NCBI GenBank assembly: GCA_022340665.1
Contig: JAJDNM010000149.1
Span: forward strand, 1-64,000
Direction of reading: 5' to 3'
DNA: 64,000 nt
Origin: Acidobacteriota bacterium
GTDB taxonomy: Bacteria > Acidobacteriota > Thermoanaerobaculia > Thermoanaerobaculales > Sulfomarinibacteraceae
The notes under the pieces were generated by a model that was not told the origin of the DNA, made no database searches, and worked only from the letters and a program-made list of their open reading frames with translations. This document shows, in pieces, positions 1 to 64,000 of the stretch. Position numbers and translations under genes: made by a program. How positions within the stretch are numbered: position 1 is the stretch's first letter; each line of letters opens with the position of its first letter.

Positions 1-1
1 G

Positions 2-2041
2 TTGGTGGCCGACGGCGACGGTCGATTCGAGCTCGATCCGGTGCCGGAGCTGCCATTCGTGCTCTTCATCGCGCGCCCTGACGGGGTGGCCCTGAAGCCG
101 GTCACCATAGAGGCGCTGCCGAACGACGGACCGCTGATGATCGAAGTCTTCCCGGCGGGGGAAACGGTAACGGTTGTCAGTGGCGTCGTGCCGGATCTCG
201 AACTGCCGCCGGCGGTTGCTTCAACCGTCATGGGCCGTGGTGATCTCGGACAGCGTCTCCCGGCGCAGCTTTTTCAGGTATTGGAAAATCTCCCAGGGGC
301 TGGGGCGAGCGGCAATGGCCACGCGGCCGTGCCGAGTATTCGTGGATTGGCCCAGCATCGGACGTTGCTCCTGCTCGACGACGGTCGGGTCAGCTCGGAA
401 CGTCGGGCGGGCGCGTCGGCCACCTATCTCGATCCGGAGACGATCGAAGAGGTGGAGGTCGTGCGCGGACCAGGATCGGTCGCATACGGATCGGACGCAT
501 TCGGTGGGATCATCCGTGCCCGCACGCGCATGCCCGACCCGCAGGGGACGAGAAAACTCCGCTACAGCATATTCGGTGGCATGGGCCTCGAGGAGGTGGG
601 TGCGGCAGCGGAGGCGACGACCTCCCTGTTTGGCGGTGGCCTGATGCTCGGCGCCCACTATCGTCATTACGACGATTACCAGAGCCCTGAGGGTACGGTT
701 TTCAACTCGGGCTCGGAGATGCACGGTTTCAGAACCGGTTGGCAGGCGGCCGTTTCGGGCGGGATCTTCCACATCGGGTGGCGGACCGATCTGGCGCGTG
801 ACGTCGGCAAGCCAACACCCGAGTCGAATGTCCGAAGGGTCTACTACCCCGAAGAGGCCTCCAACCGCCTCAGCCTCGGTTTCGAACGGCCAGGCCCAGG
901 CGACTGGAATCGCTTCAGCCTCAACTTCTCGTGGGACGACTACTCGCTGACCCTCGCCAAAGACCGCTTCGCGACCGAGTCGACGCCGCGCGACGTGGCT
1001 TCATCGAAGGTCGATGCCAACGACTATTCGATCCGGGCGGACGCGGAGCGTCTCCTCGGCGATTGGCGAATGGTGCTGGGGGCTGACCTCAGTGGGCGTT
1101 ACAATCTCGAGGCAACCAATGAGTACACGACCTACGGGGATGGCGGCACCCCGATCAAAAACGACCGCACGAACAGCATCGAGGATGCACACGGCAACGA
1201 TTTCGGGCTCTTTATTGCAATCGGTCGCGCTGTCGGGCGGTGGCAGCTGGACATCGGCCTGCGCGGCGACGGAGTTTGGAGCGCCAACAGAGGCGGGTAC
1301 TTCGGCGACCGGAGCACCTTCAACTCAGCTCTTTCCGGCTTCGCCGCCGCAGGCGTCGAGCTGGTCTCTGACCTTGAGCTCACCGCACAGGTGGCGAGGG
1401 GTTTTCGCGATCCCCTGCTGTCGGATCGCTACTACCGGGGGGAGTCCGGGCGCGGCTTCATCACCGGAAACCCGGAACTCGAACCTGAAACCAGTCTCCA
1501 ACTGGATATCGCGTTGACGTACAGCCCGGACACCATGGCTGTCGGGCTGTACCTCTATCGTTACGACATTTCAGATCTGATCGAGCGCTACCGGCTCGAC
1601 GAAGACTATTTTTTCCGCAATCGGGGCGAGGCAGAGATCACAGGAGTCGAAGTCGAGGCAGGCCTGGTCGTCGGGAACTCAATCGAGATACAGTTCGGCG
1701 CACAGGTGTTAAAGGGCGAGATAGCCGAGGACGGCTCGCCGACTGACGGCGTGCCCCCTCCGGGTGTCTTTGCAGTCCTTCGTGGCAGCCCGGATTCGCG
1801 TTGGTGGTGGATGGTTCGGGGTGCGGCCTACGCGCGCGACGATCGGCCGGGGCCGACGGAGAGAGAGATCCCGGGTTATGGTGTGCTCGACGCCGGAGCG
1901 GGCTACGCTCTCGCGAATTGGCTCGAGATCTCCTTGTTGGGGAGAAACCTCCTCGACCATTCGTACTTCGTTTCCTCGGACGAGGATGCGGTGCTCGCCC
2001 CCGGTAGGTCGGTACAGCTCATTCTTCGCGGTAGGCTCTGA
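2..2041 (+). CDS. TonB-dependent outer-membrane receptor, 5'-truncated by window edge
   Basis: The reading frame is open from the first bases and shows no signal peptide, so the true start lies left of the window. The first ~50 residues look like the end of a carboxypeptidase-regulatory-type beta-sandwich. A TonB plug follows (~85-175), with a PSIRG-type segment, LLLLDDGR and the conserved VEVVRGPGSVAYGSDAFGGII stretch. The remainder has the alternating aromatic pattern of a 22-stranded barrel and contains NPELEPETS and YDISDLIERY, typical of the late barrel. It should carry a scarce ligand across the outer membrane. The substrate is unknown: a btu operon lies 3 kb downstream, but the two are not contiguous. 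Confidence 0.93.
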   Translation: MVADGDGRFELDPVPELPFVLFIARPDGVALKPVTIEALPNDGPLMIEVFPAGETVTVVSGVVPDLELPPAVASTVMGRGDLGQRLPAQLFQVLENLPGAGASGNGHAAVPSIRGLAQHRTLLLLDDGRVSSERRAGASATYLDPETIEEVEVVRGPGSVAYGSDAFGGIIRARTRMPDPQGTRKLRYSIFGGMGLEEVGAAAEATTSLFGGGLMLGAHYRHYDDYQSPEGTVFNSGSEMHGFRTGWQAAVSGGIFHIGWRTDLARDVGKPTPESNVRRVYYPEEASNRLSLGFERPGPGDWNRFSLNFSWDDYSLTLAKDRFATESTPRDVASSKVDANDYSIRADAERLLGDWRMVLGADLSGRYNLEATNEYTTYGDGGTPIKNDRTNSIEDAHGNDFGLFIAIGRAVGRWQLDIGLRGDGVWSANRGGYFGDRSTFNSALSGFAAAGVELVSDLELTAQVARGFRDPLLSDRYYRGESGRGFITGNPELEPETSLQLDIALTYSPDTMAVGLYLYRYDISDLIERYRLDEDYFFRNRGEAEITGVEVEAGLVVGNSIEIQFGAQVLKGEIAEDGSPTDGVPPPGVFAVLRGSPDSRWWWMVRGAAYARDDRPGPTEREIPGYGVLDAGAGYALANWLEISLLGRNLLDHSYFVSSDEDAVLAPGRSVQLILRGRL

Positions 2042-2050
2042 CATTCGCTC

Positions 2051-2085
2051 GAATCCCAATCCCGAAGTCCGAAATCCAAAATATG
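2051..2085. repeat. 7-bp-period intergenic array (short, five units)
   Basis: Five consecutive degenerate heptamers (GAATCCC, AATCCCG, AAGTCCG, AAATCCA, AAATATG) fill the gap between the TonB receptor and the next gene. This is a minimal copy of the dispersed heptad family described in the findings. Confidence 0.6.
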
Positions 2086-2115
2086 TTCGGGTGTACCCTG
2101 TCGCTGGAGGTTGCC

Positions 2116-3795
2116 ATGAAGCGTTTCTTTCTTCTCTGTGCCGTCGTATCCGTGCTTGCCTGCTCGCCCGCTGAGGATCCCGCGGATCTGGTCCTGATGG
2201 GCGGGCGAATCGTGACCATGGATGACAGCAACCCTGAAGCCACTGCTCTCGCCGCTCGTGATCATGAGCTGGTGGCTGTCGGATCTGAGAAGGAGATCGA
2301 TCGATTCATCGGACCGGACACCGAAGTCATTGATCTTGGCGGCGCAGTTGCTGTTCCGGGTTTGATTGATGCTCACGCTCATTTCCTCAGCATCGGGCGG
2401 GCCAGGATGCAGCTCAACCTGAACGGGGTGGGGGGGTTCGACGAGATCGTCGCCATGGTGGAAGCGGCGGTCGCCGAGGCCGAGCCGGGCCAGTGGATCT
2501 TTGGTCGTGGCTGGCACCAGGAGAAGTGGAAGAAGCCTCCCGAGAAGAGCGTGTCAGGGCTGCCCTACCATGACGATCTCAGCGCAGTGTCGCCCGACAA
2601 CCCGGTGATGCTGACCCACGTCAGCGGCCACGCGTCGATGGTCAATGCCGTCGCGCTCGAGCTGGCCGGCATCGATGATCGGACTCCGGATCCCCCCGGT
2701 GGGGAGATCGTACGAGATGCTCGAGGAAGGGCCATAGGGGTCCTTCGCGAAACCGCCGCGAATCTGGTCGCCGACTACTTCGACAGCGAGTGGGATGAAG
2801 CCACCGTGCGCCGCATGGCGGAGCTCGCGGATGCCGAGTGTCTGTCGAAAGGCCTGACGTCCTTTCACGACGCTGGCACGGGCTTTCGCAATGTGGAGGT
2901 CCTGAAATCCCTTGCGGAATCGGGCGATCTCGGTATCCGGCTGTGGGTAATGCTCTCCGAAAACAACGAATCGCTTGCCGAAAACCTGGATGGCTACGGA
3001 GTGTATCGCGTCGGCGACGCCCACCTCACGGTTGGCGGCATCAAACGGCTGGTGGACGGTGCGCTCGGATCGCACGGAGCCTGGTTGCTCGAACCCTACA
3101 CCGATCTTCCCGAGAGCACGGGTCTCAACACCTACGCGCCGGAAGACCTTCGCGAAACCGCACGACTCGCAGCGGAGAACGGGCTGCAGTTGTGCTCCCA
3201 CGCCATCGGTGATCGAGCCAACCGTGAAACGCTCGATGTCTACGAAGAGACGATCCGGTCCAGACCGGATGGCCGCGATCTCAGATGGAGGGTGGAGCAC
3301 GCTCAGCATCTTGATCCGGCCGATCTTCCACGTTTCGCCGAGCTCGGCGTCATCGCGGCCATGCAGGGGGTGCATTGCACCTCGGATGGTCCGTGGGTTC
3401 CGGTCAGACTCGGTGAGGATCGCGCCCGCGAAGGCGCTTACATGTGGCGCGATTTGCTCGATTCCGGAGCGGTGATCGCCAACGGCACGGATGCACCGGT
3501 GGAAGACGTAGATCCGCTGCCCTCCTACTACGCGTCGATCACGCGCCGGCTGCCGGATGGTTCCGCCTTCTACCCTGGCCAGGTCATGACCAGAATGGAG
3601 GCGTTGCGATCCTACACTCTGGACGCTGCCTACGCGGCCTTCGAGGAGGATATCAAGGGCTCGCTCGAGCCCGGGAAACTGGCCGATATCACCGTTTTTT
3701 CGAGAGATATCCTCGAGATTCCAGCCGAGGAGATCCTCGACACGCGGGTTCTTTACACCATCGTAGGTGGGGAAGTGCAGTACCGCGCGAATTAG
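2116..3795 (+). CDS. Lipoprotein amidohydrolase, YtcJ-like (Amidohydro_3)
   Basis: This is a 559-residue metal-dependent hydrolase of the amidohydrolase superfamily. I chose the ATG at 2116 because GGAGG lies 5 bp upstream and it gives a clean lipoprotein signal with the lipobox VLAC (Cys16); an in-frame ATG 33 bp upstream has neither. Landmarks in order are GGRIVTMDD at the start of the beta-sandwich, the metal-binding DAHAHF motif (~residue 90), a histidine in HAIGDRA, a late GTDAPVED and the closing LEPGKLADITVF. YtcJ-like enzymes hydrolyse N-acyl or amide substrates; the real substrate cannot be read here. The stop codon lies in the first unit of a heptad repeat. Confidence 0.9.
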   Translation: MKRFFLLCAVVSVLACSPAEDPADLVLMGGRIVTMDDSNPEATALAARDHELVAVGSEKEIDRFIGPDTEVIDLGGAVAVPGLIDAHAHFLSIGRARMQLNLNGVGGFDEIVAMVEAAVAEAEPGQWIFGRGWHQEKWKKPPEKSVSGLPYHDDLSAVSPDNPVMLTHVSGHASMVNAVALELAGIDDRTPDPPGGEIVRDARGRAIGVLRETAANLVADYFDSEWDEATVRRMAELADAECLSKGLTSFHDAGTGFRNVEVLKSLAESGDLGIRLWVMLSENNESLAENLDGYGVYRVGDAHLTVGGIKRLVDGALGSHGAWLLEPYTDLPESTGLNTYAPEDLRETARLAAENGLQLCSHAIGDRANRETLDVYEETIRSRPDGRDLRWRVEHAQHLDPADLPRFAELGVIAAMQGVHCTSDGPWVPVRLGEDRAREGAYMWRDLLDSGAVIANGTDAPVEDVDPLPSYYASITRRLPDGSAFYPGQVMTRMEALRSYTLDAAYAAFEEDIKGSLEPGKLADITVFSRDILEIPAEEILDTRVLYTIVGGEVQYRAN

Positions 3796-3907
3796 GAATT
3801 GGGGATTCGGAATCCGGGATGCCCCGCATCCCTGCCGGCTGCGCAATTTACCCCGGGGGGGTGTGGGGCGGGAAATCCGAAATTCGAAATCCGAAATTCG
3901 AAATATG
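3789..3907. repeat. Heptad element E1: two 7-bp arrays around a GC-rich core
   Basis: The left arm is GAATTAG, GAATTGG, GGATTCG, GAATCCG, GGATGCC (3789-3823). A GC-rich core ends in GTGTGGGGCGGG. The right arm is GAAATCC, GAAATTC, GAAATCC, GAAATTC, GAAATAT (3872-3906). The TAG in the first unit is the stop codon of the amidohydrolase. Confidence 0.75.
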
Positions 3908-4000
3908 TCGCGTAGTGGTGGGTAGCATCCCGGTATCCCCATTCACAATCCTCCGTACATCTACCTCGGTTCCCTTTGATAACCTTGTATGGGGGTTGTC

Positions 4001-4579
4001 ATGCCCGGTTATATCCATACCTGCGCGAATTGCGGCACCCATATGCAAGTCCACGAGCGCTACCTCGGGCGAACCCTCAAATGCACCTCGTGCCGGACCG
4101 AGTTCGAAGCGACGTTGCCTGAAGGCGCGGTTGGCGACGGGCCGATCCTCCCCGAAATCGAGGAAGAGGTCGAGAATTCTCGGGAAAAGAAGTTCCCGAT
4201 CTGGGTGATCTTTGTCGTCGTGCCGATCGTGGCACTCATCTGGTTCCTCGGACAGGATCAGGGTGATGGCCCCGCATCATCCGTGTTTCGAGAGGAGCGT
4301 TCGGCCGGCGAAAATGCGACCGTCGACGCAGGAACGGGACGCCCGGTTCTGACTGCCCTCGATCACGAGGCGGTGGCGGCTTTGCAAACGATTGGGCAGG
4401 GTTCCGTCCAGATCAACGTTTCTGCCTTGATGGACCAGAACAAATATCTCGAACTGCCGGCCGGAACCAACGTGCGCGTGCTCGAGTTTGCAGACGGCGG
4501 TCGCACAGCGCGTATTCGAATTCTCGAAGGGCCGTGGCAGAGCCGGATCGTCTGGATCCCCGCACGGTGGATACGCTGA
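4001..4579 (+). CDS. Zinc-ribbon, single-pass membrane protein of unknown function
   Basis: 192 residues. The start at 4001 is preferred over an ATG at 3989 because a GGGGG tract sits 5 bp upstream. The N-terminus is a zinc ribbon with two CxxC pairs (CANC near residue 8, CTSC near 27), of the kind often found in MJ0042-type domains. A short acidic linker and one transmembrane helix (FPIWVIFVVVPIVALIWFL) follow, then a ~110-residue C-terminal part with no recognised domain. The ribbon is predicted to be cytoplasmic and the C-terminal part periplasmic. It stands alone between two heptad elements; no function can be assigned. Confidence 0.75.
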   Translation: MPGYIHTCANCGTHMQVHERYLGRTLKCTSCRTEFEATLPEGAVGDGPILPEIEEEVENSREKKFPIWVIFVVVPIVALIWFLGQDQGDGPASSVFREERSAGENATVDAGTGRPVLTALDHEAVAALQTIGQGSVQINVSALMDQNKYLELPAGTNVRVLEFADGGRTARIRILEGPWQSRIVWIPARWIR

Positions 4580-4581
4580 GA

Positions 4582-4735
4582 GAATTAGGAATTAGGAATT
4601 AGGAATTAGGAATTCGGAATGAGGAATGAGGAATGAGGAATGTCCGCCCGCGCTCCCTGAGAACGGGAGGTTGGGCAGGAACTCAAAACTCAATGGCGAA
4701 AAATCAATATGCAAAATTCAAAATCGATGGATCGT
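4582..4735. repeat. Heptad element E2: clearest 7-bp tandem array
   Basis: Four perfect GAATTAG units (4582-4609), then GAATTCG, three GAATGAG units and GAATGTC, give nine heptamers in unbroken phase. A GC-rich inverted repeat (GCCCGCGCTCCC against GGGAGGTTGGGC) follows, then a looser AT-rich right arm (4681-4731). Nothing in it looks coding. Confidence 0.85.
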
Positions 4736-4751
4736 CGCCCGTAGTAGTGAC

Positions 4752-4773
4752 TTCGTGAATAATGCGGGCTAAA
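4752..4773. repeat. Diverged end fragment of the 18,108-18,291 inverted-repeat element
   Basis: TTCGTGAATAATGCGGGCTA matches the terminal repeat TCATGAATAGTCCGGGCTAG at 18272-18291 with three mismatches over the shared 18 bases. It lies directly upstream of the cobalamin riboswitch. Confidence 0.55.
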
Positions 4774-4778
4774 CTCGG

Positions 4779-4932
4779 CACGTCGCGAGTGTGGGGAAGA
4801 CGGTGTGATTCCGTCGCGGTCCCGCCGCTGTGACCGGGGACGATAGCCGGGGATACCACTGTGATCGCAGGATCATGGGAAGGTCCGGCAGGTAGGAAGA
4901 TCCGGGAGCCAGAAGACCCGATCCGCGACGTG
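4779..4932 (+). promoter_or_regulatory. Cobalamin (B12) riboswitch aptamer
   Basis: The closing stem P1 is perfect: CACGTCGCG (4779-4787) pairs with CGCGACGTG (4924-4932). Between them lie the family's conserved blocks in the right order: GGGAAGACGGTG, ATTCCGTCGCGG, CCCGCCGCTGTGA, then GGGAAGG and the B12 box at its 3' end (GGGAGCCAGAAGACC). These are hallmarks of the adenosylcobalamin-sensing class. It precedes an intrinsic terminator and btuF, so it should switch the uptake operon off when B12 is plentiful. Confidence 0.96.
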
Positions 4933-4994
4933 CGGTGAGACTCTCGTGGGTTGGAGTTCGAGTCGTGGTGGCAGCACCCGGGTGAAAAACGGTA

Positions 4995-5026
4995 TCCCGG
5001 GCCCTCAGGGCCCGGGATTATTTTTT
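4995..5026 (+). terminator. Riboswitch-controlled intrinsic terminator
   Basis: A 10-bp perfect stem, TCCCGGGCCC (4995-5004) with GGGCCCGGGA (5008-5017) and a TCA loop, is followed by TTATTTTTTT. It lies 62 bp after the cobalamin aptamer, and the ribosome-binding site GGAGG begins one base after the T tract. This fits transcription attenuation of btuF-btuD-btuC. Confidence 0.93.
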
Positions 5027-5034
5027 GGAGGAAA

Positions 5035-5946
5035 ATGGCTCGAGGACGATTGTTCGCGATAATAATCGCAGGCTGGATCGTGACTGGCGGATGCGGTGGC
5101 AGCATCGATCGCCAGGCGCCCAGAGAAGAGAGCGGTGTGGAGCCGCGCAGGATCATTTCGCTGGCACCGAGTCTCACCGAAACGCTTTTCGCTCTCGGGC
5201 TGGGCAACCGCTTGGTGGGCGTCACGCGGTACTGCGCTCATCCGTCGGCAGCTGTGAATCTGCCGAAGGTCGGCGGACACCTGGATCCGAATTTCGAGGC
5301 CATCGTGGCGCTTTCTCCCGATCTCGTGGTTGCGATCCCCTCGAGTCGCGAAATCAGGCAGCGCCTCGAGTCGTTGGGAATTCGTGTTCTCGAGGTCGAC
5401 CAGCACGACGTCGAGGCGGTCCTCGAATCGATTTCGACAATCGCAGACGCCTGCGGTGTTTCCGAACGGGGCGAGGCGCTCACCGCCGAACTCAGGGGCG
5501 GGTTGGAGCGGATTCGCTCGATTGTTGGCGAATCTCCGCGCCCGCGGGCGGTGGTCGTGATCGGGCACCAGGTCGGAGGGGGCTCGGTGAGAAGCGTCTG
5601 GACCGCGGGTCCCGACACCTTTTACGACGGCGTCCTGCAAATTGCCGGAGGCGTGAACGCGGTCGAGGGGGGCCTCGCGCGGTATCCAGAAATGTCGAGG
5701 GAAGGGCTCGCATCGCTCGACCCGGACGTCGTGCTCGACCTCGTCGCCGGAATCGAAGAACGGGACCTCGACGTCGAACGTATTCGCGAGGAATGGGAAC
5801 GGCTGACGGAGCTGCGTGCGGTCCGCGAAAACCGGGTGAGAGTGCTCGCGGGGGACTTGATGGTCGTGCCTGGGCCGAGACTGCCGGAAATGGTCGAAGT
5901 TTTCGCGCGATCGCTGCATCCCGGGCTCGACTGGAGCGCCGAATGA
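5035..5946 (+). CDS. btuF: Vitamin B12 ABC transporter, substrate-binding lipoprotein
   Basis: 303 residues. The start at 5035 follows GGAGGAAA directly after the terminator; an upstream in-frame ATG at 4951 would translate the riboswitch and is rejected. The signal peptide ends in the lipobox VTGGC (Cys20), so the protein is membrane-anchored. The class III periplasmic-binding fold shows RIISLAPSLTETLFALGLG, VGGHLDPNFEAIVALSPDLVV and a long linker helix between the lobes. It captures cobalamin and hands it to BtuC. The B12 riboswitch upstream supports cobalamin over iron-siderophore. The stop overlaps the btuD start (ATGA). Confidence 0.93.
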   Translation: MARGRLFAIIIAGWIVTGGCGGSIDRQAPREESGVEPRRIISLAPSLTETLFALGLGNRLVGVTRYCAHPSAAVNLPKVGGHLDPNFEAIVALSPDLVVAIPSSREIRQRLESLGIRVLEVDQHDVEAVLESISTIADACGVSERGEALTAELRGGLERIRSIVGESPRPRAVVVIGHQVGGGSVRSVWTAGPDTFYDGVLQIAGGVNAVEGGLARYPEMSREGLASLDPDVVLDLVAGIEERDLDVERIREEWERLTELRAVRENRVRVLAGDLMVVPGPRLPEMVEVFARSLHPGLDWSAE

Positions 5947-6734
5947 GTGAGCCGAAGATCCGCGTCGAGGATCTCTCGGTCCATCTCGGGAAAGAAGAGA
6001 TACTGCACGGCGTTTCGATGTCGGTAAGGGGCGGGGAGTTCGTCACCGTGGTTGGTCCCAACGGCGCCGGCAAGTCGACGTTGCTGCGGTGTCTCGACGG
6101 AATCCTCGAACCATCGAGGGGCGGTGTCTTCATCGAAGGTCGTTCGATCGAGGATCTGGAGCGACGTGCCCTCGCGCGAACGGTGAGCTATGTGCCGCAA
6201 CCGGATGCCGGGGCGGTCGACTACACGGTTCGATCCTTCGTCGAGATGGGACGCTACCCGTATCTCGGTGCCTGGTCGGCGCTCACCGAAGAGGATGTCT
6301 CGGCGGTCTCTCAGGCGATGGAACTGACCGGGGTCGAGCATCTCGCCGACCGCTCGTTGTCGTCGCTCTCCGGCGGTGAGCGCCAACGGGCCTCGATTGC
6401 CGCGGCTCTGGCTCAGGGCGGATCGATACTGTTGCTGGACGAACCGACGAGCTTCCTCGACTATCGCCACCAGGTGCATATTCTCGACCTGCTCGACCGG
6501 CTGCACCTCGAGGGCGGCCTGACGATCGTCGCGGTCACCCACGACCTGAACAGCACGGTCTCCTCGTCAGATTCGGTGCTCGCACTCAAGAAAGGCAGGG
6601 TGGCGGCGCACGGCACGCCGCACGAGCTTTTGGACGCCGAAATCCTCGCGACGATCTACGACGTCGAGTTCCATCTGGTCGAGGGAGGGCACCGGGGACT
6701 CCCGCTGGTGTTGCCGGCAAGGAACGGGTCGTGA
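5943..6734 (+). CDS. btuD: Vitamin B12 ABC transporter ATPase
   Basis: 263 residues. It has all nucleotide-binding signatures: Walker A GPNGAGKST (~residues 38-46), Q-loop near YVPQPD, signature LSGGERQR, Walker B ILLLDEP and the switch histidine in VTHD. It belongs to the FecE/BtuD subfamily and should power import through BtuC. The start overlaps the btuF stop by 4 bp and its stop overlaps the btuC GTG start by 4 bp, so the three genes are translationally coupled under the riboswitch. Confidence 0.95.
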   Translation: MSEPKIRVEDLSVHLGKEEILHGVSMSVRGGEFVTVVGPNGAGKSTLLRCLDGILEPSRGGVFIEGRSIEDLERRALARTVSYVPQPDAGAVDYTVRSFVEMGRYPYLGAWSALTEEDVSAVSQAMELTGVEHLADRSLSSLSGGERQRASIAAALAQGGSILLLDEPTSFLDYRHQVHILDLLDRLHLEGGLTIVAVTHDLNSTVSSSDSVLALKKGRVAAHGTPHELLDAEILATIYDVEFHLVEGGHRGLPLVLPARNGS

Positions 6735-7726
6735 AGACATCGCTGCGTCTTGGGTTGCTCGCAGGGTTTGCGTTTCTGACTCTTGCGATCATGCCCCTCG
6801 TCGGCCGGCAGGTGCTTCCGGTTTCGGTGCTCTCTCAATTCGGTGGCAGCGACCCCGTGGCCATCATCTTCTGGCAGATCCGAGTGCCGAGAGCGTTGGC
6901 CGCATTCATTGGTGGTGCTGGACTGGCGCTGGGGGGCGCAGTATTTCAGGCCGTCTTCCGCAATCCCCTCGCCACGCCCTACATCCTTGGCGTAGCCAGC
7001 GGGGCGTCACTCGGTGTCGCGCTCGCGAGCCGACTCGGACTTTCCCTGGCTGTGCTCGGCCTCGCCACAAATTCGATTGCGGCCTTCGCCGGCGCGCTGG
7101 TTGCGGTTGGCGCACTGTGGCTGCTGACGCGCCTGCGGCCCGAGTTTTCGTCGACAACCCTGCTCCTTGCAGGCGTAGCCATGAACTTCTTCTTCTCGAG
7201 CTTGATTCTCTTCGCCCAGTACACCGCGTCGTTGGGCGATTCCTATCGCATCGTGCGCTGGCTGATGGGTGGGCTGGGAGGCGTAGACCTGAACACGGTC
7301 CTGCACATGACTCCCGTCGTCGCGGTCGGCGCGATCGTTGTGATGTGGCGCTCCCGCGAGCTCGATCTGCTGGCCACAGGCGCGGAGATTGCGGCAGCTC
7401 GCGGCGTCGCGGTGGCGCCGACGAGAACGCTCCTCTTTCTCGCCACCTCGGTGATGATCGGTGGAGTCGTTGCCGCCTGCGGCCCGGTCGGTTTCGTCGG
7501 CATGATGGCGCCCCACATCTGCCGTCTACTGGTCGGTCCCAACCACCGGACGTTGCTGCCGGCGTCGCTTCTCTTCGGAGGTGCGTTCCTCTTGCTCTGC
7601 GACACAGCTGCACGGCTCGTGCTCTTTCCAGCCGAGCTTCCAGTGGGCGTGATCACGGCTTTCCTCGGTGCGCCGTTCTTCCTGTGGCTGTTGATTCGCC
7701 AGGCGAGCGCTCCAATCTCTCGATAG
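6731..7726 (+). CDS. btuC: Vitamin B12 ABC transporter permease (FecCD family)
   Basis: 331 residues starting with GTG in a GTGA overlap with btuD. It is highly hydrophobic with about ten membrane helices. FecCD-family markers include IRVPRALAAFIGGAGLALGGAVFQ, NPLATPYILGVASGA and the coupling-helix region GPVGFVGMMAPHICR. It forms the inner-membrane channel for the substrate delivered by BtuF. The operon ends here; the next gene starts 26 bp later with its own signal peptide. Confidence 0.95.
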   Translation: MKTSLRLGLLAGFAFLTLAIMPLVGRQVLPVSVLSQFGGSDPVAIIFWQIRVPRALAAFIGGAGLALGGAVFQAVFRNPLATPYILGVASGASLGVALASRLGLSLAVLGLATNSIAAFAGALVAVGALWLLTRLRPEFSSTTLLLAGVAMNFFFSSLILFAQYTASLGDSYRIVRWLMGGLGGVDLNTVLHMTPVVAVGAIVVMWRSRELDLLATGAEIAAARGVAVAPTRTLLFLATSVMIGGVVAACGPVGFVGMMAPHICRLLVGPNHRTLLPASLLFGGAFLLLCDTAARLVLFPAELPVGVITAFLGAPFFLWLLIRQASAPISR

Positions 7727-7752
7727 CCAGCATCCTGGGGTACGATATCGAA

Positions 7753-9273
7753 ATGAGGAAATGGCGGCTTGGCACGATCGGACTGCTGTTTGTAGCGATG
7801 ATTGGCGTTGGGACTACCACCGAAGGTCGGGATGCGCCACGATTACCGTTTCCGATTCCGACGTCCACTCTCACTCCGTCGCCCGAACCGACTCAGGAAA
7901 CGCCGGCACCCACGCCAACTCCTGAGCCACCTACGGATCCAGGCTTGGCCGACAGGGCGTCGGGAAAACCCGGAGACGAGCCACAGCCCGCCGAAACTGC
8001 CGACGAAACTCCAAAGGGAGAAGAGGAGACCAACCCGGGCGAGGTCGCGTTCACCGATTATCAACCCTTCGATCTCGAAGAGATCGAAGCGGAACCGATG
8101 CAGACGAAATGGGGAAACTTTGTCAGCGGCGTGCGTGGAATTTCCCGATACAGTTTGTTTGACGGGAAGGTCAAGTTCAGGATCGGCGGCAAGGCTCAGT
8201 TCGATGCTACGGCCGGTGTGAATGACGGCAAATACGAAGAATTCTTTGCCCCCGTCGAGTCGGATATCAGCGTGCGCCGATTCGAGATCTTTGCCGCCGG
8301 ACGAATCCGCGAATTCAACTTCACCGTGGCGTTCGATTTTGGTGCCGACTGGGGGATTGGCGATGCGTGGATCGAGGGTGCGAGGGGTGGCTTGGAGGTA
8401 TGGGGTCACCATCTCGGGAAGCTTCGCGTTGGCTGGATGCGTGAACCCTTTAGCCTTGAGCGGCAGACCGGCGCGTACAACCTCGGGCTGATGGAACGAT
8501 CGCTGCCGGTGCAGACAATGGCGCCCGGCTCCAACATCGGTGCGATGATCCACGACTCGGGATCGAAGGAACGCTTTACATGGGCGGTCGGAGTCTTTTC
8601 GGTCGGTCAGAGCAACGACAAAAACGCCAGCACGTCTCTCCTGTCACTGACCGGGCGCACGACTTATCTGCTCAAATACAGCGATCAGGGACGAATGCTT
8701 TTCCATGTCGGCCTGTCGGTGAGTTCGAGGTCGCCGACAGGGGGCGACATTCGATACCGATCGCGACCTGAGGCAAGGTTTGTCGATTACCTGGTCGACA
8801 CCGGAGCCATCGATGCGAGCCACGTCACACTCATCGGTCTCGAGGCTGCGGCCGTTCGCGGCCCATTGTGGATCACGGCGGAACACATCCAAAGCCGGGT
8901 TTCGGCACAGTTGGTCGAAGATCCCACCTTCATGGGCTCATACATCAAGGTCGGATGGTTCTTGACCGGCGAGAGCCGACCGTACCGTACCAATAGCGGC
9001 ATTTTTGACCGGCGCCGTCCGACCGTCAAATACACCAAGGGAAACCCGTTCAAGAAGAAGAATGGAGGGGCCTGGGAGGTCGTCGGACGGCTGTCGAGAA
9101 TCGATCTGACTGACGGTCTGGTCGACGGGGGCGAGCTGACCGATATCAGCGCAGCCCTGAGCTGGTACCCCAATGCGACGACCCGGATTCAGCTCAACTA
9201 CGTTCGCGCCAGCCCGAAGAATCGGGGTGCGGCGAACATCTTCCTGCTCAGGTTGCGGTATCAGCCCTGGTGA
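7753..9273 (+). CDS. Outer-membrane porin, phosphate-selective porin O/P-like
   Basis: 506 residues, starting at the ATG at 7753 just before a Sec signal peptide (MRKWRLGTIGLLFVAMIGVG). An in-frame extension upstream would run through btuC in another frame and is rejected. Residues ~35-100 form an unusual Pro/Thr/Glu-rich low-complexity linker with PTPTPEPP repeats. The barrel begins near FRIGGKAQFDA and contains the OprP-like segments VRRFEIFAAGRI, GHHLGKLRVGWMREPF and GSNIGAMIHD. It ends in LLRLRYQPW, a typical C-terminal aromatic for barrel insertion. It may follow the btu operon in the same transcript. Ion specificity cannot be judged. Confidence 0.85.
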   Translation: MRKWRLGTIGLLFVAMIGVGTTTEGRDAPRLPFPIPTSTLTPSPEPTQETPAPTPTPEPPTDPGLADRASGKPGDEPQPAETADETPKGEEETNPGEVAFTDYQPFDLEEIEAEPMQTKWGNFVSGVRGISRYSLFDGKVKFRIGGKAQFDATAGVNDGKYEEFFAPVESDISVRRFEIFAAGRIREFNFTVAFDFGADWGIGDAWIEGARGGLEVWGHHLGKLRVGWMREPFSLERQTGAYNLGLMERSLPVQTMAPGSNIGAMIHDSGSKERFTWAVGVFSVGQSNDKNASTSLLSLTGRTTYLLKYSDQGRMLFHVGLSVSSRSPTGGDIRYRSRPEARFVDYLVDTGAIDASHVTLIGLEAAAVRGPLWITAEHIQSRVSAQLVEDPTFMGSYIKVGWFLTGESRPYRTNSGIFDRRRPTVKYTKGNPFKKKNGGAWEVVGRLSRIDLTDGLVDGGELTDISAALSWYPNATTRIQLNYVRASPKNRGAANIFLLRLRYQPW

Positions 9274-9375
9274 CGAATTCGGAGTTGAAAGTTGAGAGTT
9301 TCCCCACGCACCCGAGGAGTGAGGGAGGGTGGGTGGAATTCTCGGTCCTCAACTCTGAACTCTCAACTCCGAAAG
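9274..9375. repeat. Heptad element E3 between convergent genes
   Basis: The left arm (GGAGTTGAAAGTTGAGAGTT, 9281-9300) and the right arm (9352-9371, AACTCTGAACTCTCAACTCC) are imperfect reverse complements with a 7-bp period. The core GTGAGGGAGGGTGGGTGG is G-rich. It can fold as a long hairpin and could end transcription in both directions. The meaB stop codon is the TGA of a GAGTTGA unit. Confidence 0.75.
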
Positions 9376-10346
9376 GCGTTGAGAATCGTTTCTGCTGCTG
9401 ATGTTGCCGTCGCCCTGCCTTTCATTACATCATCTTCGAGAGCTGCGATAGTCTCTGCGACCTCGGGTTGGTCGCGCACAGCGGCCCGCAGACCCTCGTC
9501 CACCAGACTCCACATCCAATTTAGGAGCTGACGCTGACGTCTTCGATTGAGTTCTCCGTTTGCCGAGAACAGATCGTGGTGCTCGCGGATGATCGCCCAG
9601 ATCTCGTCGAGCCCGGAACCCGTTTGTCCGGACGAGGCGACGACACGTGGTTTCCAGTCGTCCTCGGTCCGGAGTATCCCGAGCGCGCGTTCGAACTCGG
9701 CTCTCGCCAGCTCGGCGGCCGCGAGGTTGTCACCATCGGCCTTGTTGATGGCGATCAAATCGGCGAGTTCGAGAATTCCGCGCTTGATGCCCTGTAGCTC
9801 GTCACCGGCTCCCGCCAGCTTGAGCACGAGAAAGAAGTCGACCATGTCGGCGACCGCAGTTTCGGACTGCCCGACGCCCACAGTTTCGACGAGAATCACG
9901 TCATAGCCTGCGGCCTCGCAAACGAGGATGGCCTCGCGGGTCTTTGCCGCCACTCCCCCAAGCGATCCACCGGTTGGCGAGGGGCGGATGAAAGCGTGGT
10001 CAGACGCGGCGAGCTTCGCCATCCGTGTCTTGTCGCCGAGGATCGACCCTTTCGAGATCGACGAGGATGGATCGACCGCTAAAACCGCTACCCTGTGACC
10101 ATCCTCCACGAGGCGCAGGCCGAGCTTTTCGATGAACGTACTCTTCCCGACGCCAGGCACCCCGGAGATGCCGATACGGTGTGCCTGTCCGGTTTCGGGC
10201 AGGAGTTCGGTCAGCAGCTTCTGCGCGAGCCGCCGGTCCTCAGGTGAGGTCGACTCGACCAGCGTTATCGCGCGTCCGAGCGCTGAGCGGTCACCTTCCC
10301 GAATCCCGTGAATGAGCTCGTCGAGGTTGGATCTTGAATTCATCAA
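9363..10346 (-). CDS. meaB: MeaB/ArgK-type GTPase, methylmalonyl-CoA mutase chaperone
   Basis: 327 residues of the G3E GTPase family. Walker A is GVPGVGKST (residues 62-70). The family's magnesium and switch motifs appear as VLAVDPSSSISKGSILGDKTRM, and ETVGVGQSE and NKADGDN supply the later G motifs. MeaB gates transfer of adenosylcobalamin into methylmalonyl-CoA mutase and protects the enzyme from inactivation. Its target genes mutA and mutB are encoded 1.4 kb away on the same strand, separated by one oppositely oriented gene. The last codon and stop lie inside the adjacent heptad repeat. Confidence 0.95.
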   Translation of the reverse strand: MMNSRSNLDELIHGIREGDRSALGRAITLVESTSPEDRRLAQKLLTELLPETGQAHRIGISGVPGVGKSTFIEKLGLRLVEDGHRVAVLAVDPSSSISKGSILGDKTRMAKLAASDHAFIRPSPTGGSLGGVAAKTREAILVCEAAGYDVILVETVGVGQSETAVADMVDFFLVLKLAGAGDELQGIKRGILELADLIAINKADGDNLAAAELARAEFERALGILRTEDDWKPRVVASSGQTGSGLDEIWAIIREHHDLFSANGELNRRRQRQLLNWMWSLVDEGLRAAVRDQPEVAETIAALEDDVMKGRATATSAAETILNAFRS

Positions 10347-10443
10347 TCAGCCGTTCGTAACGATCATACGTGGGACGTGCCTCCAGTGCCACGAGACCGG
10401 AGGCGTGGTATCTTCGGGCCATAAGCCCGGGAGGATTCGCCGC

Positions 10444-11712
10444 ATGAACGGTATCTGGAGATCCGTCGCCATCATCTCGGTTCTTGCCACCGTGGTCGGC
10501 TGCCGCACTTTCAGCCCGACGCCGATGGATGAAGTAGGATTCATGGACAGGGTCGAGACCCGCACCGAATCTGGCGTCACGGCGTCGGCGGTAGTACTCA
10601 CGCCGGAGGAAGCCAAAGCGGCATTCGACTGCAAGCTTGACAAGAAAAAGATCCAGCCGGTATGGCTCGAAATCACGAACGGTACCGAGGAGGAGATGTT
10701 GTTCATGCCGCGCAGCATCGACCCTGACTACTTCTCTCCTCTCGAAGTGGCACAGAAGACGGCATGGACCTGGTCAAAACAGGCCAACCAGCAGAAGAGA
10801 TGGTTCTACTACGAAAACCAGATACCGCTGGTGATTCCTGCTGGTGAAACGGTGTCGGGATTCGTCTTCGCCAACCGAAGCCGGGGACTGCGGTGGTTGT
10901 TGGTCCAGGTCTTCTCCGAGAACGACGACGTGCAGATCGAGTTCGTGCACGAAATCCCGGGATTCAACGCCGATTTTCACAAGCTCGAGTGGGGAAATCT
11001 CTACCAATCGCTCTACCCGGATCAGGAAATCGTCGAGCTCGCGGAACCGTCGGATCTGCGCAGGTGGATCGAGCAGCAGCCTGCCACGGTGACCAACGCT
11101 GACGGGAGCAAAACCGGTGACCCGCTGAACCTGGTCATTATCGGTGATGGCGAGGCGGTCTTTTCCGCCTTCCTCCGCTCCGGTTGGGATCCGACGGCGG
11201 CCATATCGGCGGCCACGGTGGCCAAGGTGGGTGCATTCGGCCTTTTCGGTGGCGCCTATCGCTACTCGCCTGTCAGTGATCTCTATGTCTTCGGCAGGTC
11301 ACAGGACATGGCGCTGCAGAAGGTCCGCTCCAACATCCACTACCGGAACCATCTGAGACTGTGGCTGGCGCCGGTGAAGTTTCAGGGATTGCCGGTGATG
11401 ATCGGTCAGATCAGCCGCGACATCGGCAGCCGCTTCACCACAAAGAGCTCAACGCTTACAACACACCGCATCGATCCCAACGTCGACGAGACCCGCTCGA
11501 CACTGATACAGGATTTCATCCACGCCCAGGCGCTCAAGGCGTTTGCGAGAGCGGGCGGAGTGGGGTTCGTGTCCCGGGATGCGCCGCGCGGCAATCTCAC
11601 CGGTGATCCTTGGTTCACCGACGGGAATCGAGCTGTCATGCTGCTGACGAAGGAACCTGTTAGCCTCATCGAAATCGACTGGTTCGACTGGGGGGAGGAC
11701 GAAGGAAATTAG
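10444..11712 (+). CDS. LssY C-terminal-domain lipoprotein
   Basis: 422 residues from the ATG at 10444; the longer in-frame start at 10312 would overlap meaB and lacks a signal peptide. The signal peptide ends with a lipobox (VVGC, Cys20). The N-terminal half (~40-215) is an Ig-like, poorly conserved region. The C-terminal half (~220-410) resembles the LssY C-terminal domain: LNLVIIGDGEAVFSAFLRSGWDPT, SPVSDLYVFGR and a predicted core around IHYRNHLRLWLAP. The biochemical role of this domain is unknown. It is divergent from meaB (97 bp apart). The stop TAG lies in the first unit of a heptad array. Confidence 0.8.
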   Translation: MNGIWRSVAIISVLATVVGCRTFSPTPMDEVGFMDRVETRTESGVTASAVVLTPEEAKAAFDCKLDKKKIQPVWLEITNGTEEEMLFMPRSIDPDYFSPLEVAQKTAWTWSKQANQQKRWFYYENQIPLVIPAGETVSGFVFANRSRGLRWLLVQVFSENDDVQIEFVHEIPGFNADFHKLEWGNLYQSLYPDQEIVELAEPSDLRRWIEQQPATVTNADGSKTGDPLNLVIIGDGEAVFSAFLRSGWDPTAAISAATVAKVGAFGLFGGAYRYSPVSDLYVFGRSQDMALQKVRSNIHYRNHLRLWLAPVKFQGLPVMIGQISRDIGSRFTTKSSTLTTHRIDPNVDETRSTLIQDFIHAQALKAFARAGGVGFVSRDAPRGNLTGDPWFTDGNRAVMLLTKEPVSLIEIDWFDWGEDEGN

Positions 11713-11782
11713 GAATTCGGAATCTGGTATTCGGAATTCTGCATTGGGGATGGCGACGACGGCCTGAAGCCCGGGGCTTCAG
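11706..11782. repeat. Heptad element E4 plus 3' stem-loop
   Basis: Six units (AAATTAG, GAATTCG, GAATCTG, GTATTCG, GAATTCT, GCATTGG; 11706-11747) begin on the stop codon of the LssY gene. An 8-bp stem CTGAAGCC/GGCTTCAG (11764-11782) then overlaps the stop codon of mutB on the other strand. The junction is convergent. Confidence 0.7.
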
Positions 11783-13935
11783 CTCGTCAGTCGCTTTGAG
11801 AGTTCCTCAATCAGCTCCACCGCAGCCTCCGGGACATTCGTGCCCGGTCCGAAGATGAAAGACGCTCCGGCCTCGCGCAGAGCATCTCGGTCCTGGGGTG
11901 GAACCACACCCCCGACGACGATCAGGATATCGTCACGTCCGAGCCTGGTGAGCTCATCCTTCAGCAGGGGTACAAGGGTCAGGTGTCCGGCGGCGAGAGA
12001 GGATACGCCCACCACGTGGACATCATTCTCGACCGCCTGGCGGGCTGCCTCCTGCGGGGTCGCGAACATCGGGCCGATATCGACGTCGAACCCGAGGTCG
12101 GCAAAAGCGGTGGCGATGACCTTCTGACCGCGATCGTGCCCATCCTGGCCGACCTTGGCGACCAGGATACGTGGCCTCCTGCCGTTGCGTTGGGCGAACT
12201 CGTCGGTCATGTCGCGGGCTCGATTGACGTTCTCCATGCTGTCTCCGACCTCCTGAGCGTACACTCCTGCAATCGTCTGAATCATTGCCTGGTGACGGCC
12301 GAAGACCTGCTCGAGCGCGTCCGAGATCTCTCCTACCGTGGCTCCGGCCCTCGCGGCCTCGACTGCGGCGGCCAGAAGGTTACCCTCTCCGGATCCGGCA
12401 ACCAGTGTCACTTCGTCGAGGGTTGCCTGCACCATCCCTTGGTCGCGTTCGGCCCGAAGCTTTTCGAGTCGCGCTACCTGTGAGGTATAAACGGCGCTAT
12501 TTTCCACCTTGAGGACGTCGATCTCGCTGTCCGACTCCGATCGGTATCGGTTGAGACCGATGATGGCCTGGCGGCCGGAATCGATCCTGGCCTGGGTACG
12601 GGCCGCCGCCTCTTCGATGCGACGTTTCGGCAGGCCGTCCGCGATCGCCTTGGCCATGCCTCCGAGCTTCTCCACCTCGCGGATATGCTCCCACGCGCGG
12701 TGGGCGAGGTCGTGTGTCAGCTTCTCGATGAAATACGAACCGCCCCAGGGGTCGGCCACCCGACAAATCGCCGTCTCTTCCTGAAGCTGAAGCTGGGTGT
12801 TGCGCGCGATGCGGGCCGAGAAATCGGTTGGCAGAGCGAGCGCCTCGTCGAGCGAGTTCGTATGTAGTGACTGGGTGTGACCGAAGGCGGCGGCCAGGGC
12901 CTCGATCGAGGTCCGAACCACGTTGTTGAGGGGATCCTGAGCGGTGAGGCTCCAACCCGAGGTCTGACAGTGAGTGCGCAGGGCGAAGGAGCGGGGATCG
13001 AGTGCGCCGAACCGACGCATGATTTCGGCCCACAGCAGTCGCGCTGCACGGAGCTTCGCGATCTCCATATAGTGGTTCATTCCGATCGCCCAGAAGAACG
13101 AAATCCGAGGTGCAAAGGTGTCTATCTCGAGGCCGGCTCCGATCCCCGTTCGCACGTACTCGATGCCGTCGGCCAGGGTGTAGGCGAGCTCGAGATCGAC
13201 CGTCGCTCCGGCTTCCTGCATGTGGTAACCCGAAATTGAGATCGAGTTGAATCGGGGCATGTGCCTCGCGGTGAAGCTGAAGATATCGGCGATGATCCGC
13301 ATCGATGGCTGGGGCGGATAGATATAGGTGTTTCGGACCATGAATTCCTTGAGGATGTCGTTCTGAATGGTCCCCGCGAGCTGCTCCGGTTTCACTCCCT
13401 GCTCCTCTGCGGCGACGATGTAGAGGGCCATCACCGGCAGGACCGCGCCGTTCATCGTCATGGAAACGCTCACGTTGCCGAGGGGTATGCCGTCAAAGAG
13501 CACGCGCATGTCGAGAATCGAATCCACCGCAACGCCGGCCATCCCGACGTCGCCGCGGACTCTCGGGTTGTCCGAATCGTAGCCGCGGTGAGTCGGGAGG
13601 TCGAAGGCTATCGAGAGGCCCTTTTGTCCGGCGTCCAAATTGCGGCGGTAGAAGGCGTTCGAATCCTCCGCAGTCGAGAAGCCGGCATATTGGCGTATGG
13701 TCCACGGCCGCACCGCATACATCGTGGGGTAGGGCCCGCGCACGTAGGGTGGAATGCCGGGAAGACCGCCGAGATGGTCGACCTCCTCCAGGTCGGCAGC
13801 CGAGTATGCACTGGCCACCTCGATCCCCTCTGGGGTCGTCCACGTCTCCTCAACAGGCGCCCGAGGGGTTGTCTCAAAATCGTTCGTTGGAGAGAGGCCG
13901 ACGGATGCGAAATCCGGAATTCGCTCCTCAGCCAC
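11779..13935 (-). CDS. mutB: Methylmalonyl-CoA mutase large (catalytic) subunit
   Basis: 718 residues from a GTG at 13935 that overlaps the mutA stop by 8 bp; this is the usual length for the catalytic subunit. The N-terminal TIM barrel holds [31 protein letters not shown], the substrate-binding segment, and [20 protein letters not shown]. The C-terminal B12-binding domain has the base-off/His-on motif DGHDRG (~598-603, His600 as the lower cobalt ligand) and GVSSLAAGH. It interconverts methylmalonyl-CoA and succinyl-CoA. Neighbouring meaB and the riboswitch-controlled B12 importer fit its cofactor need. Confidence 0.97.
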
Positions 13936-15940
13936 AATCCACCCCCTCGGCTTGAAGAAGCTCTCGGAGCAGAACGGCGGCGTTTCCGTTTTTTTCGATG
14001 AATCCGTCGACCCCCGCCTCCCTCCAGACGCCCTCGAGCCGTCCCGGGTCGCCGGCGACAAGCACTTGGCGTGCCCGGAGAGCTTTGAGGTCTCGAGCCA
14101 GGATAGGGACCATCTCGGCCGCCCGCTCGGCATCCGAGCAGATGATGGCTGCCCCGCTGCCGCTCGCCCGGAAAGCCGTGCCGAGGATTTCCGGATCGTC
14201 GAGACTCATGCCGAGAACCGCGATCAGTCCTCCGGACGCGAGCAGGTTTTTCACCGCGTTGACGGCCGCGCGGTTTTCTGCAGATGAACCCAGGACGGCT
14301 ACAAAGACTTGAGGCCTCGCCCCCGTCGAACGAAGATGTTCGTCTGATGCGAATCGCAGGGCTTCGAAGGGGACCGCTTCGCGTTCTGTAGTGGCCGCGG
14401 TCAATCTCTCGGGTTGTTCGTTGCCGCAGAGGATCTCGGCCAGCTCTGCAGCAGTGATTCCGCCGTGTGCTGCCTCGATCGCTGAACTGAATGAACAGGT
14501 GTCGGCACCGATCGCCCGATGCACGTCGGTCTCCAGATCATCCTGTGAACCGCGTGAGTCTCTTTTTGCGTGCCGCCGATCGAGAGAATCCTCCTCGAGA
14601 TCAGGGTACGAGCTGACGCCGGTGATGCGATCCCGCCGAGTCTCGACGTGCAGTCTCTTCGAGGTCAGAGAGTCGGCCAACTCACGAGCGAGTGCGCCTG
14701 ACCGCAGGTGGCTGACAATCCCACCCATCGACTCGATGCGTTGAAACTCCTTCCAAGCGGCCTGAGCGAGGTCCCACGTGAGACGCTCGATAAAATAGCT
14801 TCCCGCGGCGGGATCGCTGACCCTATCAACGGAGCTTTCCTGGCACAGAATGGTGCCCGTGTTGACAGCCAGGCGAAATGCGAATTCGTCGGGTTTCCCG
14901 GTCACCGAATCGAATGGCAGAACCGAAATGACGTCGACCCCTCCAGCGATTGCGGAGAATGCCGAAGCTGTTCCTCGAAGGATATTGACCCAGGGGTCTC
15001 GAGCCGTGAGGCAGCGCGGCGACGTGACCGCGTGAATCGGTACGGTGGCCGCGTTCTCCGACACGCCGCAGGCTTCTGCGATGCGGGCCCAGGCGATTCG
15101 CAGGGCGCGGAGCTTTGCAACTTCCATGAAGAGATCCCGGCCGATGGCGGTGACGAACCGGAGACGGCGGCAGACGAGGTCTGGTGGCAGTCCTCTGTGA
15201 TTCAACTCTCGCAGATATGCAACCGCGGTGGAGAACATGATGGCGAGCTCCTGCACCGCGGTCGCTCCTCCCTTGACGTGGGGGAGGGTCGACACCGCGA
15301 CGGTGCGCAACTGGGGAGTGTTGTCCTCACACCACCTCATGCACTCTGCAGTGAGATCGAAACAGCCGTCGAGACTCTTCGGCACGGTGCCGTCGTTGGC
15401 GAGGACGGCGACTGGATCGACGTCGAGCGCCCCGGAAAGATGATCCGGCCCATTTTCGAGACGGCGCATCGAAGCGATGAAGAGTGCGGATAGGGCCAAC
15501 GCCGCACCGCGCCCGTCAATGTAGATCGGCAAACCGTCGGCGGCCTCTTGAAAAAGGGCAAAAGATCCTGCCGTCAGGCGACCCCAGCCGCTGCTTCGAC
15601 GATCGACAAACAGCCAGAGCGAGTCAGCTCCGGAATCGCGCGCCTCGGCAATCTGCGTGATCGTCGCCCTGGGATCGCGGACGTCTATCGGACAGGCGAT
15701 CTCCGCCCTCCCGGGGCGCGTGGAATTTAGCGCCTGGAGGTTGGGTGGGATGTCCTCCGCGGTATATAGAGGCTTGATGACGAGTCCTTCATGAGTCCGG
15801 ACGTCGAGGGAGGACGGCGAACGCCCGTTTGATGATTTGCGTGCGAGACCCTCCCACGCCTCGATCGTCGGGCGTCGGAAGTGCTCACTGATTCTCAACT
15901 CATCGTCGAACACCGCTTCCGAACCATCGCCTGCCGCCAC
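13928..15940 (-). CDS. mutA: Methylmalonyl-CoA mutase small subunit
   Basis: 670 residues, GTG start with GGAGG upstream. It is homologous to MutB across the barrel ([41 protein letters not shown]). At the position of the cobalamin-binding DxHxxG motif it has LGSSAENRA, so it cannot ligate cobalt. This is expected for the non-catalytic small subunit of the heterodimeric enzyme. It is translated just ahead of mutB with an 8-bp overlap, which suits 1:1 assembly. Confidence 0.95.
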
Positions 15941-15982
15941 TGGACCTCCGTTTCGATCGTAATGTAACCCGGCCGGGTCTCT

Positions 15983-16047
15983 TGGTCGCGGACCCGACTC
16001 GGCACGGCGCCTTGCTGCCCTCGCTACGAGACCTCATGAACAATGCG
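15983..16047. repeat. Partial, diverged copy of the 18,108-18,291 element
   Basis: Read on the minus strand, this stretch follows the left end of the 18,108 element for about 60 bases: TTCATGAGGTCTCG, then a GCGAGGGC-type block and GCCGTGCC, with scattered differences. It lies between acs and mutA, in the opposite orientation to the left end of the intact copy. Confidence 0.6.
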
Positions 16048-16069
16048 GCCGAGGTCGAAGTTCCTGACC

Positions 16070-18034
16070 CTATTTGCCCCCGATCAGTTTTTTGTGGGCC
16101 TTGATCAGCGCCTCCACCACAGACGGATCGGCAAGAGTCGTGATATTACCCATGTCTTCGTACTCGCCTGCAGCGATGTTGCGGAGAATCCGACGCATGA
16201 TCTTGCCCGACCGGGTCTTTGGAAGGGCTTCGACCATCAGCACCTCGTCCGGCGTCGCCACCGGGCCGATTACGTGGCGCACCTGTTCCTTGAGTACGCC
16301 GGTCAACTCTTCCGGGTTGGAATCCCGGACGTCGTCGTTGAGAAACACGTAGGCGAAGATGCCTTGGCCCCTGATCGGATGGGGAAAACCGACCACCGCG
16401 GCCTCCGCTACGGCTTCGTGCTCGACCAGCGCGCTTTCGATCTCGGCGGTCCCGAGTCGGTGGCCTGCTACATTCATCACGTCGTCGACTCGACCGGTGA
16501 TCCAGTAGTAGCCGTCAGAGTCGCGGCGACACCCGTCTCCAGTGAAGTAGTAGCCCCTATAGCGAGTGAAATAGGTTGCGCGGAATCGCTCATGATCGCC
16601 CCACACCGTCCGCGCCTGGCCCGGCCATGTCCGCTCGAGGCAGAGATTGCCAGCGGCCTCGATGTTGGCTTTCAGCGCGCCGTTGTCATCTACGATGACT
16701 GGCTTGACGCCGAAAAAGGGAAGGGTGGCAGAACCCGGCTTGAGAGGTGTCGCACCCGGTAGCGGAGTGATGAGGATTCCTCCGGTCTCGGTCTGCCACC
16801 AGGTGTCCACGACCGCACAGCGGCCCTCGCCGACGACGTCGTGATACCAGTTCCACGTGTCCGGGTTGATCGGTTCGCCCACCGTGCCGAGGACTCGCAG
16901 GCTGTCGCGTGAGTACTTGGTGACCCACTCGTCGCCCGAGCAGACTATCGCGCGAAGGGCGGTTGGAGCCGTATAAAAGATGTTGATTCCGAGGTCTTCA
17001 ACAAGGCGCCAGTATCGCCCAGGGTCCGGGTAGGTGGGAATTGATTCGAACATCACCGTCGTGGCGCCGTTGGCGAGCGGGCCGTAGATGATGTACGAGT
17101 GGCCGGTAATCCAGCCGATGTCGGCCGCGCAACAGTAGATGTCCCCGGGTTGATAGTCGAACACCAACTCGTGTGTCATGGCGGCGTAGACCATGTAACC
17201 GCCCGTCGTGTGCAATACGCCCTTCGGCTTGCCGGTCGAGCCTGATGTATAGAGAATGAAGAGCGGGTCTTCAGCGCCCATCCACTCGTAGGTGCAGGTC
17301 GAGCGATGCCGTCGGCATTCTTCGTCGAGCCAGTGATCACGTCCCGGCTTCATGTCGACCGCAGTGTCCGTGCGGCGGGCAACGAGCACGGTCTCGACCA
17401 GGTCGAGACCCTCGACGGCACGATCCACCGTTTCCTTGAGGCGAAGCGTGCGGCCGCCGCGACGTCCCTCGTTCGCGGTGACCACCAATCGCGCCCCTGC
17501 GTCGAGGATGCGGTCTCTGATTGCCTCTGCGCTGAATCCCCCGAAGACGATCGAATGGACGGCGCCGATGCGGGCGCAGGCCAGCATCGTGTAGGCGAGT
17601 TCGGGAATCATCGGCATGTAGAGGCACACGCGGTCACCTCGCCGGACGCCGTAGTAACGCAACACGTTGGCGACCCGGCTCACCTCGTGCTTGAGCTGGC
17701 GGTAGGTGATGTGTTCGTACTCTCCGGGCTCGTCCTTGGCCCAGATAATGGCGTCCTGCTCACCTCTCTCGCGGAGGTGGCGGTCGACGCAGTTGTAGCA
17801 GGCGTTCAGCCGCCCGCCGAGGAACCAGCCGAAGTCCACGTTTTCGTAATCGTGGTCGAAGACCTGGTTCCAGGGGTGAAACCAGGATAGGCGATCCGCC
17901 TGCTTCGCCCAGAAACTCCCCGGGTCGTCGAGTGACAGCCGGTACAGCCTCTCGTACTCTTCCATCGATCCGATGTGGGCGTTTCTCGCGATTTCGGGTT
18001 TTGGTGGAATGACCCTGCTCGAATCCTCGGCCAT
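16070..18034 (-). CDS. acs: Acetyl-/propionyl-CoA synthetase
   Basis: 654 residues, the standard Acs length. The start at 18034 has GAGAGG a few bases upstream and gives MAEDSSRV; a longer start at 18064 lacks a site. The AMP-binding motif is YTSGSTGKPKGVLHTTGGY. The tryptophan of the acetate pocket is in the DTWWQTETGG motif. The C-terminal lysine motif PKTRSGKIMRR is the regulatory acetylation site of Acs enzymes. It activates acetate, and possibly propionate, to the CoA thioester. Placement upstream of mutA-mutB suggests propionate use, but the Trp pocket points to acetate. Confidence 0.94.
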   Translation of the reverse strand: MAEDSSRVIPPKPEIARNAHIGSMEEYERLYRLSLDDPGSFWAKQADRLSWFHPWNQVFDHDYENVDFGWFLGGRLNACYNCVDRHLRERGEQDAIIWAKDEPGEYEHITYRQLKHEVSRVANVLRYYGVRRGDRVCLYMPMIPELAYTMLACARIGAVHSIVFGGFSAEAIRDRILDAGARLVVTANEGRRGGRTLRLKETVDRAVEGLDLVETVLVARRTDTAVDMKPGRDHWLDEECRRHRSTCTYEWMGAEDPLFILYTSGSTGKPKGVLHTTGGYMVYAAMTHELVFDYQPGDIYCCAADIGWITGHSYIIYGPLANGATTVMFESIPTYPDPGRYWRLVEDLGINIFYTAPTALRAIVCSGDEWVTKYSRDSLRVLGTVGEPINPDTWNWYHDVVGEGRCAVVDTWWQTETGGILITPLPGATPLKPGSATLPFFGVKPVIVDDNGALKANIEAAGNLCLERTWPGQARTVWGDHERFRATYFTRYRGYYFTGDGCRRDSDGYYWITGRVDDVMNVAGHRLGTAEIESALVEHEAVAEAAVVGFPHPIRGQGIFAYVFLNDDVRDSNPEELTGVLKEQVRHVIGPVATPDEVLMVEALPKTRSGKIMRRILRNIAAGEYEDMGNITTLADPSVVEALIKAHKKLIGGK

Positions 18035-18107
18035 GGGGCACCTCTCATTGATGCGGTGTCGCAAAACACTCTAGCAAAGTCCCGGTGAGATTCGGAACGC
18101 GTTCGCG

Positions 18108-18291
18108 CTAGCCCGGACTATTCATGAGGTCTCGTGGCGAGGGCGGCGAGGTGCCGTGCCCAATGGGGTTTGCGACCCGAGGGGCGCGGAGGCGTACTTG
18201 ATCGTACGTTGAGCACCCCGAGGCGAGCAAACACCGTTGGGTGGGGTGCATCGCCGATTGCAGCAGAGGCTTCATGAATAGTCCGGGCTAG
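18108..18291. mobile_element. MITE-like element with perfect 20-bp terminal inverted repeats
   Basis: CTAGCCCGGACTATTCATGA at 18108-18127 is the exact reverse complement of 18272-18291. The 144 bp inside are GC-rich and themselves partly palindromic (GGTTTGC against GCAAACACC, and GTACTTGATCGTAC near the centre), so the whole 184 bp can fold into one long hairpin. There is no ORF. Related end fragments occur at 4752, 15983 and 20545. Its right end supplies the stop codon of the next gene. Confidence 0.7.
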
Positions 18292-19442
18292 TCGGGGATT
18301 TTGTCTTCTGCGGAGGCCATCACTGCCAGCCAGTCCACGAAGTCTGCATCGTGTTCTTGCCTGTTTTTCGCCGGAGTGTGCCAGCGAAGTTGGAGAACGT
18401 CTTCCGGCACGAGCTCGGAGAGGATCGCCATCTCGATATCGGCGGAGGTCGGCGGAGTCGAAAACTGCCGCGGGAGGGAGGCGATCAGCGATACGTCGGG
18501 GTCGGGTTGCTGGTCATCGGGTGCGGGAGCAGCAGCCGCGGTGACCAGGTCCGGCGAAACCCAGCGCCCCTCGAGAGCGATCAGTGCGCTCCAGACATCT
18601 ACCGCTGGCCGCTCATAATACCCCTCGCCTGCGATGAAGCCGACGAAATCCAGGACCACAGCTTCCACCGCGATGGTGAGGCGAGCGGGAAACGGATCGT
18701 ACACGAGTCGAGAGAGCTCGTTGAGGGAATACGCCTCATCATCAGGAACCAGTAGGGCCTCCGCCACTCTCTCCATGGATTCCTTGACTCGAACCACGAG
18801 CTTCCCTTCGATCGTGGTCAACGGTCCTGTTGCTTCCGTATCTTCATGTTTGTCGAACACGTGTGCCAGGCAGGATTCCGCCCTGTCTGGGTGCCGGTCG
18901 AGATGGGTGTAGAGTTCGATCGTGGCCGAAAAGTAATCGGCAAGGTCGGTCGACCACTCGGTGAGCAGGCGCTCGGCCTGTTGACGTTGCGAGTAGGTCG
19001 CGCGGGAACCGCCGGTGGCGAAGAGGCTGAGTTCTTGGTAACTGCCGGTGTCTATCAGATTGCCGGTGAGTCCGTCTGCCTCCACGAGCTGCACCGCATG
19101 ATCAAAGGATTGGAGGACGGCGCTGCGGATCGCCCGCCGGACCTCACCCTCACTGATCTCGAGACTCTTGTGCTCCGCAATGGGCGTGAGCCTCGCGAAT
19201 CGTTGGCTCCATGGATCCAGTTCCTGTTCGAGACTCGCCCGGGACTCTTCGAGCCTGCGGGTGAGCTGCGGGTTGTCGCGACCTCTTTCGGATGGAACCA
19301 CCTGTTGGACGACGGTGGCAACAACGGGGCCGCCGGGCAGGATCGTGAGATGAAGGTGTTCCTGCACGGGTTCCTCGAAGCACGCGGTCAGCGGCAAACA
19401 GAGGACAACGACCACCAGAGACCTGATTCCACGCATCAGCAC
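18288..19442 (-). CDS. Lipoprotein of unknown function
   Basis: 384 residues with a strong lipoprotein signal (LVVVVLCLPLTAC, Cys21). The mature protein is rich in charged, amphipathic helices, including LTRRLEESRASLEQEL near residue 60, with no recognised domain. A Pro/Asp-rich linker (~310-325) precedes a short C-terminal tail. A second ATG six bases in is an equally good start. The TAG stop is the outermost trinucleotide of the inverted-repeat element downstream. It is divergent from the prenyltransferase gene. Confidence 0.75.
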   Translation of the reverse strand: MLMRGIRSLVVVVLCLPLTACFEEPVQEHLHLTILPGGPVVATVVQQVVPSERGRDNPQLTRRLEESRASLEQELDPWSQRFARLTPIAEHKSLEISEGEVRRAIRSAVLQSFDHAVQLVEADGLTGNLIDTGSYQELSLFATGGSRATYSQRQQAERLLTEWSTDLADYFSATIELYTHLDRHPDRAESCLAHVFDKHEDTEATGPLTTIEGKLVVRVKESMERVAEALLVPDDEAYSLNELSRLVYDPFPARLTIAVEAVVLDFVGFIAGEGYYERPAVDVWSALIALEGRWVSPDLVTAAAAPAPDDQQPDPDVSLIASLPRQFSTPPTSADIEMAILSELVPEDVLQLRWHTPAKNRQEHDADFVDWLAVMASAEDKIPD

Positions 19443-19577
19443 CTCCGCCGGGGTATACGATACGCATACTCAGCAGTTCGAAGGGATTCAGATAGTCGCC
19501 ACATGCAGTTTCGTCTCACCTCGACCGAGCCGGGGCCCATGGAGTGCGCGGCTCGGGTCACGGGATAGAATAGAACA

Positions 19578-20450
19578 GTGAACGGCATCATCCGCAGCAT
19601 GCGGCCCGTGCAATGGCTCAAGAATGGGTTCGTCCTGGCGCCAATCGTCTTTTCGGGCCTCGTCGGTGATGCCGATGCCTGGATCCGGACAATCCTGGCC
19701 GTGGTTGCCTTCTGTGCCGCATCCTCGGCGGTATATCTGTTCAACGACGTCGTCGACCGTGAGGCCGACCGGTCTCATCCGATCAAGAAGCATCGTCCGA
19801 TCGCCTCCGGAGAAGTGTCGGTGGCGACCGCACTTGCGGTGGCGGTTCTCCTGGTGGCGGGTGCGATCGCCATTGCGCTGTGGCTTGGCGGCTGGTTTCC
19901 GGCGGTCCTTGTTGCATATGTCGCGCTGGTTCTTCTGTACTCGGTCGCCCTCAAACAGGTTGTGTTTCTCGACGTGCTGGTAGTCGCAGCTGGATTCGTG
20001 CTCCGTGTGGTGGGCGGCGCGGTGGCCATCGGTGTCCCGGTGTCCCGCTGGATCCTGGTTGTCACCTATTTGCTCGCTCTCTATCTGGCACTCGGCAAAA
20101 GGCGGTCCGAGCTCGTTCTCCTCGGCGCGGTCGCAGGGGACCATCGACAGGTCCTCGGCCACTACACCTTACCCATGGTGGACCAGGCGATCAGCGTCGC
20201 TTTGGGCGCCACCGTCCTCGCATACGCGTTGTACACAGTGGCTCCCGACACGGTGGCCAAGGTGGGCTCGGACGGACTCCTGGCAACTGTGCCGATCGTG
20301 CTCTACGGGCTCTTTCGCTACCTCTATCTGCTGCATCGCCACGAGCTCGGCGGCAGTCCTACGCGTGCCCTGTTGACGGATTGGCCACTGCTGATATGTG
20401 TCGTGGTATGGCTGACAGTGGCCGCTCTGGTCATCAACGTCGCACACTGA
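19578..20450 (+). CDS. UbiA-family prenyltransferase, decaprenyl-phosphate phosphoribosyltransferase-like
   Basis: 290 residues, GTG start, about eight or nine membrane helices. The first Asp-rich motif is NDVVDREADRSHP (~residues 57-69), and KHRPIASGEVS follows directly as in the DPPR synthase branch of UbiA. The second motif region is seen in LALGKRRSELVLL. Enzymes of this branch transfer phosphoribose to a polyprenyl phosphate for arabinose-type cell-envelope sugars; other UbiA members prenylate quinone rings. The branch assignment rests on the motif spacing and is moderately sure. Confidence 0.85.
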   Translation: MNGIIRSMRPVQWLKNGFVLAPIVFSGLVGDADAWIRTILAVVAFCAASSAVYLFNDVVDREADRSHPIKKHRPIASGEVSVATALAVAVLLVAGAIAIALWLGGWFPAVLVAYVALVLLYSVALKQVVFLDVLVVAAGFVLRVVGGAVAIGVPVSRWILVVTYLLALYLALGKRRSELVLLGAVAGDHRQVLGHYTLPMVDQAISVALGATVLAYALYTVAPDTVAKVGSDGLLATVPIVLYGLFRYLYLLHRHELGGSPTRALLTDWPLLICVVVWLTVAALVINVAH

Positions 20451-20455
20451 ACCCG

Positions 20456-20547
20456 GTTTTGAGCGTCGAGTTATGAGATGAGACACTCCTCCCTCGCCCT
20501 CTTTTGAGCGAGGGAGGGAAGTCTCGAAACCCGAGACTCAATACTCA
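20456..20547. repeat. Heptad-type element with 10-bp stem between convergent genes
   Basis: A left arm with TTGAGCG, TCGAGTT, ATGAGAT and GAGACAC units and a right arm GTCTCGA, AACCCGA, GACTCAA, TACTCAT flank a perfect stem CCTCCCTCGC (20488-20497)/GCGAGGGAGG (20508-20517). This repeats the arm-hairpin-arm plan of the other elements. It could stop transcripts from both ubiA and the M20 gene. Confidence 0.65.
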
Positions 20548-20563
20548 TGAATAGTCCGGGCTA
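20545..20563. repeat. Terminal-repeat fragment of the MITE-like element
   Basis: TCATGAATAGTCCGGGCTA is identical to the first 19 bases of the right terminal repeat at 18272-18290. On the minus strand its outer TAG is the stop codon of the M20 gene, exactly as at 18288. Confidence 0.75.
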
Positions 20564-21871
20564 ATCCGCAATTCGGAGCGGGTCCTTGCTCGTGAAGTCG
20601 GCGAGCAGTGATGCTGCGGCTGTAACACCTGTGACGATCGCCGATTCGTCCGGCCTGAAGGTGGGCGTGTGTACGTAATCGGTCCAGCCCTCGGATGGAT
20701 TGGCAACGCCGAGAAAGAGGTAGGCCCCGGGAATCTGCTGCTGGAAGAAGGCAAAATCCTCGGCCGCCATGATCGGTGTGGCCTCGTGTACGTGATCGGC
20801 ACCGAGGCTTTCGGTAAGAGTTGCCCGCGCGAAGTCGATCAGGCCGCGATCGTTATCCACAACCGGCGTTGTGCGTTCGAAGTTCAGCTCGTAGGTGGCG
20901 CGGTTGGCCTCACAAATGCCGGAGATAATCCTCTCGAATCTCTCGGGAATTCCATCCCAGGTCTCTGAATCAAGCGTACGCACGGTGCCGGTGAGCACCG
21001 CAGTGTCGGCGATGATGTTCCAGCGGTTGCCGGCGTTGAATGTTCCGATGGACACGACCAGAGATCTACGTGCATCGACCTCGCGTGAAGCAATCACCTG
21101 AAGCGCAGTAACCACCTGAGAAGCGACATAGATCGCGTCGACCCCGTTGTGTGGTGCCGAACCGTGGGTCATCCGACCGTGGATTGTGATGGTGAACCGG
21201 TCGGCGGCCGCCATGATGCCACCAGCCGCGAGGGCGATATCTCCTGCATCGAGGGTCGGCATGACGTGAAGCCCGAAGATTGCATCCGGCATTGGATCTT
21301 CGAGAACACCCTCGGCGACCATCATCGAGGCGCCGCCTTCCTCGCCGGGCGGCGCGCCCTCCTCCGCGGGCTGGAAGATGAATTTGACGGTTCCGTGCAG
21401 ACGATCCCTGAGTTTCGTCAAGATCTCGGCCGCACCGAGCCCGACCGTAGTGTGGACGTCGTGTCCGCAGGCGTGCATGACGCCATCGTTGACCGAGCGG
21501 TATGGGACATCGACCATCTCCTGAATCGGCAGGCCGTCGATGTCGGACCGCCAGGCCACGACCGGGCCGGGTCGGGCACCTCTCAGAACCGCTACGACGC
21601 CGGTGTGTGCCACGCCGGTCTCGACCTCGAGTCCCATCGCTCCGAGGCGTCGGGCGATCTCGGCCCCGGTATTCGTCTCACGGTTGGAGAGCTCGGGGTG
21701 TTGATGAAACCACCGCCGGGCCTCGATCAGTCGCGTCTCGATGGCTTTCGCTGCTGCAGCGATTTCATCCTTCATCGTTTGCTCCTGGCTCCAGACTCGA
21801 GGAGTTGCCAATAACATCGTCCCAAGGATGACGGTCGACCAACAACGCGTTGCAAAGGTTCTGTGTCCCAT
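20561..21871 (-). CDS. M20 family amidohydrolase, secreted
   Basis: 436 residues. The N-terminus is a Sec signal peptide (WSTVILGTMLLATPRVWSQ), so the enzyme acts in the periplasm. Dinuclear metal-site motifs of the M20D/HipO group are present: RSDIDGLPIQE, MHACGHDVHTT and FIFQPAEEGAPPGEEGGASMM; MTHGSAPHNGVDAI is the dimerisation-domain motif. It hydrolyses N-acyl amino acids or similar amides. It starts 20 bp after the dppC stop on the same strand, so it is probably co-transcribed with the peptide transporter and may process its substrates. Confidence 0.92.
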   Translation of the reverse strand: MGHRTFATRCWSTVILGTMLLATPRVWSQEQTMKDEIAAAAKAIETRLIEARRWFHQHPELSNRETNTGAEIARRLGAMGLEVETGVAHTGVVAVLRGARPGPVVAWRSDIDGLPIQEMVDVPYRSVNDGVMHACGHDVHTTVGLGAAEILTKLRDRLHGTVKFIFQPAEEGAPPGEEGGASMMVAEGVLEDPMPDAIFGLHVMPTLDAGDIALAAGGIMAAADRFTITIHGRMTHGSAPHNGVDAIYVASQVVTALQVIASREVDARRSLVVSIGTFNAGNRWNIIADTAVLTGTVRTLDSETWDGIPERFERIISGICEANRATYELNFERTTPVVDNDRGLIDFARATLTESLGADHVHEATPIMAAEDFAFFQQQIPGAYLFLGVANPSEGWTDYVHTPTFRPDESAIVTGVTAAASLLADFTSKDPLRIAD

Positions 21872-21891
21872 CGATGGAGGGTAGCAAACCG

Positions 21892-22836
21892 TTATGAGCT
21901 GGCCTCACCGCGGCGCTGGAGCCCGTCACCTATCAGTGCGAGGCTGACGACCAGAAGCGTGATCGCGAGCCCCGGGAAAACGGACAGCCACCAGCCGTTG
22001 AGCATGACTCGCTGGCCTTCGGCCACCATGCCACCCCAGCTCGGCAGATTGGGCGGGATCCCAAGCCCGAGGAACGACAGGGTTGCCTCGGCGAGAACCA
22101 GGTCGCCCATCCGCAGTGCGGTGTCCTGCGCAACCGGCGCCTTGATGTTCGGAAGATAATGGAGGGTCCATATCCGGGTCGGACGGGTGCCAGCGACGCG
22201 CGCTGCCTGAATGAAGGTCCGGGATCTGAGCGAAAGAACCTGGCCCCGTACCAGGCGGGCCAGACCCATCCAAGAGCTGAAACCCAGCACCACCACCAAG
22301 AGCACCGGCCCTGGCCTGAAGAGGGCTGACAGGAGGATCATCAGGAGCAACAGAGGGATCGCGAGCAGGGCGTCCACTGATCGCATCAAGATGGCGTCGA
22401 CGACGGAACCACCGGTGGCGGCTGCCAGACCGACGGTGAGACCGATCACGAGCGCGACCACGACACCGAGCGCGGCAACAGCGAGTGATATGCGCCCGCC
22501 GACAAGGAGTTGCCGCAACACGTCGCGGCCGAAACGATCGCTGCCCAACCACAGCCGTGCGTTGCGTTCGGCGATGACCTCAGCTGCCGGAACAGTTTCG
22601 GTGCTCGTTCTTCCCCCCACTCGATACTGGTCGCCTTCACGGCTCACTGCAGGCGAAACATGAAATCGGCCATTGGCGAGCTCGAGAACCGTGACCTCTG
22701 TGAGAGGTGGGAGCAGGGCGGAGTGGACCGGGTCACCATCACCGGTGTCGGCCAACAGGAGTGGGCCGAACAGGCAGGAGAGCACCAGGAACCCGAGCGC
22801 GACGAGACCCAGCAGCAGACTCCGGGGCTTGCTCAC
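21892..22836 (-). CDS. dppC: Peptide ABC transporter permease, DppC family
   Basis: 314 residues from a GTG that overlaps the dppB stop (GTGA). The first helix is LLLGLVALGFLVLSCLFGPLLLA. A ~70-residue periplasmic loop follows, then LGSDRFGRDVLRQLLVGGRISL, the DppC hallmark. The coupling-loop motif is EAT-LSFLGLGIPPNLPSWGGM. It is the second transmembrane subunit of a di/oligopeptide importer. The longer open frame (to 23754) runs antiparallel through dppB in a different frame and is not used. Confidence 0.92.
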   Translation of the reverse strand: MSKPRSLLLGLVALGFLVLSCLFGPLLLADTGDGDPVHSALLPPLTEVTVLELANGRFHVSPAVSREGDQYRVGGRTSTETVPAAEVIAERNARLWLGSDRFGRDVLRQLLVGGRISLAVAALGVVVALVIGLTVGLAAATGGSVVDAILMRSVDALLAIPLLLLMILLSALFRPGPVLLVVVLGFSSWMGLARLVRGQVLSLRSRTFIQAARVAGTRPTRIWTLHYLPNIKAPVAQDTALRMGDLVLAEATLSFLGLGIPPNLPSWGGMVAEGQRVMLNGWWLSVFPGLAITLLVVSLALIGDGLQRRGEASS

Positions 22837-23801
22837 CGTGCGCTCCGAGCACGGGGGTCGACCATTGCATACAACAGATCCGCAACCAGGTTGCCGATGA
22901 TGACCGCCGCCGCCCCGACCAGTGTCGCGCCGAGGATGAGCGGCACGTCGCGTGCCCGCGCCGCGCTGTACGCCACCTGCCCCATGCCGGGCCATGAGAA
23001 AATCGTCTCGATCACAACCGACCCGGAGACGAGGATCGGCAGTGCCAGACCGAAGAGGGTGACGACGGGGAGCAGGGCCGGCCGCAGGGCGTGGACCATC
23101 AGGAGACGTCGGTTCGGAATCCCCCGGGCCCGGGCCGCCAGCATGAAACGCGAGGCGCGGACGTCGAGGAGGGAGGTCCGCATGTATCGGGCGGTCCCGG
23201 CTGCACCTATCAGGCCGAGACAGAGAGCAGGAAGCGCGAGGTGGTGCAGGAGGTCCGCCGTTCGGGCAACGCCAGCCAGATTTTCCGAGTTCACCGAGTG
23301 CATGTGGGATGCGGGAAACCAACCGAGACACACGCTGAATACCAGGATCAACATGCCGGCCAGCCAGAATGAGGGAACTCCGTAGAGCCCGAGACTGAAG
23401 ATCGTGATCACCCGGTCGGCCCAGCCGTGGGGATGGCGAACCGCGACGACTGCGAGCGCCAAACCGAGGACCAGCATGATCAGGAGACCACTTCCAGCGA
23501 GGAGCACGGTTGGCGGCAGCGCGCGCACGAGCACACTCGCTACCGGCTCCTTGTACAAGGCGGAGATTCCAAGATCGCCAGATGCCACCGCCTTGAGCCA
23601 GCTCAGATACTGTCGACCGGCCGGTTGGTCGAGCCCGTAGTGGGCACGGATCTCCTCTCTGGCCTCCGGAGAGAGCCGCGGGTTGTCGATCGTGTCGGCG
23701 TACGAGCCGGGCGCCGCCTGGACAATCACGAATGTCAGAGTTGCCACCAGCCACATGAGGGGCACGAGAGCGAGGAGCCGGCGAAGGACCAGTCCGGTCA
23801 T
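22833..23801 (-). CDS. dppB: Peptide ABC transporter permease, DppB family
   Basis: 322 residues with six predicted membrane helices. The N-terminus LRRLLALVPLMWLVATLTFVIVQAAPG is typical of DppB/OppB. Later motifs include LPALCLGLIGAAGTARYMRTSLLDV, and ETIFSWPGMGQVAYSAARARDVPLILG, the family's C-terminal signature. It pairs with DppC. A heptad element separates it from the upstream binding-protein gene. Confidence 0.92.
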   Translation of the reverse strand: MTGLVLRRLLALVPLMWLVATLTFVIVQAAPGSYADTIDNPRLSPEAREEIRAHYGLDQPAGRQYLSWLKAVASGDLGISALYKEPVASVLVRALPPTVLLAGSGLLIMLVLGLALAVVAVRHPHGWADRVITIFSLGLYGVPSFWLAGMLILVFSVCLGWFPASHMHSVNSENLAGVARTADLLHHLALPALCLGLIGAAGTARYMRTSLLDVRASRFMLAARARGIPNRRLLMVHALRPALLPVVTLFGLALPILVSGSVVIETIFSWPGMGQVAYSAARARDVPLILGATLVGAAAVIIGNLVADLLYAMVDPRARSAR

Positions 23802-23873
23802 GGTTGGAACTCGGGGCGTCGATAGGTCACGTTGAGATTATAGGCGGGGATCCCGACCTCCTACCCGACGGAA

Positions 23874-24000
23874 GCTAGATACCGGATCCTCGATGCTAGA
23901 TCCGCCCACCCCCCCTCTCCGTGATCTGCCCGACCGCCCATTGAACTCGCCGCGAGTGAGTTCGCCCTCCGGCAGCATCCAGCATCCAGTATCGGTTTCG
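23874..24000. repeat. Heptad element E5 inside the dpp operon
   Basis: The left arm is GCTAGAT, ACCGGAT, CCTCGAT, GCTAGAT (23874-23901). The core runs through CCGCCCACCCCCCC to GAACTCGCCGCGAGTGAGTTC, which holds an inverted repeat. The right arm is CAGCATC, CAGCATC, CAGTATC, GGTTTCG. It lies between the binding-protein gene and dppB and could lower downstream transcript levels. Confidence 0.7.
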
Positions 24001-24016
24001 TAACCGGGGAGAAGTG

Positions 24017-25606
24017 CTATTGGTCGATGTACCAATCCTCGATGTTGAAAAAGATGGCCGCGTCATTGATGTCTGCGCCCGAAATCCTCGAGTTGACACC
24101 AACGAGCCTGACGTTCTCCACGAGGAAAGTGTAGGGCTGATCGGCGACGATGATCTCCTGAATCCGGTCGAGGAGAGGCTTTTGGGTCTCGAAATCAGCA
24201 GCCATCGCCACTTCGTCGAGCAGGTGGTCGACCTCGGCGTTCGCGTACCGCCCGAAGTTGAATGTGGGGATGTCCGGAGGTGTGCTGCGCCAGATGCCCT
24301 CCAGATCCACCTGGGTCGGTTCGATCCATCGGTTGACGAAGGCGTCGAAGTCTGCCGTGCTGACCGCCGCCTGAACGGCTCCCCATTCAATGAATCTCGG
24401 TACGACTTCGATGCCGATGCGGCCCAGGTCGCGTTCGATCATCAGTGCGACATCCTGGCGCACCTCGCTCACGGAAGGAGCCAGGATCTCGAAGCTGAAT
24501 TCCTGACCGTCACGGTCCAGAATGCCGTCACCGTCACTGTCCTCCCATCCGGCGTCATTCAACAACCGAGTTGCCTCAGAGGGATCGAAAGCGAGCGGTT
24601 CCAGCTCCTGGTTGAAGGCCCACATGGTCGATAGCACGGGCCCTATCGATGGTCGGGCAAATCCCTCGTACACGACGTCGATCAGGGTTTGGCGGTCAAT
24701 CGCGAGGCCGAGCGCGCGACGAATGTTTTCATCCGCGAAAAGCGGATTGTCGACGTTCCAACAGACGTGGGTGTAGGAGCGATCCTGAAAAATCCTGAGC
24801 TCGAGGTCAGGATCCGTCTGGACCTTGGTGGCTTCGGTCGGCGGCACGCCGTTGACCAGATCGAGTTCCCCGGCCAGGAACTGGGTGAAGAGTGAGTTTT
24901 TCGACGGAACAACGCGGAAGACGATTCGTGCGATCCGCGGGCGATCGGGCACCCAGTAGGTCGGGTTCTTCTCGAGGACGATCTCCTGCTGCCGCGTGTG
25001 GCTGGCGACTCTATACGGCCCGGCGGACAGCACGTGATCACTCCAATCGGTTTCCTCCCAGGCTTCGAATGGAATCTCGGCCCATGCGTGAGCAGGGACG
25101 ATCGGTCCATCGTTGACGTCCATGAGTTGGTACGGATAGCGGTGGGTGAAAGTGAACCGGACGGTCCGATCGTCGATCTTTTCCACCTCCTGAATGTTGT
25201 CAGTGATGTCCGACCACATCCATCCGAGCGCTTCCGAGGTCTGCGCCCGCCAGCTGAAGAGCACGTCCTCGGGTGTCACCGGGACACCGTCGCTCCACAC
25301 GGCATCATCGCGCAGTGTCAACGTCAGCTCGAGGCCGTCATCAGAGTACTGCCATGACTCCGCGAGGGATGGCTCGAACGACGGCGGGTGATTCTGGTAG
25401 TCGGTCTGTTCAACTGCCAGGGAGGGGTAGATCAGGGCAAGGATTTCTTCGTTCGAGGCGTCCTCGGCGAGGAAGGGATTCCAGCTCTGGATGTCGGACT
25501 CGATACCAATGATGATTGTGTCCACAGGTCGCTCAGTGGTCGAGGTGGGTGAGCAGGAGGCAACCAGAAGGGCGAGGACCGACAGGAGCCAGATTCGGCA
25601 TTTCAT
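24017..25606 (-). CDS. dppA: Peptide ABC transporter substrate-binding lipoprotein
   Basis: 529 residues from the ATG at 25606, which gives a signal with lipobox LVASC (Cys18); the longer frame to 25723 is rejected. It is an SBP family 5 protein: NPFLAEDASNEEILALIYPSL, WSDGVPVTPEDVLFSW and the cluster motif region IRRALGLAIDRQTLID. An Asp-rich DSDGDGILDRDG loop (~375) resembles a calcium-binding insert common in this family. It captures peptides or related cationic ligands for DppBC. No ATPase genes (dppD, dppF) lie within the window. Confidence 0.92.
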   Translation of the reverse strand: MKCRIWLLSVLALLVASCSPTSTTERPVDTIIIGIESDIQSWNPFLAEDASNEEILALIYPSLAVEQTDYQNHPPSFEPSLAESWQYSDDGLELTLTLRDDAVWSDGVPVTPEDVLFSWRAQTSEALGWMWSDITDNIQEVEKIDDRTVRFTFTHRYPYQLMDVNDGPIVPAHAWAEIPFEAWEETDWSDHVLSAGPYRVASHTRQQEIVLEKNPTYWVPDRPRIARIVFRVVPSKNSLFTQFLAGELDLVNGVPPTEATKVQTDPDLELRIFQDRSYTHVCWNVDNPLFADENIRRALGLAIDRQTLIDVVYEGFARPSIGPVLSTMWAFNQELEPLAFDPSEATRLLNDAGWEDSDGDGILDRDGQEFSFEILAPSVSEVRQDVALMIERDLGRIGIEVVPRFIEWGAVQAAVSTADFDAFVNRWIEPTQVDLEGIWRSTPPDIPTFNFGRYANAEVDHLLDEVAMAADFETQKPLLDRIQEIIVADQPYTFLVENVRLVGVNSRISGADINDAAIFFNIEDWYIDQ

Positions 25607-25749
25607 AGCGACATCGTAGCAGCAGCAGGAAAACTGGAGCATGGGACACGGCATCTGGACCTGCCTCGTCTCACCGCTGCTCGTCCAACGGCGCGGACTT
25701 TCCGAGAGCCGTGTACAATCCAATTTCCTGACCGGGTTGGGAGGAAGTG

Positions 25750-27288
25750 ATGGCCGGAATCGCGTTGATCTCGGTGTCCGACAAGACCGGATTGGATCGG
25801 CTGGGACGCGGGTTGGTCGATCTCGGCTGGAAGATCATTTCGACAGGTGGTACCTCCCGCGCGCTCCGTGACGCGGGTTGCGAGGTGCTCGAGGTCAGCC
25901 GCCACACCGGTTTTCCGGAAATCCTTGGTGGACGAGTCAAGACGCTCCATCCGTGGGTCTTCGCAGGGATCCTCGCGGCGCCGACCGCCGAGCACGAGGC
26001 CGAGCTGTCGAAGCTGGAGATTCCGAACATCGACCTAGTGGTCGTCAATCTCTACCCGTTTCGGGAGACAGTAGCTCGAGAGGGTGCGGATCTCGAGGAG
26101 TCGGTCGAACAGATCGACATCGGTGGGCCGAGTCTGATCCGAGCGGCCGCAAAGAACCACGCCCGGGTGACAGTCGTCGTTGATCCCGCAGATTATGAGG
26201 AGATTCTCGAAGAATTGACTGTTGGTGAGCCTGGCGACGAGTTCCGTCGGCGGCTGGCGGTCAAGGCGTTTCGTCACACTGCCGCTTATGATTCCGCAAT
26301 CGCCGCTCACCTGCCGCGCCTGATGGGAGAGGAACGACCGGCAGCCTCGGCCGAGGTGGCGGAGAAGCTCCTGAGCTGTCGCGAAGTGGAGCTACGCTAT
26401 GGAGAGAACCCGCATCAATGGGGAGTCCTGGGACGCAGTGCGGCCGCTCGCGGCCTGGCGGGAGCTCGCCAGATTCAGGGTAAGGCACTCTCCTACAACA
26501 ATCTCGGTGACGCCACAGGAGCATGGCGGTTGGTTTGGGATCTTCCGGGCGCCGGGGTCGCGGTGATCAAGCATGCGAACCCGTGCGGCGTCGGAGTCGA
26601 CGACAACATGGCGGAAGCGTTCCGCAAAGCACGTGCTACTGACCCGGTGTCGGCGTTTGGCGGAGTGATTGCGGCAAATCAGGAGGTCGATGGTTCGTTC
26701 GCCGAGTTGGTTGTGGAACAGTTTGCAGAGGTCGTCATCGCGCCCGGCTTCGGGAAACACGCACGCGAGGTCTTCGCTCGGAAGAAGAATCTGCGGGTGC
26801 TCGAAGCCGAACCGGCTCGGGAAGGCGGGCTGGTTGTGCGTGACGTCGACGGCGGATTCCTGATCCAGAGCGCGGACGGCGGTTGGGACGGGGAGGAGAG
26901 GGAGATCGTCACCGAAAGGGAACCCGACCAGGACGAAATGCGTGCTCTCGAACTCGCATGGCGAGTAGTCAAGCACGTCAGTTCAAACGCGATCGTGGTC
27001 GGCGTCGAGGACCGGATCCTGGGGATTGGCGCCGGTCAGATGAGCCGGGTGGATGCCGCCAAGATCTCGGTCGCCAAGGCTGTCGAAATGGGTCATGACC
27101 TGGCGGGAAGCGTCGCGGCGTCCGATGCGTTCTTCCCGTTTCCGGACGGGGTCGAGGCTCTCAGTGAAGCGGGCGTTCGCGCTGTGATTCAACCCGGGGG
27201 ATCGATTCGCGACGGTCAGGTGGTCGAAGCGTGCAACCAGCTCGGTGTGGCGATGGTTCTGACTCGCAGACGGCATTTCAGACATTGA
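25750..27288 (+). CDS. purH: Bifunctional AICAR transformylase/IMP cyclohydrolase
   Basis: 512 residues; a GTG three bases upstream could also start it, and GGGAGGAAG precedes both. The N-terminal IMP cyclohydrolase domain shows ALISVSDKTGL, STGGTSRAL and GGRVKTLHP. The C-terminal transformylase domain has RYGENPHQ, the catalytic-loop sequence IKHANPCGV with Lys-His, SAFGGVIAAN, and the end motifs DAFFPFPDGV and IQPGGSIRD. It catalyses the last two steps of IMP synthesis in the cytosol. A -10-like TACAAT lies about 35 bp upstream. No other purine gene is adjacent. Confidence 0.97.
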   Translation: MAGIALISVSDKTGLDRLGRGLVDLGWKIISTGGTSRALRDAGCEVLEVSRHTGFPEILGGRVKTLHPWVFAGILAAPTAEHEAELSKLEIPNIDLVVVNLYPFRETVAREGADLEESVEQIDIGGPSLIRAAAKNHARVTVVVDPADYEEILEELTVGEPGDEFRRRLAVKAFRHTAAYDSAIAAHLPRLMGEERPAASAEVAEKLLSCREVELRYGENPHQWGVLGRSAAARGLAGARQIQGKALSYNNLGDATGAWRLVWDLPGAGVAVIKHANPCGVGVDDNMAEAFRKARATDPVSAFGGVIAANQEVDGSFAELVVEQFAEVVIAPGFGKHAREVFARKKNLRVLEAEPAREGGLVVRDVDGGFLIQSADGGWDGEEREIVTEREPDQDEMRALELAWRVVKHVSSNAIVVGVEDRILGIGAGQMSRVDAAKISVAKAVEMGHDLAGSVAASDAFFPFPDGVEALSEAGVRAVIQPGGSIRDGQVVEACNQLGVAMVLTRRRHFRH

Positions 27289-27448
27289 GTCGTTGTTCCG
27301 GGCGGCTCGGGACGACCAGTACAGGTGGCTGGTTCGGGGATTCGGGGACAATCCCGGGGGTCTCTCCGGCATGGTGACCAGCGTTCTGGACCTTCCTATT
27401 GATTCGAGATAGCATGAGGCGAGAGATACCGACTTCTTGGGGGGTGCG

Positions 27449-27853
27449 ATGGAGGAGTCGACCAATCACCAGGTGGTGCTTCGTTATCGAGACGGAAACC
27501 TCACCCGTGCCATCCTGACGAGAGATTTCACTCCACTGGATTTCGCAGTCGAGGCGGAAACCGATGACGGCGAAAAGCTGCGGGTGAACATCTCCGATCT
27601 CAAAGCTGTGTTCTTCCTCAAAGATCCGAGTCGTCGAGAGGCCGAAATGCAGCTCGGCTCTCTCGTTGGAGACACTCCGCAGGGGGCTCTCTCCCGAGTC
27701 GAGTTCTTTGACGGCGAGATCATCCACGGAATCGTCCAGGAGTATCGAATGGAGGATAGCGGTTTCTTCCTCTATCCGACGTCGACCGAGAGCAATAACG
27801 AGAAGATCTTCGTGGTTGCCCGATCGATCACCACCTTGAGTCTCGACGGTTGA
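27449..27853 (+). CDS. Small cytoplasmic protein, DUF6982-like
   Basis: 134 residues; the ATG at 27449 has a GGGGGG tract about 5 bp upstream, better than the in-frame start at 27437. It is all-beta in appearance, with VVLRYRDGNLTRAILTRDFTP near the start and LKAVFFLKDPS in the middle. These resemble a DUF that I recall as DUF6982 from acidobacterial and deltaproteobacterial genomes; this was not checked. Function is unknown. The stop codon overlaps the TTG start of the following LolA-like gene, so the two are coupled. Confidence 0.72.
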   Translation: MEESTNHQVVLRYRDGNLTRAILTRDFTPLDFAVEAETDDGEKLRVNISDLKAVFFLKDPSRREAEMQLGSLVGDTPQGALSRVEFFDGEIIHGIVQEYRMEDSGFFLYPTSTESNNEKIFVVARSITTLSLDG

Positions 27854-28497
27854 GCACTCGTTCTTTCTTCAGAGTGGTCTTCTCGATCGTGGCGTGTGCC
27901 GCTTCGATCTGCCTTGCGCCGCGATCCGATGCACAAGTGACGGGGATGGCTGCGCTGGAGGCCTTGAGTACGGCCCTCCAGGCCGAAGTGGCGTGGCAGG
28001 CTTCCTATCGGCAGGAGTACATCGCGGCGGGTATGGGAGCAGGAGAAGAGGTCACCGGGAAGGTCGTCGTGGGCTGGCCCGACCGTGCGGTTTTTGTCGC
28101 AGACAGCCCATCCCGGCAACAAATGGGCCTCGACGGGCGGCTCGTGCGGTTGCTTGATGCCGAGATACCGAGCTGCGACGAGCATCTTCTCGACGATGAC
28201 GAATGGGCGAGGGTGCCACTGGCAGCGGTACTCGATCCGAGAGGTGCGGTGGACCGGTTTTCGGTCCTCGATCACGGGGATCTTGGGTTTGTCCTCGTTC
28301 CGCGGGAGCCCGGAGGCGTTGAGCGGGTGATTGTTGTTCTCGGGGAAGGGCATCTGCCGAACGAGGTGATCGTGGTTGATCCGCAAGGATCGACGAATCA
28401 TCTCTGGTTTTCCGGCTGGGAGTCGGTACAGGGTCCACCGAACGGAGTTTGGCTACCCGAGCCGCCTCTAGGTCTGGACTGTATTTCCGACAGTTAA
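27850..28497 (+). CDS. Secreted LolA-like protein
   Basis: 215 residues starting with TTG in a TTGA overlap. A Sec signal peptide ends near PRSDAQ. The rest has the layout of a LolA-type half-barrel: a strand pair with VVVGWPDRAVFVADSPSRQQMGLDGRLVRLLD, then paired strands FSVLDHGDLGFVLVP and VIVVDPQGSTNHLWFSGWE. The layout suggests a periplasmic lipoprotein carrier or a relative. The evidence is structural-pattern only, and no LolB or LolCDE gene is nearby. Confidence 0.65.
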   Translation: MSTRSFFRVVFSIVACAASICLAPRSDAQVTGMAALEALSTALQAEVAWQASYRQEYIAAGMGAGEEVTGKVVVGWPDRAVFVADSPSRQQMGLDGRLVRLLDAEIPSCDEHLLDDDEWARVPLAAVLDPRGAVDRFSVLDHGDLGFVLVPREPGGVERVIVVLGEGHLPNEVIVVDPQGSTNHLWFSGWESVQGPPNGVWLPEPPLGLDCISDS

Positions 28498-28512
28498 ACG
28501 GTCGACTGTCGG
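28487..28512. terminator. Stem-loop between convergent genes
   Basis: CCGACAGT (28487-28494) pairs with ACTGTCGG (28505-28512) around a 10-base loop. It overlaps the stop of the LolA-like gene and sits just past the stop of the oppositely oriented polyprenyl synthase. There is no long T tract, so the termination role is likely but unproven. Confidence 0.5.
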
Positions 28513-28516
28513 GATA

Positions 28517-29524
28517 CTACATGCCGCGGTCGAGCAGGAGCCGGCAGGCGTGAATCAGAGCGTCGCGTTCGGGACCGGGAGGGAATGCCTGCGCCTTTTC
28601 CACAGCCTCGGTGGAGTGCATCTTCGCTCGTCTGAGAACCTCGTCGAGAACTCCTGACATGCGGACCATCTGCAAGAGTTCACCCTCCGAGATTGCGTCG
28701 AAGGAGCGGCTCGACACGACCTCTTCAAACCGGTCACGAGTCGATTGATCGAGCCGTTCGAGGAGAAGGATGATCGGCAACGTGACGTGACCCTCGAGCA
28801 GATCGGCCATCACCGGCTTGCCGAGCGCGGCACGGTCGGCCGTGAAATCGAGCAGGTCGTCGACCAGCTGGAAAGAGATCCCGACGTTGCGTCCGAACTC
28901 GAGCAGTTGCTCGGTGAGATGAAGGGTCGAGGGCTGAAAAAGGGCTGGTAGAGCACAGGCCGCTGCAAACAGCTCTGCAGTCTTTCGCTGTGTGATGTCC
29001 ATGTAGGTCGGCTCGTCGACGTCGAGGCTTCCACGGATCTGATCGGCCAGAATCTCGCCTTCGGTCATCCGCAGGGTAGCCGACGTCAACACGCGCATCA
29101 TCTCCACATCGCCGAGTTCGAGGCAAAGATCCATGGTCCGCGTATAAAGCCAGTCTCCGACCAAGACTGTCTTCTGGTTGCCCCATGTGTTGTTTGCAGT
29201 AGGTTTTCCCCGACGCAAGTCCGAACCGTCGATGATGTCGTCGTGGATGAGGGTCGCGGTATGGATCATCTCGACGATTGCCGCGTAGCGGACATCCCGC
29301 TCGCCCTTGTAGCCGAGCATCTTGCTCACTAAAAGTACGAACGCCGGGCGAAGGCGCTTTCCGCCGCTCCCAAGGACGTAGGTAACGACGTCGCGAACCA
29401 TCGGCTGCGCGCCTCGAAACTCTCGATCGAAGAATGCGTTGACCTCGTCCAATCGATCAATGATCGGTCCGAAGACCTCACGAATCTGCCGTGCCTGCCT
29501 GAGCGAGGTGACCGTCGCCTTCAT
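28517..29524 (-). CDS. Long-chain trans-polyprenyl diphosphate synthase
   Basis: 335 residues of the IPPS E-type family. The first Asp-rich motif LIHDDIIDGSDLRRGKPTAN and the second QLVDDLLDFTAD (FARM and SARM) are intact. GGKRLRPAFVLLVSKM holds the IPP-binding residues. No bulky residue directly before the first motif signals a short product, so an octaprenyl- or heptaprenyl-type product for quinone side chains is likely. A start at the ATG at 29524 is natural. Confidence 0.93.
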   Translation of the reverse strand: MKATVTSLRQARQIREVFGPIIDRLDEVNAFFDREFRGAQPMVRDVVTYVLGSGGKRLRPAFVLLVSKMLGYKGERDVRYAAIVEMIHTATLIHDDIIDGSDLRRGKPTANNTWGNQKTVLVGDWLYTRTMDLCLELGDVEMMRVLTSATLRMTEGEILADQIRGSLDVDEPTYMDITQRKTAELFAAACALPALFQPSTLHLTEQLLEFGRNVGISFQLVDDLLDFTADRAALGKPVMADLLEGHVTLPIILLLERLDQSTRDRFEEVVSSRSFDAISEGELLQMVRMSGVLDEVLRRAKMHSTEAVEKAQAFPPGPERDALIHACRLLLDRGM

Positions 29525-29544
29525 CCGCGGAGGATAGCACGGCT

Positions 29545-29673
29545 AATGAACTCGGGATTCGGAATTCGGTATTCCGCGTTGGGGAAACCGGATTAAATCC
29601 CTTTTCCAGATGGTATCTGGGAACAGTGCTGCTAACTGAAATTCAAAGCTGAAAATTCGAAATCAGAATTGGG
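29545..29673. repeat. Heptad element E6
   Basis: Units CGGGATT, CGGAATT, CGGTATT, CCGCGTT (29553-29580) form the left arm. After ~50 bp with a TTCCAGATGGTATCTGGGAA palindrome comes a looser right arm with GAAATTC, AAAATTC and GAAATCA units (29638-29668). It lies upstream of the polyprenyl synthase and downstream of the TPR gene. Confidence 0.6.
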
Positions 29674-29687
29674 TGCCTGGGAAAAAA

Positions 29688-30023
29688 CTATCCCCAGACT
29701 GAAAGTAGTCTGCCGAGGGATGTGCGCGCACTTTGGGCGTGCGGATGGTGGGATTCACGGCCACAAAGATTGATGACTTTACGGTAACAGTCGACTGCAG
29801 TTTGCTCATCTTCACGACAATGATGTCGCAGATGACCTTTCATCAACCATGCTTCCGTGTGATTCGGGTCAACGTTCAATATTCTGTCGATGAAGATTTC
29901 GGCGACTTCCCATCGTTCTTCTGAAATTGCTCTTGCAGCATGTGCTCTGTAAACGCGAATCTGAGAATTGTGGTCACTCAGTTTTGGTCCTGATTCGCGC
30001 TGAAAAATGGAGAAGGTTCTCAT
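29688..30023 (-). CDS. Small TPR-repeat protein
   Basis: 111 residues from the ATG at 30023; a TTG at 30047 would add eight. One and a half TPR units are visible: WEVAEIFIDRILNVDPNHTEAWLMKGHLRHHC, then AVDCYRKVINLCG. No signal peptide. The gene and its flanks are clearly AT-richer than all neighbours and use more A/T-ending codons. No convincing Shine-Dalgarno sequence is seen. Likely a scaffold fragment or a recently acquired gene; function unknown. Confidence 0.6.
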   Translation of the reverse strand: MRTFSIFQRESGPKLSDHNSQIRVYRAHAARAISEERWEVAEIFIDRILNVDPNHTEAWLMKGHLRHHCREDEQTAVDCYRKVINLCGRESHHPHAQSARTSLGRLLSVWG

Positions 30024-30318
30024 CTTTTCTGGCCAAGGATGTCGCAATGAATTGTCGTTGTCAAGAGAATTTGACGAATAATGTTAGAAAAATTTCCCTT
30101 GTATTCGAAATCTGCCCTGGCTTTCGTACCTCAAAAACGCTCAGAATTCTACAAACAGGTAGATGTTAGTTGCATCGAGGATGTCTCAAGAGATTGATTT
30201 TGCGATGATATGAGTTCATAGAATTTTAGAGAACAAAGAATGTGCCAGAAGCAAATAGGCTCCGGACCGTGTCGACGATGCGAGGCGGGAGGTTGCGGGA
30301 TCGCGCTATCATGGCGCC
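30024..30318. other. AT-rich intergenic stretch upstream of dnaE
   Basis: About 295 bp without a credible ORF, much richer in A and T than the rest of the window. It must contain the promoters of dnaE (plus) and the TPR gene (minus). A minus-strand TTGACA (30058-30063) and AT-rich segments near 30190-30240 are candidates, but no fully convincing pair was found. Confidence 0.5.
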
Positions 30319-33300
30319 ATGAGTCGACCAACCGAGGTGCCGCCTTTCGTTCATCTCCACCTTCACACGCATTACTCATTGCTCGACTCGGCAATCAGAA
30401 TTCCGGACCTCACGAAACAGATATCCCGCCTTGGAATGTCAGCAGTGGCAATGACCGATCACGGCAACATATTTGGCGCGTTTCAGTTTCACAAATCCGC
30501 TCTCGAAGCCGGGGTAAGGCCGATCGTCGGTTGCGAGGTGTATGTTGCACCCGGTGATCATCGTGATCGAAAGCCGGTTCCGGGCCGGCGGCGACCGTAC
30601 GATCATCTGGTGTTGCTGGCCGAGAATAACCACGGTTATTCGAACCTCGTCAAGCTTGTGAGTTCCGGATATCTCGAGGGCTTCTACCACAAGCCGAGAG
30701 TTTCAAAAGAACTGCTCGGTGCTCACAGCGATGGATTGATAGCCCTTTCGGCGTGTCTTTCGGGTGAGGTTTCGAGGCTCCTGTTGTCTCGGGAGCAGGA
30801 AAAGGCGCGTGAAGCGGCAGAGACCTACCGAGAAATCTTTGGCGACCAGAGTTTTTTCCTCGAAATTCAGGATCACGGCATGGCGGACGAGGAGTTCGTT
30901 CGTGCAGGCATGGTGGCGCTTTCGGGGACGACTGGCATTCCGCTGGTGGCGACAAACGACTGCCATTTCCACGAGCGCGAGGACACCTTTGCTCACCGTG
31001 TCCTGCTCGGCATCGGTCTTAATCGGGACCTCGAGGACCTTCAGAGAAGCTACGCCTATAACGCCGAATTCTACGTGAAAACCCCGGAAGAGATGTACAA
31101 GCTGTTCGCTGATTATCCGGGAGCTTGCGAGCGCACTGCCGAAATCGCATCTCGGTGCCACATGCGATTCGACACAGATACTCTCCACTTGCCGAAATTC
31201 AAGATTCCAAATGATATGAACCTCGAGGTTTTCCTCGCCGAGAAGGCGCAGGAAGGACTGACGAACAGGCTCAAGAAGGGAAACCCGAGGAAGTGCTCTA
31301 CTCAGGACTATGAAACACGTCTCGAGCAAGAGCTCGACATCATTCGAAAAATGGGTTTCCCCGGTTATTTCCTCGTCGTGTGGGATTTCATCCGTCACGC
31401 GCGGGAGAACGATATTCCGGTCGGTCCGGGTCGCGGATCGGCCGCTGGATCCTTGGTTTCATATGCGCTTGGTATCACGGATATTGACCCTCTCGAGTTC
31501 GACCTTCTTTTCGAGAGATTCCTCAACCCGGATCGGATCTCGATGCCCGATATCGATATCGATTTCTGTCAGAGACGTCGAGATGAAGTGATCGAGTACG
31601 TGCGCGGACTTTACGGTGAGGAATCGGTGTCACAAATCGCGACTTTCAACATCCTCAAGGCGAAGTCTGCGGTTCGCGATGTCGGGCGCGTGATGGGCAT
31701 GTCATTCGGTGACGTGGATCGGATCGCCAAGCTGATCCCCGATGAACTGAATATCACGATCGCGAAGGCTCTCGAGGATTCGCCGAGGTTGCGCGAGCTG
31801 GTCGAAAACGACGATGACGTCAGGCAGCTCGTAGAGACTGCTGCGCGGCTCGAAGGGCTCGCCCGCCACTGCGGAGTCCATGCTGCCGGTGTCGTGATCG
31901 CTCCGGAGCCGCTGGTAAATCTGGTTCCGTTGAACCGATCGTCCCACGAGGAGGTGACGACTCAGTTCGACAAGGACGATGTGGAGGCCCTGGGACTTCT
32001 CAAGATGGATTTTCTTGGGCTGCGGACACTGACCGTCATCGATGACGCGGTGAAATCAATCAGGCGATCGGAAAATCCCGATCTCGATCTCACCTCCATC
32101 CCGTTCGACGATCACGTAGTCTACGAACTCTTTTCGGCAGGGGAAACCGACGGCGTGTTTCAGTTCGAGTCCTCCGGGATGAAGGACGTGCTGCGAAAGG
32201 TACAGCCGCAGAGCTTTCTCGACATTGCCGCCCTGAATGCGCTGTATCGGCCAGGCCCGATGCAGTTCATCGATGATTATGCAGACCGCAAGCACGGGCG
32301 AAAAACCTTCACCTACATCTTCCCCGAACTCGAAGACATTCTCGGCGAGACGTACGGCATCATTGTCTACCAGGAACAGGTGATGCAGATCGCGGTCGAA
32401 ATCGCCGGGTTCTCGATGGCCAAGGCGGACACCCTGCGCAAGGCCATGGGCAAGAAAAAGCAGGAGATCATCGACCGTGAAGGTGAGAACTTCATCCAGG
32501 GTGCGGTCGCCAAGGGCCATCCGAAGGACAAGACCCGGCAGCTGTGGAACCAGATCGTGCCGTTCGCGAAGTACGGCTTCAACAACTCGCACTCTGTGGC
32601 CTACGCGCACGTGGCATACCTCACCGCATACTTGAAGGCGCACTACACCCCGCACTTCATGGCAGCGATGCTGACCTCGGAAATGAACAATACGGATAAA
32701 CTCGGCCAGTACCTCGTGAGGTGCAAGCAGATGGAACTCGAGATCCTGCCGCCGGACATCAACGCGTCGATGCCGCACTTCACGGTCGAGAATGGTGGTA
32801 TCCGTTTCGGACTGGCAGCGATCAAGGGTGTGGGCCTTGCCGCCGTGGAACCCCTGCTCGAAGCCAGGTCACGAGTCGGTGAATTCTCCTCGGTCTCCGA
32901 TTGCCTGCGATCGCTGTCGGCCCGTTCCATGAACCAGAAGGCCCTCGAGAGCCTGACCAAGGCAGGTTGTTTCGATCGCTTCGACATCAGCCGAAAGGGC
33001 ATTCTGGACAATCTCGAACGCCTGCTCGAGATGGCCGGGCGGGAGAGAGAACAGCGCGAGCTCGGACAGGGCTTTCTCTTCGATGCTCTGCCGTCCGAGG
33101 CACTCGAGGACGAGCTTCGCAAGGCCGTCCGGGCGGACGAGGCAGAGCGATTGTCTTGGGAGCGAGAGGTTCTCGGCTTCTATCTCACAGGTCACCCGTT
33201 GGCTGCTTTCGATGAGCAGCTCGACCGGTACTCTGATTGTCGAGTCGTCGAAATCGCCGATCGTTTCGCCGCTGGTGCCGAGCATCTTACAGTCGGAGGA

Positions 33301-33879
33301 CTGGTCACCAGTCTCAAGGTGATGCCGATCCGTAAGGAGGGCCGCAACCAGGGTCGCAGAATGGCCGTTTTTCGGCTCGAGGATGCGGCCGGTGCGGTCC
33401 GGGTGGTCGCCTTTCCCGATGTCTTCGAAGCCTACGAGCGACTGCTGGCTGACGGGAAGCCAGTGTTGGTCGTGGCGACCACCAGGGGCGAGGGCGAGCA
33501 CGTCGAACTCATGGCGGACGAGGTCGTGGCTCTCGACGGCATCGACTCGCGGCGCGCGGCAGCGCTGCGAGTGGTGATTGACCTCGATCAGGTGGACGAA
33601 GAACGGCTCGAAGAGATTCGCGAGTATCTGCTCGAACATCCGGGTGAGATGCCGGTCAGGTTCGAGCTGCTCCGGCGAGGTCGTTTCCGCGCACGACTGG
33701 TGCCGCCGCCGGCATTGACCGTCGATCCTCGTACTGCTACCAGGGACGGGCTCAAACGTCTCCTGGACGGTGGCTGGTGCGAGTACGAGTTCGACTCCAA
33801 AGCCCGCAACGGCGGTGGCAAGAGCGTGCGACCGCCGTCCCCAACTGCAACCGGTGATTCAGCGGAGTTGGTGAACTAG
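30319..33879 (+). CDS. dnaE: DNA polymerase III alpha subunit
   Basis: 1186 residues, standard DnaE1 length. The N-terminal PHP domain begins HLHLHTHYSLLDS and keeps TDHGNIFGAFQF. The polymerase palm carries PDIDIDF (~residue 410) with two catalytic aspartates, and LKMDFLGLRTLTVIDD holds the third. Then come fingers with RPGPM, the helix-hairpin-helix and beta-clamp-binding region, and a C-terminal OB fold (LTVGGLVTSLKVMPIRKEGRNQGRRMAVFRLED). This is the main replicative polymerase. A ~25-residue polar tail is the only unusual part. Confidence 0.97.
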   Translation: MSRPTEVPPFVHLHLHTHYSLLDSAIRIPDLTKQISRLGMSAVAMTDHGNIFGAFQFHKSALEAGVRPIVGCEVYVAPGDHRDRKPVPGRRRPYDHLVLLAENNHGYSNLVKLVSSGYLEGFYHKPRVSKELLGAHSDGLIALSACLSGEVSRLLLSREQEKAREAAETYREIFGDQSFFLEIQDHGMADEEFVRAGMVALSGTTGIPLVATNDCHFHEREDTFAHRVLLGIGLNRDLEDLQRSYAYNAEFYVKTPEEMYKLFADYPGACERTAEIASRCHMRFDTDTLHLPKFKIPNDMNLEVFLAEKAQEGLTNRLKKGNPRKCSTQDYETRLEQELDIIRKMGFPGYFLVVWDFIRHARENDIPVGPGRGSAAGSLVSYALGITDIDPLEFDLLFERFLNPDRISMPDIDIDFCQRRRDEVIEYVRGLYGEESVSQIATFNILKAKSAVRDVGRVMGMSFGDVDRIAKLIPDELNITIAKALEDSPRLRELVENDDDVRQLVETAARLEGLARHCGVHAAGVVIAPEPLVNLVPLNRSSHEEVTTQFDKDDVEALGLLKMDFLGLRTLTVIDDAVKSIRRSENPDLDLTSIPFDDHVVYELFSAGETDGVFQFESSGMKDVLRKVQPQSFLDIAALNALYRPGPMQFIDDYADRKHGRKTFTYIFPELEDILGETYGIIVYQEQVMQIAVEIAGFSMAKADTLRKAMGKKKQEIIDREGENFIQGAVAKGHPKDKTRQLWNQIVPFAKYGFNNSHSVAYAHVAYLTAYLKAHYTPHFMAAMLTSEMNNTDKLGQYLVRCKQMELEILPPDINASMPHFTVENGGIRFGLAAIKGVGLAAVEPLLEARSRVGEFSSVSDCLRSLSARSMNQKALESLTKAGCFDRFDISRKGILDNLERLLEMAGREREQRELGQGFLFDALPSEALEDELRKAVRADEAERLSWEREVLGFYLTGHPLAAFDEQLDRYSDCRVVEIADRFAAGAEHLTVGGLVTSLKVMPIRKEGRNQGRRMAVFRLEDAAGAVRVVAFPDVFEAYERLLADGKPVLVVATTRGEGEHVELMADEVVALDGIDSRRAAALRVVIDLDQVDEERLEEIREYLLEHPGEMPVRFELLRRGRFRARLVPPPALTVDPRTATRDGLKRLLDGGWCEYEFDSKARNGGGKSVRPPSPTATGDSAELVN

Positions 33880-33985
33880 CAGGGGAGAAAAGGAGAAGAG
33901 AAGAAAAGGGGAAGAGCAGGCGGGGGGTGGCAGCCAGTTGTCGCCCTGCCCTCTGCACCTTTTCCCCTTTTCCCCTCTGCAACCA
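33880..33985. repeat. Purine/pyrimidine inverted-repeat element between convergent genes
   Basis: A purine-only arm (GGGGAGAAAAGGAGAAGAG..., 33882-33918) faces a pyrimidine arm (ACCTTTTCCCCTTTTCCCCT, 33957-33976) across a GGCAG...CTGCC core. The mirror layout matches the arm-hairpin-arm plan of the heptad elements, although the unit period is less clear. It can act as a bidirectional terminator. Confidence 0.55.
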
Positions 33986-33988
33986 GCG

Positions 33989-36187
33989 TCACTCCGCCTT
34001 CAAAACCTTGTATTTGCCGCTCAGCCATCGCTTGACATCAGTCTTGTACCAGCGTGAAAAACGCCTGCCCGAAGGACCACCGGCAAGAACAGTGAGCGCG
34101 CTGTCTTCGCCGAGATCGGTGATGAAGCGCCAGGATGGCGTGAAGGTTGTTTGCCTGTTGTGGGCGGTGAAAATACCCCCCTGAACGATGGTGGCGCGAT
34201 TTCCCTGGACCTGGATGGGACCGTGATCGAAACCGAGCCACGTGGGCAACCGCCCGTCAAAAAATATGTTCTTCATCATGACCTGTTGGCGGCGGCCCCA
34301 CGGGCTGATTGCTTCCACATCGACCTCGGTCAGGACCTCTTCGAGAACGCGACGGAAAAGGACTTCCTTGCCCTCCTCTCCGAACCATGATGCTTCGTCG
34401 CCGAGCAGAACCCGGTCGAAAAGGTGGTAGTAGTCGGCGACAATCGCTGTCGTCTCGATCGTCGCGTCCCAGATGTCCTCGCCGAAAAGGCCCCTGCCGA
34501 AAACTTCTCTGAGAATGGCGTGGTAGACAGTTTCGAAGAGGGAAGCGCCGCGAGATCCGTAACCGTATCGACAATCCCATCCAGCCAGCATTCGACCGGC
34601 AAATGTCTCGGGAAGCAGCGGCCGGAGGATTTCCATGAACCGTTCGGCCTGGAGCGAGTAAACATCGTTTTGAACGTGTCGCATATCGTCCTGAGAGCAA
34701 GCATCAATCGCGGAAAGCAACGAGCGAATCCGGTCGACTCGATATGAACCCATCGGCAAATTGATGACCAGCCGGCCGTTCTCCGGATTGAGGTCGTTGT
34801 TTGCGGTCGCGAGAAATCCCTCGGGTGGGTTGAACAACGAGTGGAGTTGATCTGCCGACACCAGCCCACGCCACCGCATCTTGTCATCCCAGGCGGGTAC
34901 GGGGTGCAGTCCCGAGTGTTGCCGATCCGGAAGGAGCCCGGATTGCTGGTAGCCGATATTGCCGTCGCGATCGGCCAGCAGCCAGTTACAGGAGATTGCC
35001 ACCTCGCGAACGATCGTCTGCGCTTCGAGTACTGTTGTGGCGGTAGGCAGGCGCGCGAGGGCATCGAGAGATGCCGAGCCGCCCCTTCGGTGTGCCGACC
35101 ACGCACGACTGAGGTAAAAGCCGTTCTCCAGATCGGGCTTCCGGTTGTCGCTCTCGAGCACCCCGAGATCGGTTTCGCGAATCGTCACTTCAACCGGGCT
35201 CGCGCCTTTCCTGGCAATCTTCTCGGTTCGGATCTTCAGAGGTACAAAGGAATCCCCGCGTTGATAGCTGTCATCCCTGCATTTCTCGACAAAGAAATCC
35301 ACCATGTCCATGAACCCGTAGGTGAAACCGAAGCTGAGATCTCGGGTGCGTCCCATGACGAGGCCAGGAACGCCGGGCATCGTTGCACCGATCCGATAGT
35401 TGTCGGCGGTATGCATGACTGCTTCGTACCAGATCGCCGGCAGCCTGTTGCACTCGAGATGGGGATCGTTGCACTGGAGCGGTTTTCCCGAAACGGTCTT
35501 CGAACCGGAAATCGCCCAGTTGTTGCTAGCCATGATGGTCGGCACCGGTCCGAGGAACCTGAGGGAGGCTGGAAGCAGCGGTTGGAGGTATCGAAGCTTG
35601 GCTATTGCGTCGATAGTCTGCTGATCGAGAGCTTCGAGGTGGGGCGCGGTGAGTCTGGCCAGCCGTTCGATTGACACACCGCCTCGAATGGCTTGGATGA
35701 GGAACTTTTCCATGTCCTGTTGCGACTGCGCGAGGCCGACGTAGGACATGAGCTTGACGGTCAAAATGGTGTCGGCGATTGTCCACCACTCGGGGTCGTG
35801 ACGGACCAGAAGTAACTCCAGCGGACGATGATTGGTGGAGAGCCAGTGGTTGATTCCCTCCGCATAGGCTTCGCCCAATTCTCTGCCCTCTGCAATGCAG
35901 TTGACCGCTTCAACCTTTGCATATCGGGCGATACCGAGCTCTCGCATGAAGATGTCGATCTCGAGCGTCTCATCGTCATTGATGAGGCATTCGCAGAGTC
36001 GCCCTTGCCCGATGAGGCGAACCAGGATCATCTGGACAAATCGGTCCTGCGCATGAGCAAAACCCAACCCCCGGGCGAGATCGAGATCGTCGTCCCCCCA
36101 GAGCATGATGACGCCGTTCTGGTTTCGCGCGATCTCGATCGTCGATCCAGCGATGTCGATCTCCCGTCGCCTGCCGGTGATCCTCAT
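33989..36187 (-). CDS. Penicillin-acylase-family Ntn hydrolase lacking a signal peptide
   Basis: 732 residues of the S45 family. The alpha part has the GLGFAHAQDRFVQM motif near residue 42. The autoprocessing site is IMA-SNNWAISG, with nucleophile Ser221 after Ala220 (Gly is more usual). NDPHL follows, then PGVPGLVMGRTRDLSFGFTYG. A late NNDLNP marks the beta subunit. Family members are normally exported; this one begins directly with RITGRRREIDIAG and shows no signal, so it may be cytoplasmic. Substrates of the family include acyl-homoserine lactones, N-acyl amino acids and beta-lactams; none can be chosen here. Confidence 0.9.
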   Translation of the reverse strand: MRITGRRREIDIAGSTIEIARNQNGVIMLWGDDDLDLARGLGFAHAQDRFVQMILVRLIGQGRLCECLINDDETLEIDIFMRELGIARYAKVEAVNCIAEGRELGEAYAEGINHWLSTNHRPLELLLVRHDPEWWTIADTILTVKLMSYVGLAQSQQDMEKFLIQAIRGGVSIERLARLTAPHLEALDQQTIDAIAKLRYLQPLLPASLRFLGPVPTIMASNNWAISGSKTVSGKPLQCNDPHLECNRLPAIWYEAVMHTADNYRIGATMPGVPGLVMGRTRDLSFGFTYGFMDMVDFFVEKCRDDSYQRGDSFVPLKIRTEKIARKGASPVEVTIRETDLGVLESDNRKPDLENGFYLSRAWSAHRRGGSASLDALARLPTATTVLEAQTIVREVAISCNWLLADRDGNIGYQQSGLLPDRQHSGLHPVPAWDDKMRWRGLVSADQLHSLFNPPEGFLATANNDLNPENGRLVINLPMGSYRVDRIRSLLSAIDACSQDDMRHVQNDVYSLQAERFMEILRPLLPETFAGRMLAGWDCRYGYGSRGASLFETVYHAILREVFGRGLFGEDIWDATIETTAIVADYYHLFDRVLLGDEASWFGEEGKEVLFRRVLEEVLTEVDVEAISPWGRRQQVMMKNIFFDGRLPTWLGFDHGPIQVQGNRATIVQGGIFTAHNRQTTFTPSWRFITDLGEDSALTVLAGGPSGRRFSRWYKTDVKRWLSGKYKVLKAE

Positions 36188-36463
36188 CTTCTCCCCCCGC
36201 GGCTGCCATTATTCCCTATCCCGCTGCTGAGAGTGCCGAGTCAGTTCACGCTCAGGAATGGTCGGAGCGGGCGAGAGTCCGTAAAACCTGACGCCGAGTC
36301 TGAATGTGCTGACGAAGCTATCGCGACAGCGACCGCGCTCGTGCTCGATCGAGGTGGTTCGGACTTTCTGATTGGCCGTACGCCCGACGAGCCGTCAAGC
36401 CCCGACGCGGTGTGCCAAGTTACGCCAAACGAGCGAGATAGCCGAAACTCGGGGTATTCTTGA

Positions 36464-39400
36464 ATGAGCATGGATTTCAACGCCGAGCAGTCGAAGCGCG
36501 AGATCGTGGAGTCGCTGAGAGAACAGCGATGGGCTGAAGCCCTCGACGGCCTCGAGGTGTGGTGCGAACGGTTTCCGAACGACTCCCGATCGTGGCTCAA
36601 TCGCGGATATTGCCTGGTACACCTCGAGCGGTATGACGAGGCCGTTGCCGCGCTCGACCGGTGCCTCGAGATCGATCCGTCCTCATCGACCGCGCTGGGA
36701 TGGCGGAAGAAGGCTCTGGCAGAGCTCGATAAGGCGTTTTCGGTCGCGAAGTCTCGAACAGACGAGTCGAGGTCTGATTCCGCTTCACAGGCCGCGAATG
36801 GAAAAACGCGTCGGGTCTCGCGAGAGGAATCGGCGGCACCATCCTTCGCAACTGTTGCTGCAGCAGACACGGGCCGAGGCTGGATAGCCGGCACGGTCGT
36901 GGATGGCCGGTACGAGGTGCGCGAGGTTGCGCGCGGCGGGATGGCGGTTGTCTCGATCGCCTTCGATCGAGAACTGCAACGAATGGTGGCTGTGAAGACC
37001 CCCCTTCCATCGGTCCTCGCGACCGAAGACGGGAGGGCGCGGTTCCAGAGGGAAGCCGAATCATGGATCGCTCTCGGAGTTCACCCCAACATCTGTTCCG
37101 CATATTACCTCCAGGAGATAGGAGGTATGCCCCGGCTGTTCATCGAGTACGTCGATGGAGGCGATCTCGGCTGTTGGCTCAGGGGAGAGCAGGAACCGAG
37201 CTTCGAACAGCGATTCGACATCGCGATTCAGATAGCCAGCGGGCTCGACTACACCCACAACTTTCTGTGGACTGACGATGATGGCGTCCAGCACAGGGGC
37301 ATCGTCCACCGCGACATCAAACCGGCCAATGTGCTCCTCACGTCCGAAGGAATCGCCCGGGTGACCGATTTCGGTCTGGTTCGCGCGGAGGGGACCGAGA
37401 AGAACGTTGAAGGCGACATCCGCGAGCAGATGCCGCCGTTCCTGAAACACACCGCGGGACGTGAGGACGCCTCGATGGGCAGCGGCACCTGGCAGACGGT
37501 GACGGTGGACGGTGGTCTTGTCGGCACACCACCGTACATGGCTCCCGAGCTTTGGCGTCAATCCCTCAGGGGAACGGTCGCGACGGACATTTACGCATAC
37601 GGCTGTATGCTTTACGAAATCTTCTGCGGCCGTCGACCCTTCATGACGCCCACCGATGCGGCGTCCCAGACCCGGGAGAACCAGCTCAGCGGCTGGATGC
37701 GCATGCACGTGCGTGAGGAGGCCCCCGATCCGCGTCTCTTCGAGCCGAGTATTGGAGGGCGTCTCGCTTCTCTGATGCTGTCGTGCGTCGAAAAGGACCC
37801 GAATCGGCGCCCCCGATCATTTGGACCGTTACGTGAATGGTTGGTCGGGATGTACCGGGAGTCGACGGGTCGGCGTTACCCGCGACCGGAGCCGCAGCGC
37901 ACGCGGCTGCTCGCGGACTCACTCAACAATCGAGGGGTCTCCTTCATCACGCTCGGACTCGCGGAGCGTGCGGAAACCAGCTTGCGCTCCGCCCTCGAGA
38001 CGGATCCTCGGCACCTCGAAGCGACCCTCAACTCGAGTCTCCTGGAATGGCGTCGAGACGGATTGACAGATGCGGAACTCGAGCGCCGTTTCAGCGAAGC
38101 TGAACGAGCATCCGGCGATGTTGCGAGAGGCCAGCTGCTTCGCGCCCGCATGCGGCTCCTTCTGGATGATCCCATTGGGGCCATATCCGCATTGGAATCT
38201 ACGGGCACCGAAGGGCATTCGCATGCCGACAAACGAGAGCTCGGCCTCGCTCTTCTTGCTCGATACAATCTGCAAGGAAACGACGGAGACCTGAAACGGG
38301 CGCATGGACTCCTTTCAGAGGTCGTCGAGGCGAGCCCGTCCGACATCGGAGTCGTAGTCGCGCTGGGCGAAATCTACAGATTGCAGGGGAATCACGAGGT
38401 CGCTGAAGAAGCCCTGACCAGAGCCCGGTCCCTTGATGCGAACCTCGGGGAGAGCTTATCCCTGGCGGTGGCCAACTATCTGCCGGGTCATCTGGTCACT
38501 CGAAAAATGGCTCACCAGGCCCCTCTGCAGAGCCTGCTCGGACTGCCCAACGGCCAATTGGTTGTGCGGTCGGTGGCCGGTGAGGCAATGGTTTGGGCCC
38601 GAACCGGGAACCAGCCCATCCACCGTATCAATCTCGGTGGGCCGGCTCGCCAGGGTCGTTCAATGACCGCAGTCGACGATGTCCTGATCGCCTGCCTGGA
38701 GAACGCACCGCTGACTCTCTTCGACCTCGGGACTGGGCAGCGGTTGCGAAACCTCCGTATCCACCCTGGTGTTGCGATTTGCGTAGCCGCCTCTCCTGAC
38801 TGCCGTTCGGTGGCCTCGGGAGGGTCCGATCGCAATCTGAGAATCTGGGATCTCGAGAGTGGTGAGTGCACGCAGACACTTTCGGACCACGGCGCCTTTG
38901 TCAGCGCCGTTGGCTGGCTTCCGTCCGGAGGGCAAGTGGTTACGGCGAGCGCCGACGGCACCGTTCGTATCTGGGATCCCGGCGAACAGCGATGCATCCA
39001 GGTCTTAGAAGGCCATCGCGGGCCGATTCGAGATATTGCGATCGCTGACGATGGGCAGGTTGCACTTTCCGCCGGTCAGGACGGCTCGATCGGGGTGTGG
39101 GATCTCGAAGAAGGGCGTTGTATCCGGTTTCTGAGGGGGCACAGCGGTGCAGTGACCGCCATTTCTCTGGTCGGTCGAACGGCGGTGTCCGGTGGTGAGG
39201 ACAACACTGTCCGCATCTGGAACGTTGACACCGGTGCGGCGCAACGGATCATGCGACTGGCCAACCCGGTCCAGGACCTGGCTGTCGTGAACCATGGGCA
39301 ACACGTGGCCGTGGTCCACAGCTCTTCGGTGAGCCAGCTCCTTCTGCCTCTGCATGTACCCTACCGGCTACCGCTCGCACTTGCCCAGAGCGCGGCTTCC

Positions 39401-41680
39401 GGCGAGCTTGCCGGTCGAGACAGAGAATTCCGCGCCCACATCAATCTCGCTCGAGAGCTGATCGACGCTGGCCAGCTTGAAGAAGCGATGCAACCGTTGC
39501 GTGCGGCTCGAGAGGTTTCAGGTTACGAGCTTCACCACGAGGCACTCGAGTTATGGAACAGGGTGTTGGCGTTTTTCCCAAAGAGTTCCCCACGATCGGT
39601 CGTGGAACTCCGCAGGATCGGCGGCGGCACGGTTGTCACGGCCTGCCGGCTCACCAAGGACAACAATGCGTGCTTCGTCGGCGGTGATGACGGATCGCTG
39701 AGAATCTTCGAGACTTCCACAGGCGCCGAAGAAGGCATGTTCGAGGGCCATGCGGACAGTGTCACGGCTGTCGCGGTCTGTGACGACGGCGAACTGCTGG
39801 CATCGGCAGGCAAGGACGGTGTGGTGAGGTTGTGGGAGAAGGGGCAGGCCGCATTTCTGCGCGAGTTCAAAGGGCACGACGGACTCGTCCAAGCTGTGGT
39901 TTTCGATCCCGACGGTTCAGCGGTCGTCACGGCGGGCGATGATGGGACTGTTAGGCGGTGGCCGCTCGACGAAAATTCGTTGCCGGAGCTCCTCGGCCGT
40001 TGTGAGGATGCGGTCACTGCGCTTTCTGTGTGTGCGGACGGTCGATTCGTGGTCGGTGGCGGATGGGACAGTCAGGTCACCGTCTGGAGCCTTTCCAAGG
40101 GTGAGGAACTCCGACGCATGGGGGGTCACGAGGGTGCGATCTTTGCGGTCGCGACCAGTCCGGACTGTCGGTTGGTTGCCTCGGCGGGGGAGGATGGCGA
40201 CATCCGCCTATGGGACCTCGAAAACGGCCGTTGCTGGCGCGTCCTGTCGGGCCATGAGGGCAGCGTGCAAACAGTTGAGTTCACTCCCGATGCCCGGTTC
40301 CTGGTATCGGTCGGGAAAGATGCCACGCTGCGTTTGTGGAACGTCCGCACCGGTGTTGCCGAAAAGGTGGTTGAGGGTCACGCGGGGCCCATCACCGATC
40401 TCGCACTGAGTCGTGATGGCGGAGCGGCGTTGAGCGCCGGGACAGATGCGACCCTTCGCCTTTGGTTTCTCGATTGGGAACCGGAAACTCCCGAAGACGG
40501 ACGGTGGGATGATCGTGCGCGGCCGTTTCTCGACGTATTCCTCCGGCGGCTCGAGCGTGAGACACAGGGCGGAGGCCCGCCCGTGTGGAACGATCAGGAC
40601 ATTGACAGACTGATCGAAGACCTCGGGCATCGGGGATTTGGATGGCTCGACCGCAATATCCTGCAGCGGGAGCTCGAGAAACTCGCGAGAAACCGGGATG
40701 AGCAGAGGGACGAGGAGCAGCAACGGACGAGGGAGCTCGCAAAGCGGCGGGCGCGTCAGGTGCGGATGGCCCCGGCAAAACAAATTGCCGCGGGCCTGAC
40801 CGAAAATCTCGGCATCAAACTGGCAGGTGCAGCTGGGCTGGCGATCGTGGTGCTCTTGGCGTTGACGAGTTTGCGTACTCCGGACAGCGGAGAGATTCGA
40901 TTCAACGACAAGTTGCACGGAGAGGTGTCTCTTCTCACTCGCGAGCGCGGAATTCGACTCAAACGCGGTATGGTGCTGGCGTATCAGAACCGACCGTCAA
41001 TGGGTTCGATCAATTGCAGCGACGGCACATTCGGAGAGTTCCTGTCCTTTGTGCTGAACGCAGAGAGTGCGGTCGATCCCCCTCTCGATCCGGGTGTGCC
41101 TGCTGCCGACCTCAACTTCAGAGACCGTTATGCAGGCTCGGTGAACTGTGTCGGGAGGCTCGGCGATCGAGGGGTGGTCGATGACCTGCTCGAGCGCGCT
41201 GCGAAAAACCTCCATCCCTACCGCCTCGAAGATCTGCTGTCGATCATGGTGCGAGTCGGTGGCGGTGAAGATCCTCGAGTGCTCGGAGAACTGGACAGCC
41301 GTTCAGAGACCGTGCGGCACTTTGCTGCCCTCAGCGTGATTTATGGCGGAAACGAGAATGGTGTCGAGGCTCTGGTGGATGGACTCCAGAGCGACGAACT
41401 GCGGGTAGTCGAAGGTGCGAGTTATGTTCTTACGGAGCTCATCGCAATTGGAGCAATTGACGAAGGATCGGCCTTCGAAACTGTCCGCGTCCTGTGTCGC
41501 AACATCGACCCGAACGTACGGCGAAACGCCGTACGCGCGCTAGTGCACTTCGAGTTCAAAGGCCCGGCGCGCCACCTGATGGATGAGCTTCTCGAAGACA
41601 TCGACTCCGAGGTTCGCCTCGCCGCCCATCGGACCCGGGAGACCATCCGCTCGGTGAAGATTCACGAGCTCTTCGGTTAG
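36464..41680 (+). CDS. Giant membrane Ser/Thr kinase: TPR-kinase-TPR-WD40-WD40-TM-HEAT
   Basis: 1738 residues. Residues 10-95 form TPR repeats. The kinase spans ~149-462: glycine loop EVARGGMAVV, Lys178 in VAVK, HRDIKPANVLL (283-293 region), DFG 302-304, APE 360-362. A 30-residue insert after the DFG contains KHTAGREDASMG. TPR-like helices fill ~480-680. Two WD40 blocks follow (~690-960 and ~1055-1335, with repeated DGTVRIWD-type strand ends), separated by a TPR-like hairpin (~985-1040). A coiled coil (1395-1435), one TM helix (~1451-1470) and a C-terminal HEAT-like repeat region (~1560-1735) complete it. The kinase is cytosolic and the HEAT part periplasmic. All catalytic residues are present. 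Targets unknown. Confidence 0.92.
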   Translation: MSMDFNAEQSKREIVESLREQRWAEALDGLEVWCERFPNDSRSWLNRGYCLVHLERYDEAVAALDRCLEIDPSSSTALGWRKKALAELDKAFSVAKSRTDESRSDSASQAANGKTRRVSREESAAPSFATVAAADTGRGWIAGTVVDGRYEVREVARGGMAVVSIAFDRELQRMVAVKTPLPSVLATEDGRARFQREAESWIALGVHPNICSAYYLQEIGGMPRLFIEYVDGGDLGCWLRGEQEPSFEQRFDIAIQIASGLDYTHNFLWTDDDGVQHRGIVHRDIKPANVLLTSEGIARVTDFGLVRAEGTEKNVEGDIREQMPPFLKHTAGREDASMGSGTWQTVTVDGGLVGTPPYMAPELWRQSLRGTVATDIYAYGCMLYEIFCGRRPFMTPTDAASQTRENQLSGWMRMHVREEAPDPRLFEPSIGGRLASLMLSCVEKDPNRRPRSFGPLREWLVGMYRESTGRRYPRPEPQRTRLLADSLNNRGVSFITLGLAERAETSLRSALETDPRHLEATLNSSLLEWRRDGLTDAELERRFSEAERASGDVARGQLLRARMRLLLDDPIGAISALESTGTEGHSHADKRELGLALLARYNLQGNDGDLKRAHGLLSEVVEASPSDIGVVVALGEIYRLQGNHEVAEEALTRARSLDANLGESLSLAVANYLPGHLVTRKMAHQAPLQSLLGLPNGQLVVRSVAGEAMVWARTGNQPIHRINLGGPARQGRSMTAVDDVLIACLENAPLTLFDLGTGQRLRNLRIHPGVAICVAASPDCRSVASGGSDRNLRIWDLESGECTQTLSDHGAFVSAVGWLPSGGQVVTASADGTVRIWDPGEQRCIQVLEGHRGPIRDIAIADDGQVALSAGQDGSIGVWDLEEGRCIRFLRGHSGAVTAISLVGRTAVSGGEDNTVRIWNVDTGAAQRIMRLANPVQDLAVVNHGQHVAVVHSSSVSQLLLPLHVPYRLPLALAQSAASGELAGRDREFRAHINLARELIDAGQLEEAMQPLRAAREVSGYELHHEALELWNRVLAFFPKSSPRSVVELRRIGGGTVVTACRLTKDNNACFVGGDDGSLRIFETSTGAEEGMFEGHADSVTAVAVCDDGELLASAGKDGVVRLWEKGQAAFLREFKGHDGLVQAVVFDPDGSAVVTAGDDGTVRRWPLDENSLPELLGRCEDAVTALSVCADGRFVVGGGWDSQVTVWSLSKGEELRRMGGHEGAIFAVATSPDCRLVASAGEDGDIRLWDLENGRCWRVLSGHEGSVQTVEFTPDARFLVSVGKDATLRLWNVRTGVAEKVVEGHAGPITDLALSRDGGAALSAGTDATLRLWFLDWEPETPEDGRWDDRARPFLDVFLRRLERETQGGGPPVWNDQDIDRLIEDLGHRGFGWLDRNILQRELEKLARNRDEQRDEEQQRTRELAKRRARQVRMAPAKQIAAGLTENLGIKLAGAAGLAIVVLLALTSLRTPDSGEIRFNDKLHGEVSLLTRERGIRLKRGMVLAYQNRPSMGSINCSDGTFGEFLSFVLNAESAVDPPLDPGVPAADLNFRDRYAGSVNCVGRLGDRGVVDDLLERAAKNLHPYRLEDLLSIMVRVGGGEDPRVLGELDSRSETVRHFAALSVIYGGNENGVEALVDGLQSDELRVVEGASYVLTELIAIGAIDEGSAFETVRVLCRNIDPNVRRNAVRALVHFEFKGPARHLMDELLEDIDSEVRLAAHRTRETIRSVKIHELFG

Positions 41681-41754
41681 TCCGGATCCATTCACCAATC
41701 AGGCGCTGCCACCCGACCGGTACAATGACCGCTGGAAAGGGATAGGTGATCGGC

Positions 41755-42516
41755 ATGCGTATCGTTCATTTCCTGACGGAATCCGGCTCCGAGTGGGGCT
41801 CCGTCGTCGATGACATGGTTTGCCACCTTTTGCGGGGGCCGTTTGAAGCTCTCGAGACGGGTCGGTCGATAGCCCGATTGGAGGATGTCGATCTGCTCGC
41901 GCCTGCGCAACCGACCAAGATCGTCTGTGTTGGCCGCAACTACGCAGCCCACGCGGCAGAGCACGGTGCCGACGTGCCGACGGAACCGCTGCTGTTTCTC
42001 AAACCGCCGTCCTCGGTGATTGCCCCGGGTGCCGAGATCGTGCTCCCGGACCTGTCCTCGCGAGTCGAACATGAGTGCGAGCTGGCGTTGATCATTGGTC
42101 GGCGCTGTCGCCACGTATCGACGGAGAACGCGTGGTCGAACGTATTTGGCATCACCTGCGGCAACGATGTCACCGCCCGAGATCTCCAGCGCTCCGACTC
42201 GCAGTGGACCCGCGGCAAGGGATTCGACACCTTCTGCCCCCTCGGACCATGGGTCGTGACCGACCTCGGCGAACACGAGGTCGGCGAGCTCCAGGTGAGG
42301 TGCATGGTCAACGGGGAGGAGAGACAAAGCGCCAGCACGGCGCAGATGGTGTTTTCGCCGTCTTTTCTCATCTCGTATATCACCCAGGTCATGACCCTCG
42401 AGCCGGGCGACGTCGTGATGACCGGCACCCCATCCGGAGTCGGACCGTTGCATTCTGGGGACGAGGTGACCGTCGAAGTGGAACGCGTTGGCAGGCTCAC
42501 CAACCCAGTCGCGTGA
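41755..42516 (+). CDS. Fumarylacetoacetate hydrolase-family protein
   Basis: 253 residues from the ATG at 41755; a GTG at 41746 is also possible. The C-terminal FAH fold is complete: CVGRNYAAHAAE, metal ligands in EHECELALIIG, GNDVTARDLQ, the KGFDTFCPLGPW segment, and VMTGTPSGVG. Members include 2-hydroxyhepta-2,4-diene-1,7-dioate isomerases, acylpyruvases and oxaloacetate decarboxylases. No catabolic cluster surrounds it, so an acylpyruvase/oxaloacetate decarboxylase role is a guess. A -10-like TACAAT lies about 30 bp upstream. Confidence 0.93.
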   Translation: MRIVHFLTESGSEWGSVVDDMVCHLLRGPFEALETGRSIARLEDVDLLAPAQPTKIVCVGRNYAAHAAEHGADVPTEPLLFLKPPSSVIAPGAEIVLPDLSSRVEHECELALIIGRRCRHVSTENAWSNVFGITCGNDVTARDLQRSDSQWTRGKGFDTFCPLGPWVVTDLGEHEVGELQVRCMVNGEERQSASTAQMVFSPSFLISYITQVMTLEPGDVVMTGTPSGVGPLHSGDEVTVEVERVGRLTNPVA

Positions 42517-42611
42517 CGAATTCGAATTTCGGATTACCCGCCAACACCTGGATTGACTCCTGATTCGCGCGAAAAGACGGGCTTTGAATACCCGAAATTT
42601 GAAGTATCCAT
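42517..42611. repeat. Heptad element E8
   Basis: GAATTCG, AATTTCG, GATTACC follow directly on the TGA of the FAH gene. A core with CCCGCCAACACC and a right arm with GAATACCCGAAATTTGAAG (42577-42603) complete a weak arm-core-arm structure. Confidence 0.5.
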
Positions 42612-42641
42612 AGCGAGGTTATCCACCCTACTGGAGGCCGT

Positions 42642-43514
42642 TTGAACGAGAAAAAAGAGAATGCCGCTCAGAAGACCTGCGTCGTTACCGGTGCGAACTC
42701 GGGCATCGGCAAGGAGATTGCCCGCGGATTGGCGGGTGAAGGCTGGCGAGTTCTCATGGTGGTCCGTAGCCGTGAGAAGGGCGAACCGGCACGAGCGGAG
42801 ATCATGGGATCTACCGGAAATCGGCAGGTCGAGCTCCTGATTTCCGATCTTTCCTCCCAACGCGAGGTGCGGGAGCTGGCGACGGCCATTCTTGACCGAA
42901 GTGATCGGCTCGACGCTCTGATCAATAATGCCGGACTCACTCTCGGGAAACGCATCCTCACGGAGGATGGCATCGAAACGACCTTCGCTGTCAATCATTT
43001 GGCGCCGTTTCTGCTCACCAACCTCCTTCTGGACAGGCTGAAGCAAAGCGCGCCCTCGCGCATCGTGAATGTCGCCTCGGATGCCCATCGAAGGGGAGCG
43101 ATCGATTTCGACGATCTGTCCGCCGAACGAGGCTATTCGGCCTGGCGGGCCTACAGCCAATCAAAGCTTGCCAACATCCTCTTCACGCGACAGCTCGCGC
43201 GACGGCTCGAAGGGACCGGCGTGACCGTGACCTGTCTCCATCCAGGGGTTGTGCGCACCGGCTTCGGTCGTCAGGGTTCTGCGTTCATCCGGGTCGGAAC
43301 GAGGATTGCCGGGGTGTTCCTGTTGTCGCCGAAGAAGGGCGCAGACACCGCGATATGGCTGGTCACCTCTCCAGCGGTCGAGGGCGCGAGCGGCGGGTAC
43401 TACGAAAAACGACGTCTGACCGAACCGTCGAAACCTGCCCGGGATTCGGCGGCCGCCGAGCGCCTGTGGCGCCTCAGCGAAGAGATGGTTGGACTCAGGA
43501 CCGACGGACTTTGA
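42642..43514 (+). CDS. Short-chain dehydrogenase/reductase, retinol-dehydrogenase-like
   Basis: 290 residues; TTG start with GGAGG 4 bp upstream. The Rossmann dinucleotide motif is TGANSGIG (~residues 16-23), followed by RSREK, which favours NADP(H). NNAG, the serine in VNVASDAH and the YSQSK catalytic motif (Tyr/Lys) are all present. The length and the LHPGVVRTGFGRQG segment place it near WW-domain oxidoreductase/retinol dehydrogenase types. The substrate is unknown, and the neighbours do not help. Confidence 0.92.
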   Translation: MNEKKENAAQKTCVVTGANSGIGKEIARGLAGEGWRVLMVVRSREKGEPARAEIMGSTGNRQVELLISDLSSQREVRELATAILDRSDRLDALINNAGLTLGKRILTEDGIETTFAVNHLAPFLLTNLLLDRLKQSAPSRIVNVASDAHRRGAIDFDDLSAERGYSAWRAYSQSKLANILFTRQLARRLEGTGVTVTCLHPGVVRTGFGRQGSAFIRVGTRIAGVFLLSPKKGADTAIWLVTSPAVEGASGGYYEKRRLTEPSKPARDSAAAERLWRLSEEMVGLRTDGL

Positions 43515-43612
43515 GTGTGGAACCGCCACTCAACCTTCGCGCTTCGCGAAACCGAGGGAAGGGGCGGGAAATCCGAATACCAAAATCCGAAATCCGAAAT
43601 TCGTGTTGCGCG
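43515..43612. repeat. Heptad element E9
   Basis: GTGTGGAACCGCCACTCAAC and a TTCGCGCTTCGCGAA palindrome precede GAAGGGGCGGGA. The right arm is AATCCGA, ATACCAA, AATCCGA, AATCCGA, AATTCGT (43570-43604). It ends about 20 bp before the start of the next gene, closer to a start codon than most copies. Confidence 0.6.
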
Positions 43613-43629
43613 TGTATGATTCACCGTCA

Positions 43630-45120
43630 ATGAAAAGCACATGGGCAGCTCTCACACCGCTGGCGGCTCCGATCTTCGTGATCGCGCTCTTGGCTGCGGG
43701 TTGCGGGCCGGAGCAGCCCGCTTCCAGACTGCGTATGACATACCCTCACGAGCTGGTGACGATGGATCCACATGCCCACTCTGATGGTGTCACACGCAGG
43801 GTTCTGTCGGCAGTGTACGAGGGCCTTGTTCAGTTCAAGCCGGGGTCACCGGTCCAACCTTGTCTGGCTGATCGTTGGACGACTCCAGATGCATTCACTT
43901 GGCGCATCCACCTTCGCGATGGCGTGCGATTTCACGACGGCAGACACCTCACTGCGGATGACGTTGTGGCCTCGATCGAACGAGCACGATCGGGCGAAAA
44001 CCGGGGCCAGCAGCTGGATGACATTGAAGGGATCCAAGTTGCCGAGAACGACGTTCGGACGATAGAGGTGAAAACCAGACACCCGGCTCCGTTGCTGCTC
44101 ACCCGGCTCGAGTCTGTGGCGATAGTGCCACGGGATTTCAAGCTGTCGGTTCCGATCGGGACAGGCCCATATCGGCTGCGGGCCGGCTCGGTCGACGGTC
44201 CGGTCCTTCTCGAACGATGGGATGAATACTGGGCCCGGGCACCGGACTTCGATCAGATCACCATTCAGTTCGTGTCGCTACTCGAGGAGTTGGCCGACCT
44301 GGTGGACAGTCAGAACGTGGACGTCGTGGCTCTTGCTCAGGAGCGCTTTGTCAACGATTTCGAGCCGACACCAGGGTGGAGAGTTGAAGCTCTGCCAGCG
44401 GTGGCCACGACCTACCTCGGCATCAACATCACCACACCCCCGTTTGACGATTTGCGGGTACGAAAGGCCATCGATGACCTGATTGACCGCAGACAGCTGG
44501 TCTCCGAGATCTATCCCCCGGGATATGCGACACCGGCCTATTCCCTGGTGTCGCCCAAGATCTTCGGTTATGGTCCGGAACAGCGGGCTAAACATCCTGA
44601 CCCGGAGCAAGCTCGACAGCTGCTCGTCGACGCCGGGGTGAAGCCGGAAACGGAACTGAATCTGGACTTCCAGGCGCGCTACGAGCCCGTGGTTGCCCCC
44701 CTGGCTGCGATGCTGGCTGAAGCGGGTCTCGTTGTTGTGCCCCGGTCGCACGAGTATGAAACGTTCTACCGTCGGCTCGAGGAGGCCGAAAACGATCTGT
44801 TTTTCTTCAGCTGGAACTTCCGGGTCCCTGACGCATCACCATTCCTCGAGCTTTTCGTTCAGAGCCGGAATCCGGACCGTGGGCATGGCAGCTTCAACGG
44901 AGCAGCCTTGAGCGATCCGGAGATCGACCGGCTTCTCGAGGAGGCGGCGCACGAGACTCGATCCGAATCGAGGCTCGATCTCCTGCAAACGCTTCTTGCC
45001 GATGTGGATGCGAAGTATGTGTATTTACCGCTCTTCAGACCCGCACCGATCGCGCTGGTTCGGGAACCACTCGAGGTCTTAGGCCATTGCATGCGGCCTC
45101 AAGATGTGCACCTGAGATGA
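43630..45120 (+). CDS. Orphan ABC peptide-binding lipoprotein (SBP family 5)
   Basis: 496 residues from the ATG at 43630, giving a lipoprotein signal with LLAAGC (Cys25); the open frame from 43489 runs through the repeat and is rejected. Family motifs are TMDPHAHSDGVTRRVLSAVYEGLVQ, FHDGRHLTADDVVASIER and LRVRKAIDDLIDRRQLV. It binds peptides or similar ligands in the periplasm. No permease or ATPase is adjacent, so it must use a distant system such as the dpp genes 20 kb away. No clear Shine-Dalgarno site is seen. Confidence 0.88.
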   Translation: MKSTWAALTPLAAPIFVIALLAAGCGPEQPASRLRMTYPHELVTMDPHAHSDGVTRRVLSAVYEGLVQFKPGSPVQPCLADRWTTPDAFTWRIHLRDGVRFHDGRHLTADDVVASIERARSGENRGQQLDDIEGIQVAENDVRTIEVKTRHPAPLLLTRLESVAIVPRDFKLSVPIGTGPYRLRAGSVDGPVLLERWDEYWARAPDFDQITIQFVSLLEELADLVDSQNVDVVALAQERFVNDFEPTPGWRVEALPAVATTYLGINITTPPFDDLRVRKAIDDLIDRRQLVSEIYPPGYATPAYSLVSPKIFGYGPEQRAKHPDPEQARQLLVDAGVKPETELNLDFQARYEPVVAPLAAMLAEAGLVVVPRSHEYETFYRRLEEAENDLFFFSWNFRVPDASPFLELFVQSRNPDRGHGSFNGAALSDPEIDRLLEEAAHETRSESRLDLLQTLLADVDAKYVYLPLFRPAPIALVREPLEVLGHCMRPQDVHLR

Positions 45121-45137
45121 GAATACACCTTTGAAAC

Positions 45138-45166
45138 TTGACACGAAGTGCGCACCTCACTACAAA
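45138..45166 (+). promoter_or_regulatory. Putative sigma-70 promoter of asnA
   Basis: A perfect -35 TTGACA (45138-45143) is followed after 17 bp by TACAAA (45161-45166). The start codon is 46 bp further on. In the leader, ACGGC/GCCGT can form a small hairpin just before the AGGAGG ribosome site. Confidence 0.5.
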
Positions 45167-45211
45167 CGGTGCGAATAACGGCCGACAGCCGTCACTACAG
45201 GAGGTTACTCG

Positions 45212-46339
45212 ATGAACGACAAGAAAGCAGATCTCGCCGGTCCGGGAATCAGTACTTACGAGGAGGTGGCGAAGATCCTGCCCACCGACTACGAGCCGCT
45301 TCAGAAACCTCTCGAACGCATGAAAGCGGTGTACGAGGCCAAGCAGTTTATTGAGAAAGGCCTTGCCGAGGAGCTGAACCTGACAATGGTCCAGGTGCCA
45401 CTGATCGTCGACCGCGACAGTGGAGTCAACGACTACCTCGATCGAGACGGATCACGGACCCCTGTCGACTTTCAATGCGGGCTCGGTCTCGAGACTCCGA
45501 TACAGGCTCAGGTCGTGCAGGCGGCCACCAAATGGAAGAGGATGGCGCTCGCCCAATTCGGTTGTGAGGTGGGTGAGGGCATCAACACTGATATGCGTGC
45601 GGTGCGCAAGGACTACTTCCTCGACCACGATCATTCGTCCTACGTTGACCAGTGGGACTGGGAAAAGGTCATCACCCCCGAGCAGCGAAATCTCGACTAT
45701 CTGACCGAGACAGTCAAAAAGATCTGGAAGGTCATCTACGGCGCAGGCCAGCATGTCAGGGAGCTGTTTCCGGAGCTCAGGAACGACAGATACCCGGATT
45801 TTCCCGAAGAACTTACCTTTATTCACGCTGAAGAAATCCTTGAGCGCTACCCCGATCTGCCGCGAAAGCAGCGCGAGACCAAGATCATTCAGGAGTATCC
45901 GGCGATATTCATCTACGGCATCGGCTGGCCGCTCGCCGACGGCTATCCGCACGAGATGCGGGCGGCCGACTACGACGACTGGGTCACAGAGACCACATCG
46001 GCTGACGGCCGACCGATGCACGGCCTCAATGGCGACATCCTGGTCTGGAACCCGGTCACCAGGCGGCGCCACGAGCTCAGCTCGATGGGGATTCGAGTCA
46101 CCAAGGACACGATGAAGGTGCAGCTCGAAATGAGTGGTCAGCTCGACTTCCTCGAACTGCCATATCACCAGGCGATCCTCAACGACGAGATTCCGCTCTC
46201 GATCGGTGGCGGCATCGGCCAGGCTCGAACGTACATGTACCTCCTTCGTACGGCTCACCTCGGCGAGGTGACAGTCACCGTGTGGCCGAAGCAACTGAAG
46301 GAGATATGTGCGGCGAGGAACATACACGTTCTCGAGTGA
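45212..46339 (+). CDS. asnA: Aspartate-ammonia ligase (asparagine synthetase A)
   Basis: 375 residues, somewhat longer than the ~330 of E. coli AsnA. Class II tRNA-synthetase-like fold signatures are clear: VQVPLIVDRDSGVNDYL, GINTDMRAVRKDY, HSSYVDQWDWE, YPAIFIYGIGWPL, and the closing LPYHQAILNDEIPLSIGGGIGQ. It makes asparagine from aspartate, ammonia and ATP in the cytosol. AGGAGG lies 7 bp before the ATG. An insertion of roughly 30 residues around DRYPDFPEELTFIHAEEILERYPDLP accounts for much of the extra length. Confidence 0.96.
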   Translation: MNDKKADLAGPGISTYEEVAKILPTDYEPLQKPLERMKAVYEAKQFIEKGLAEELNLTMVQVPLIVDRDSGVNDYLDRDGSRTPVDFQCGLGLETPIQAQVVQAATKWKRMALAQFGCEVGEGINTDMRAVRKDYFLDHDHSSYVDQWDWEKVITPEQRNLDYLTETVKKIWKVIYGAGQHVRELFPELRNDRYPDFPEELTFIHAEEILERYPDLPRKQRETKIIQEYPAIFIYGIGWPLADGYPHEMRAADYDDWVTETTSADGRPMHGLNGDILVWNPVTRRRHELSSMGIRVTKDTMKVQLEMSGQLDFLELPYHQAILNDEIPLSIGGGIGQARTYMYLLRTAHLGEVTVTVWPKQLKEICAARNIHVLE

Positions 46340-46348
46340 CCTCGACCA

Positions 46349-46447
46349 CGAATTCAGAATTCGGAACTCTGAATTCGGAATGCCATCAGACTATTTCGGA
46401 TTCCCTCCACCGGGTGATGGGAGGGGGGATTCAGAATTCAGCCCGCC
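46349..46447. repeat. Heptad element E10 between convergent asnA and ridA
   Basis: The left arm is CGAATTC, AGAATTC, GGAACTC, TGAATTC, GGAATGC (46349-46383). The core holds CCCTCCACCGGGTGATGGGAGGGG, a hairpin. The right arm is GATTCAGAATTCA (46429-46440) and includes, on the minus strand, the TGA stop of ridA. Confidence 0.72.
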
Positions 46448-46827
46448 AGGGCTACCGCTTCCATTTCGATCTGGACGCCGAGCGGGAGGGCGGCGACCTG
46501 GACTGCCGAACGCGCCGGCGGTTCAGAGGGGAAGAATTCGGCGTAGATCCCGTTCATCGCCTGGAAATCTCCGAGATCGGTCATGAAAACAGTCATTTTG
46601 ACGACTCGATGGAGTCCGCTGCCGGCGGCACGCAGCACCGCATCGACGTTCGAGAGAACCTGGCGGGTCTGGTCCTCGATCGTCTCTGCCTCGATCTTTC
46701 CGGACGCGGGATTGATCGCGATCTGTCCGGCGGTGAACACGAATCCGTCAGTGGAGATGGCTTGAGAGTAGGGTCCGACCGCACCCGGTGCCTCGGTGGT
46801 AGCGATGACCTCACGTTGTTGACTCAT
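46438..46827 (-). CDS. ridA: RidA-family enamine/imine deaminase
   Basis: 129 residues, the usual length of the family. Hallmarks are APGAVGPYSQAI, the conserved QVLSNVDAVLRAAGSGL helix, VKMTVFMTDL, and PPARSAVQVAALPLGVQIEMEAVA with the substrate-binding arginine. It hydrolyses reactive 2-aminoacrylate and other imines released by PLP enzymes. AGGAGG lies a few bases before the ATG. The stop TGA falls in a heptad unit. Confidence 0.95.
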   Translation of the reverse strand: MSQQREVIATTEAPGAVGPYSQAISTDGFVFTAGQIAINPASGKIEAETIEDQTRQVLSNVDAVLRAAGSGLHRVVKMTVFMTDLGDFQAMNGIYAEFFPSEPPARSAVQVAALPLGVQIEMEAVALAG

Positions 46828-46866
46828 GTGTGACCTCCTGTCAGGAGGTAGAATACCCGAGTTGCC

Positions 46867-47112
46867 ATGACTACCTTCTGGCGTGTCGTCGCCTCACCCG
46901 CACGCTTCTACAAGCGATTCATCTCGCCTTTCATGCCACCAGCCTGCCGTTTCCAGCCGACCTGTTCTGTCTATGCGGCGGAAGCGATCGAAACCCACGG
47001 ACTGTTGGGTTTCTGGCTGGCCATCAAGCGTATCCTCAAGTGTCATCCGTTCCACCCCGGCGGCTACGACCCCGTCCCACCGGCGACCCGCGACGAAGAC
47101 CACACAGCCTGA
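46867..47112 (+). CDS. yidD: Membrane protein insertion efficiency factor
   Basis: 81 residues, divergent from ridA. The family signature is complete: [24 protein letters not shown], then [24 protein letters not shown]. YidD is a small amphipathic inner-membrane-associated protein that assists YidC. It is usually beside rnpA and yidC; here it stands apart. No strong ribosome site is visible. Confidence 0.95.
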
Positions 47113-47233
47113 GCCATCAAAATGCGCATCCAGCGATCTTTTTGGCAGACGGCCGTACGGCTTCCACCGCCCGCCCACGGCAATAGGGCCCCGACCGTCC
47201 GTTCTCCTGCTTCGGGCACTTCAATCTCGTTGT

Positions 47234-47273
47234 CGAGCCGTCAAGCCGTGAAGCCGTTGAGCCGTAAGGCCAC
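47234..47273. repeat. 8-bp tandem array with AGCCGT core
   Basis: Units CGAGCCGT, CAAGCCGT, GAAGCCGT, TGAGCCGT and a decayed AAGGCCAC follow without gaps. Six bases are constant and two vary. It lies in the 174-bp convergent gap between yidD and the hydrolase gene, where a heptad element would otherwise be expected. Confidence 0.75.
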
Positions 47274-47286
47274 GCGAGACGAGTGG

Positions 47287-48132
47287 CTAGCCCTCAATCC
47301 GCTTCGCCAACCACGCCTCCATCCGATCGAAGACCTCCTCCTTCTCCGGCTCGTTGAACATTTCGTGGTACAGCCCGTCCCATTCGACGTAATCGACCAG
47401 ATGATCAGGCGCATTTGCGACCCATCTTCTGGTTGCAGCCGGGTCGGCGAGGAGGTCGTCGCCTGACTGCATCACCAGGGTTGGCAGGGTAAGCGAAGGT
47501 GCCCGGGCCAGGGTATCGGCGTGCGCTCTCAGGACCGAGGTGAACCACCTGGCCGACACGGTGTCGCTGACCAGCGGATCGTTGATATAGGCCTCGGGAA
47601 CCGCCGGGTCGTGACTGAGCGCGCTCGGCTCCGCAGGTTTCGAAAACATCAGCTTGGGTACGAACGTCGAGACGATGTTCGCCACCATGTGCAGGGCTGG
47701 CGGTGGAGCCGCGCTCGGGTGGACGCCGAGGAAGGGTGACGACACGACGATTCCCGCGAGCCCAGTCGGGTGGATCAGGGCGTCTCGGAGCGTGATCAGC
47801 CCTCCCTGGGAGTGGCCAACCAGAAAGAGCGGCAGGTCGGGTTGCGCCTCGCCGACCAGCGTGCGGACGGCAGCGAGATCGGTCAGGAATTCGTCAAAAG
47901 AATCCACGTGCACCCGAAGTCCGGGGCTCCGGCCGTGACCCCGATAGTCGTGCGCCCAGCAGTCGAAACCGGCCTCGGCGAAATGATCGAGAACATGGAC
48001 ATAACGGCCCGTGTGCTCGGCGAGTCCATGGACAATGAGCAGCGCTGCGCGAGGGTCGCCTTCGGGCGAGTGGCGACGCCAGAAGAGTCGATTGCCGTCG
48101 GCACTCTTTGTCCATCCCTGATCTGTTTTCAC
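47287..48132 (-). CDS. Alpha/beta hydrolase, monoacylglycerol-lipase-like
   Basis: 281 residues from a GTG at 48132 that overlaps the glpK stop (GTGA). It carries LIVHGLAEHTGRY with the oxyanion HG, HDYRGHGRS, and the nucleophile elbow GHSQGG; the acid and histidine appear in SGDDLLADP and DGLYHEMFNE. This pattern matches monoacylglycerol lipase/lysophospholipase (Hydrolase_4). There is no signal peptide, so it is cytosolic. Coupling to glycerol kinase suggests that released glycerol is phosphorylated at once. Confidence 0.92.
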   Translation of the reverse strand: MKTDQGWTKSADGNRLFWRRHSPEGDPRAALLIVHGLAEHTGRYVHVLDHFAEAGFDCWAHDYRGHGRSPGLRVHVDSFDEFLTDLAAVRTLVGEAQPDLPLFLVGHSQGGLITLRDALIHPTGLAGIVVSSPFLGVHPSAAPPPALHMVANIVSTFVPKLMFSKPAEPSALSHDPAVPEAYINDPLVSDTVSARWFTSVLRAHADTLARAPSLTLPTLVMQSGDDLLADPAATRRWVANAPDHLVDYVEWDGLYHEMFNEPEKEEVFDRMEAWLAKRIEG

Positions 48133-49634
48133 CCGTTTCCCTCCCGACGGTCCGCGCGCACCCGATCGACCGCCAGTTGCCACCCTCGATAGAGTTCGTC
48201 TCGATCGGCGGCCTTCATCTCGGGTTCGAATCGGCGGTCCTCCTGCCACGCGCCAATAAGCTCTTCGGGATTGCGCCACATGCCGGTGCACAGCCCGGCG
48301 AGAAAGGCGGACCCCGCAGCGGTCGTCTCCAACAGGCGAGGGCGAACCACAGGTACGCCGAGGATGTCGGCTTGGAACTGCATCAGGAAATTGTTGGCGG
48401 CCGCACCGCCATCGGCTCGGAGTTCATGGATCGGTTCGGCCGAGTCGCTGTTCATTGCGTCGACGACGTCGCGCGTCTGGTAGGCAATGCTCTCCAAAGT
48501 GGCGCGAATGATTTGTTCGCGGCCGCTGCCCCGTGTGAGACCCACGACCGCTCCGCGCGCCTCCATGTCCCAATAGGGTGCACCCAAACCGGCAAACGCC
48601 GGCACGACGTACACGCCCTGTGTGTCGTTCACCCGCATGGCGACCTCTTCGGTCTCAACAGCGCTGCCGACGAGACCCATCTCATCGCGAAGCCACTGAA
48701 TGGCGGCGCCTGTCGTGAAGACGGAGCCTTCCAAGGCGTACGCCGCGTTCCCGTGGGCGTCGCAACAGACGGTGGTCAGCAGTCCGCAGCTGCTTCTATG
48801 GAGTTCGGAACCGGTGTTTTTCATCACGAAGCAACCGGTGCCATAGGTGTTCTTCACCGTTCCCGGTTGCCAACATCCCTGGCCGTAGAGCGCGGCCTGC
48901 TGGTCGCCCGCCATACCCGCCACCGGAATGCCGCCGGGCAGGGCGCCGGCGGGAACCGTGGTTCCGAAGGTCCAGGAGCTCGGTTTGATTTCAGGCAGCA
49001 TGGCTTCGGGCACTCCGAAAATATCGAGCAGCTCGGGGTCCCAGGCGAGCTTCCGTATGTCGTAGAGAAGGGTTCTGGAAGCATTGGTCGGTTCGGTAGC
49101 GTGGACCTCGCCTCCGGTGAGTTTGTAGAGCATCCACGTATCGATGGTGCCAAAGACAATCTCGCCCGCTTCGGCGCGTGGTCTCGCGTCCGGGTGGTGA
49201 TCGAGGATCCATTTCACCTTCGAACCGGAGAAATAGGGATCGACAACCAGTCCCGTGTGCGCGGCGATCAGAGGCTCGAGACCGTCGTCACGGATCTGTT
49301 GGCAAATGTCCGCAGTCTGGCGGCTCTGCCACACGATTGCGCGATGAACAGGTTCGCCGCTGGCCCGATCCCACACCACGGTGGTCTCGCGCTGGTTGGT
49401 GACCCCGACGGCGCGGAGCTCGCCATCGGCCAGCCCGGCCTCTTCCAGTGCGACACCAATCACGCTGAGAGACACCCGCCAGATTTCCTCCGGGTCGTGT
49501 TCGACCCAACCGGGCTGCGGGTAGTACTGGCTGAACTCCTCGGTCGCACGTCCGAGGACCCTTCCGTCGCGGTCGAGCACCAAGGCGGTCGACCCAGTGG
49601 TCCCCTGGTCGATCGCGAGCACGGCGTCAGGCAT
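48129..49634 (-). CDS. glpK: Glycerol kinase
   Basis: 501 residues from the ATG at 49634, with GGGGAGG upstream; the longer frame to 50099 is rejected because it opposes the mscS gene. FGGY-family motifs: AIDQGTTGSTALVLDRDG (phosphate 1), the substrate loop NQRETTVVWDRASG, GTIDTWMLYKLTGG, MAGDQQAALYGQ, and the ADGGAAANNFLMQFQADIL adenosine motif. It makes sn-glycerol 3-phosphate. No glpF or glpD is in the window; the partner is the lipase-like gene translated from its stop codon. Confidence 0.97.
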   Translation of the reverse strand: MPDAVLAIDQGTTGSTALVLDRDGRVLGRATEEFSQYYPQPGWVEHDPEEIWRVSLSVIGVALEEAGLADGELRAVGVTNQRETTVVWDRASGEPVHRAIVWQSRQTADICQQIRDDGLEPLIAAHTGLVVDPYFSGSKVKWILDHHPDARPRAEAGEIVFGTIDTWMLYKLTGGEVHATEPTNASRTLLYDIRKLAWDPELLDIFGVPEAMLPEIKPSSWTFGTTVPAGALPGGIPVAGMAGDQQAALYGQGCWQPGTVKNTYGTGCFVMKNTGSELHRSSCGLLTTVCCDAHGNAAYALEGSVFTTGAAIQWLRDEMGLVGSAVETEEVAMRVNDTQGVYVVPAFAGLGAPYWDMEARGAVVGLTRGSGREQIIRATLESIAYQTRDVVDAMNSDSAEPIHELRADGGAAANNFLMQFQADILGVPVVRPRLLETTAAGSAFLAGLCTGMWRNPEELIGAWQEDRRFEPEMKAADRDELYRGWQLAVDRVRADRREGNG

Positions 49635-49700
49635 GCATCCTCCCCGTGGTAGTGTACTGAAGATAATCCGGGTTGAGATTTTCGGCTGCGAGGAGGCGAG

Positions 49701-50762
49701 ATGGATAGACTGATCGAAGTGGTTCGGAGCCTGATACCGATGACGATCGTGATCATCATCGGTGTCGGTGCCATGTCCATTCTCAACCGACGCATCGTCA
49801 AGAAAAGTGCCGATATGGCGGAAAAGGGCACCTTCAGGCGACAGATGGCCATGACCTTCACGTCGCTCATCTTCGTTGTCGCTATCCTCGTCACGGCTCC
49901 GCTCGATGACGGGGTTCGCGGAAACCTGATTTCCCTCTTCGGAATCGCGCTTACAGGTGTCATCGCGTTGTCCTCGGCGACTCTGGCATCGAACGCGATG
50001 GCGGGTCTGATGCTTCGCGCGATTGAAAACTTCAAACATGGCGACTTCATCAGTTGCGGCGATCTCTTCGGTCGGGTGACCGAACGCGGCCTCTTCCACA
50101 CCGAGATCCAGAATCAGTACTCGGATCTCATCACCCTGCCGAATCTGTACCTCGCCACCAACCCGGTCACGGTCGTTCGTTCGTCAGGCTCGTTCGTGGC
50201 TGCAAGACTCTCGCTGGGATACGACCTCCAACACGACGAAATCGAGGCTCTCCTTCTCAGCGCTGCGGAGCACACCGGTCTGGTCGAGGCCTTCGTGCGC
50301 ATTCGTGAGCTCGGAGATTTCTCGGTGACCTACGAGGTCGTCGGAAGGCTAGCAGACACCAAGAAGTTCCTCGGCGCGAAGTCGACCCTCAACCGAGCCG
50401 TGCTCGACACCCTGCATCAGGCCGGTGTCGAGATCGTCTCGCCGACCTTTGTGTACCAGAGGCGGGCACAGGCTGACCGGGCGTTCATTCCTGAGATTCC
50501 CTCCGACAAGCCGGTCGAACAGACCCGGGAGCGGGCTCCCGATGCGCTTGTCTTTGACAAAGCTGACCAGGTGGAGAAGGTGGAGGATCTCCGCGCCCGC
50601 CTGACCGAGCTCGACAAGGAGATCGGCGAGCTTGGTGAGAAGGCGAAACGTGCGACTGAAGACGAGGCGGAACAGATCGAAGAAACGATCACGATCCGCA
50701 AACGGGTTCGCGAGCGGCTGGTCGCGCGAATCGCTGAACTCGAAAAGAAGGTGGACGAGTAG
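49701..50762 (+). CDS. MscS-family mechanosensitive channel
   Basis: 353 residues, GAGGAGG before the ATG. Three membrane helices: IPMTIVIIIGVGAMSIL, MTFTSLIFVVAILVTA, and the pore helix LTGVIALSSATLASNAMAGLMLRAIENF, which ends as in MscS. The beta domain holds GDFISCGDLFGRVTERGLFHTEIQ and TLPNLYLATNPVTV. A C-terminal coiled coil (~285-353, LRARLTELDKEIGELGEKAK) is longer than in E. coli MscS. It should release solutes on osmotic downshock. Confidence 0.93.
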   Translation: MDRLIEVVRSLIPMTIVIIIGVGAMSILNRRIVKKSADMAEKGTFRRQMAMTFTSLIFVVAILVTAPLDDGVRGNLISLFGIALTGVIALSSATLASNAMAGLMLRAIENFKHGDFISCGDLFGRVTERGLFHTEIQNQYSDLITLPNLYLATNPVTVVRSSGSFVAARLSLGYDLQHDEIEALLLSAAEHTGLVEAFVRIRELGDFSVTYEVVGRLADTKKFLGAKSTLNRAVLDTLHQAGVEIVSPTFVYQRRAQADRAFIPEIPSDKPVEQTRERAPDALVFDKADQVEKVEDLRARLTELDKEIGELGEKAKRATEDEAEQIEETITIRKRVRERLVARIAELEKKVDE

Positions 50763-50774
50763 TCGTCCACCCCT

Positions 50775-50918
50775 CCTCGCATTTCGGATTTGGAATTTCC
50801 CGCCCACCCTAAAAGCGTTTTCTGGGGTCGTACTAGAGAGCAGTACACTGAAAGCCCGCACCGAGAATCCAACATCCAGCATCCAGAATCCAGCATCCAG
50901 AATCTCGACCCTCAACCC
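50775..50918. repeat. Heptad element E11 between convergent genes
   Basis: A short left arm (GCATTTC, GGATTTG, GAATTTC; 50779-50799) leads into CCCGCCCACCC and a GTACTAGAGAGCAGTAC palindrome. The right arm is GAGAATC, CAACATC, CAGCATC, CAGAATC, CAGCATC, CAGAATC, TCGACCC, TCAACCC (50863-50918) in perfect 7-bp phase. The last unit holds the stop codon (TGA on the minus strand) of the aminotransferase gene. Confidence 0.82.
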
Positions 50919-52144
50919 AACGCCCGATCTAAGACCTCGATCAGGCGATCAATCTCTTCGGGTGTGTTGTAGTGCACCAGGCTGGTCCTGACGACGCCAT
51001 CCTCAGGAATCAGCCCGGCGGCCTCGCACAGGTGGTAGGCGTACATGTGGCCATGGCGAATGCCGATTCCGGATCGGTCCACCTCTTCGGTGATCTCGGC
51101 AGAGCTCTTGGATTCGTGTACGAAGCTGATAGTGCCGACGCGCGACGGCCCGGCGTCGGTCGGACCGAAGATCCGCACGTCGTCTCGCGAACGCAGGTAC
51201 TCGATGAGGCGGGCCTGGAGCGGAAGCTCACAGGCGGTCATCACATCGAATGCGCGCTCGACTGCCGCCCGATCCAACAGCTCCGGGTCGGGAATGTCGG
51301 CGAGGAAAGCCAGGTAATGGCGCAATCCGCGGATGCCGGCGCAACCCTCGTGATTGACCCCGCCGACCTCGAACTTGTAGGGCAGCTCATCCTCCGGAAC
51401 GAAGAAATGGTTCGGTCCCGGCAGCTCGGCAATCGCATCGCGTCGTCCCCACAGGGCGGCCATATGCGGGCCATAGACCTTGTAGGCCGAGTACGCATAC
51501 CAGTCGACCGTCCAGGCCGAAACGTTCATCGCGCGGTGGGGTGCATAGGCGACTCCGTCCACCACCACCCGGGCCCCGGCCGCGTGGACCAACGAGGTGA
51601 TCGCCTCAATATCCACAATGCCTCCGAGGAGGTTGGATACGTGAGGGAATGCGACGAGAGCGGTGCGGTCGGTGAGGAGGGTTTCGAGCGCCTCGAGCGG
51701 ACACTCGTACGTGGCCGGATTCATCTTCCACCAGCGAAGGGTAAAGCCAAGCCGTTCCAGGTTTTTCCACGGACCGACGTTTGCCTCGTGCCCGGTCTGC
51801 GCGACGATGATCTCTGCGTCGGTCGCGAGCACCCGTGCGTAAGCACCCGAGAGCATCTGCAGGAGGGCCGACGTAGACGGACCGAGGATCACCTCGCCGT
51901 CGCCCCCGTTCATCATCAGGCGGACAAAATCGTGCGCCTCATCGACCAGTTCCGTCGCACGCTGCGACAGGGGATAGCTGGCGCCAATCTGCACATAGGT
52001 CGTCAGCATGTAGTCGCGGATACTGTCAACCACGATCGCCGGTACCTGCGATCCGCCGGCGTTCTCCAGATACACGGTGTTCCCCGCGAGGGCAGGAAAC
52101 TGCGAGCGAATCCGCTCACGATCGTCGCTTGAAATCTGAATCAT
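50912..52144 (-). CDS. Class V aminotransferase, cysteine-desulfurase-like
   Basis: 410 residues from the ATG at 52144, with a GGGGGG tract 8 bp upstream. It belongs to the fold-type I PLP family: YLENAGGSQVP near the start, the histidine in AQTGHEANVGPW, the aspartate and histidine around VVDGVAYAPH, and the PLP lysine in YSAYKVYGPHMAALWG. It most resembles the VC1184-type cysteine desulfurase-like subfamily, whose in vivo role is unclear. No IscU/SufU or selenocysteine gene is adjacent, so a dedicated Fe-S role is not supported. Its last codons lie in the heptad array. Confidence 0.9.
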   Translation of the reverse strand: MIQISSDDRERIRSQFPALAGNTVYLENAGGSQVPAIVVDSIRDYMLTTYVQIGASYPLSQRATELVDEAHDFVRLMMNGGDGEVILGPSTSALLQMLSGAYARVLATDAEIIVAQTGHEANVGPWKNLERLGFTLRWWKMNPATYECPLEALETLLTDRTALVAFPHVSNLLGGIVDIEAITSLVHAAGARVVVDGVAYAPHRAMNVSAWTVDWYAYSAYKVYGPHMAALWGRRDAIAELPGPNHFFVPEDELPYKFEVGGVNHEGCAGIRGLRHYLAFLADIPDPELLDRAAVERAFDVMTACELPLQARLIEYLRSRDDVRIFGPTDAGPSRVGTISFVHESKSSAEITEEVDRSGIGIRHGHMYAYHLCEAAGLIPEDGVVRTSLVHYNTPEEIDRLIEVLDRALG

Positions 52145-52268
52145 CACGAGGTCCCCCCATCCAGAAATCGCAGAAGGCTGCCCGCAGATTATGGTTGAAT
52201 TCGCCGTGTCGGTCGAGTGTTTCGAAAAACTCGCCGGGGTGCCAATCGTAAACGCTCGAGGAGGCATT

Positions 52269-53387
52269 GTGGTAGAGAACCTGGATTCCGGAAGCTCGTT
52301 GCAACAGACCCTGGATCGCGATGTACCTCAACCCGAGAGCCTGGTGCGGCGCCTTTTCAAGAACCGGTTCGGCCACTGGCGAGCTGGATGGCGTCTGTTG
52401 GTGTACCTGGTTGCGGCGTTCGCCCTCGGCAAACTCATCACGACAGGCCTCAGACTCTTCATGGGCAATCCTGCCGAGGCGCCGTTCGACTCGTGGCTTC
52501 ACTCCGTTCTCTGGGTTGTGGCGAACTTTGGACTGATCGCCGGGGCACTGCTCGTGCTCCGCTGGCTCGACCGGCGACCGGCCGCCCTGCTTGGTCTCAG
52601 TCTCACTCCCGGCTGGGTTCGAGAATCCGCCGTGGGTCTCGTCTGGGGCGTCGGTGCGACCGGCGTCCTAACCGTGATCCTGATCGTGTCGGGATCGGTA
52701 TCGTTCGCCGTGTCGCCGCAGCCTGCCGAGAGCCTGGCCACGATGCCGCGATACCTGTTCATTTTTCTCATGGCGGCCACAGTGGAGGAATTGGTCTTCC
52801 GGGGCTATCCTCTGCAGGTGCTTGCGGAGGGGAGCAGGCGCTGGATCGCGGGTGCTCTCCTGTGCATCGTTTTCACGATGGGGCACGCGAACAACCCCGA
52901 CGTCACGATCATCGGAATCGTCAACATTTTCCTCGCCTCGATCATGCTCACCGTGCTCTATTTTCAGACCCGGCGTCTGTGGCTGCCGATCGCGGTTCAC
53001 GTGTCGTGGAACTTCAGCCAGAGCTGGCTGCTGGGCTTCGACGTCAGCGGCATCAAGATCGACGATCAGCTGATTATCATGACGCCAACCGGTGCGGACC
53101 TGATCACCGGCGGTGAGTTCGGGCTCGAGGGCAGCATCCTGTCGACCATTCTGTTTGTCGTCGTGATCGTCTGGTTGCTCGCGAGTCCGGTTCTTCGACC
53201 GACGGGCGAGGTCGCGGCCCTCTGGGCGCCGTACCCAGCAGGGTTCGGGCTCGAGCCCGCCCTCCCGCCCGATGCTGGTGACTCGATGCTGGATGCTCGG
53301 CACGCGCGCCTATCGGGATCCGAAATGGAATCGGACTTTGCCGATACCGAGATGTCGGACACCGAGGATCGGGTATCGAAGATCTAG
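52269..53387 (+). CDS. CPBP-family intramembrane glutamic endopeptidase
   Basis: 372 residues from a GTG at 52269 with GAGGAGG 4 bp upstream; an ATG at 52191 would add 26 residues but lacks a site. About eight membrane helices. The catalytic motifs are EELVFRG (Glu-Glu-x3-Arg) and the histidines in FTMGHANNP and HVSWN. A polar C-terminal tail of ~50 residues contains DSMLDARHAR, encoded by bases resembling a heptad array (53281-53300), as if a repeat had been absorbed into the reading frame. The stop overlaps that of the convergent Fe-S gene by 3-4 bp. Confidence 0.9.
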   Translation: MVENLDSGSSLQQTLDRDVPQPESLVRRLFKNRFGHWRAGWRLLVYLVAAFALGKLITTGLRLFMGNPAEAPFDSWLHSVLWVVANFGLIAGALLVLRWLDRRPAALLGLSLTPGWVRESAVGLVWGVGATGVLTVILIVSGSVSFAVSPQPAESLATMPRYLFIFLMAATVEELVFRGYPLQVLAEGSRRWIAGALLCIVFTMGHANNPDVTIIGIVNIFLASIMLTVLYFQTRRLWLPIAVHVSWNFSQSWLLGFDVSGIKIDDQLIIMTPTGADLITGGEFGLEGSILSTILFVVVIVWLLASPVLRPTGEVAALWAPYPAGFGLEPALPPDAGDSMLDARHARLSGSEMESDFADTEMSDTEDRVSKI

Positions 53388-54697
53388 GTTGAAGTCGGCC
53401 GCTCTTGATTCCACTGAATGAGGCGATCGAGGTAGCGAGAGCCGAGCTGACCGCGCGCCAGGGACTGTTTGATCGGTGGGAGTTGGAGGATGACCCCAAG
53501 CACTGCCGCCATGGCGCGATGGCTGGCCAGGGCGTGGTTGTCGAAAATCAAATGCTGTAGGGTGCCTCGTTCGACCGCCATGACAACCGTACGCCGGACC
53601 GAGTCGACGGGCGTGATGACCCGTTCCTCTCGTGGCTTCAAAGTGATGCCGTGCTCCGGACACGCCGGAACGCAGACTCCGCAGCCCAGGCACAGGTCTT
53701 CGTCGAGCTTCGCGATCTTCCGTTTCGGTTTGGCTGAATCGTTCGCCGACACCAGCGTCATGGCTTCCACCGGGCAGGCCGCAACGCATTTGCCGCAGCC
53801 TTTGCATAGGTCTGAGTCGTGCACGGGCAGGAAGTTAGTGGTATGCACCGGATGCAGGTGGCCGAATCGACGGGCTGCAATCATTGCTTCGCAGCAACAG
53901 CCACAGCAGTTGCAGATGAAGTTGACCCGCTGCTGGACGTTCTCGCCGAACTGGACGAGTCCCAGATCGCGGGCCTCCTGGAGAAGATCGAGGCACTCCG
54001 TAGAATCGACTGCGCGGGCATGGCCGTGCCGGGTCAGGGCCGCAGCAGACGTGTTGAACGTCATGCAGATGCTCGTTGGTGCCGAGCATGCGCGCCCGAG
54101 GTGATCCATTTTGTGCCGGCAATAACACATGCCGACGCCGATATGATCTGCGCTGTCGACGATGAAGCTCGCCCGTTCGAAGTCCAGGACCTCCAGCCCG
54201 CTGTCACTCGGGAGTGATGGTTCCGAGACGAACGTCCGGCCCAGCTGAGTCTCTCCTTTGGTGAAAAGGTTTTTGATGAAATCCTCTTCGACGTTCAGGT
54301 ATTGGTAAAAGAGTTCGGCTAGGACCTCCTGGTCGAGATCGTCGCGGATCCGCATCATCGAGAACTCGAAAAAGCCGGCCATCGGCGGTGGTAGGACGTA
54401 GCTGGTGTCTCCTTCGGATTCGATGTCGACCAATATCGCGCGGCTGGCCAGTCGGTCGAGGACCGAACGCGCGGCGTCGACCGGCATCTTCCACGCCCGG
54501 GCGGCCCTCTCGGCAGTGAAAGGTCTGATGGGGAGTTCGGCGACGAGCTCCGCCTCGCGCTCCGAGAACAGCATTTCGAGGATGCGGAAGAGAAGCTCCG
54601 ATGGCGGTGCACCCTGAGGGAAGCGGTTGATCCGATCCGTCAGATCGAGGTAGCCCTGCTTCACGGTCCTGTGAGCCACTGGAATCTCCGAGGACAT
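53384..54697 (-). CDS. 4Fe-4S dicluster protein with winged-helix N-terminus
   Basis: 437 residues from the ATG at 54697. Residues ~30-110 look like a winged helix (FTAERAARAWKMPVDAARSVLDRLASRAILVDIE). A middle part has CYCRHKMDHLGRAC and then CNCCGCCC, an uncommonly dense cysteine cluster. Two classical ferredoxin motifs follow: CKGCGKCVAACP (~335) and CLGCGVCVPACP (~375). Similar proteins occur in anaerobes as putative electron carriers. A redox-sensing regulator is possible because of the helix-turn-helix, but this is inference. There is no signal peptide. Confidence 0.82.
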   Translation of the reverse strand: MSSEIPVAHRTVKQGYLDLTDRINRFPQGAPPSELLFRILEMLFSEREAELVAELPIRPFTAERAARAWKMPVDAARSVLDRLASRAILVDIESEGDTSYVLPPPMAGFFEFSMMRIRDDLDQEVLAELFYQYLNVEEDFIKNLFTKGETQLGRTFVSEPSLPSDSGLEVLDFERASFIVDSADHIGVGMCYCRHKMDHLGRACSAPTSICMTFNTSAAALTRHGHARAVDSTECLDLLQEARDLGLVQFGENVQQRVNFICNCCGCCCEAMIAARRFGHLHPVHTTNFLPVHDSDLCKGCGKCVAACPVEAMTLVSANDSAKPKRKIAKLDEDLCLGCGVCVPACPEHGITLKPREERVITPVDSVRRTVVMAVERGTLQHLIFDNHALASHRAMAAVLGVILQLPPIKQSLARGQLGSRYLDRLIQWNQERPTST

Positions 54698-54732
54698 TAT
54701 CGCAGGTCCCACCCCATGCTCACCTGATCCGC

Positions 54733-54919
54733 GATCGTTGATACTTGATACTCGATGCTGGATGCTCGATGTCAAAAAATTGGATGTTAGATATTGGATA
54801 TTAGATATCGGATGTCAGATGTTGGATCTTCGGAGTTCTGCGCGGACTGGTGAGAACAGGTGACCTCGGACGGGCGGGCGGGAAACCCGAATCTGAATTA
54901 CTGACGCCCTGCGGGCGTC
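54733..54919. repeat. Heptad element E12: fourteen unbroken 7-bp units
   Basis: From 54733 to 54830 fourteen units stay in phase: GATCGTT, GATACTT, GATACTC, GATGCTG, GATGCTC, GATGTCA, AAAAATT, GGATGTT, AGATATT, GGATATT, AGATATC, GGATGTC, AGATGTT, GGATCTT. A GGGCGGGCGGGAAACCC core follows, and then a perfect stem GACGCCC/GGGCGTC (54903-54919). This copy lies between divergent genes and fills most of the ~380-bp gap, so promoters must sit beside or within it. Confidence 0.85.
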
Positions 54920-55078
54920 GTGACTCACCGCCACCAGCGAATGGCCGTAGAATCTCCCAGCCGTCCTCTCCGGACCAGCTCACGCTGGGCCTACGATATC
55001 CACGGTTACGACCACGAGTCCCTGTTGTCGGTGGGTTCGGAATTCAAACGAGAGTGTTATTCTCGGTTCAACGCGAAC

Positions 55079-56113
55079 ATGGAACTTTCGGATCTGTACC
55101 GCCAAATGCTGCGGGCGCGCACGTTCGAGCTCGCCATCGAGGACCTCTGGCACCGGGGCCTGATCTCCGGGGAAATGCACCTTGGCACCGGCGAAGAGGC
55201 AGTGGCAGCCGGCGTCGTCACCCACCTCGGTGACGGTGAAGGACTTGCTCTCACCCATCGATGCTCTCCTGCTCTGGTGGTTCGAGGAGTACCACTGGTG
55301 CCGATGCTGCGTGAGCTGCTGGGTTGCGAGGACGGAATCTGTGGTGGCCGCGGCGGTCATATGCACCTGGCATCGAAAGAACATCTGGCGGCGGCCTCCG
55401 GCATCGTCGGTGCGTCACTGCCGACGGCCGCGGGCTTCGCTCTCGCCAACAGCCGCCTGCGGACGAACAGGGTTGCAGTGGCCTTCACCGGCACTGGCGC
55501 CATGAATTCCGGCATGGCCCTCGAAACCCTCAATCTGGCGGCCGCATGGTCACTGCCTTTGGTGGTCGTGTGTATCGATAACGGTTGGGCGATCACTACG
55601 GCTTCGGAGGCCCAGACCGGCGGCGACCTTGTCGATCGAGCCCGTGCCTTCGGCTTCACTGCCGACTCGGTCGACGGCAGCGACGTGCAGTCCGTTCATA
55701 AGAAAGCCGGAAAGCTGATCAACGCCGCACGCCGCGGCAAGGGTCCGGGTTTCCTCCTGGCCGAATGCCCCCGACTCGACGGTCATATTCTCGGCGACCC
55801 GCTGCTGAGGTTGGCGCGAAAGCCTCTGGCCGAGGGGAAGGACCTGTTCGCCAAGGTCATCTCGTCTGCAACTTCCAAAGGTGGCGGAGGCATCCGGGAC
55901 AGGACGGGCGGCATGACCCGGATGATGTCGACAATGGCGAAGGCACGACGGACTCCGGCCAGGGAGGGCCGTGACGACCCGATGCGCGCCGTGCGCAAGG
56001 CGATGGACAGGCAGAAGGCGGAACGGCAACGCATCGATTCCGAGGTCACAGAAGAGATCGAGGCCGCGGTGGAGGCTGCGCTCGCGGGCGTTGGGGAGTC
56101 TGACGATGCGTAA
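55079..56113 (+). CDS. TPP-dependent dehydrogenase E1 alpha subunit, with altered GDG motif
   Basis: 344 residues from the ATG at 55079, where the alignment with E1 alpha begins (LYRQMLRARTFELAIEDLWHRGLISGEMHLGTGEEA). HMHLASKEH...SGIVGASLPTAAG follows as in AcoA/PdhA. At the thiamine-diphosphate motif, however, the usual GDG is Gly138-Thr139-Gly140, so the magnesium-binding aspartate is missing. The phosphorylation-loop consensus is also not recognisable. It overlaps the E1 beta gene by 8 bp, so the pair is co-expressed. It could be an active variant or a regulatory or degraded E1. No E2 or E3 gene is nearby. Confidence 0.85.
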   Translation: MELSDLYRQMLRARTFELAIEDLWHRGLISGEMHLGTGEEAVAAGVVTHLGDGEGLALTHRCSPALVVRGVPLVPMLRELLGCEDGICGGRGGHMHLASKEHLAAASGIVGASLPTAAGFALANSRLRTNRVAVAFTGTGAMNSGMALETLNLAAAWSLPLVVVCIDNGWAITTASEAQTGGDLVDRARAFGFTADSVDGSDVQSVHKKAGKLINAARRGKGPGFLLAECPRLDGHILGDPLLRLARKPLAEGKDLFAKVISSATSKGGGGIRDRTGGMTRMMSTMAKARRTPAREGRDDPMRAVRKAMDRQKAERQRIDSEVTEEIEAAVEAALAGVGESDDA

Positions 56114-57128
56114 TCTCAGCCTCGGCCAGTCGGTCGATCTCGCCATCGAAGATGCAATGGCGCGCGATGAGACGATTGTGCTTATCGGGGAGGATGCACC
56201 GATGCTCCGGGCGCCGCTCTACGCCAGATTCGGTGCCAGTCGGGTCCTGGCTGCGCCGATCAGCGAGTCGGCGTTTTTCGGCGTTGCAGCCGGCGCCGCG
56301 ATGGCCGGCTTGAGGACTATCGTCGAGCTCTACATGGTCGACTTCATCGCGGTGGCCTACGACGCGGTACTCAACCACATGGCCAAGCTCGAGGGTTTCT
56401 CCGGAGGAAACTGGAAAGCTCCCGTAGTGATCCGCGCGCCGTCGGGAGGCTGGTACGGTGACGGAGGTCAGCACGGGCAATCACTGTGGGGATCCTTGGC
56501 TTCGATCCCCGGCCTCACGGTGGTGGCCGCCTCGACCCCGGCCGACGCCTACGGCCTGATGACCGCCGCCCTGGGCCATGACGGCCCGGTAGTCTTTTTG
56601 GAGCCGAAACTGCTGTCCGAAGAGTGGCTGGAATTCCTCGGTCGCTGTGGACGTGACTCCGTGAGTTTCGACGTGCCGGCCGGCGGCACGGTGGGTCCGG
56701 TGCCGGATCCGCCGCACGAGACGCCCTTCGGGAAGGCGGCGATTCGGCGCGAGGGAAAAGACATCACCATCGCCTCTCTGGCAGTGGGAGTCCATCGCGC
56801 TCTCGAGGCCGCGACGAACCTCGATGCGAGCGGAGTGTCGTGCGAGGTCATCGACCTGCGATCGCTGCGTCCGCTTGACGTCGAGACGATTGTCGGCTCG
56901 GTGGACAAGACCAATCGCCTTTTGGTGGTCGACGAGGACTACCGCGATTTCGGCCTGGCCGGTGAGTTGGCAGCGGTTTGTCTCGAGGCAGGTCTCGCGC
57001 CTCGCTACGCCCGTGTATGCGTCGAGGACACGCTGCCCTACGCCCGTCATCTCGAAAAGGCCGCGCTGCCGAATGTCGATCGCATCGTCGAAGCCGCCAA
57101 ATCCCTCGCAGAAAATGGTGATCAGTAA
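56106..57128 (+). CDS. TPP-dependent dehydrogenase E1 beta subunit
   Basis: 340 residues. The catalytic glutamate is in PISESAFFGVAAGAAMAGLRTIVE (Glu54), and GGQHGQSLWGSLASIPGLTVVAASTPADA carries the active-site histidine. The C-terminal transketolase domain shows EVIDLRSLRPLDVETI and LLVVDEDYRDFGLAGEL. These are normal for PdhB/AcoB-type subunits, in contrast to the altered alpha partner. Substrate (pyruvate, acetoin or branched 2-oxoacid) cannot be told. The TAA stop lies in a small GATCAGT-type heptad run. Confidence 0.9.
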   Translation: MRNLSLGQSVDLAIEDAMARDETIVLIGEDAPMLRAPLYARFGASRVLAAPISESAFFGVAAGAAMAGLRTIVELYMVDFIAVAYDAVLNHMAKLEGFSGGNWKAPVVIRAPSGGWYGDGGQHGQSLWGSLASIPGLTVVAASTPADAYGLMTAALGHDGPVVFLEPKLLSEEWLEFLGRCGRDSVSFDVPAGGTVGPVPDPPHETPFGKAAIRREGKDITIASLAVGVHRALEAATNLDASGVSCEVIDLRSLRPLDVETIVGSVDKTNRLLVVDEDYRDFGLAGELAAVCLEAGLAPRYARVCVEDTLPYARHLEKAALPNVDRIVEAAKSLAENGDQ

Positions 57129-57146
57129 TCAGTGATCGGCAGGGAT
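57119..57146. repeat. Short heptad run at a convergent junction
   Basis: GATCAGT, AATCAGT, GATCGGC, AGGGATC run from 57119. The E1 beta stop codon TAA falls across the first two units. It is the smallest copy of the family. Confidence 0.45.
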
Positions 57147-57167
57147 CGCGGAGAACTGGCGGGCAAA

Positions 57168-57425
57168 CTACCAGCTGCGCCGAACCGCCTCCTCGGCAAT
57201 CCAGGAGTTATTCGACGTTGGCCAGTCGTGCTCGCGGCTCCAATCGTTGAGCTCTCGTAGGAGCTGGCGATACTCCTTTGTGGCGTTGTCGGGCCACGCG
57301 TCTCGTTCCTCGGGCAGTGCCTCGATGCGCGGCATCGTCGGTGTGATGTTTCCTGCCGTGATGGCTTCCATGACCATCCTCCGATCGTCCTGGAGCGTGG
57401 ACGGCTGGCTGTCCAGGAGCTTCAT
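57168..57425 (-). CDS. Small hypothetical protein
   Basis: 85 residues from the ATG at 57425. It is polar and helical, with a Trp-rich C-terminal half (LLRELNDWSREHDWPTSNNSWIAEEAVRRSW) and no signal or membrane segment. No family is recognised. The upstream ~45 bp are AT-rich (TTGCAT and TTATTTATG), consistent with a promoter, but no Shine-Dalgarno site is obvious. Coding status is moderately supported by length, position and composition. Confidence 0.45.
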   Translation of the reverse strand: MKLLDSQPSTLQDDRRMVMEAITAGNITPTMPRIEALPEERDAWPDNATKEYRQLLRELNDWSREHDWPTSNNSWIAEEAVRRSW

Positions 57426-57582
57426 TGTGGCATAAATAAGGTATAAATGCAAGAAATTATTCCAAACTTCATCAGGAGGTCGTGTTCACGAGACGTCGTC
57501 GATTCCAGCAAGGAGTGCGTATGCTTCTGAATGTCGTCGAGATTCCGCGAAGGGAAGGGGATTCTCCTGTCAAACATAGGAA

Positions 57583-57607
57583 TTTCGACATTTCGACAGC
57601 GTAGAAT
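57583..57607 (+). promoter_or_regulatory. Tandem TTTCGACA repeat next to a -10-like TAGAAT
   Basis: TTTCGACA occurs twice head-to-tail (57583-57590 and 57591-57598), and TAGAAT begins at 57602. There is no good -35 box, so an activator binding the tandem repeat is plausible for the following gene. Confidence 0.35.
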
Positions 57608-57631
57608 TCGTCGAATCGAAAGGAGCCGCTG

Positions 57632-58087
57632 ATGACCCGAAATCTGTCCGCGTTGTTTGTGTGTCTCTTCCTGATCGTGATCGCATTGCCGTCCGCGGCG
57701 GCGGATACGGGCGACGATTCAGCCATCAAGGGCGTCGCTCTTGACTACCTGATGGGTTGGTACACCGGTGATGCGGAGAGGATGGAACGAGCTCTCCATC
57801 CCGATCTCGCCAAACGCATCGTCCGGGTGGATCCCAAAGGCAAACGGGACCGGGTCGATCACATGTCGGCATTGACGCTTGTCCAGTACACGCGCATGGG
57901 CTTCGGAACCAAGGTTCCGGTCGAAGAGCGCGTGGCCGAGATCACAATTCTCGATCGTTTCGGCAACGCTGCAGTCGTCAAAGCGGTCGCCCGCGACTGG
58001 GTGGACTACCTTCAGATCGGAAAGGTGAACGGGGAGTGGAAGATCATCAACGTGCTGTGGGAGATGAAGCCCCGGCCCGAGAATTAG
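57632..58087 (+). CDS. Secreted putative lumazine-binding/SnoaL-like protein
   Basis: 151 residues with GGAG 7 bp before the ATG and a Sec signal peptide ending at PSAAA. The mature part is an NTF2-like fold: AIKGVALDYLMGWYTGDAERMERALHPDLAKRIV, then paired strands ending in WVDYLQIGKVNGEWKIINVLWEMKP. This matches the Lumazine_bd_2 family (a DUF-like name; lumazine binding is not established). It probably acts in the periplasm. Confidence 0.8.
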   Translation: MTRNLSALFVCLFLIVIALPSAAADTGDDSAIKGVALDYLMGWYTGDAERMERALHPDLAKRIVRVDPKGKRDRVDHMSALTLVQYTRMGFGTKVPVEERVAEITILDRFGNAAVVKAVARDWVDYLQIGKVNGEWKIINVLWEMKPRPEN

Positions 58088-58138
58088 GCGAGGCAAGAGA
58101 ACCGCTCACGGCCCTCGAGTGAGGACGACGCAGCCACC

Positions 58139-58492
58139 ATGAGCAGCAAAACACGAGGCCGCTCCGTGTATTCGACGGAACGGGGGCGTGTATGTCCCAC
58201 CTGCGGGTGGCCGCAGAAAAGTTGCCGCTGCTCATCGCGGATGGAACCGGCCGTGCCCGAAAGACTCACCGCGAGGCTCCGGATCGAGAAGGCCGGGCGG
58301 AAGGGCAAAACGGTGACCGTTGTCGAGAGCCTGCCGCGCAACCGTTTCTTTCTCAAGGATTTGGCCGCCGAGCTGAAGCGCGCCTGTAGCTCGGGCGGCA
58401 AGGCTGGAGAAACTCACGTCGAGGTGCAGGGAGATCACCGGGGGAAAATCAGGGAGCTGTTACGCGCCAAAGGGTGGACGGTGAAGGGATAA
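58139..58492 (+). CDS. yciH: SUI1/YciH-family translation factor
   Basis: 117 residues. A short N-terminal zinc-like motif (CPTCGWPQKSCRC) precedes a SUI1 domain: LRIEKAGRKGKTVTVVESLP, LKDLAAELKRACSSGGKAG and VEVQGDHRGKIRELLRAKGW. YciH is the bacterial relative of eIF1 and influences start-codon fidelity. Length and the order of parts are normal. The TAA stop is the first trinucleotide of a heptad array. Confidence 0.92.
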   Translation: MSSKTRGRSVYSTERGRVCPTCGWPQKSCRCSSRMEPAVPERLTARLRIEKAGRKGKTVTVVESLPRNRFFLKDLAAELKRACSSGGKAGETHVEVQGDHRGKIRELLRAKGWTVKG

Positions 58493-58586
58493 TTCGAAAT
58501 TCGGAATTTGGAATGCTGAATTCTGAATTCTTATCCGCCCTCTCGTTCTCCGGGGGGTGGGGCGGGAATTCAAAATTCATATTTCG
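58490..58586. repeat. Heptad element E13, supplying both flanking stop codons
   Basis: The left arm is TAATTCG, AAATTCG, GAATTTG, GAATGCT, GAATTCT, GAATTCT (58490-58531); its first three bases are the yciH stop. The core is ATCCGCCC...GGGTGGGGCGGGA. The right arm GAATTCA, AAATTCA, TATTTCG (58566-58586) contains the TGA stop of the merR gene on the minus strand. The convergent junction consists entirely of the element. Confidence 0.85.
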
Positions 58587-59434
58587 CTCTCTCGTGTCAA
58601 GCGCCTCAGGATTCGTGCGACTTCCTCCAGGAGAGGGAGGTGCCTCTCGCTCAGACCGCGGGCTGACAGGATGACCTCTTCGGTCACCCGCGCACGGGTC
58701 CAGGTTTCGGTCGTGCGGAGGTAGGCTCGGGGCTGGCGCGCGGTCACGGCATTGAGTCGGGCGAGTGCTTCCCTGAGCTCGTCTTCCACCGCTGGCGCCG
58801 GATCGCTCAGCCGCGGCGGCACCGGTGCGCCGGGGACCTTTTCGATGGCGTCGAGGGTCAGGCGATGAAACGCCCCTGAAGGGGTGTCTCGCGGCGCCGA
58901 CCCGGACGGCATGTCGGTGAGCGATTGATACATCCTCGTCGGGAACGCGCGATCCGTTCGAGCCTCGGGCACAGGCTCCCTCAACGAGCTCATCGGTCGA
59001 TCCGACGGTGCGGTTTGCACACCCTCCGCGCGGGGAGCGGCAGCCATCTTTTCGTACTCGTTGCGGCCTGCGATCAAGTGCTGGTGTCCTTTCGCCGGGG
59101 ACTCCGACCGCTCTTCCTCTGCGGGTCGCCGTGGAATTTCTGGCGGGGGCTCGCGACCCTCGACGATATCCACCACGGTCTCCGCCGGCGTGCTCTGGAA
59201 GTAGTCCCTGAAATCGACAAGCGTCATGGGCCCCATTTCGCCTCGGTCCTGGAGATCTCTGATCTTTCTGATGAAACGCAGCCGGTCGAGGAAGATCTGG
59301 GAGTAGCGGGTGCGGGGGCCCCTGCGCCCCACCCTCGGGAGCAAATTCTGCTGCACGTAATAGGCGATCGTTCGTCGATCGAAGCCGGTAAGCTCCTCGA
59401 TTTCGCCGATCGTGTAGGTGGATGACTCGCTCAT
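58577..59434 (-). CDS. MerR-family transcriptional regulator
   Basis: 285 residues from the ATG at 59434. The MerR winged helix covers residues ~7-75: YTIGEIEELTGFDRRTIAYYVQQNLLPRVGRRG, then YSQIFLDRLRFIRKIRDLQDRG. A long Pro/Ser-rich disordered linker (~90-210) leads to a C-terminal helical region (VEDELREALARLNAV, LSERHLPLLEEVARILRRL) that may dimerise or sense. No cysteine metal site is present, so it is not a metal sensor of the classical type. It may start without a leader (see promoter). Confidence 0.85.
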   Translation of the reverse strand: MSESSTYTIGEIEELTGFDRRTIAYYVQQNLLPRVGRRGPRTRYSQIFLDRLRFIRKIRDLQDRGEMGPMTLVDFRDYFQSTPAETVVDIVEGREPPPEIPRRPAEEERSESPAKGHQHLIAGRNEYEKMAAAPRAEGVQTAPSDRPMSSLREPVPEARTDRAFPTRMYQSLTDMPSGSAPRDTPSGAFHRLTLDAIEKVPGAPVPPRLSDPAPAVEDELREALARLNAVTARQPRAYLRTTETWTRARVTEEVILSARGLSERHLPLLEEVARILRRLTRESEI

Positions 59435-59440
59435 CTCTCG

Positions 59441-59470
59441 AAGATAGCAAAAGGTCGAAATTACTGTCAA
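59441..59470 (-). promoter_or_regulatory. Putative promoter of the MerR gene
   Basis: On the minus strand a perfect TTGACA (59470-59465) is followed after 18 bp by TATCTT (59446-59441). The ATG begins 7 bp after the -10, so the transcript would be leaderless or nearly so. The spacer contains GTAATTTCGAC. A long 18-bp spacer is consistent with MerR-type autoregulation. Confidence 0.45.
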
Positions 59471-59564
59471 GATATGTCGATTATTGCTAAAACATTCAAA
59501 ACAATGGAGATGCTCTCAAAGGACGGCTACGACTGCGGATCGCTGCTGTCGATGAGATCCGAGA

Positions 59565-60233
59565 TCACTCGATCTCCGCTCCCGAATATCTCTTCGCCAT
59601 GCTCCGCATTGCGTACACGATGACGCCCACGTGTTTCCAGTTTTTTTCGATAAACGGGATTGGCGGATAGTTACGGTTCGAGGCGATCAGCAGGAGGTTC
59701 TTCTTGTCGCGTACCAGGCGGCGCGCCATCGCGACGTTGTCAAGGTAACCGACCACGATGCGGCCGGTTTGCGCCTCGAGCTTGGTGTCGATGACAAGGT
59801 GGTCGCCCGGGTACCAGTCCGGAATCATCGTGTCCTCGTCTTCTCTGACGAGGACGTAACGACTCGAGATCGGCGGCAGACGGAAGACCTTGACCATCGG
59901 AGACTCCCGGTGAACCCGCAGCGTCGCGGTCGGCGTCTCGATCCCCGTCGGATCGGATGGCCGTGCGGAGAAGTATGAAATTGAAAAGAACCCGTCATCG
60001 CTGCCGAGGTGGGCGGCGCATTCATCCGGAAACAGGGCACACGGGGATTGGCCCAGAGCTTCGAGAAGCCGTTCGATCTGAAGCCAGCTTGGGCTGACAT
60101 CCTCCCGTTCGTACTTGGACAACAGGCTCTGATCCATCCGTGCCGCATTGGCGAGTTCGGCCTGTGTCACATCCAACGATTCGCGAAGGTCTCGAAGTCT
60201 CCGCCCAAACTCCATAGCGCTTGCCTTCTTCAT
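59565..60233 (-). CDS. XRE-family regulator with S24 (LexA/CI-like) C-terminal domain, catalytic dyad altered
   Basis: 222 residues. The HTH lies at ~9-62 (LRDLRESLDVTQAELANAARMDQSLLSKYEREDVSPS). The C-terminal part follows the S24 pattern (RYVLVREDEDTMIPDWYPGDHLVID, then GYLDNVAMARRLVRD). The nucleophile position reads Thr in EDTM instead of Ser in GDSM, and the general-base lysine position reads Arg. Self-cleavage is therefore unlikely, and ligand or protein binding may replace it. It is divergent from the gene at 60541 across a 307-bp AT-rich gap. Confidence 0.85.
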   Translation of the reverse strand: MKKASAMEFGRRLRDLRESLDVTQAELANAARMDQSLLSKYEREDVSPSWLQIERLLEALGQSPCALFPDECAAHLGSDDGFFSISYFSARPSDPTGIETPTATLRVHRESPMVKVFRLPPISSRYVLVREDEDTMIPDWYPGDHLVIDTKLEAQTGRIVVGYLDNVAMARRLVRDKKNLLLIASNRNYPPIPFIEKNWKHVGVIVYAMRSMAKRYSGAEIE

Positions 60234-60442
60234 CGGGCCCCCTACTCGCTAGGTAAGATATTACATCATATTAATTGGAATAGGGAAAATTTTTGAAATT
60301 TTTGTTAGGTGCGAAGTGTTGATAGCAAGATATGTTGTTGATGTATAAGTAATTAGTCGTATTTTTCTATGCTGTGAGGAGAGCCGGAGTCGGTGAAGGA
60401 ACCGCACGTGACACACCACGCGGGCCGGACGAGTCGACGGGT

Positions 60443-60471
60443 TTGCAACGCTTTTCAGAATATGATATATT
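60443..60471 (+). promoter_or_regulatory. Putative sigma-70 promoter in AT-rich divergent region
   Basis: TTGCAA (60443-60448) and TATATT (60466-60471) are separated by 17 bp, 70 bp before the next start codon. The 60234-60540 gap is strongly AT-rich, with a GGTTATTTTTAACC palindrome (60494-60507) downstream of the promoter that could be an operator. Confidence 0.55.
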
Positions 60472-60540
60472 TTATTTAGGTTGGTTTGTAGTTAGGTTAT
60501 TTTTAACCATTACTGATATTACATTAACTGTGGAGAGGCG

Positions 60541-61119
60541 ATGAGCATCTGGTCTTCCATCTTCGGCCCACGGCCCGGGTCGGCACCCGCCGTCGAGATT
60601 AGCCCGTCCGGGCTGCTGATGGATTCCGAAGGCTGGTATTATGAGGAGTCGTTGGATCCGGACTGCCCGAAGAAGACCATCCGAGTGCGACAGGATCGTC
60701 CCGGCAACTGGTACGTCCGCAACACGAACTGCAGGATCGAAGGTCTCAACAATCCTGCTCGGGCGGCCGAGGTGCTGGGATTTTTCACCGGCTCGTTTCG
60801 CTGGCTTCATTTCGAGTGCGACCTCGAATCGAGGCGCCAACGGAGCGGGATCAGGGTTATCGGCACCTACCTCGACCCTGAAGGCAGGGAACGTGATTCC
60901 CATCTCGGTTACGTGTATCCGGATGTTTGCAGGGGAATCGTCGGACTGGACGTGCAGCGACTCTGGGGCCGCCTGCGTTGCATCCGACCGCCTGGCAACG
61001 GGCTGAGGCCGACATTTTGCCTTCGCTTCGACCTCCTCGTCGAGCTGGACGAGACAATGTTCGATGAGGACGGAAACAAGGAAGCCCGCTGCGGCGATTC
61101 TCCGAACGTTCCAAGCTGA
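60541..61119 (+). CDS. Hypothetical protein, possible HIRAN-like segment
   Basis: 192 residues, with GGAGAGG just before the ATG. No signal or membrane segment. The centre (RRQRSGIRVIGTYLDPEGRERDSHLGYVYPDVCRGI) resembles the end of a HIRAN domain, where an N-x-A-I-x-V strand and an LGYVP-type strand bind DNA ends. The usual asparagine is absent here, so this is only a hint. Conserved-looking cysteines (DPDCP, TNCRI, RCIRP) are scattered. Its strong promoter and position opposite the XRE-S24 gene suggest it is the regulator's target. Confidence 0.65.
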   Translation: MSIWSSIFGPRPGSAPAVEISPSGLLMDSEGWYYEESLDPDCPKKTIRVRQDRPGNWYVRNTNCRIEGLNNPARAAEVLGFFTGSFRWLHFECDLESRRQRSGIRVIGTYLDPEGRERDSHLGYVYPDVCRGIVGLDVQRLWGRLRCIRPPGNGLRPTFCLRFDLLVELDETMFDEDGNKEARCGDSPNVPS

Positions 61120-61196
61120 AGGGGGACCATCCTCACGTTACGCCATGACCGTGGAAGAGATCGAGAGATTGTTCTTCTCTGCGTTTGATGGCCGTG

Positions 61197-61335
61197 CCGG
61201 ATTTCCCGCCCACCCGGGTTTCATCTTGAATTCTCAATCCTCAGTTCTCGATGACCGCTCGCCCCCTCTGAGCACCGAGGGGGGCCGGGTGGGAATTCAA
61301 AATTGAAATTGAGAATTCAGAATTTTGAATTGAAC
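61197..61335. repeat. Heptad element E14 between convergent genes
   Basis: CCCGCCCACCC (61205-61215) leads to CTTGAAT, TCTCAAT, CCTCAGT, TCTCGAT. A hairpin core CCCCCTCTGAGCACCGAGGGGG follows, then CCGGGTGGG and a right arm GAATTCA, AAATTGA, AATTGAG, AATTCAG, AATTTTG, AATTGAA. The two C/G-rich boxes are near-complementary, so the element can fold on itself. Confidence 0.75.
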
Positions 61336-61358
61336 ACGATTGACTTCAGGATCACGCG

Positions 61359-62354
61359 TCAGGTTTTCGCCTTTACCAGCGAGTAGAGGTGTGTCGGATC
61401 GTCGAAGCCCTTTGGCTGATGAGAGCCGAGATCCCTGAATTCGAATGAATTCTCGGCCATCTTGCGGGTGACCGGACAGACGATGATGGGTCCCGTCGAG
61501 GTCCCCGCCAGTTTCTCGATTCGAAAGGCCAGCACAACTGGCTCGCCGACCATCGAAAGGCTCATTGCTCCTTCAGCGCCATACCCGGAAATGGTGACCA
61601 TTCCAGTTGCAAGAGCGAAATCCATCTGCAACGGATGGCCGCCCAGACTCCATACCGACGGGTCGGCCGCCCATTTGCGGACCTTTTGTTCCAGGTGCAG
61701 GGCGGCCCTGCAGGCACAGCTGGCGTGACACTCGTTGGTGCCAATTTCCCAGAAGGCGAAAAGTGCGTCACCCTGAAACTCCTTGATGGTCCCGCCGAGG
61801 GACTGCACCTCGGACTCCAGCAACGCGAAGACCCGGTTGACTGATTCCTGGAGGTCGGCGTGACCGGCCAAACGGACGAGCGTCGTGTAATTGCGGATAT
61901 CTCCCACCAGGACGGTGACAACCGTGGTTGGCTCGACGCCGAGCGTCGATTCGACATCGGTGCCGCCTGAGGCGAACTCTGGTAGTTTCCCATCCAACCT
62001 CAGCTGCAGACTCCGCCCGATCGACAACACCTGCCCGGTCTCGAGCTCGGTCGTAAGATTCGGAGTCAATCGCCGGCCGTCGACACGGGTGCCGTTTCGG
62101 CTCGTGTCGCGGACGAAACACCGGCCGTCCGGATCCTGCGTGATCACACAGTGGCGGCCGGAGACCGTCTGGTCGTCGACCAGCAGATGCCCCGGGAGGC
62201 GGCGCTTTTCGTGGAAGCGGCAGATGTCTATCCGGTTGAAAAAAAGAAAGACATCCGGCGGGTCCGAACCGTTCTCGGAGATCAGCCATTTGGCCGGATA
62301 CTCAATGACATCCGGTGGGAGGTAGCTCGTGAGTGGGCTGCAGGGTTCGCTCAT
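61359..62354 (-). CDS. FHA-domain class III adenylate/guanylate cyclase
   Basis: 331 residues. The FHA domain (~45-125) has RFHEKRRLPGHLLVDD, the phosphothreonine-binding SGRHC and SRNGTRVDGRRL. The class III cyclase domain (~140-325) has the metal aspartate in VLVGDIRNYTTLV and the second in FQGDALFAFW; GMVTISGYGAEGAMSLSMVGEPVVLA includes the C-terminal catalytic segment. It should make a cyclic nucleotide in response to a phosphothreonine partner. The Ser/Thr kinase elsewhere in the window is a candidate partner, but this is inference. Confidence 0.92.
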   Translation of the reverse strand: MSEPCSPLTSYLPPDVIEYPAKWLISENGSDPPDVFLFFNRIDICRFHEKRRLPGHLLVDDQTVSGRHCVITQDPDGRCFVRDTSRNGTRVDGRRLTPNLTTELETGQVLSIGRSLQLRLDGKLPEFASGGTDVESTLGVEPTTVVTVLVGDIRNYTTLVRLAGHADLQESVNRVFALLESEVQSLGGTIKEFQGDALFAFWEIGTNECHASCACRAALHLEQKVRKWAADPSVWSLGGHPLQMDFALATGMVTISGYGAEGAMSLSMVGEPVVLAFRIEKLAGTSTGPIIVCPVTRKMAENSFEFRDLGSHQPKGFDDPTHLYSLVKAKT

Positions 62355-62445
62355 CTCCTACTTTCTCGATATGCAACAGCGCTATTTTCTTAATTGAGAA
62401 ATCTCTCAAACGACGTCGATATTCCTGACGAAGCCCGCGAATACC

Positions 62446-62476
62446 CCAAAAGAAAACCCCTCCGCGGTGGAGGGGC
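62446..62476 (-). terminator. Intrinsic terminator of the RRM gene
   Basis: On the minus strand the stem CCCCTCC (62475-62469) pairs with GGAGGGG (62463-62457) around a short GC-rich loop and is followed by TTTTCTTTT. It begins about 25 bp after the stop codon of the RNA-binding protein. Confidence 0.88.
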
Positions 62477-62498
62477 TTTGTGGTTGATTGTGTTTGGT

Positions 62499-62789
62499 TT
62501 ACCAGTTGCTTCCGCCGCCACCACCGCCGCCACCGGAACGCTCCCTGGCCTGGGCGACGTCGACTCTGATGGTCCGGCCGTCGAGTTCGGTCCCGTTGAG
62601 AGCTTCGATGGCCTTGTCGGCAGCTTCATCGTCTTCAAACGTGACGAACCCGAATCCACGGGAGCGCCCCGTGTACCGATCGTTGATCACGACGGCCTCG
62701 GAGATCTCCCCGAAAGGACTGAAGGCGGCGTGGAGGCCGTCATCAGTCGTGTCCCAGCTCAAACTTCCAACAAACAATTTCTTCGACAT
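62499..62789 (-). CDS. RRM-domain RNA-binding protein
   Basis: 96 residues from the ATG at 62789 (MSKKLFVG). One RRM is complete: RNP2 LFVGSLSW and RNP1 [11 protein letters not shown] Gly-rich tail ([11 protein letters not shown]) follows, as in cyanobacterial Rbp cold-response proteins. It likely binds mRNA as a chaperone. The upstream leader (62790-62870) can form small hairpins (ATGGAC/GTCCAT at 62847-62863), which could give temperature or RNA-level control. A good terminator follows. Confidence 0.95.
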
Positions 62790-62896
62790 GGCTCTTCTCA
62801 TCTCCCCGGGCGCTGTCGTTCAAATGCGCCCGTCTCACAAATCGCGATGGACCCTGCGTCCATCCATACAGAAGCCAGCCCCGGCGGCCGGCTACG

Positions 62897-63070
62897 GAAG
62901 TGAAACAATAGCAGGTATCTCATTCATATTCAATTGGTTCTTCGAAATTGGTCGGGGAGAGCGGGTCAGATTCAGGGAAACGGCCAATCTCAAATCCGGT
63001 TCCTCGACCCAATTTTTGCAGGATTTCGAGCTTGAAGTGAAACCATCGGTCGCCGCCGACGTTTCACTTC
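62897..63070 (+). promoter_or_regulatory. Three copies of GAAGTGAAAC upstream of the DUF3795-like gene
   Basis: The 10-mer occurs at 62897-62906 and 63034-63043 in the forward sense and as GTTTCACTTC at 63061-63070. The last two form an inverted repeat with 17 bp between. The 312-bp gap 62790-63101 holds no gene. The copies could be operator sites for the neighbouring genes. Confidence 0.45.
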
Positions 63071-63101
63071 GGGAAAGCCGCTGCGTGAAGGAGTTGCTCA
63101 A

Positions 63102-63578
63102 ATGACCTCACGAACCATCAATCGCCGGACCTTCATCTCCACCGGAGCGACAGTGTGCGGGCTTTGCGCCTGCGCGCGATTTCCGCTCGTCGCATGGGCC
63201 GGTGACGAACCGATCGACCCGAAGAAGCTCAACTTCTGCGGCTACAGCTGCCCCGAGGACTGCAAGTTCCTCGAGGGCACACTTGAAAACAACGTGGAAC
63301 TCAAGCGTGAGGCCTGGAAGCTGTGGAAGATCGAGGAGCGATTCGGTATCGAATTCGACGAGGAGCAGGCCATCTGCTTTGGCTGCAAGACGCTCGACAA
63401 GCCCGAGGGGATCGTGCTGAAGCGCTGCACGGTTCGAGCCTGCGCCCAAGAAAAGGAGCTCGATTGCTGCATCGAGTGCGACGAGCTCACCGATTGCGAC
63501 AAAGACCTTTGGCGGCGCTTCCCCAAGTTCAAGCAGCAGGTCGTCGAGATGCAGGAGAAGTATCGCGCACAGGCGTGA
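63102..63578 (+). CDS. Tat-exported Cys-rich protein, DUF3795-like
   Basis: 158 residues, AAGGAG about 10 bp before the ATG. The N-terminus has a twin-arginine pattern (INRRTFISTGATVCGLCACA), with cysteines in the h-region that could anchor lipid or cofactor. The mature part has Cys pairs like DUF3795: NFCGYSCPEDCKFLEG, ICFGCKTLD, KRCTVRACAQEKELDCCIECDELTDCD. DUF3795 proteins are presumed metal binders of unknown role. Tat export suggests the metal site folds in the cytoplasm first. Confidence 0.82.
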   Translation: MTSRTINRRTFISTGATVCGLCACARFPLVAWAGDEPIDPKKLNFCGYSCPEDCKFLEGTLENNVELKREAWKLWKIEERFGIEFDEEQAICFGCKTLDKPEGIVLKRCTVRACAQEKELDCCIECDELTDCDKDLWRRFPKFKQQVVEMQEKYRAQA

Positions 63579-63612
63579 AGCCAGCCTGTCTTGATCGACG
63601 AGCCACTCGACC

Positions 63613-63716
63613 TGTCATTCCGACCGAGTGAGCCGAGCGAGCGAAGGAATCTGTGGGGCAGGTGGGCAACGCTGTACTTCCCGCAGATCCCTCGGCTCGC
63701 TCCGCTCGCTCAGGAA
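63613..63716. repeat. Imperfect ~29-bp inverted repeat (CATTCCGA/GAATCTG type)
   Basis: The left arm (63624-63653, GAGTGAGCCGAGCGAGCGAA then GGAATCTG) is an imperfect reverse complement of the right arm (63684-63712, CAGATCCCTCGGCTCGCTCC then GCTCGCTCA). Arms are about 30 bp apart. TGTCATTCCGA-type repeats like this are dispersed in several phyla. There is no ORF in it. Confidence 0.6.
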
Positions 63717-63775
63717 AACGGGGAGACGCGCGGCTCACCTCTTGATTTACCCCACTCCCGGACCCATATTATTCA

Positions 63776-63890
63776 GTGCACCGACAAAGCCACAACCGGT
63801 GAAAGCCGGCGCCGGAAAGCCACGGGTCCTCGTTTCCTCCGCGTTGGGATGACCGCGGTCAGGATCCCAAGATGGCTGGGCTGCCGAAGG
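63776..63890 (+). promoter_or_regulatory. GEMM-I riboswitch (cyclic di-GMP or cAMP-GMP)
   Basis: The conserved blocks are in order: GACAAAGCC, the CCGGT-GAAA-GCCGG tetraloop stem (63797-63810), GGAAAGCCACGGGTCC, a variable P2 arm ending GGATCCC, the receptor-like CCCAAGATGG, and GGGCTGCCGAAGG. CAAAGCC pairing with GGGCTGCC replaces the more common CAAACC/GGGTTGCC by compensating changes. The layout matches Geobacter-type GEMM-I RNAs. It sits about 50 bp before a start codon. Which dinucleotide it binds cannot be told. Confidence 0.85.
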
Positions 63891-63891
63891 C

Positions 63892-63936
63892 GTTGGCGAG
63901 GTGGAAATTCCTCCAACTCGCGAAACCGCAAGGAGG
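63892..63936 (+). promoter_or_regulatory. Expression platform: hairpin and Shine-Dalgarno sequence
   Basis: GTTGGCGAGGTGGAA (63892-63906) pairs with TTCCTCCAAC (63908-63917). The same TCCTCC (63909-63914) is complementary to the ribosome site AAGGAGG (63930-63936). The two pairings exclude each other, so the aptamer could control translation. Confidence 0.55.
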
Positions 63937-63941
63937 TAGCC

Positions 63942-64000
63942 ATGGCAAAGCTCAGTAAAACGACAACCGTCCACGCTCAGGTCGAAGACGTCTTCGATTT
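63942..64000 (+). CDS. SRPBCC-like protein, 3'-truncated by window edge
   Basis: An ATG with AAGGAGG 5 bp upstream opens a frame that stays open to the window end (20 residues, MAKLSKTTTVHAQVEDVFDF). The pattern T-x-x-V-x-A-x-x-x-x-V-F-D-F is the usual first strand and helix of START/polyketide-cyclase-like SRPBCC proteins. The gene is the direct target of the GEMM-I riboswitch. The identification rests on 20 residues only. Confidence 0.6.
   Translation, partial: MAKLSKTTTVHAQVEDVFD

Follow-up and report, generated by a model that had tools for sequence, protein, structure and literature searches.

Heptad elements at gene ends in the window

A heptad-armed hairpin, made up of an array of 7-bp units, a GC-rich core and an inverted array, filled the whole space separating yciH from a MerR-family regulator gene (positions 58490-58586 of the window, the 64,000-nucleotide stretch G000:C149:1-64000 from a draft genome of 3.95 Mb and 153 contigs, here called G000). 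This genome is most likely that of an acidobacterium of the Thermoanaerobaculia, as loci from a Thermoanaerobaculales MAG encoded proteins with up to 87% identity and G000 carries a DsrP-like gene. yciH (58139-58492, plus strand; open reading frame with PF01253, 1.8e-15) encoded a SUI1-domain translation factor of 117 amino acids, and its stop codon, TAA at 58490-58492, formed the first three bases of a TAATTCG unit. The left arm, a period-7 array on the plus strand, ran from 58490 to 58531 (TRF, 58491-58530; period-7 scan, 58491-58531, score 22) and was followed by a core that was first C-rich and then G-rich (58532-58565) and by the inverted right arm (58566-58586, minus strand). The right arm was the source of the stop codon of the MerR-family gene (58577-59470, minus strand; PF13411, 6.4e-09; start uncertain, at 59434 or 59470), with TGA at 58577-58579 inside GAAATATGA. 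Core and arms folded together with a minimum free energy of -38.6 kcal/mol. A T tract was absent after the core of this element, and an Rfam search with the element returned no family. The first-pass annotation of this DNA had proposed that TAATTCG gives the TAA of yciH and the opposite arm the TGA of merR, and the coordinates bore this out.

The same annotation named further stop codons in the window that fall in heptads, and these were also confirmed, E1 beta being the weakest. The element 3' of an amidohydrolase gene (3789-3904) consisted of arrays at 3789-3820 and 3872-3904, with TAG in GAATTAG (3789-3795); the orthologue in the related genome G004 likewise ended in TAG with a GAATTAG array. 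Between genes ending at 9273 (plus strand) and 9363 (meaB, minus strand) lay an element at 9274-9369, where the meaB stop belonged to a GAGTTGA unit ending at 9363; the same gap in genome G003 held a GC palindrome of ~32 bp, flush with the stops. The array on the TAG of an LssY-domain gene (11705-11745, plus strand, from the period-7 scan; AAATTAG at 11706-11712) had no second heptad arm and was followed by a GC hairpin, and in the G004 orthologue a different array occupied that stop. The ridA stop (minus strand) lay in TGAATTC (46434-46440), within an element at 46350-46440 that separated ridA from a plus-strand gene at 45212-46339; ridA stops in G003 and G004 carried arrays too, of different heptads. 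A class V aminotransferase gene (minus strand) had its TGA in GGGTTGA at 50912, within an element at 50777-50918 that faced a plus-strand gene at 49701-50762. At E1 beta the TAA was part of GTAATCA around 57126, in a repeat of only three units (57119-57138, plus strand) whose heptad, GTGATCA, is other than the GAATTCG kind. We looked for a second arm at this repeat and found none, and the G004 orthologue had no array and a different short tail.

Abundance and anatomy of heptad elements

Statistics cover 863 kb of sequence from G000 and 1.45 Mb from the genome G009, with genes called by our own simple model, the first threshold of which missed yciH. Across the 863 kb of G000 there were 204 period-7 segments, where shuffled sequence had 14. 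A stricter threshold gave 177 heptad arrays, 7 of them wholly within called genes. The commonest units were GATGCTG, GAATTCG, GAATTAG and GAGTTTT, with no G tracts of three or more per unit. Arrays near stops read along the coding strand (72 of 84) and those near starts along the non-coding strand (37 of 49). Polarity was inward in 33 of the 49 gaps with multiple arrays, and 53 of 65 array pairs were more similar inverted than direct. The inverted arms of two-armed elements matched in family, with a mean 5-mer sharing of 0.35 versus 0.12 after re-pairing (z = 9.4). Cores were C-rich and then G-rich in 41 of 65 cases and reversed in one. The genome holds several hundred such intergenic elements, typically with two inward arrays of one heptad family and a short core.

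When arrays were masked, 20 similar pairs were found among 120 array-bearing gaps, without a common core. By eye the cores seemed to share a conserved GAGAAC/GTTCTC motif, but it proved weak (5 of 65 cores). Unit order was not mirrored between arms, as in-register identity was 0.73 compared with 0.72-0.77 when shifted; each arm therefore turns over independently, and the idea that one arm is copied from the other on a hairpin template was rejected.

Folding of the elements was strong, with a median z of -4.5 versus shuffles over 57 elements and 82% below -2. Array density also peaked in convergent gaps (45 arrays in 10 kb; divergent gaps had 29 in 22 kb), there was a modest stop-side excess in co-directional gaps (see below), and the g7117/meaB gap of G003 held nothing but a GC palindrome that abutted the stops. 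These features would suit a 3'-end element, either a terminator or an mRNA stabiliser, which would act in both directions in convergent gaps and be kept behind the stop by selection. However, we regard such a role as an unlikely explanation for the elements. Divergent gaps bear elements too (20 gaps), the unmirrored unit order argues against selection for exact pairing, and the core between yciH and merR lacks a following T tract. The element between sufU and sufT leaves ~20 nt before the sufT start, in a place where the two genes overlap by 4 nt in G009. Among co-directional arrays, 26 of 95 end <40 nt from the next start, which disfavours a strong terminator since it would silence that gene.

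Placement relative to stop codons

For the 177 arrays of the 863 kb, 59 array ends fell within -10 to +9 nt of a stop and 3 within that distance of a start, whereas uniform placement of single arrays within gaps predicted 20-31 stop ends and 11-19 start ends. This null hinted at a strong excess; under an element-level null, in which each whole element was repositioned randomly inside its gap and the 40 nt preceding a start were kept free, most of it was attributable to gap size. Stop-flush elements were not in excess in convergent gaps (15 versus 13.9 expected) and were modestly so in co-directional gaps (20 versus 12.0 ± 2.8, P = 0.006); when elements without room to move were held in place the overall excess was gone (59 versus 57). 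Element-free spacers were small, with medians of 50 nt in convergent and 23 nt in co-directional gaps. The flush fit of elements in convergent gaps, the yciH/merR site included, needs nothing beyond lack of room.

The whole stop codon was covered by the array in 28 of 84 near-stop cases, compared with 14.6 ± 2.5 by chance, for which unrelated gene ends were swapped in and arrays were extended by chance letter matches. In the same swap test arrays reached -7 or deeper in 17 cases (4.0 ± 1.9 expected), with no excess at exactly -2 to 0 (14 versus 16) and therefore no fixed register at the stop. Roughly 13 of the 84 near-stop arrays really took over the stop codon, beyond chance. Taken together, the co-directional excess and this takeover mean that space alone is not the whole story. 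The choice of stop codon at array ends did not differ from that of other genes (TGA/TAG/TAA, 44/14/6 versus 448/127/60).

It had been claimed that the precision of this placement exceeds simple spacer filling. That did not survive in convergent gaps and held weakly elsewhere, where the co-directional excess remained; across the 863 kb, stop-to-array distances did cluster at stops beyond random placement, to a smaller degree than claimed. The further suggestion that insertion targets stop codons found no support, as the distances were spread over about -20 to +20 nt with no fixed register.

C-termini of genes that abut arrays

Growth of arrays into genes up to the first unit that supplies a stop, with erosion of C-termini relative to repeat-free homologues, was one of two possibilities in the first-pass annotation, and slippage would be the means. 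The beyond-chance stop coverage (28 versus 14.6) is in keeping with such slippage. YciH ended in KGWxVKG* (KGWTVKG* in G000; VRG in G013) in G000, G003, G004, G006, G013 and G017. GAATTCG units were present at the yciH stop only in G000, GACAGTY arrays directly followed it in G006 and G017, and G003, G004 and G013 had no array there and the same C-terminus. SufU ended in VTTE* in G000 and G004, which have arrays, and in VSTE* or VTTE* in G005 and G010, which have none. The last Glu codon and the stop of sufU lay inside the heptad, GAA TGA replacing the GAG TAA or GAG TAG of outgroups, and no residue was altered by this replacement. The SufT tail was LGMF* or LDMF* in G000, G004 and G005, array or not, with the G005 contig stopping at the stop codon.

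Against G009, array-abutting orthologue pairs had C-termini within 2 residues in 14 of 17 cases (82%), compared with 65% of 127 control genes without arrays, and the median C-terminal difference was -1 residue. The three remaining pairs differed by -4, -9 and -123, the last being a doubtful pair. NCBIfam models for proteins with array-covered stops reached the ends: aconitase 745/745, dihydrolipoyl dehydrogenase 461/461, class V aminotransferase (TIGR01976) 401/401, RimI 132/132, MurB 359/362 and DsrP 344/346. RimI, MurB, YraN and SufU extended about 8-13 residues past the model end, possibly small array-coded tails, which would favour slippage into genes. SufU of G003 was ~14 residues short, with its stop in TTTTGAA (L284, 1400-1740), but the sufT frame was broken at the same place, beside two heptad elements, so the loss may be assembly damage.

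Erosion of C-termini was thus not found: lengths were equal with and without arrays, most pairs agreed within 2 residues, models reached their ends, and homologues without the repeat shared the C-terminus for yciH, ridA (within 4 residues), SufU and SufT. Slippage to a new stop is already largely refuted, and we give it hardly any weight. Arrays often supply the stop codon yet leave proteins unchanged.

Gain of elements and lineage-specific heptads

Five gaps carried an array only in G000 when compared with G009, and four of these were longer in G000, by +92, +146, +141 and +120 bp; the fifth differed by -303 (319 in G009 versus 16), for which our crude gene caller may be at fault. Two gaps with an array only in G004 compared with G000 were longer by +135 and +144 bp. 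The median length difference between orthologous gap pairs without arrays was 0. sufU and sufT, which overlap by 4 nt in G009, were separated by an element in G000 and G004. The elements come as discrete gains, not gradual growth, on the evidence of only about seven events from draft assemblies. In G004 two elements flanked sufT, and their near-identical cores in inverse orientation are a sign of local copying. Shortly 3' of the sufT stop, where G000 and G004 had GAATTNG arrays, G009 had its own GTGAAAC-type array (L280).

Discrete gains of ~92-146 bp, inverted arms and the inverse cores around sufT of G004 could point to a mobile element of REP or MITE type that prefers to insert at stop codons or terminator hairpins. 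We consider this improbable, because the distances are spread from -20 to +20 without an excess at -2 to 0, the flush fit in convergent gaps is explained without targeting, and masked cores are alike between sites in composition only. Y1 transposase (PF01797) matches in the genus in which GAATTCG arrays are expanded (g1) were no more frequent, at 0-6 per genome (5, 0, 1, 1 and 6), than in the rest of the family (0-17). Expansion driven by RAYT transposases was likewise unsupported, given the lack of a genus-specific excess in these counts.

GAATTCG-type arrays were expanded only in genus g1, where genomes had 408-1143 two-unit matches, compared with ≤44 elsewhere in the family. GTGAAAC matched 246 times in G009 and twice in the remaining 19 genomes, and GACAGTY occurred only in genus g3 (13, 22 and 99 matches). 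Which heptad a given stop receives therefore depends on the lineage, as at yciH, whose stop has GAATTCG arrays in G000 and GACAGTY arrays in another genus. A reversed control of the GACAGTY pattern gave 55 matches each in G010 and G018, hinting at another heptad in their genus (g7). Beyond this family, the matches listed placed GGAATTM arrays in many phyla, in a scan that had no control heptad and from which we claim no special abundance. GAATTMG arrays, among the matches listed, occurred in Acidobacteriota, Clostridia, Bacteroidota, Planctomycetota, Chloroflexota and cyanobacteria, many of them as inverted pairs with unrelated cores. In three Clostridia-type MAGs (L192, L239 and L214), inverted GAATTMG arms surrounded cores that recurred within the same 8-kb stretch, where whole elements may be copied locally. 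It is conceivable, though doubtful, that many phyla share some activity that writes inward-paired, genus-specific heptad arrays at gene borders and rewrites the same sites.

Proposed origin and comparison with known repeats

We think it probable that these elements are lineage-private heptad hairpins that have been gained on repeated occasions in very small spacers and are bounded on the outside by coding sequence. Elements would be added discretely, usually as ~90-145 bp, into spacers that are already very short, as seen in a handful of gaps. A gain would persist only when both flanking proteins stay intact, presumably through purifying selection, and the outer edge of an arm would therefore stop at coding sequence. 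Among coding letters, those of the stop codon and the wobble position of the final codon should be freest to change, so that an array can overrun and become the stop with the protein unaltered, as observed for SufU and YciH. Overshoot would be rare, adding or removing only a few residues. Heptads vary from genus to genus and the same stops have repeatedly acquired arrays, so the gene end appears to be a permissive place and not a recognised target. The heptads themselves were probably written by slippage turnover following the initial insertion.

Cyanobacterial STRR are intergenic arrays of heptanucleotide repeats, and the elements described here resemble them in that respect. Further parallels are the GGGAATC and GGGGA(C/T)T heptads of Xanthomonas and Nostoc, which form genome-wide intergenic arrays of 7-bp units (Rehm et al. 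2015, PMC4692102). Each Xanthomonas genome has 70-75 convergent inverted heptad pairs, and downstream arrays lie mostly 0-50 bp from the stop on the coding strand, some overlapping the stop, upstream arrays lie on the non-coding strand, and few are found in divergent gaps. The elements of G000 share the intergenic arrays, convergent inverted pairs, placement and polarity. Xanthomonas and Nostoc units have G tracts and form G-quadruplexes, as that source describes, whereas GAATTCG has no G tracts and a C-rich/G-rich core lies between the arms; units here are also diverse, with heptads private to a genus inside one family. A comparison of C-termini with repeat-free orthologues is absent from the parts of that study considered here (PMC4692102). 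Relative to that source, the placement rule is known, and the hairpin core, the genus dialects, the orthologue test of C-termini and the lack of G tracts are new.

The TAACTGA direct repeats of marine Beggiatoaceae are likewise 7-bp, tandem and intergenic, and 13 sets overlap the stop of the upstream gene (MacGregor 2015, PMC4679880). Forward TAACTGA repeats have stops in all frames, so that overlap is confined to the gene end. They differ from the elements here in lying mostly directly upstream of start codons, in having a single unit sequence and in including only one indirect repeat (PMC4679880). REP, BIME and REPIN elements associated with RAYT transposases also form hundreds of intergenic palindromic copies (PMC2817692, PMC3116915); unlike them, the heptad elements have no shared core and no genus-specific excess of Y1 transposases.

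The coincidence of repeats with stops thereby becomes a testable rule, in which elements come right up to the protein without entering it, through the freedom of stop and wobble positions. Within a single bacterial family several heptads, each private to a genus, arose repeatedly at the same gene ends, and the origin of bacterial heptamer repeats becomes approachable through comparison of close species.

Other repeats and riboswitches in the window

Two adjacent arrays of another heptad family (NGATNYT) lay on the 5' side of genes at 54726-54830. Octamer arrays (ACGGCTTG) occurred at 47232-47265 of the window and elsewhere in G000 (C29:33046-33599 and C20:8182-8640), and period 8 was also over-represented in the genome (45 versus 14 in shuffles). 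A second dispersed palindromic element of ~80-180 bp (CCGCATTATTCATGAGGTCTCGTGGCGAGG...), unrelated to the heptads, was present at 18035-18287 and 15941-16069 and in many copies in G000, G001, G002 and G004. The window also contained a Cobalamin riboswitch at 4770-4940 (91.9 bits) and a c-di-GMP-I riboswitch at 63779-63888 (49.9 bits).
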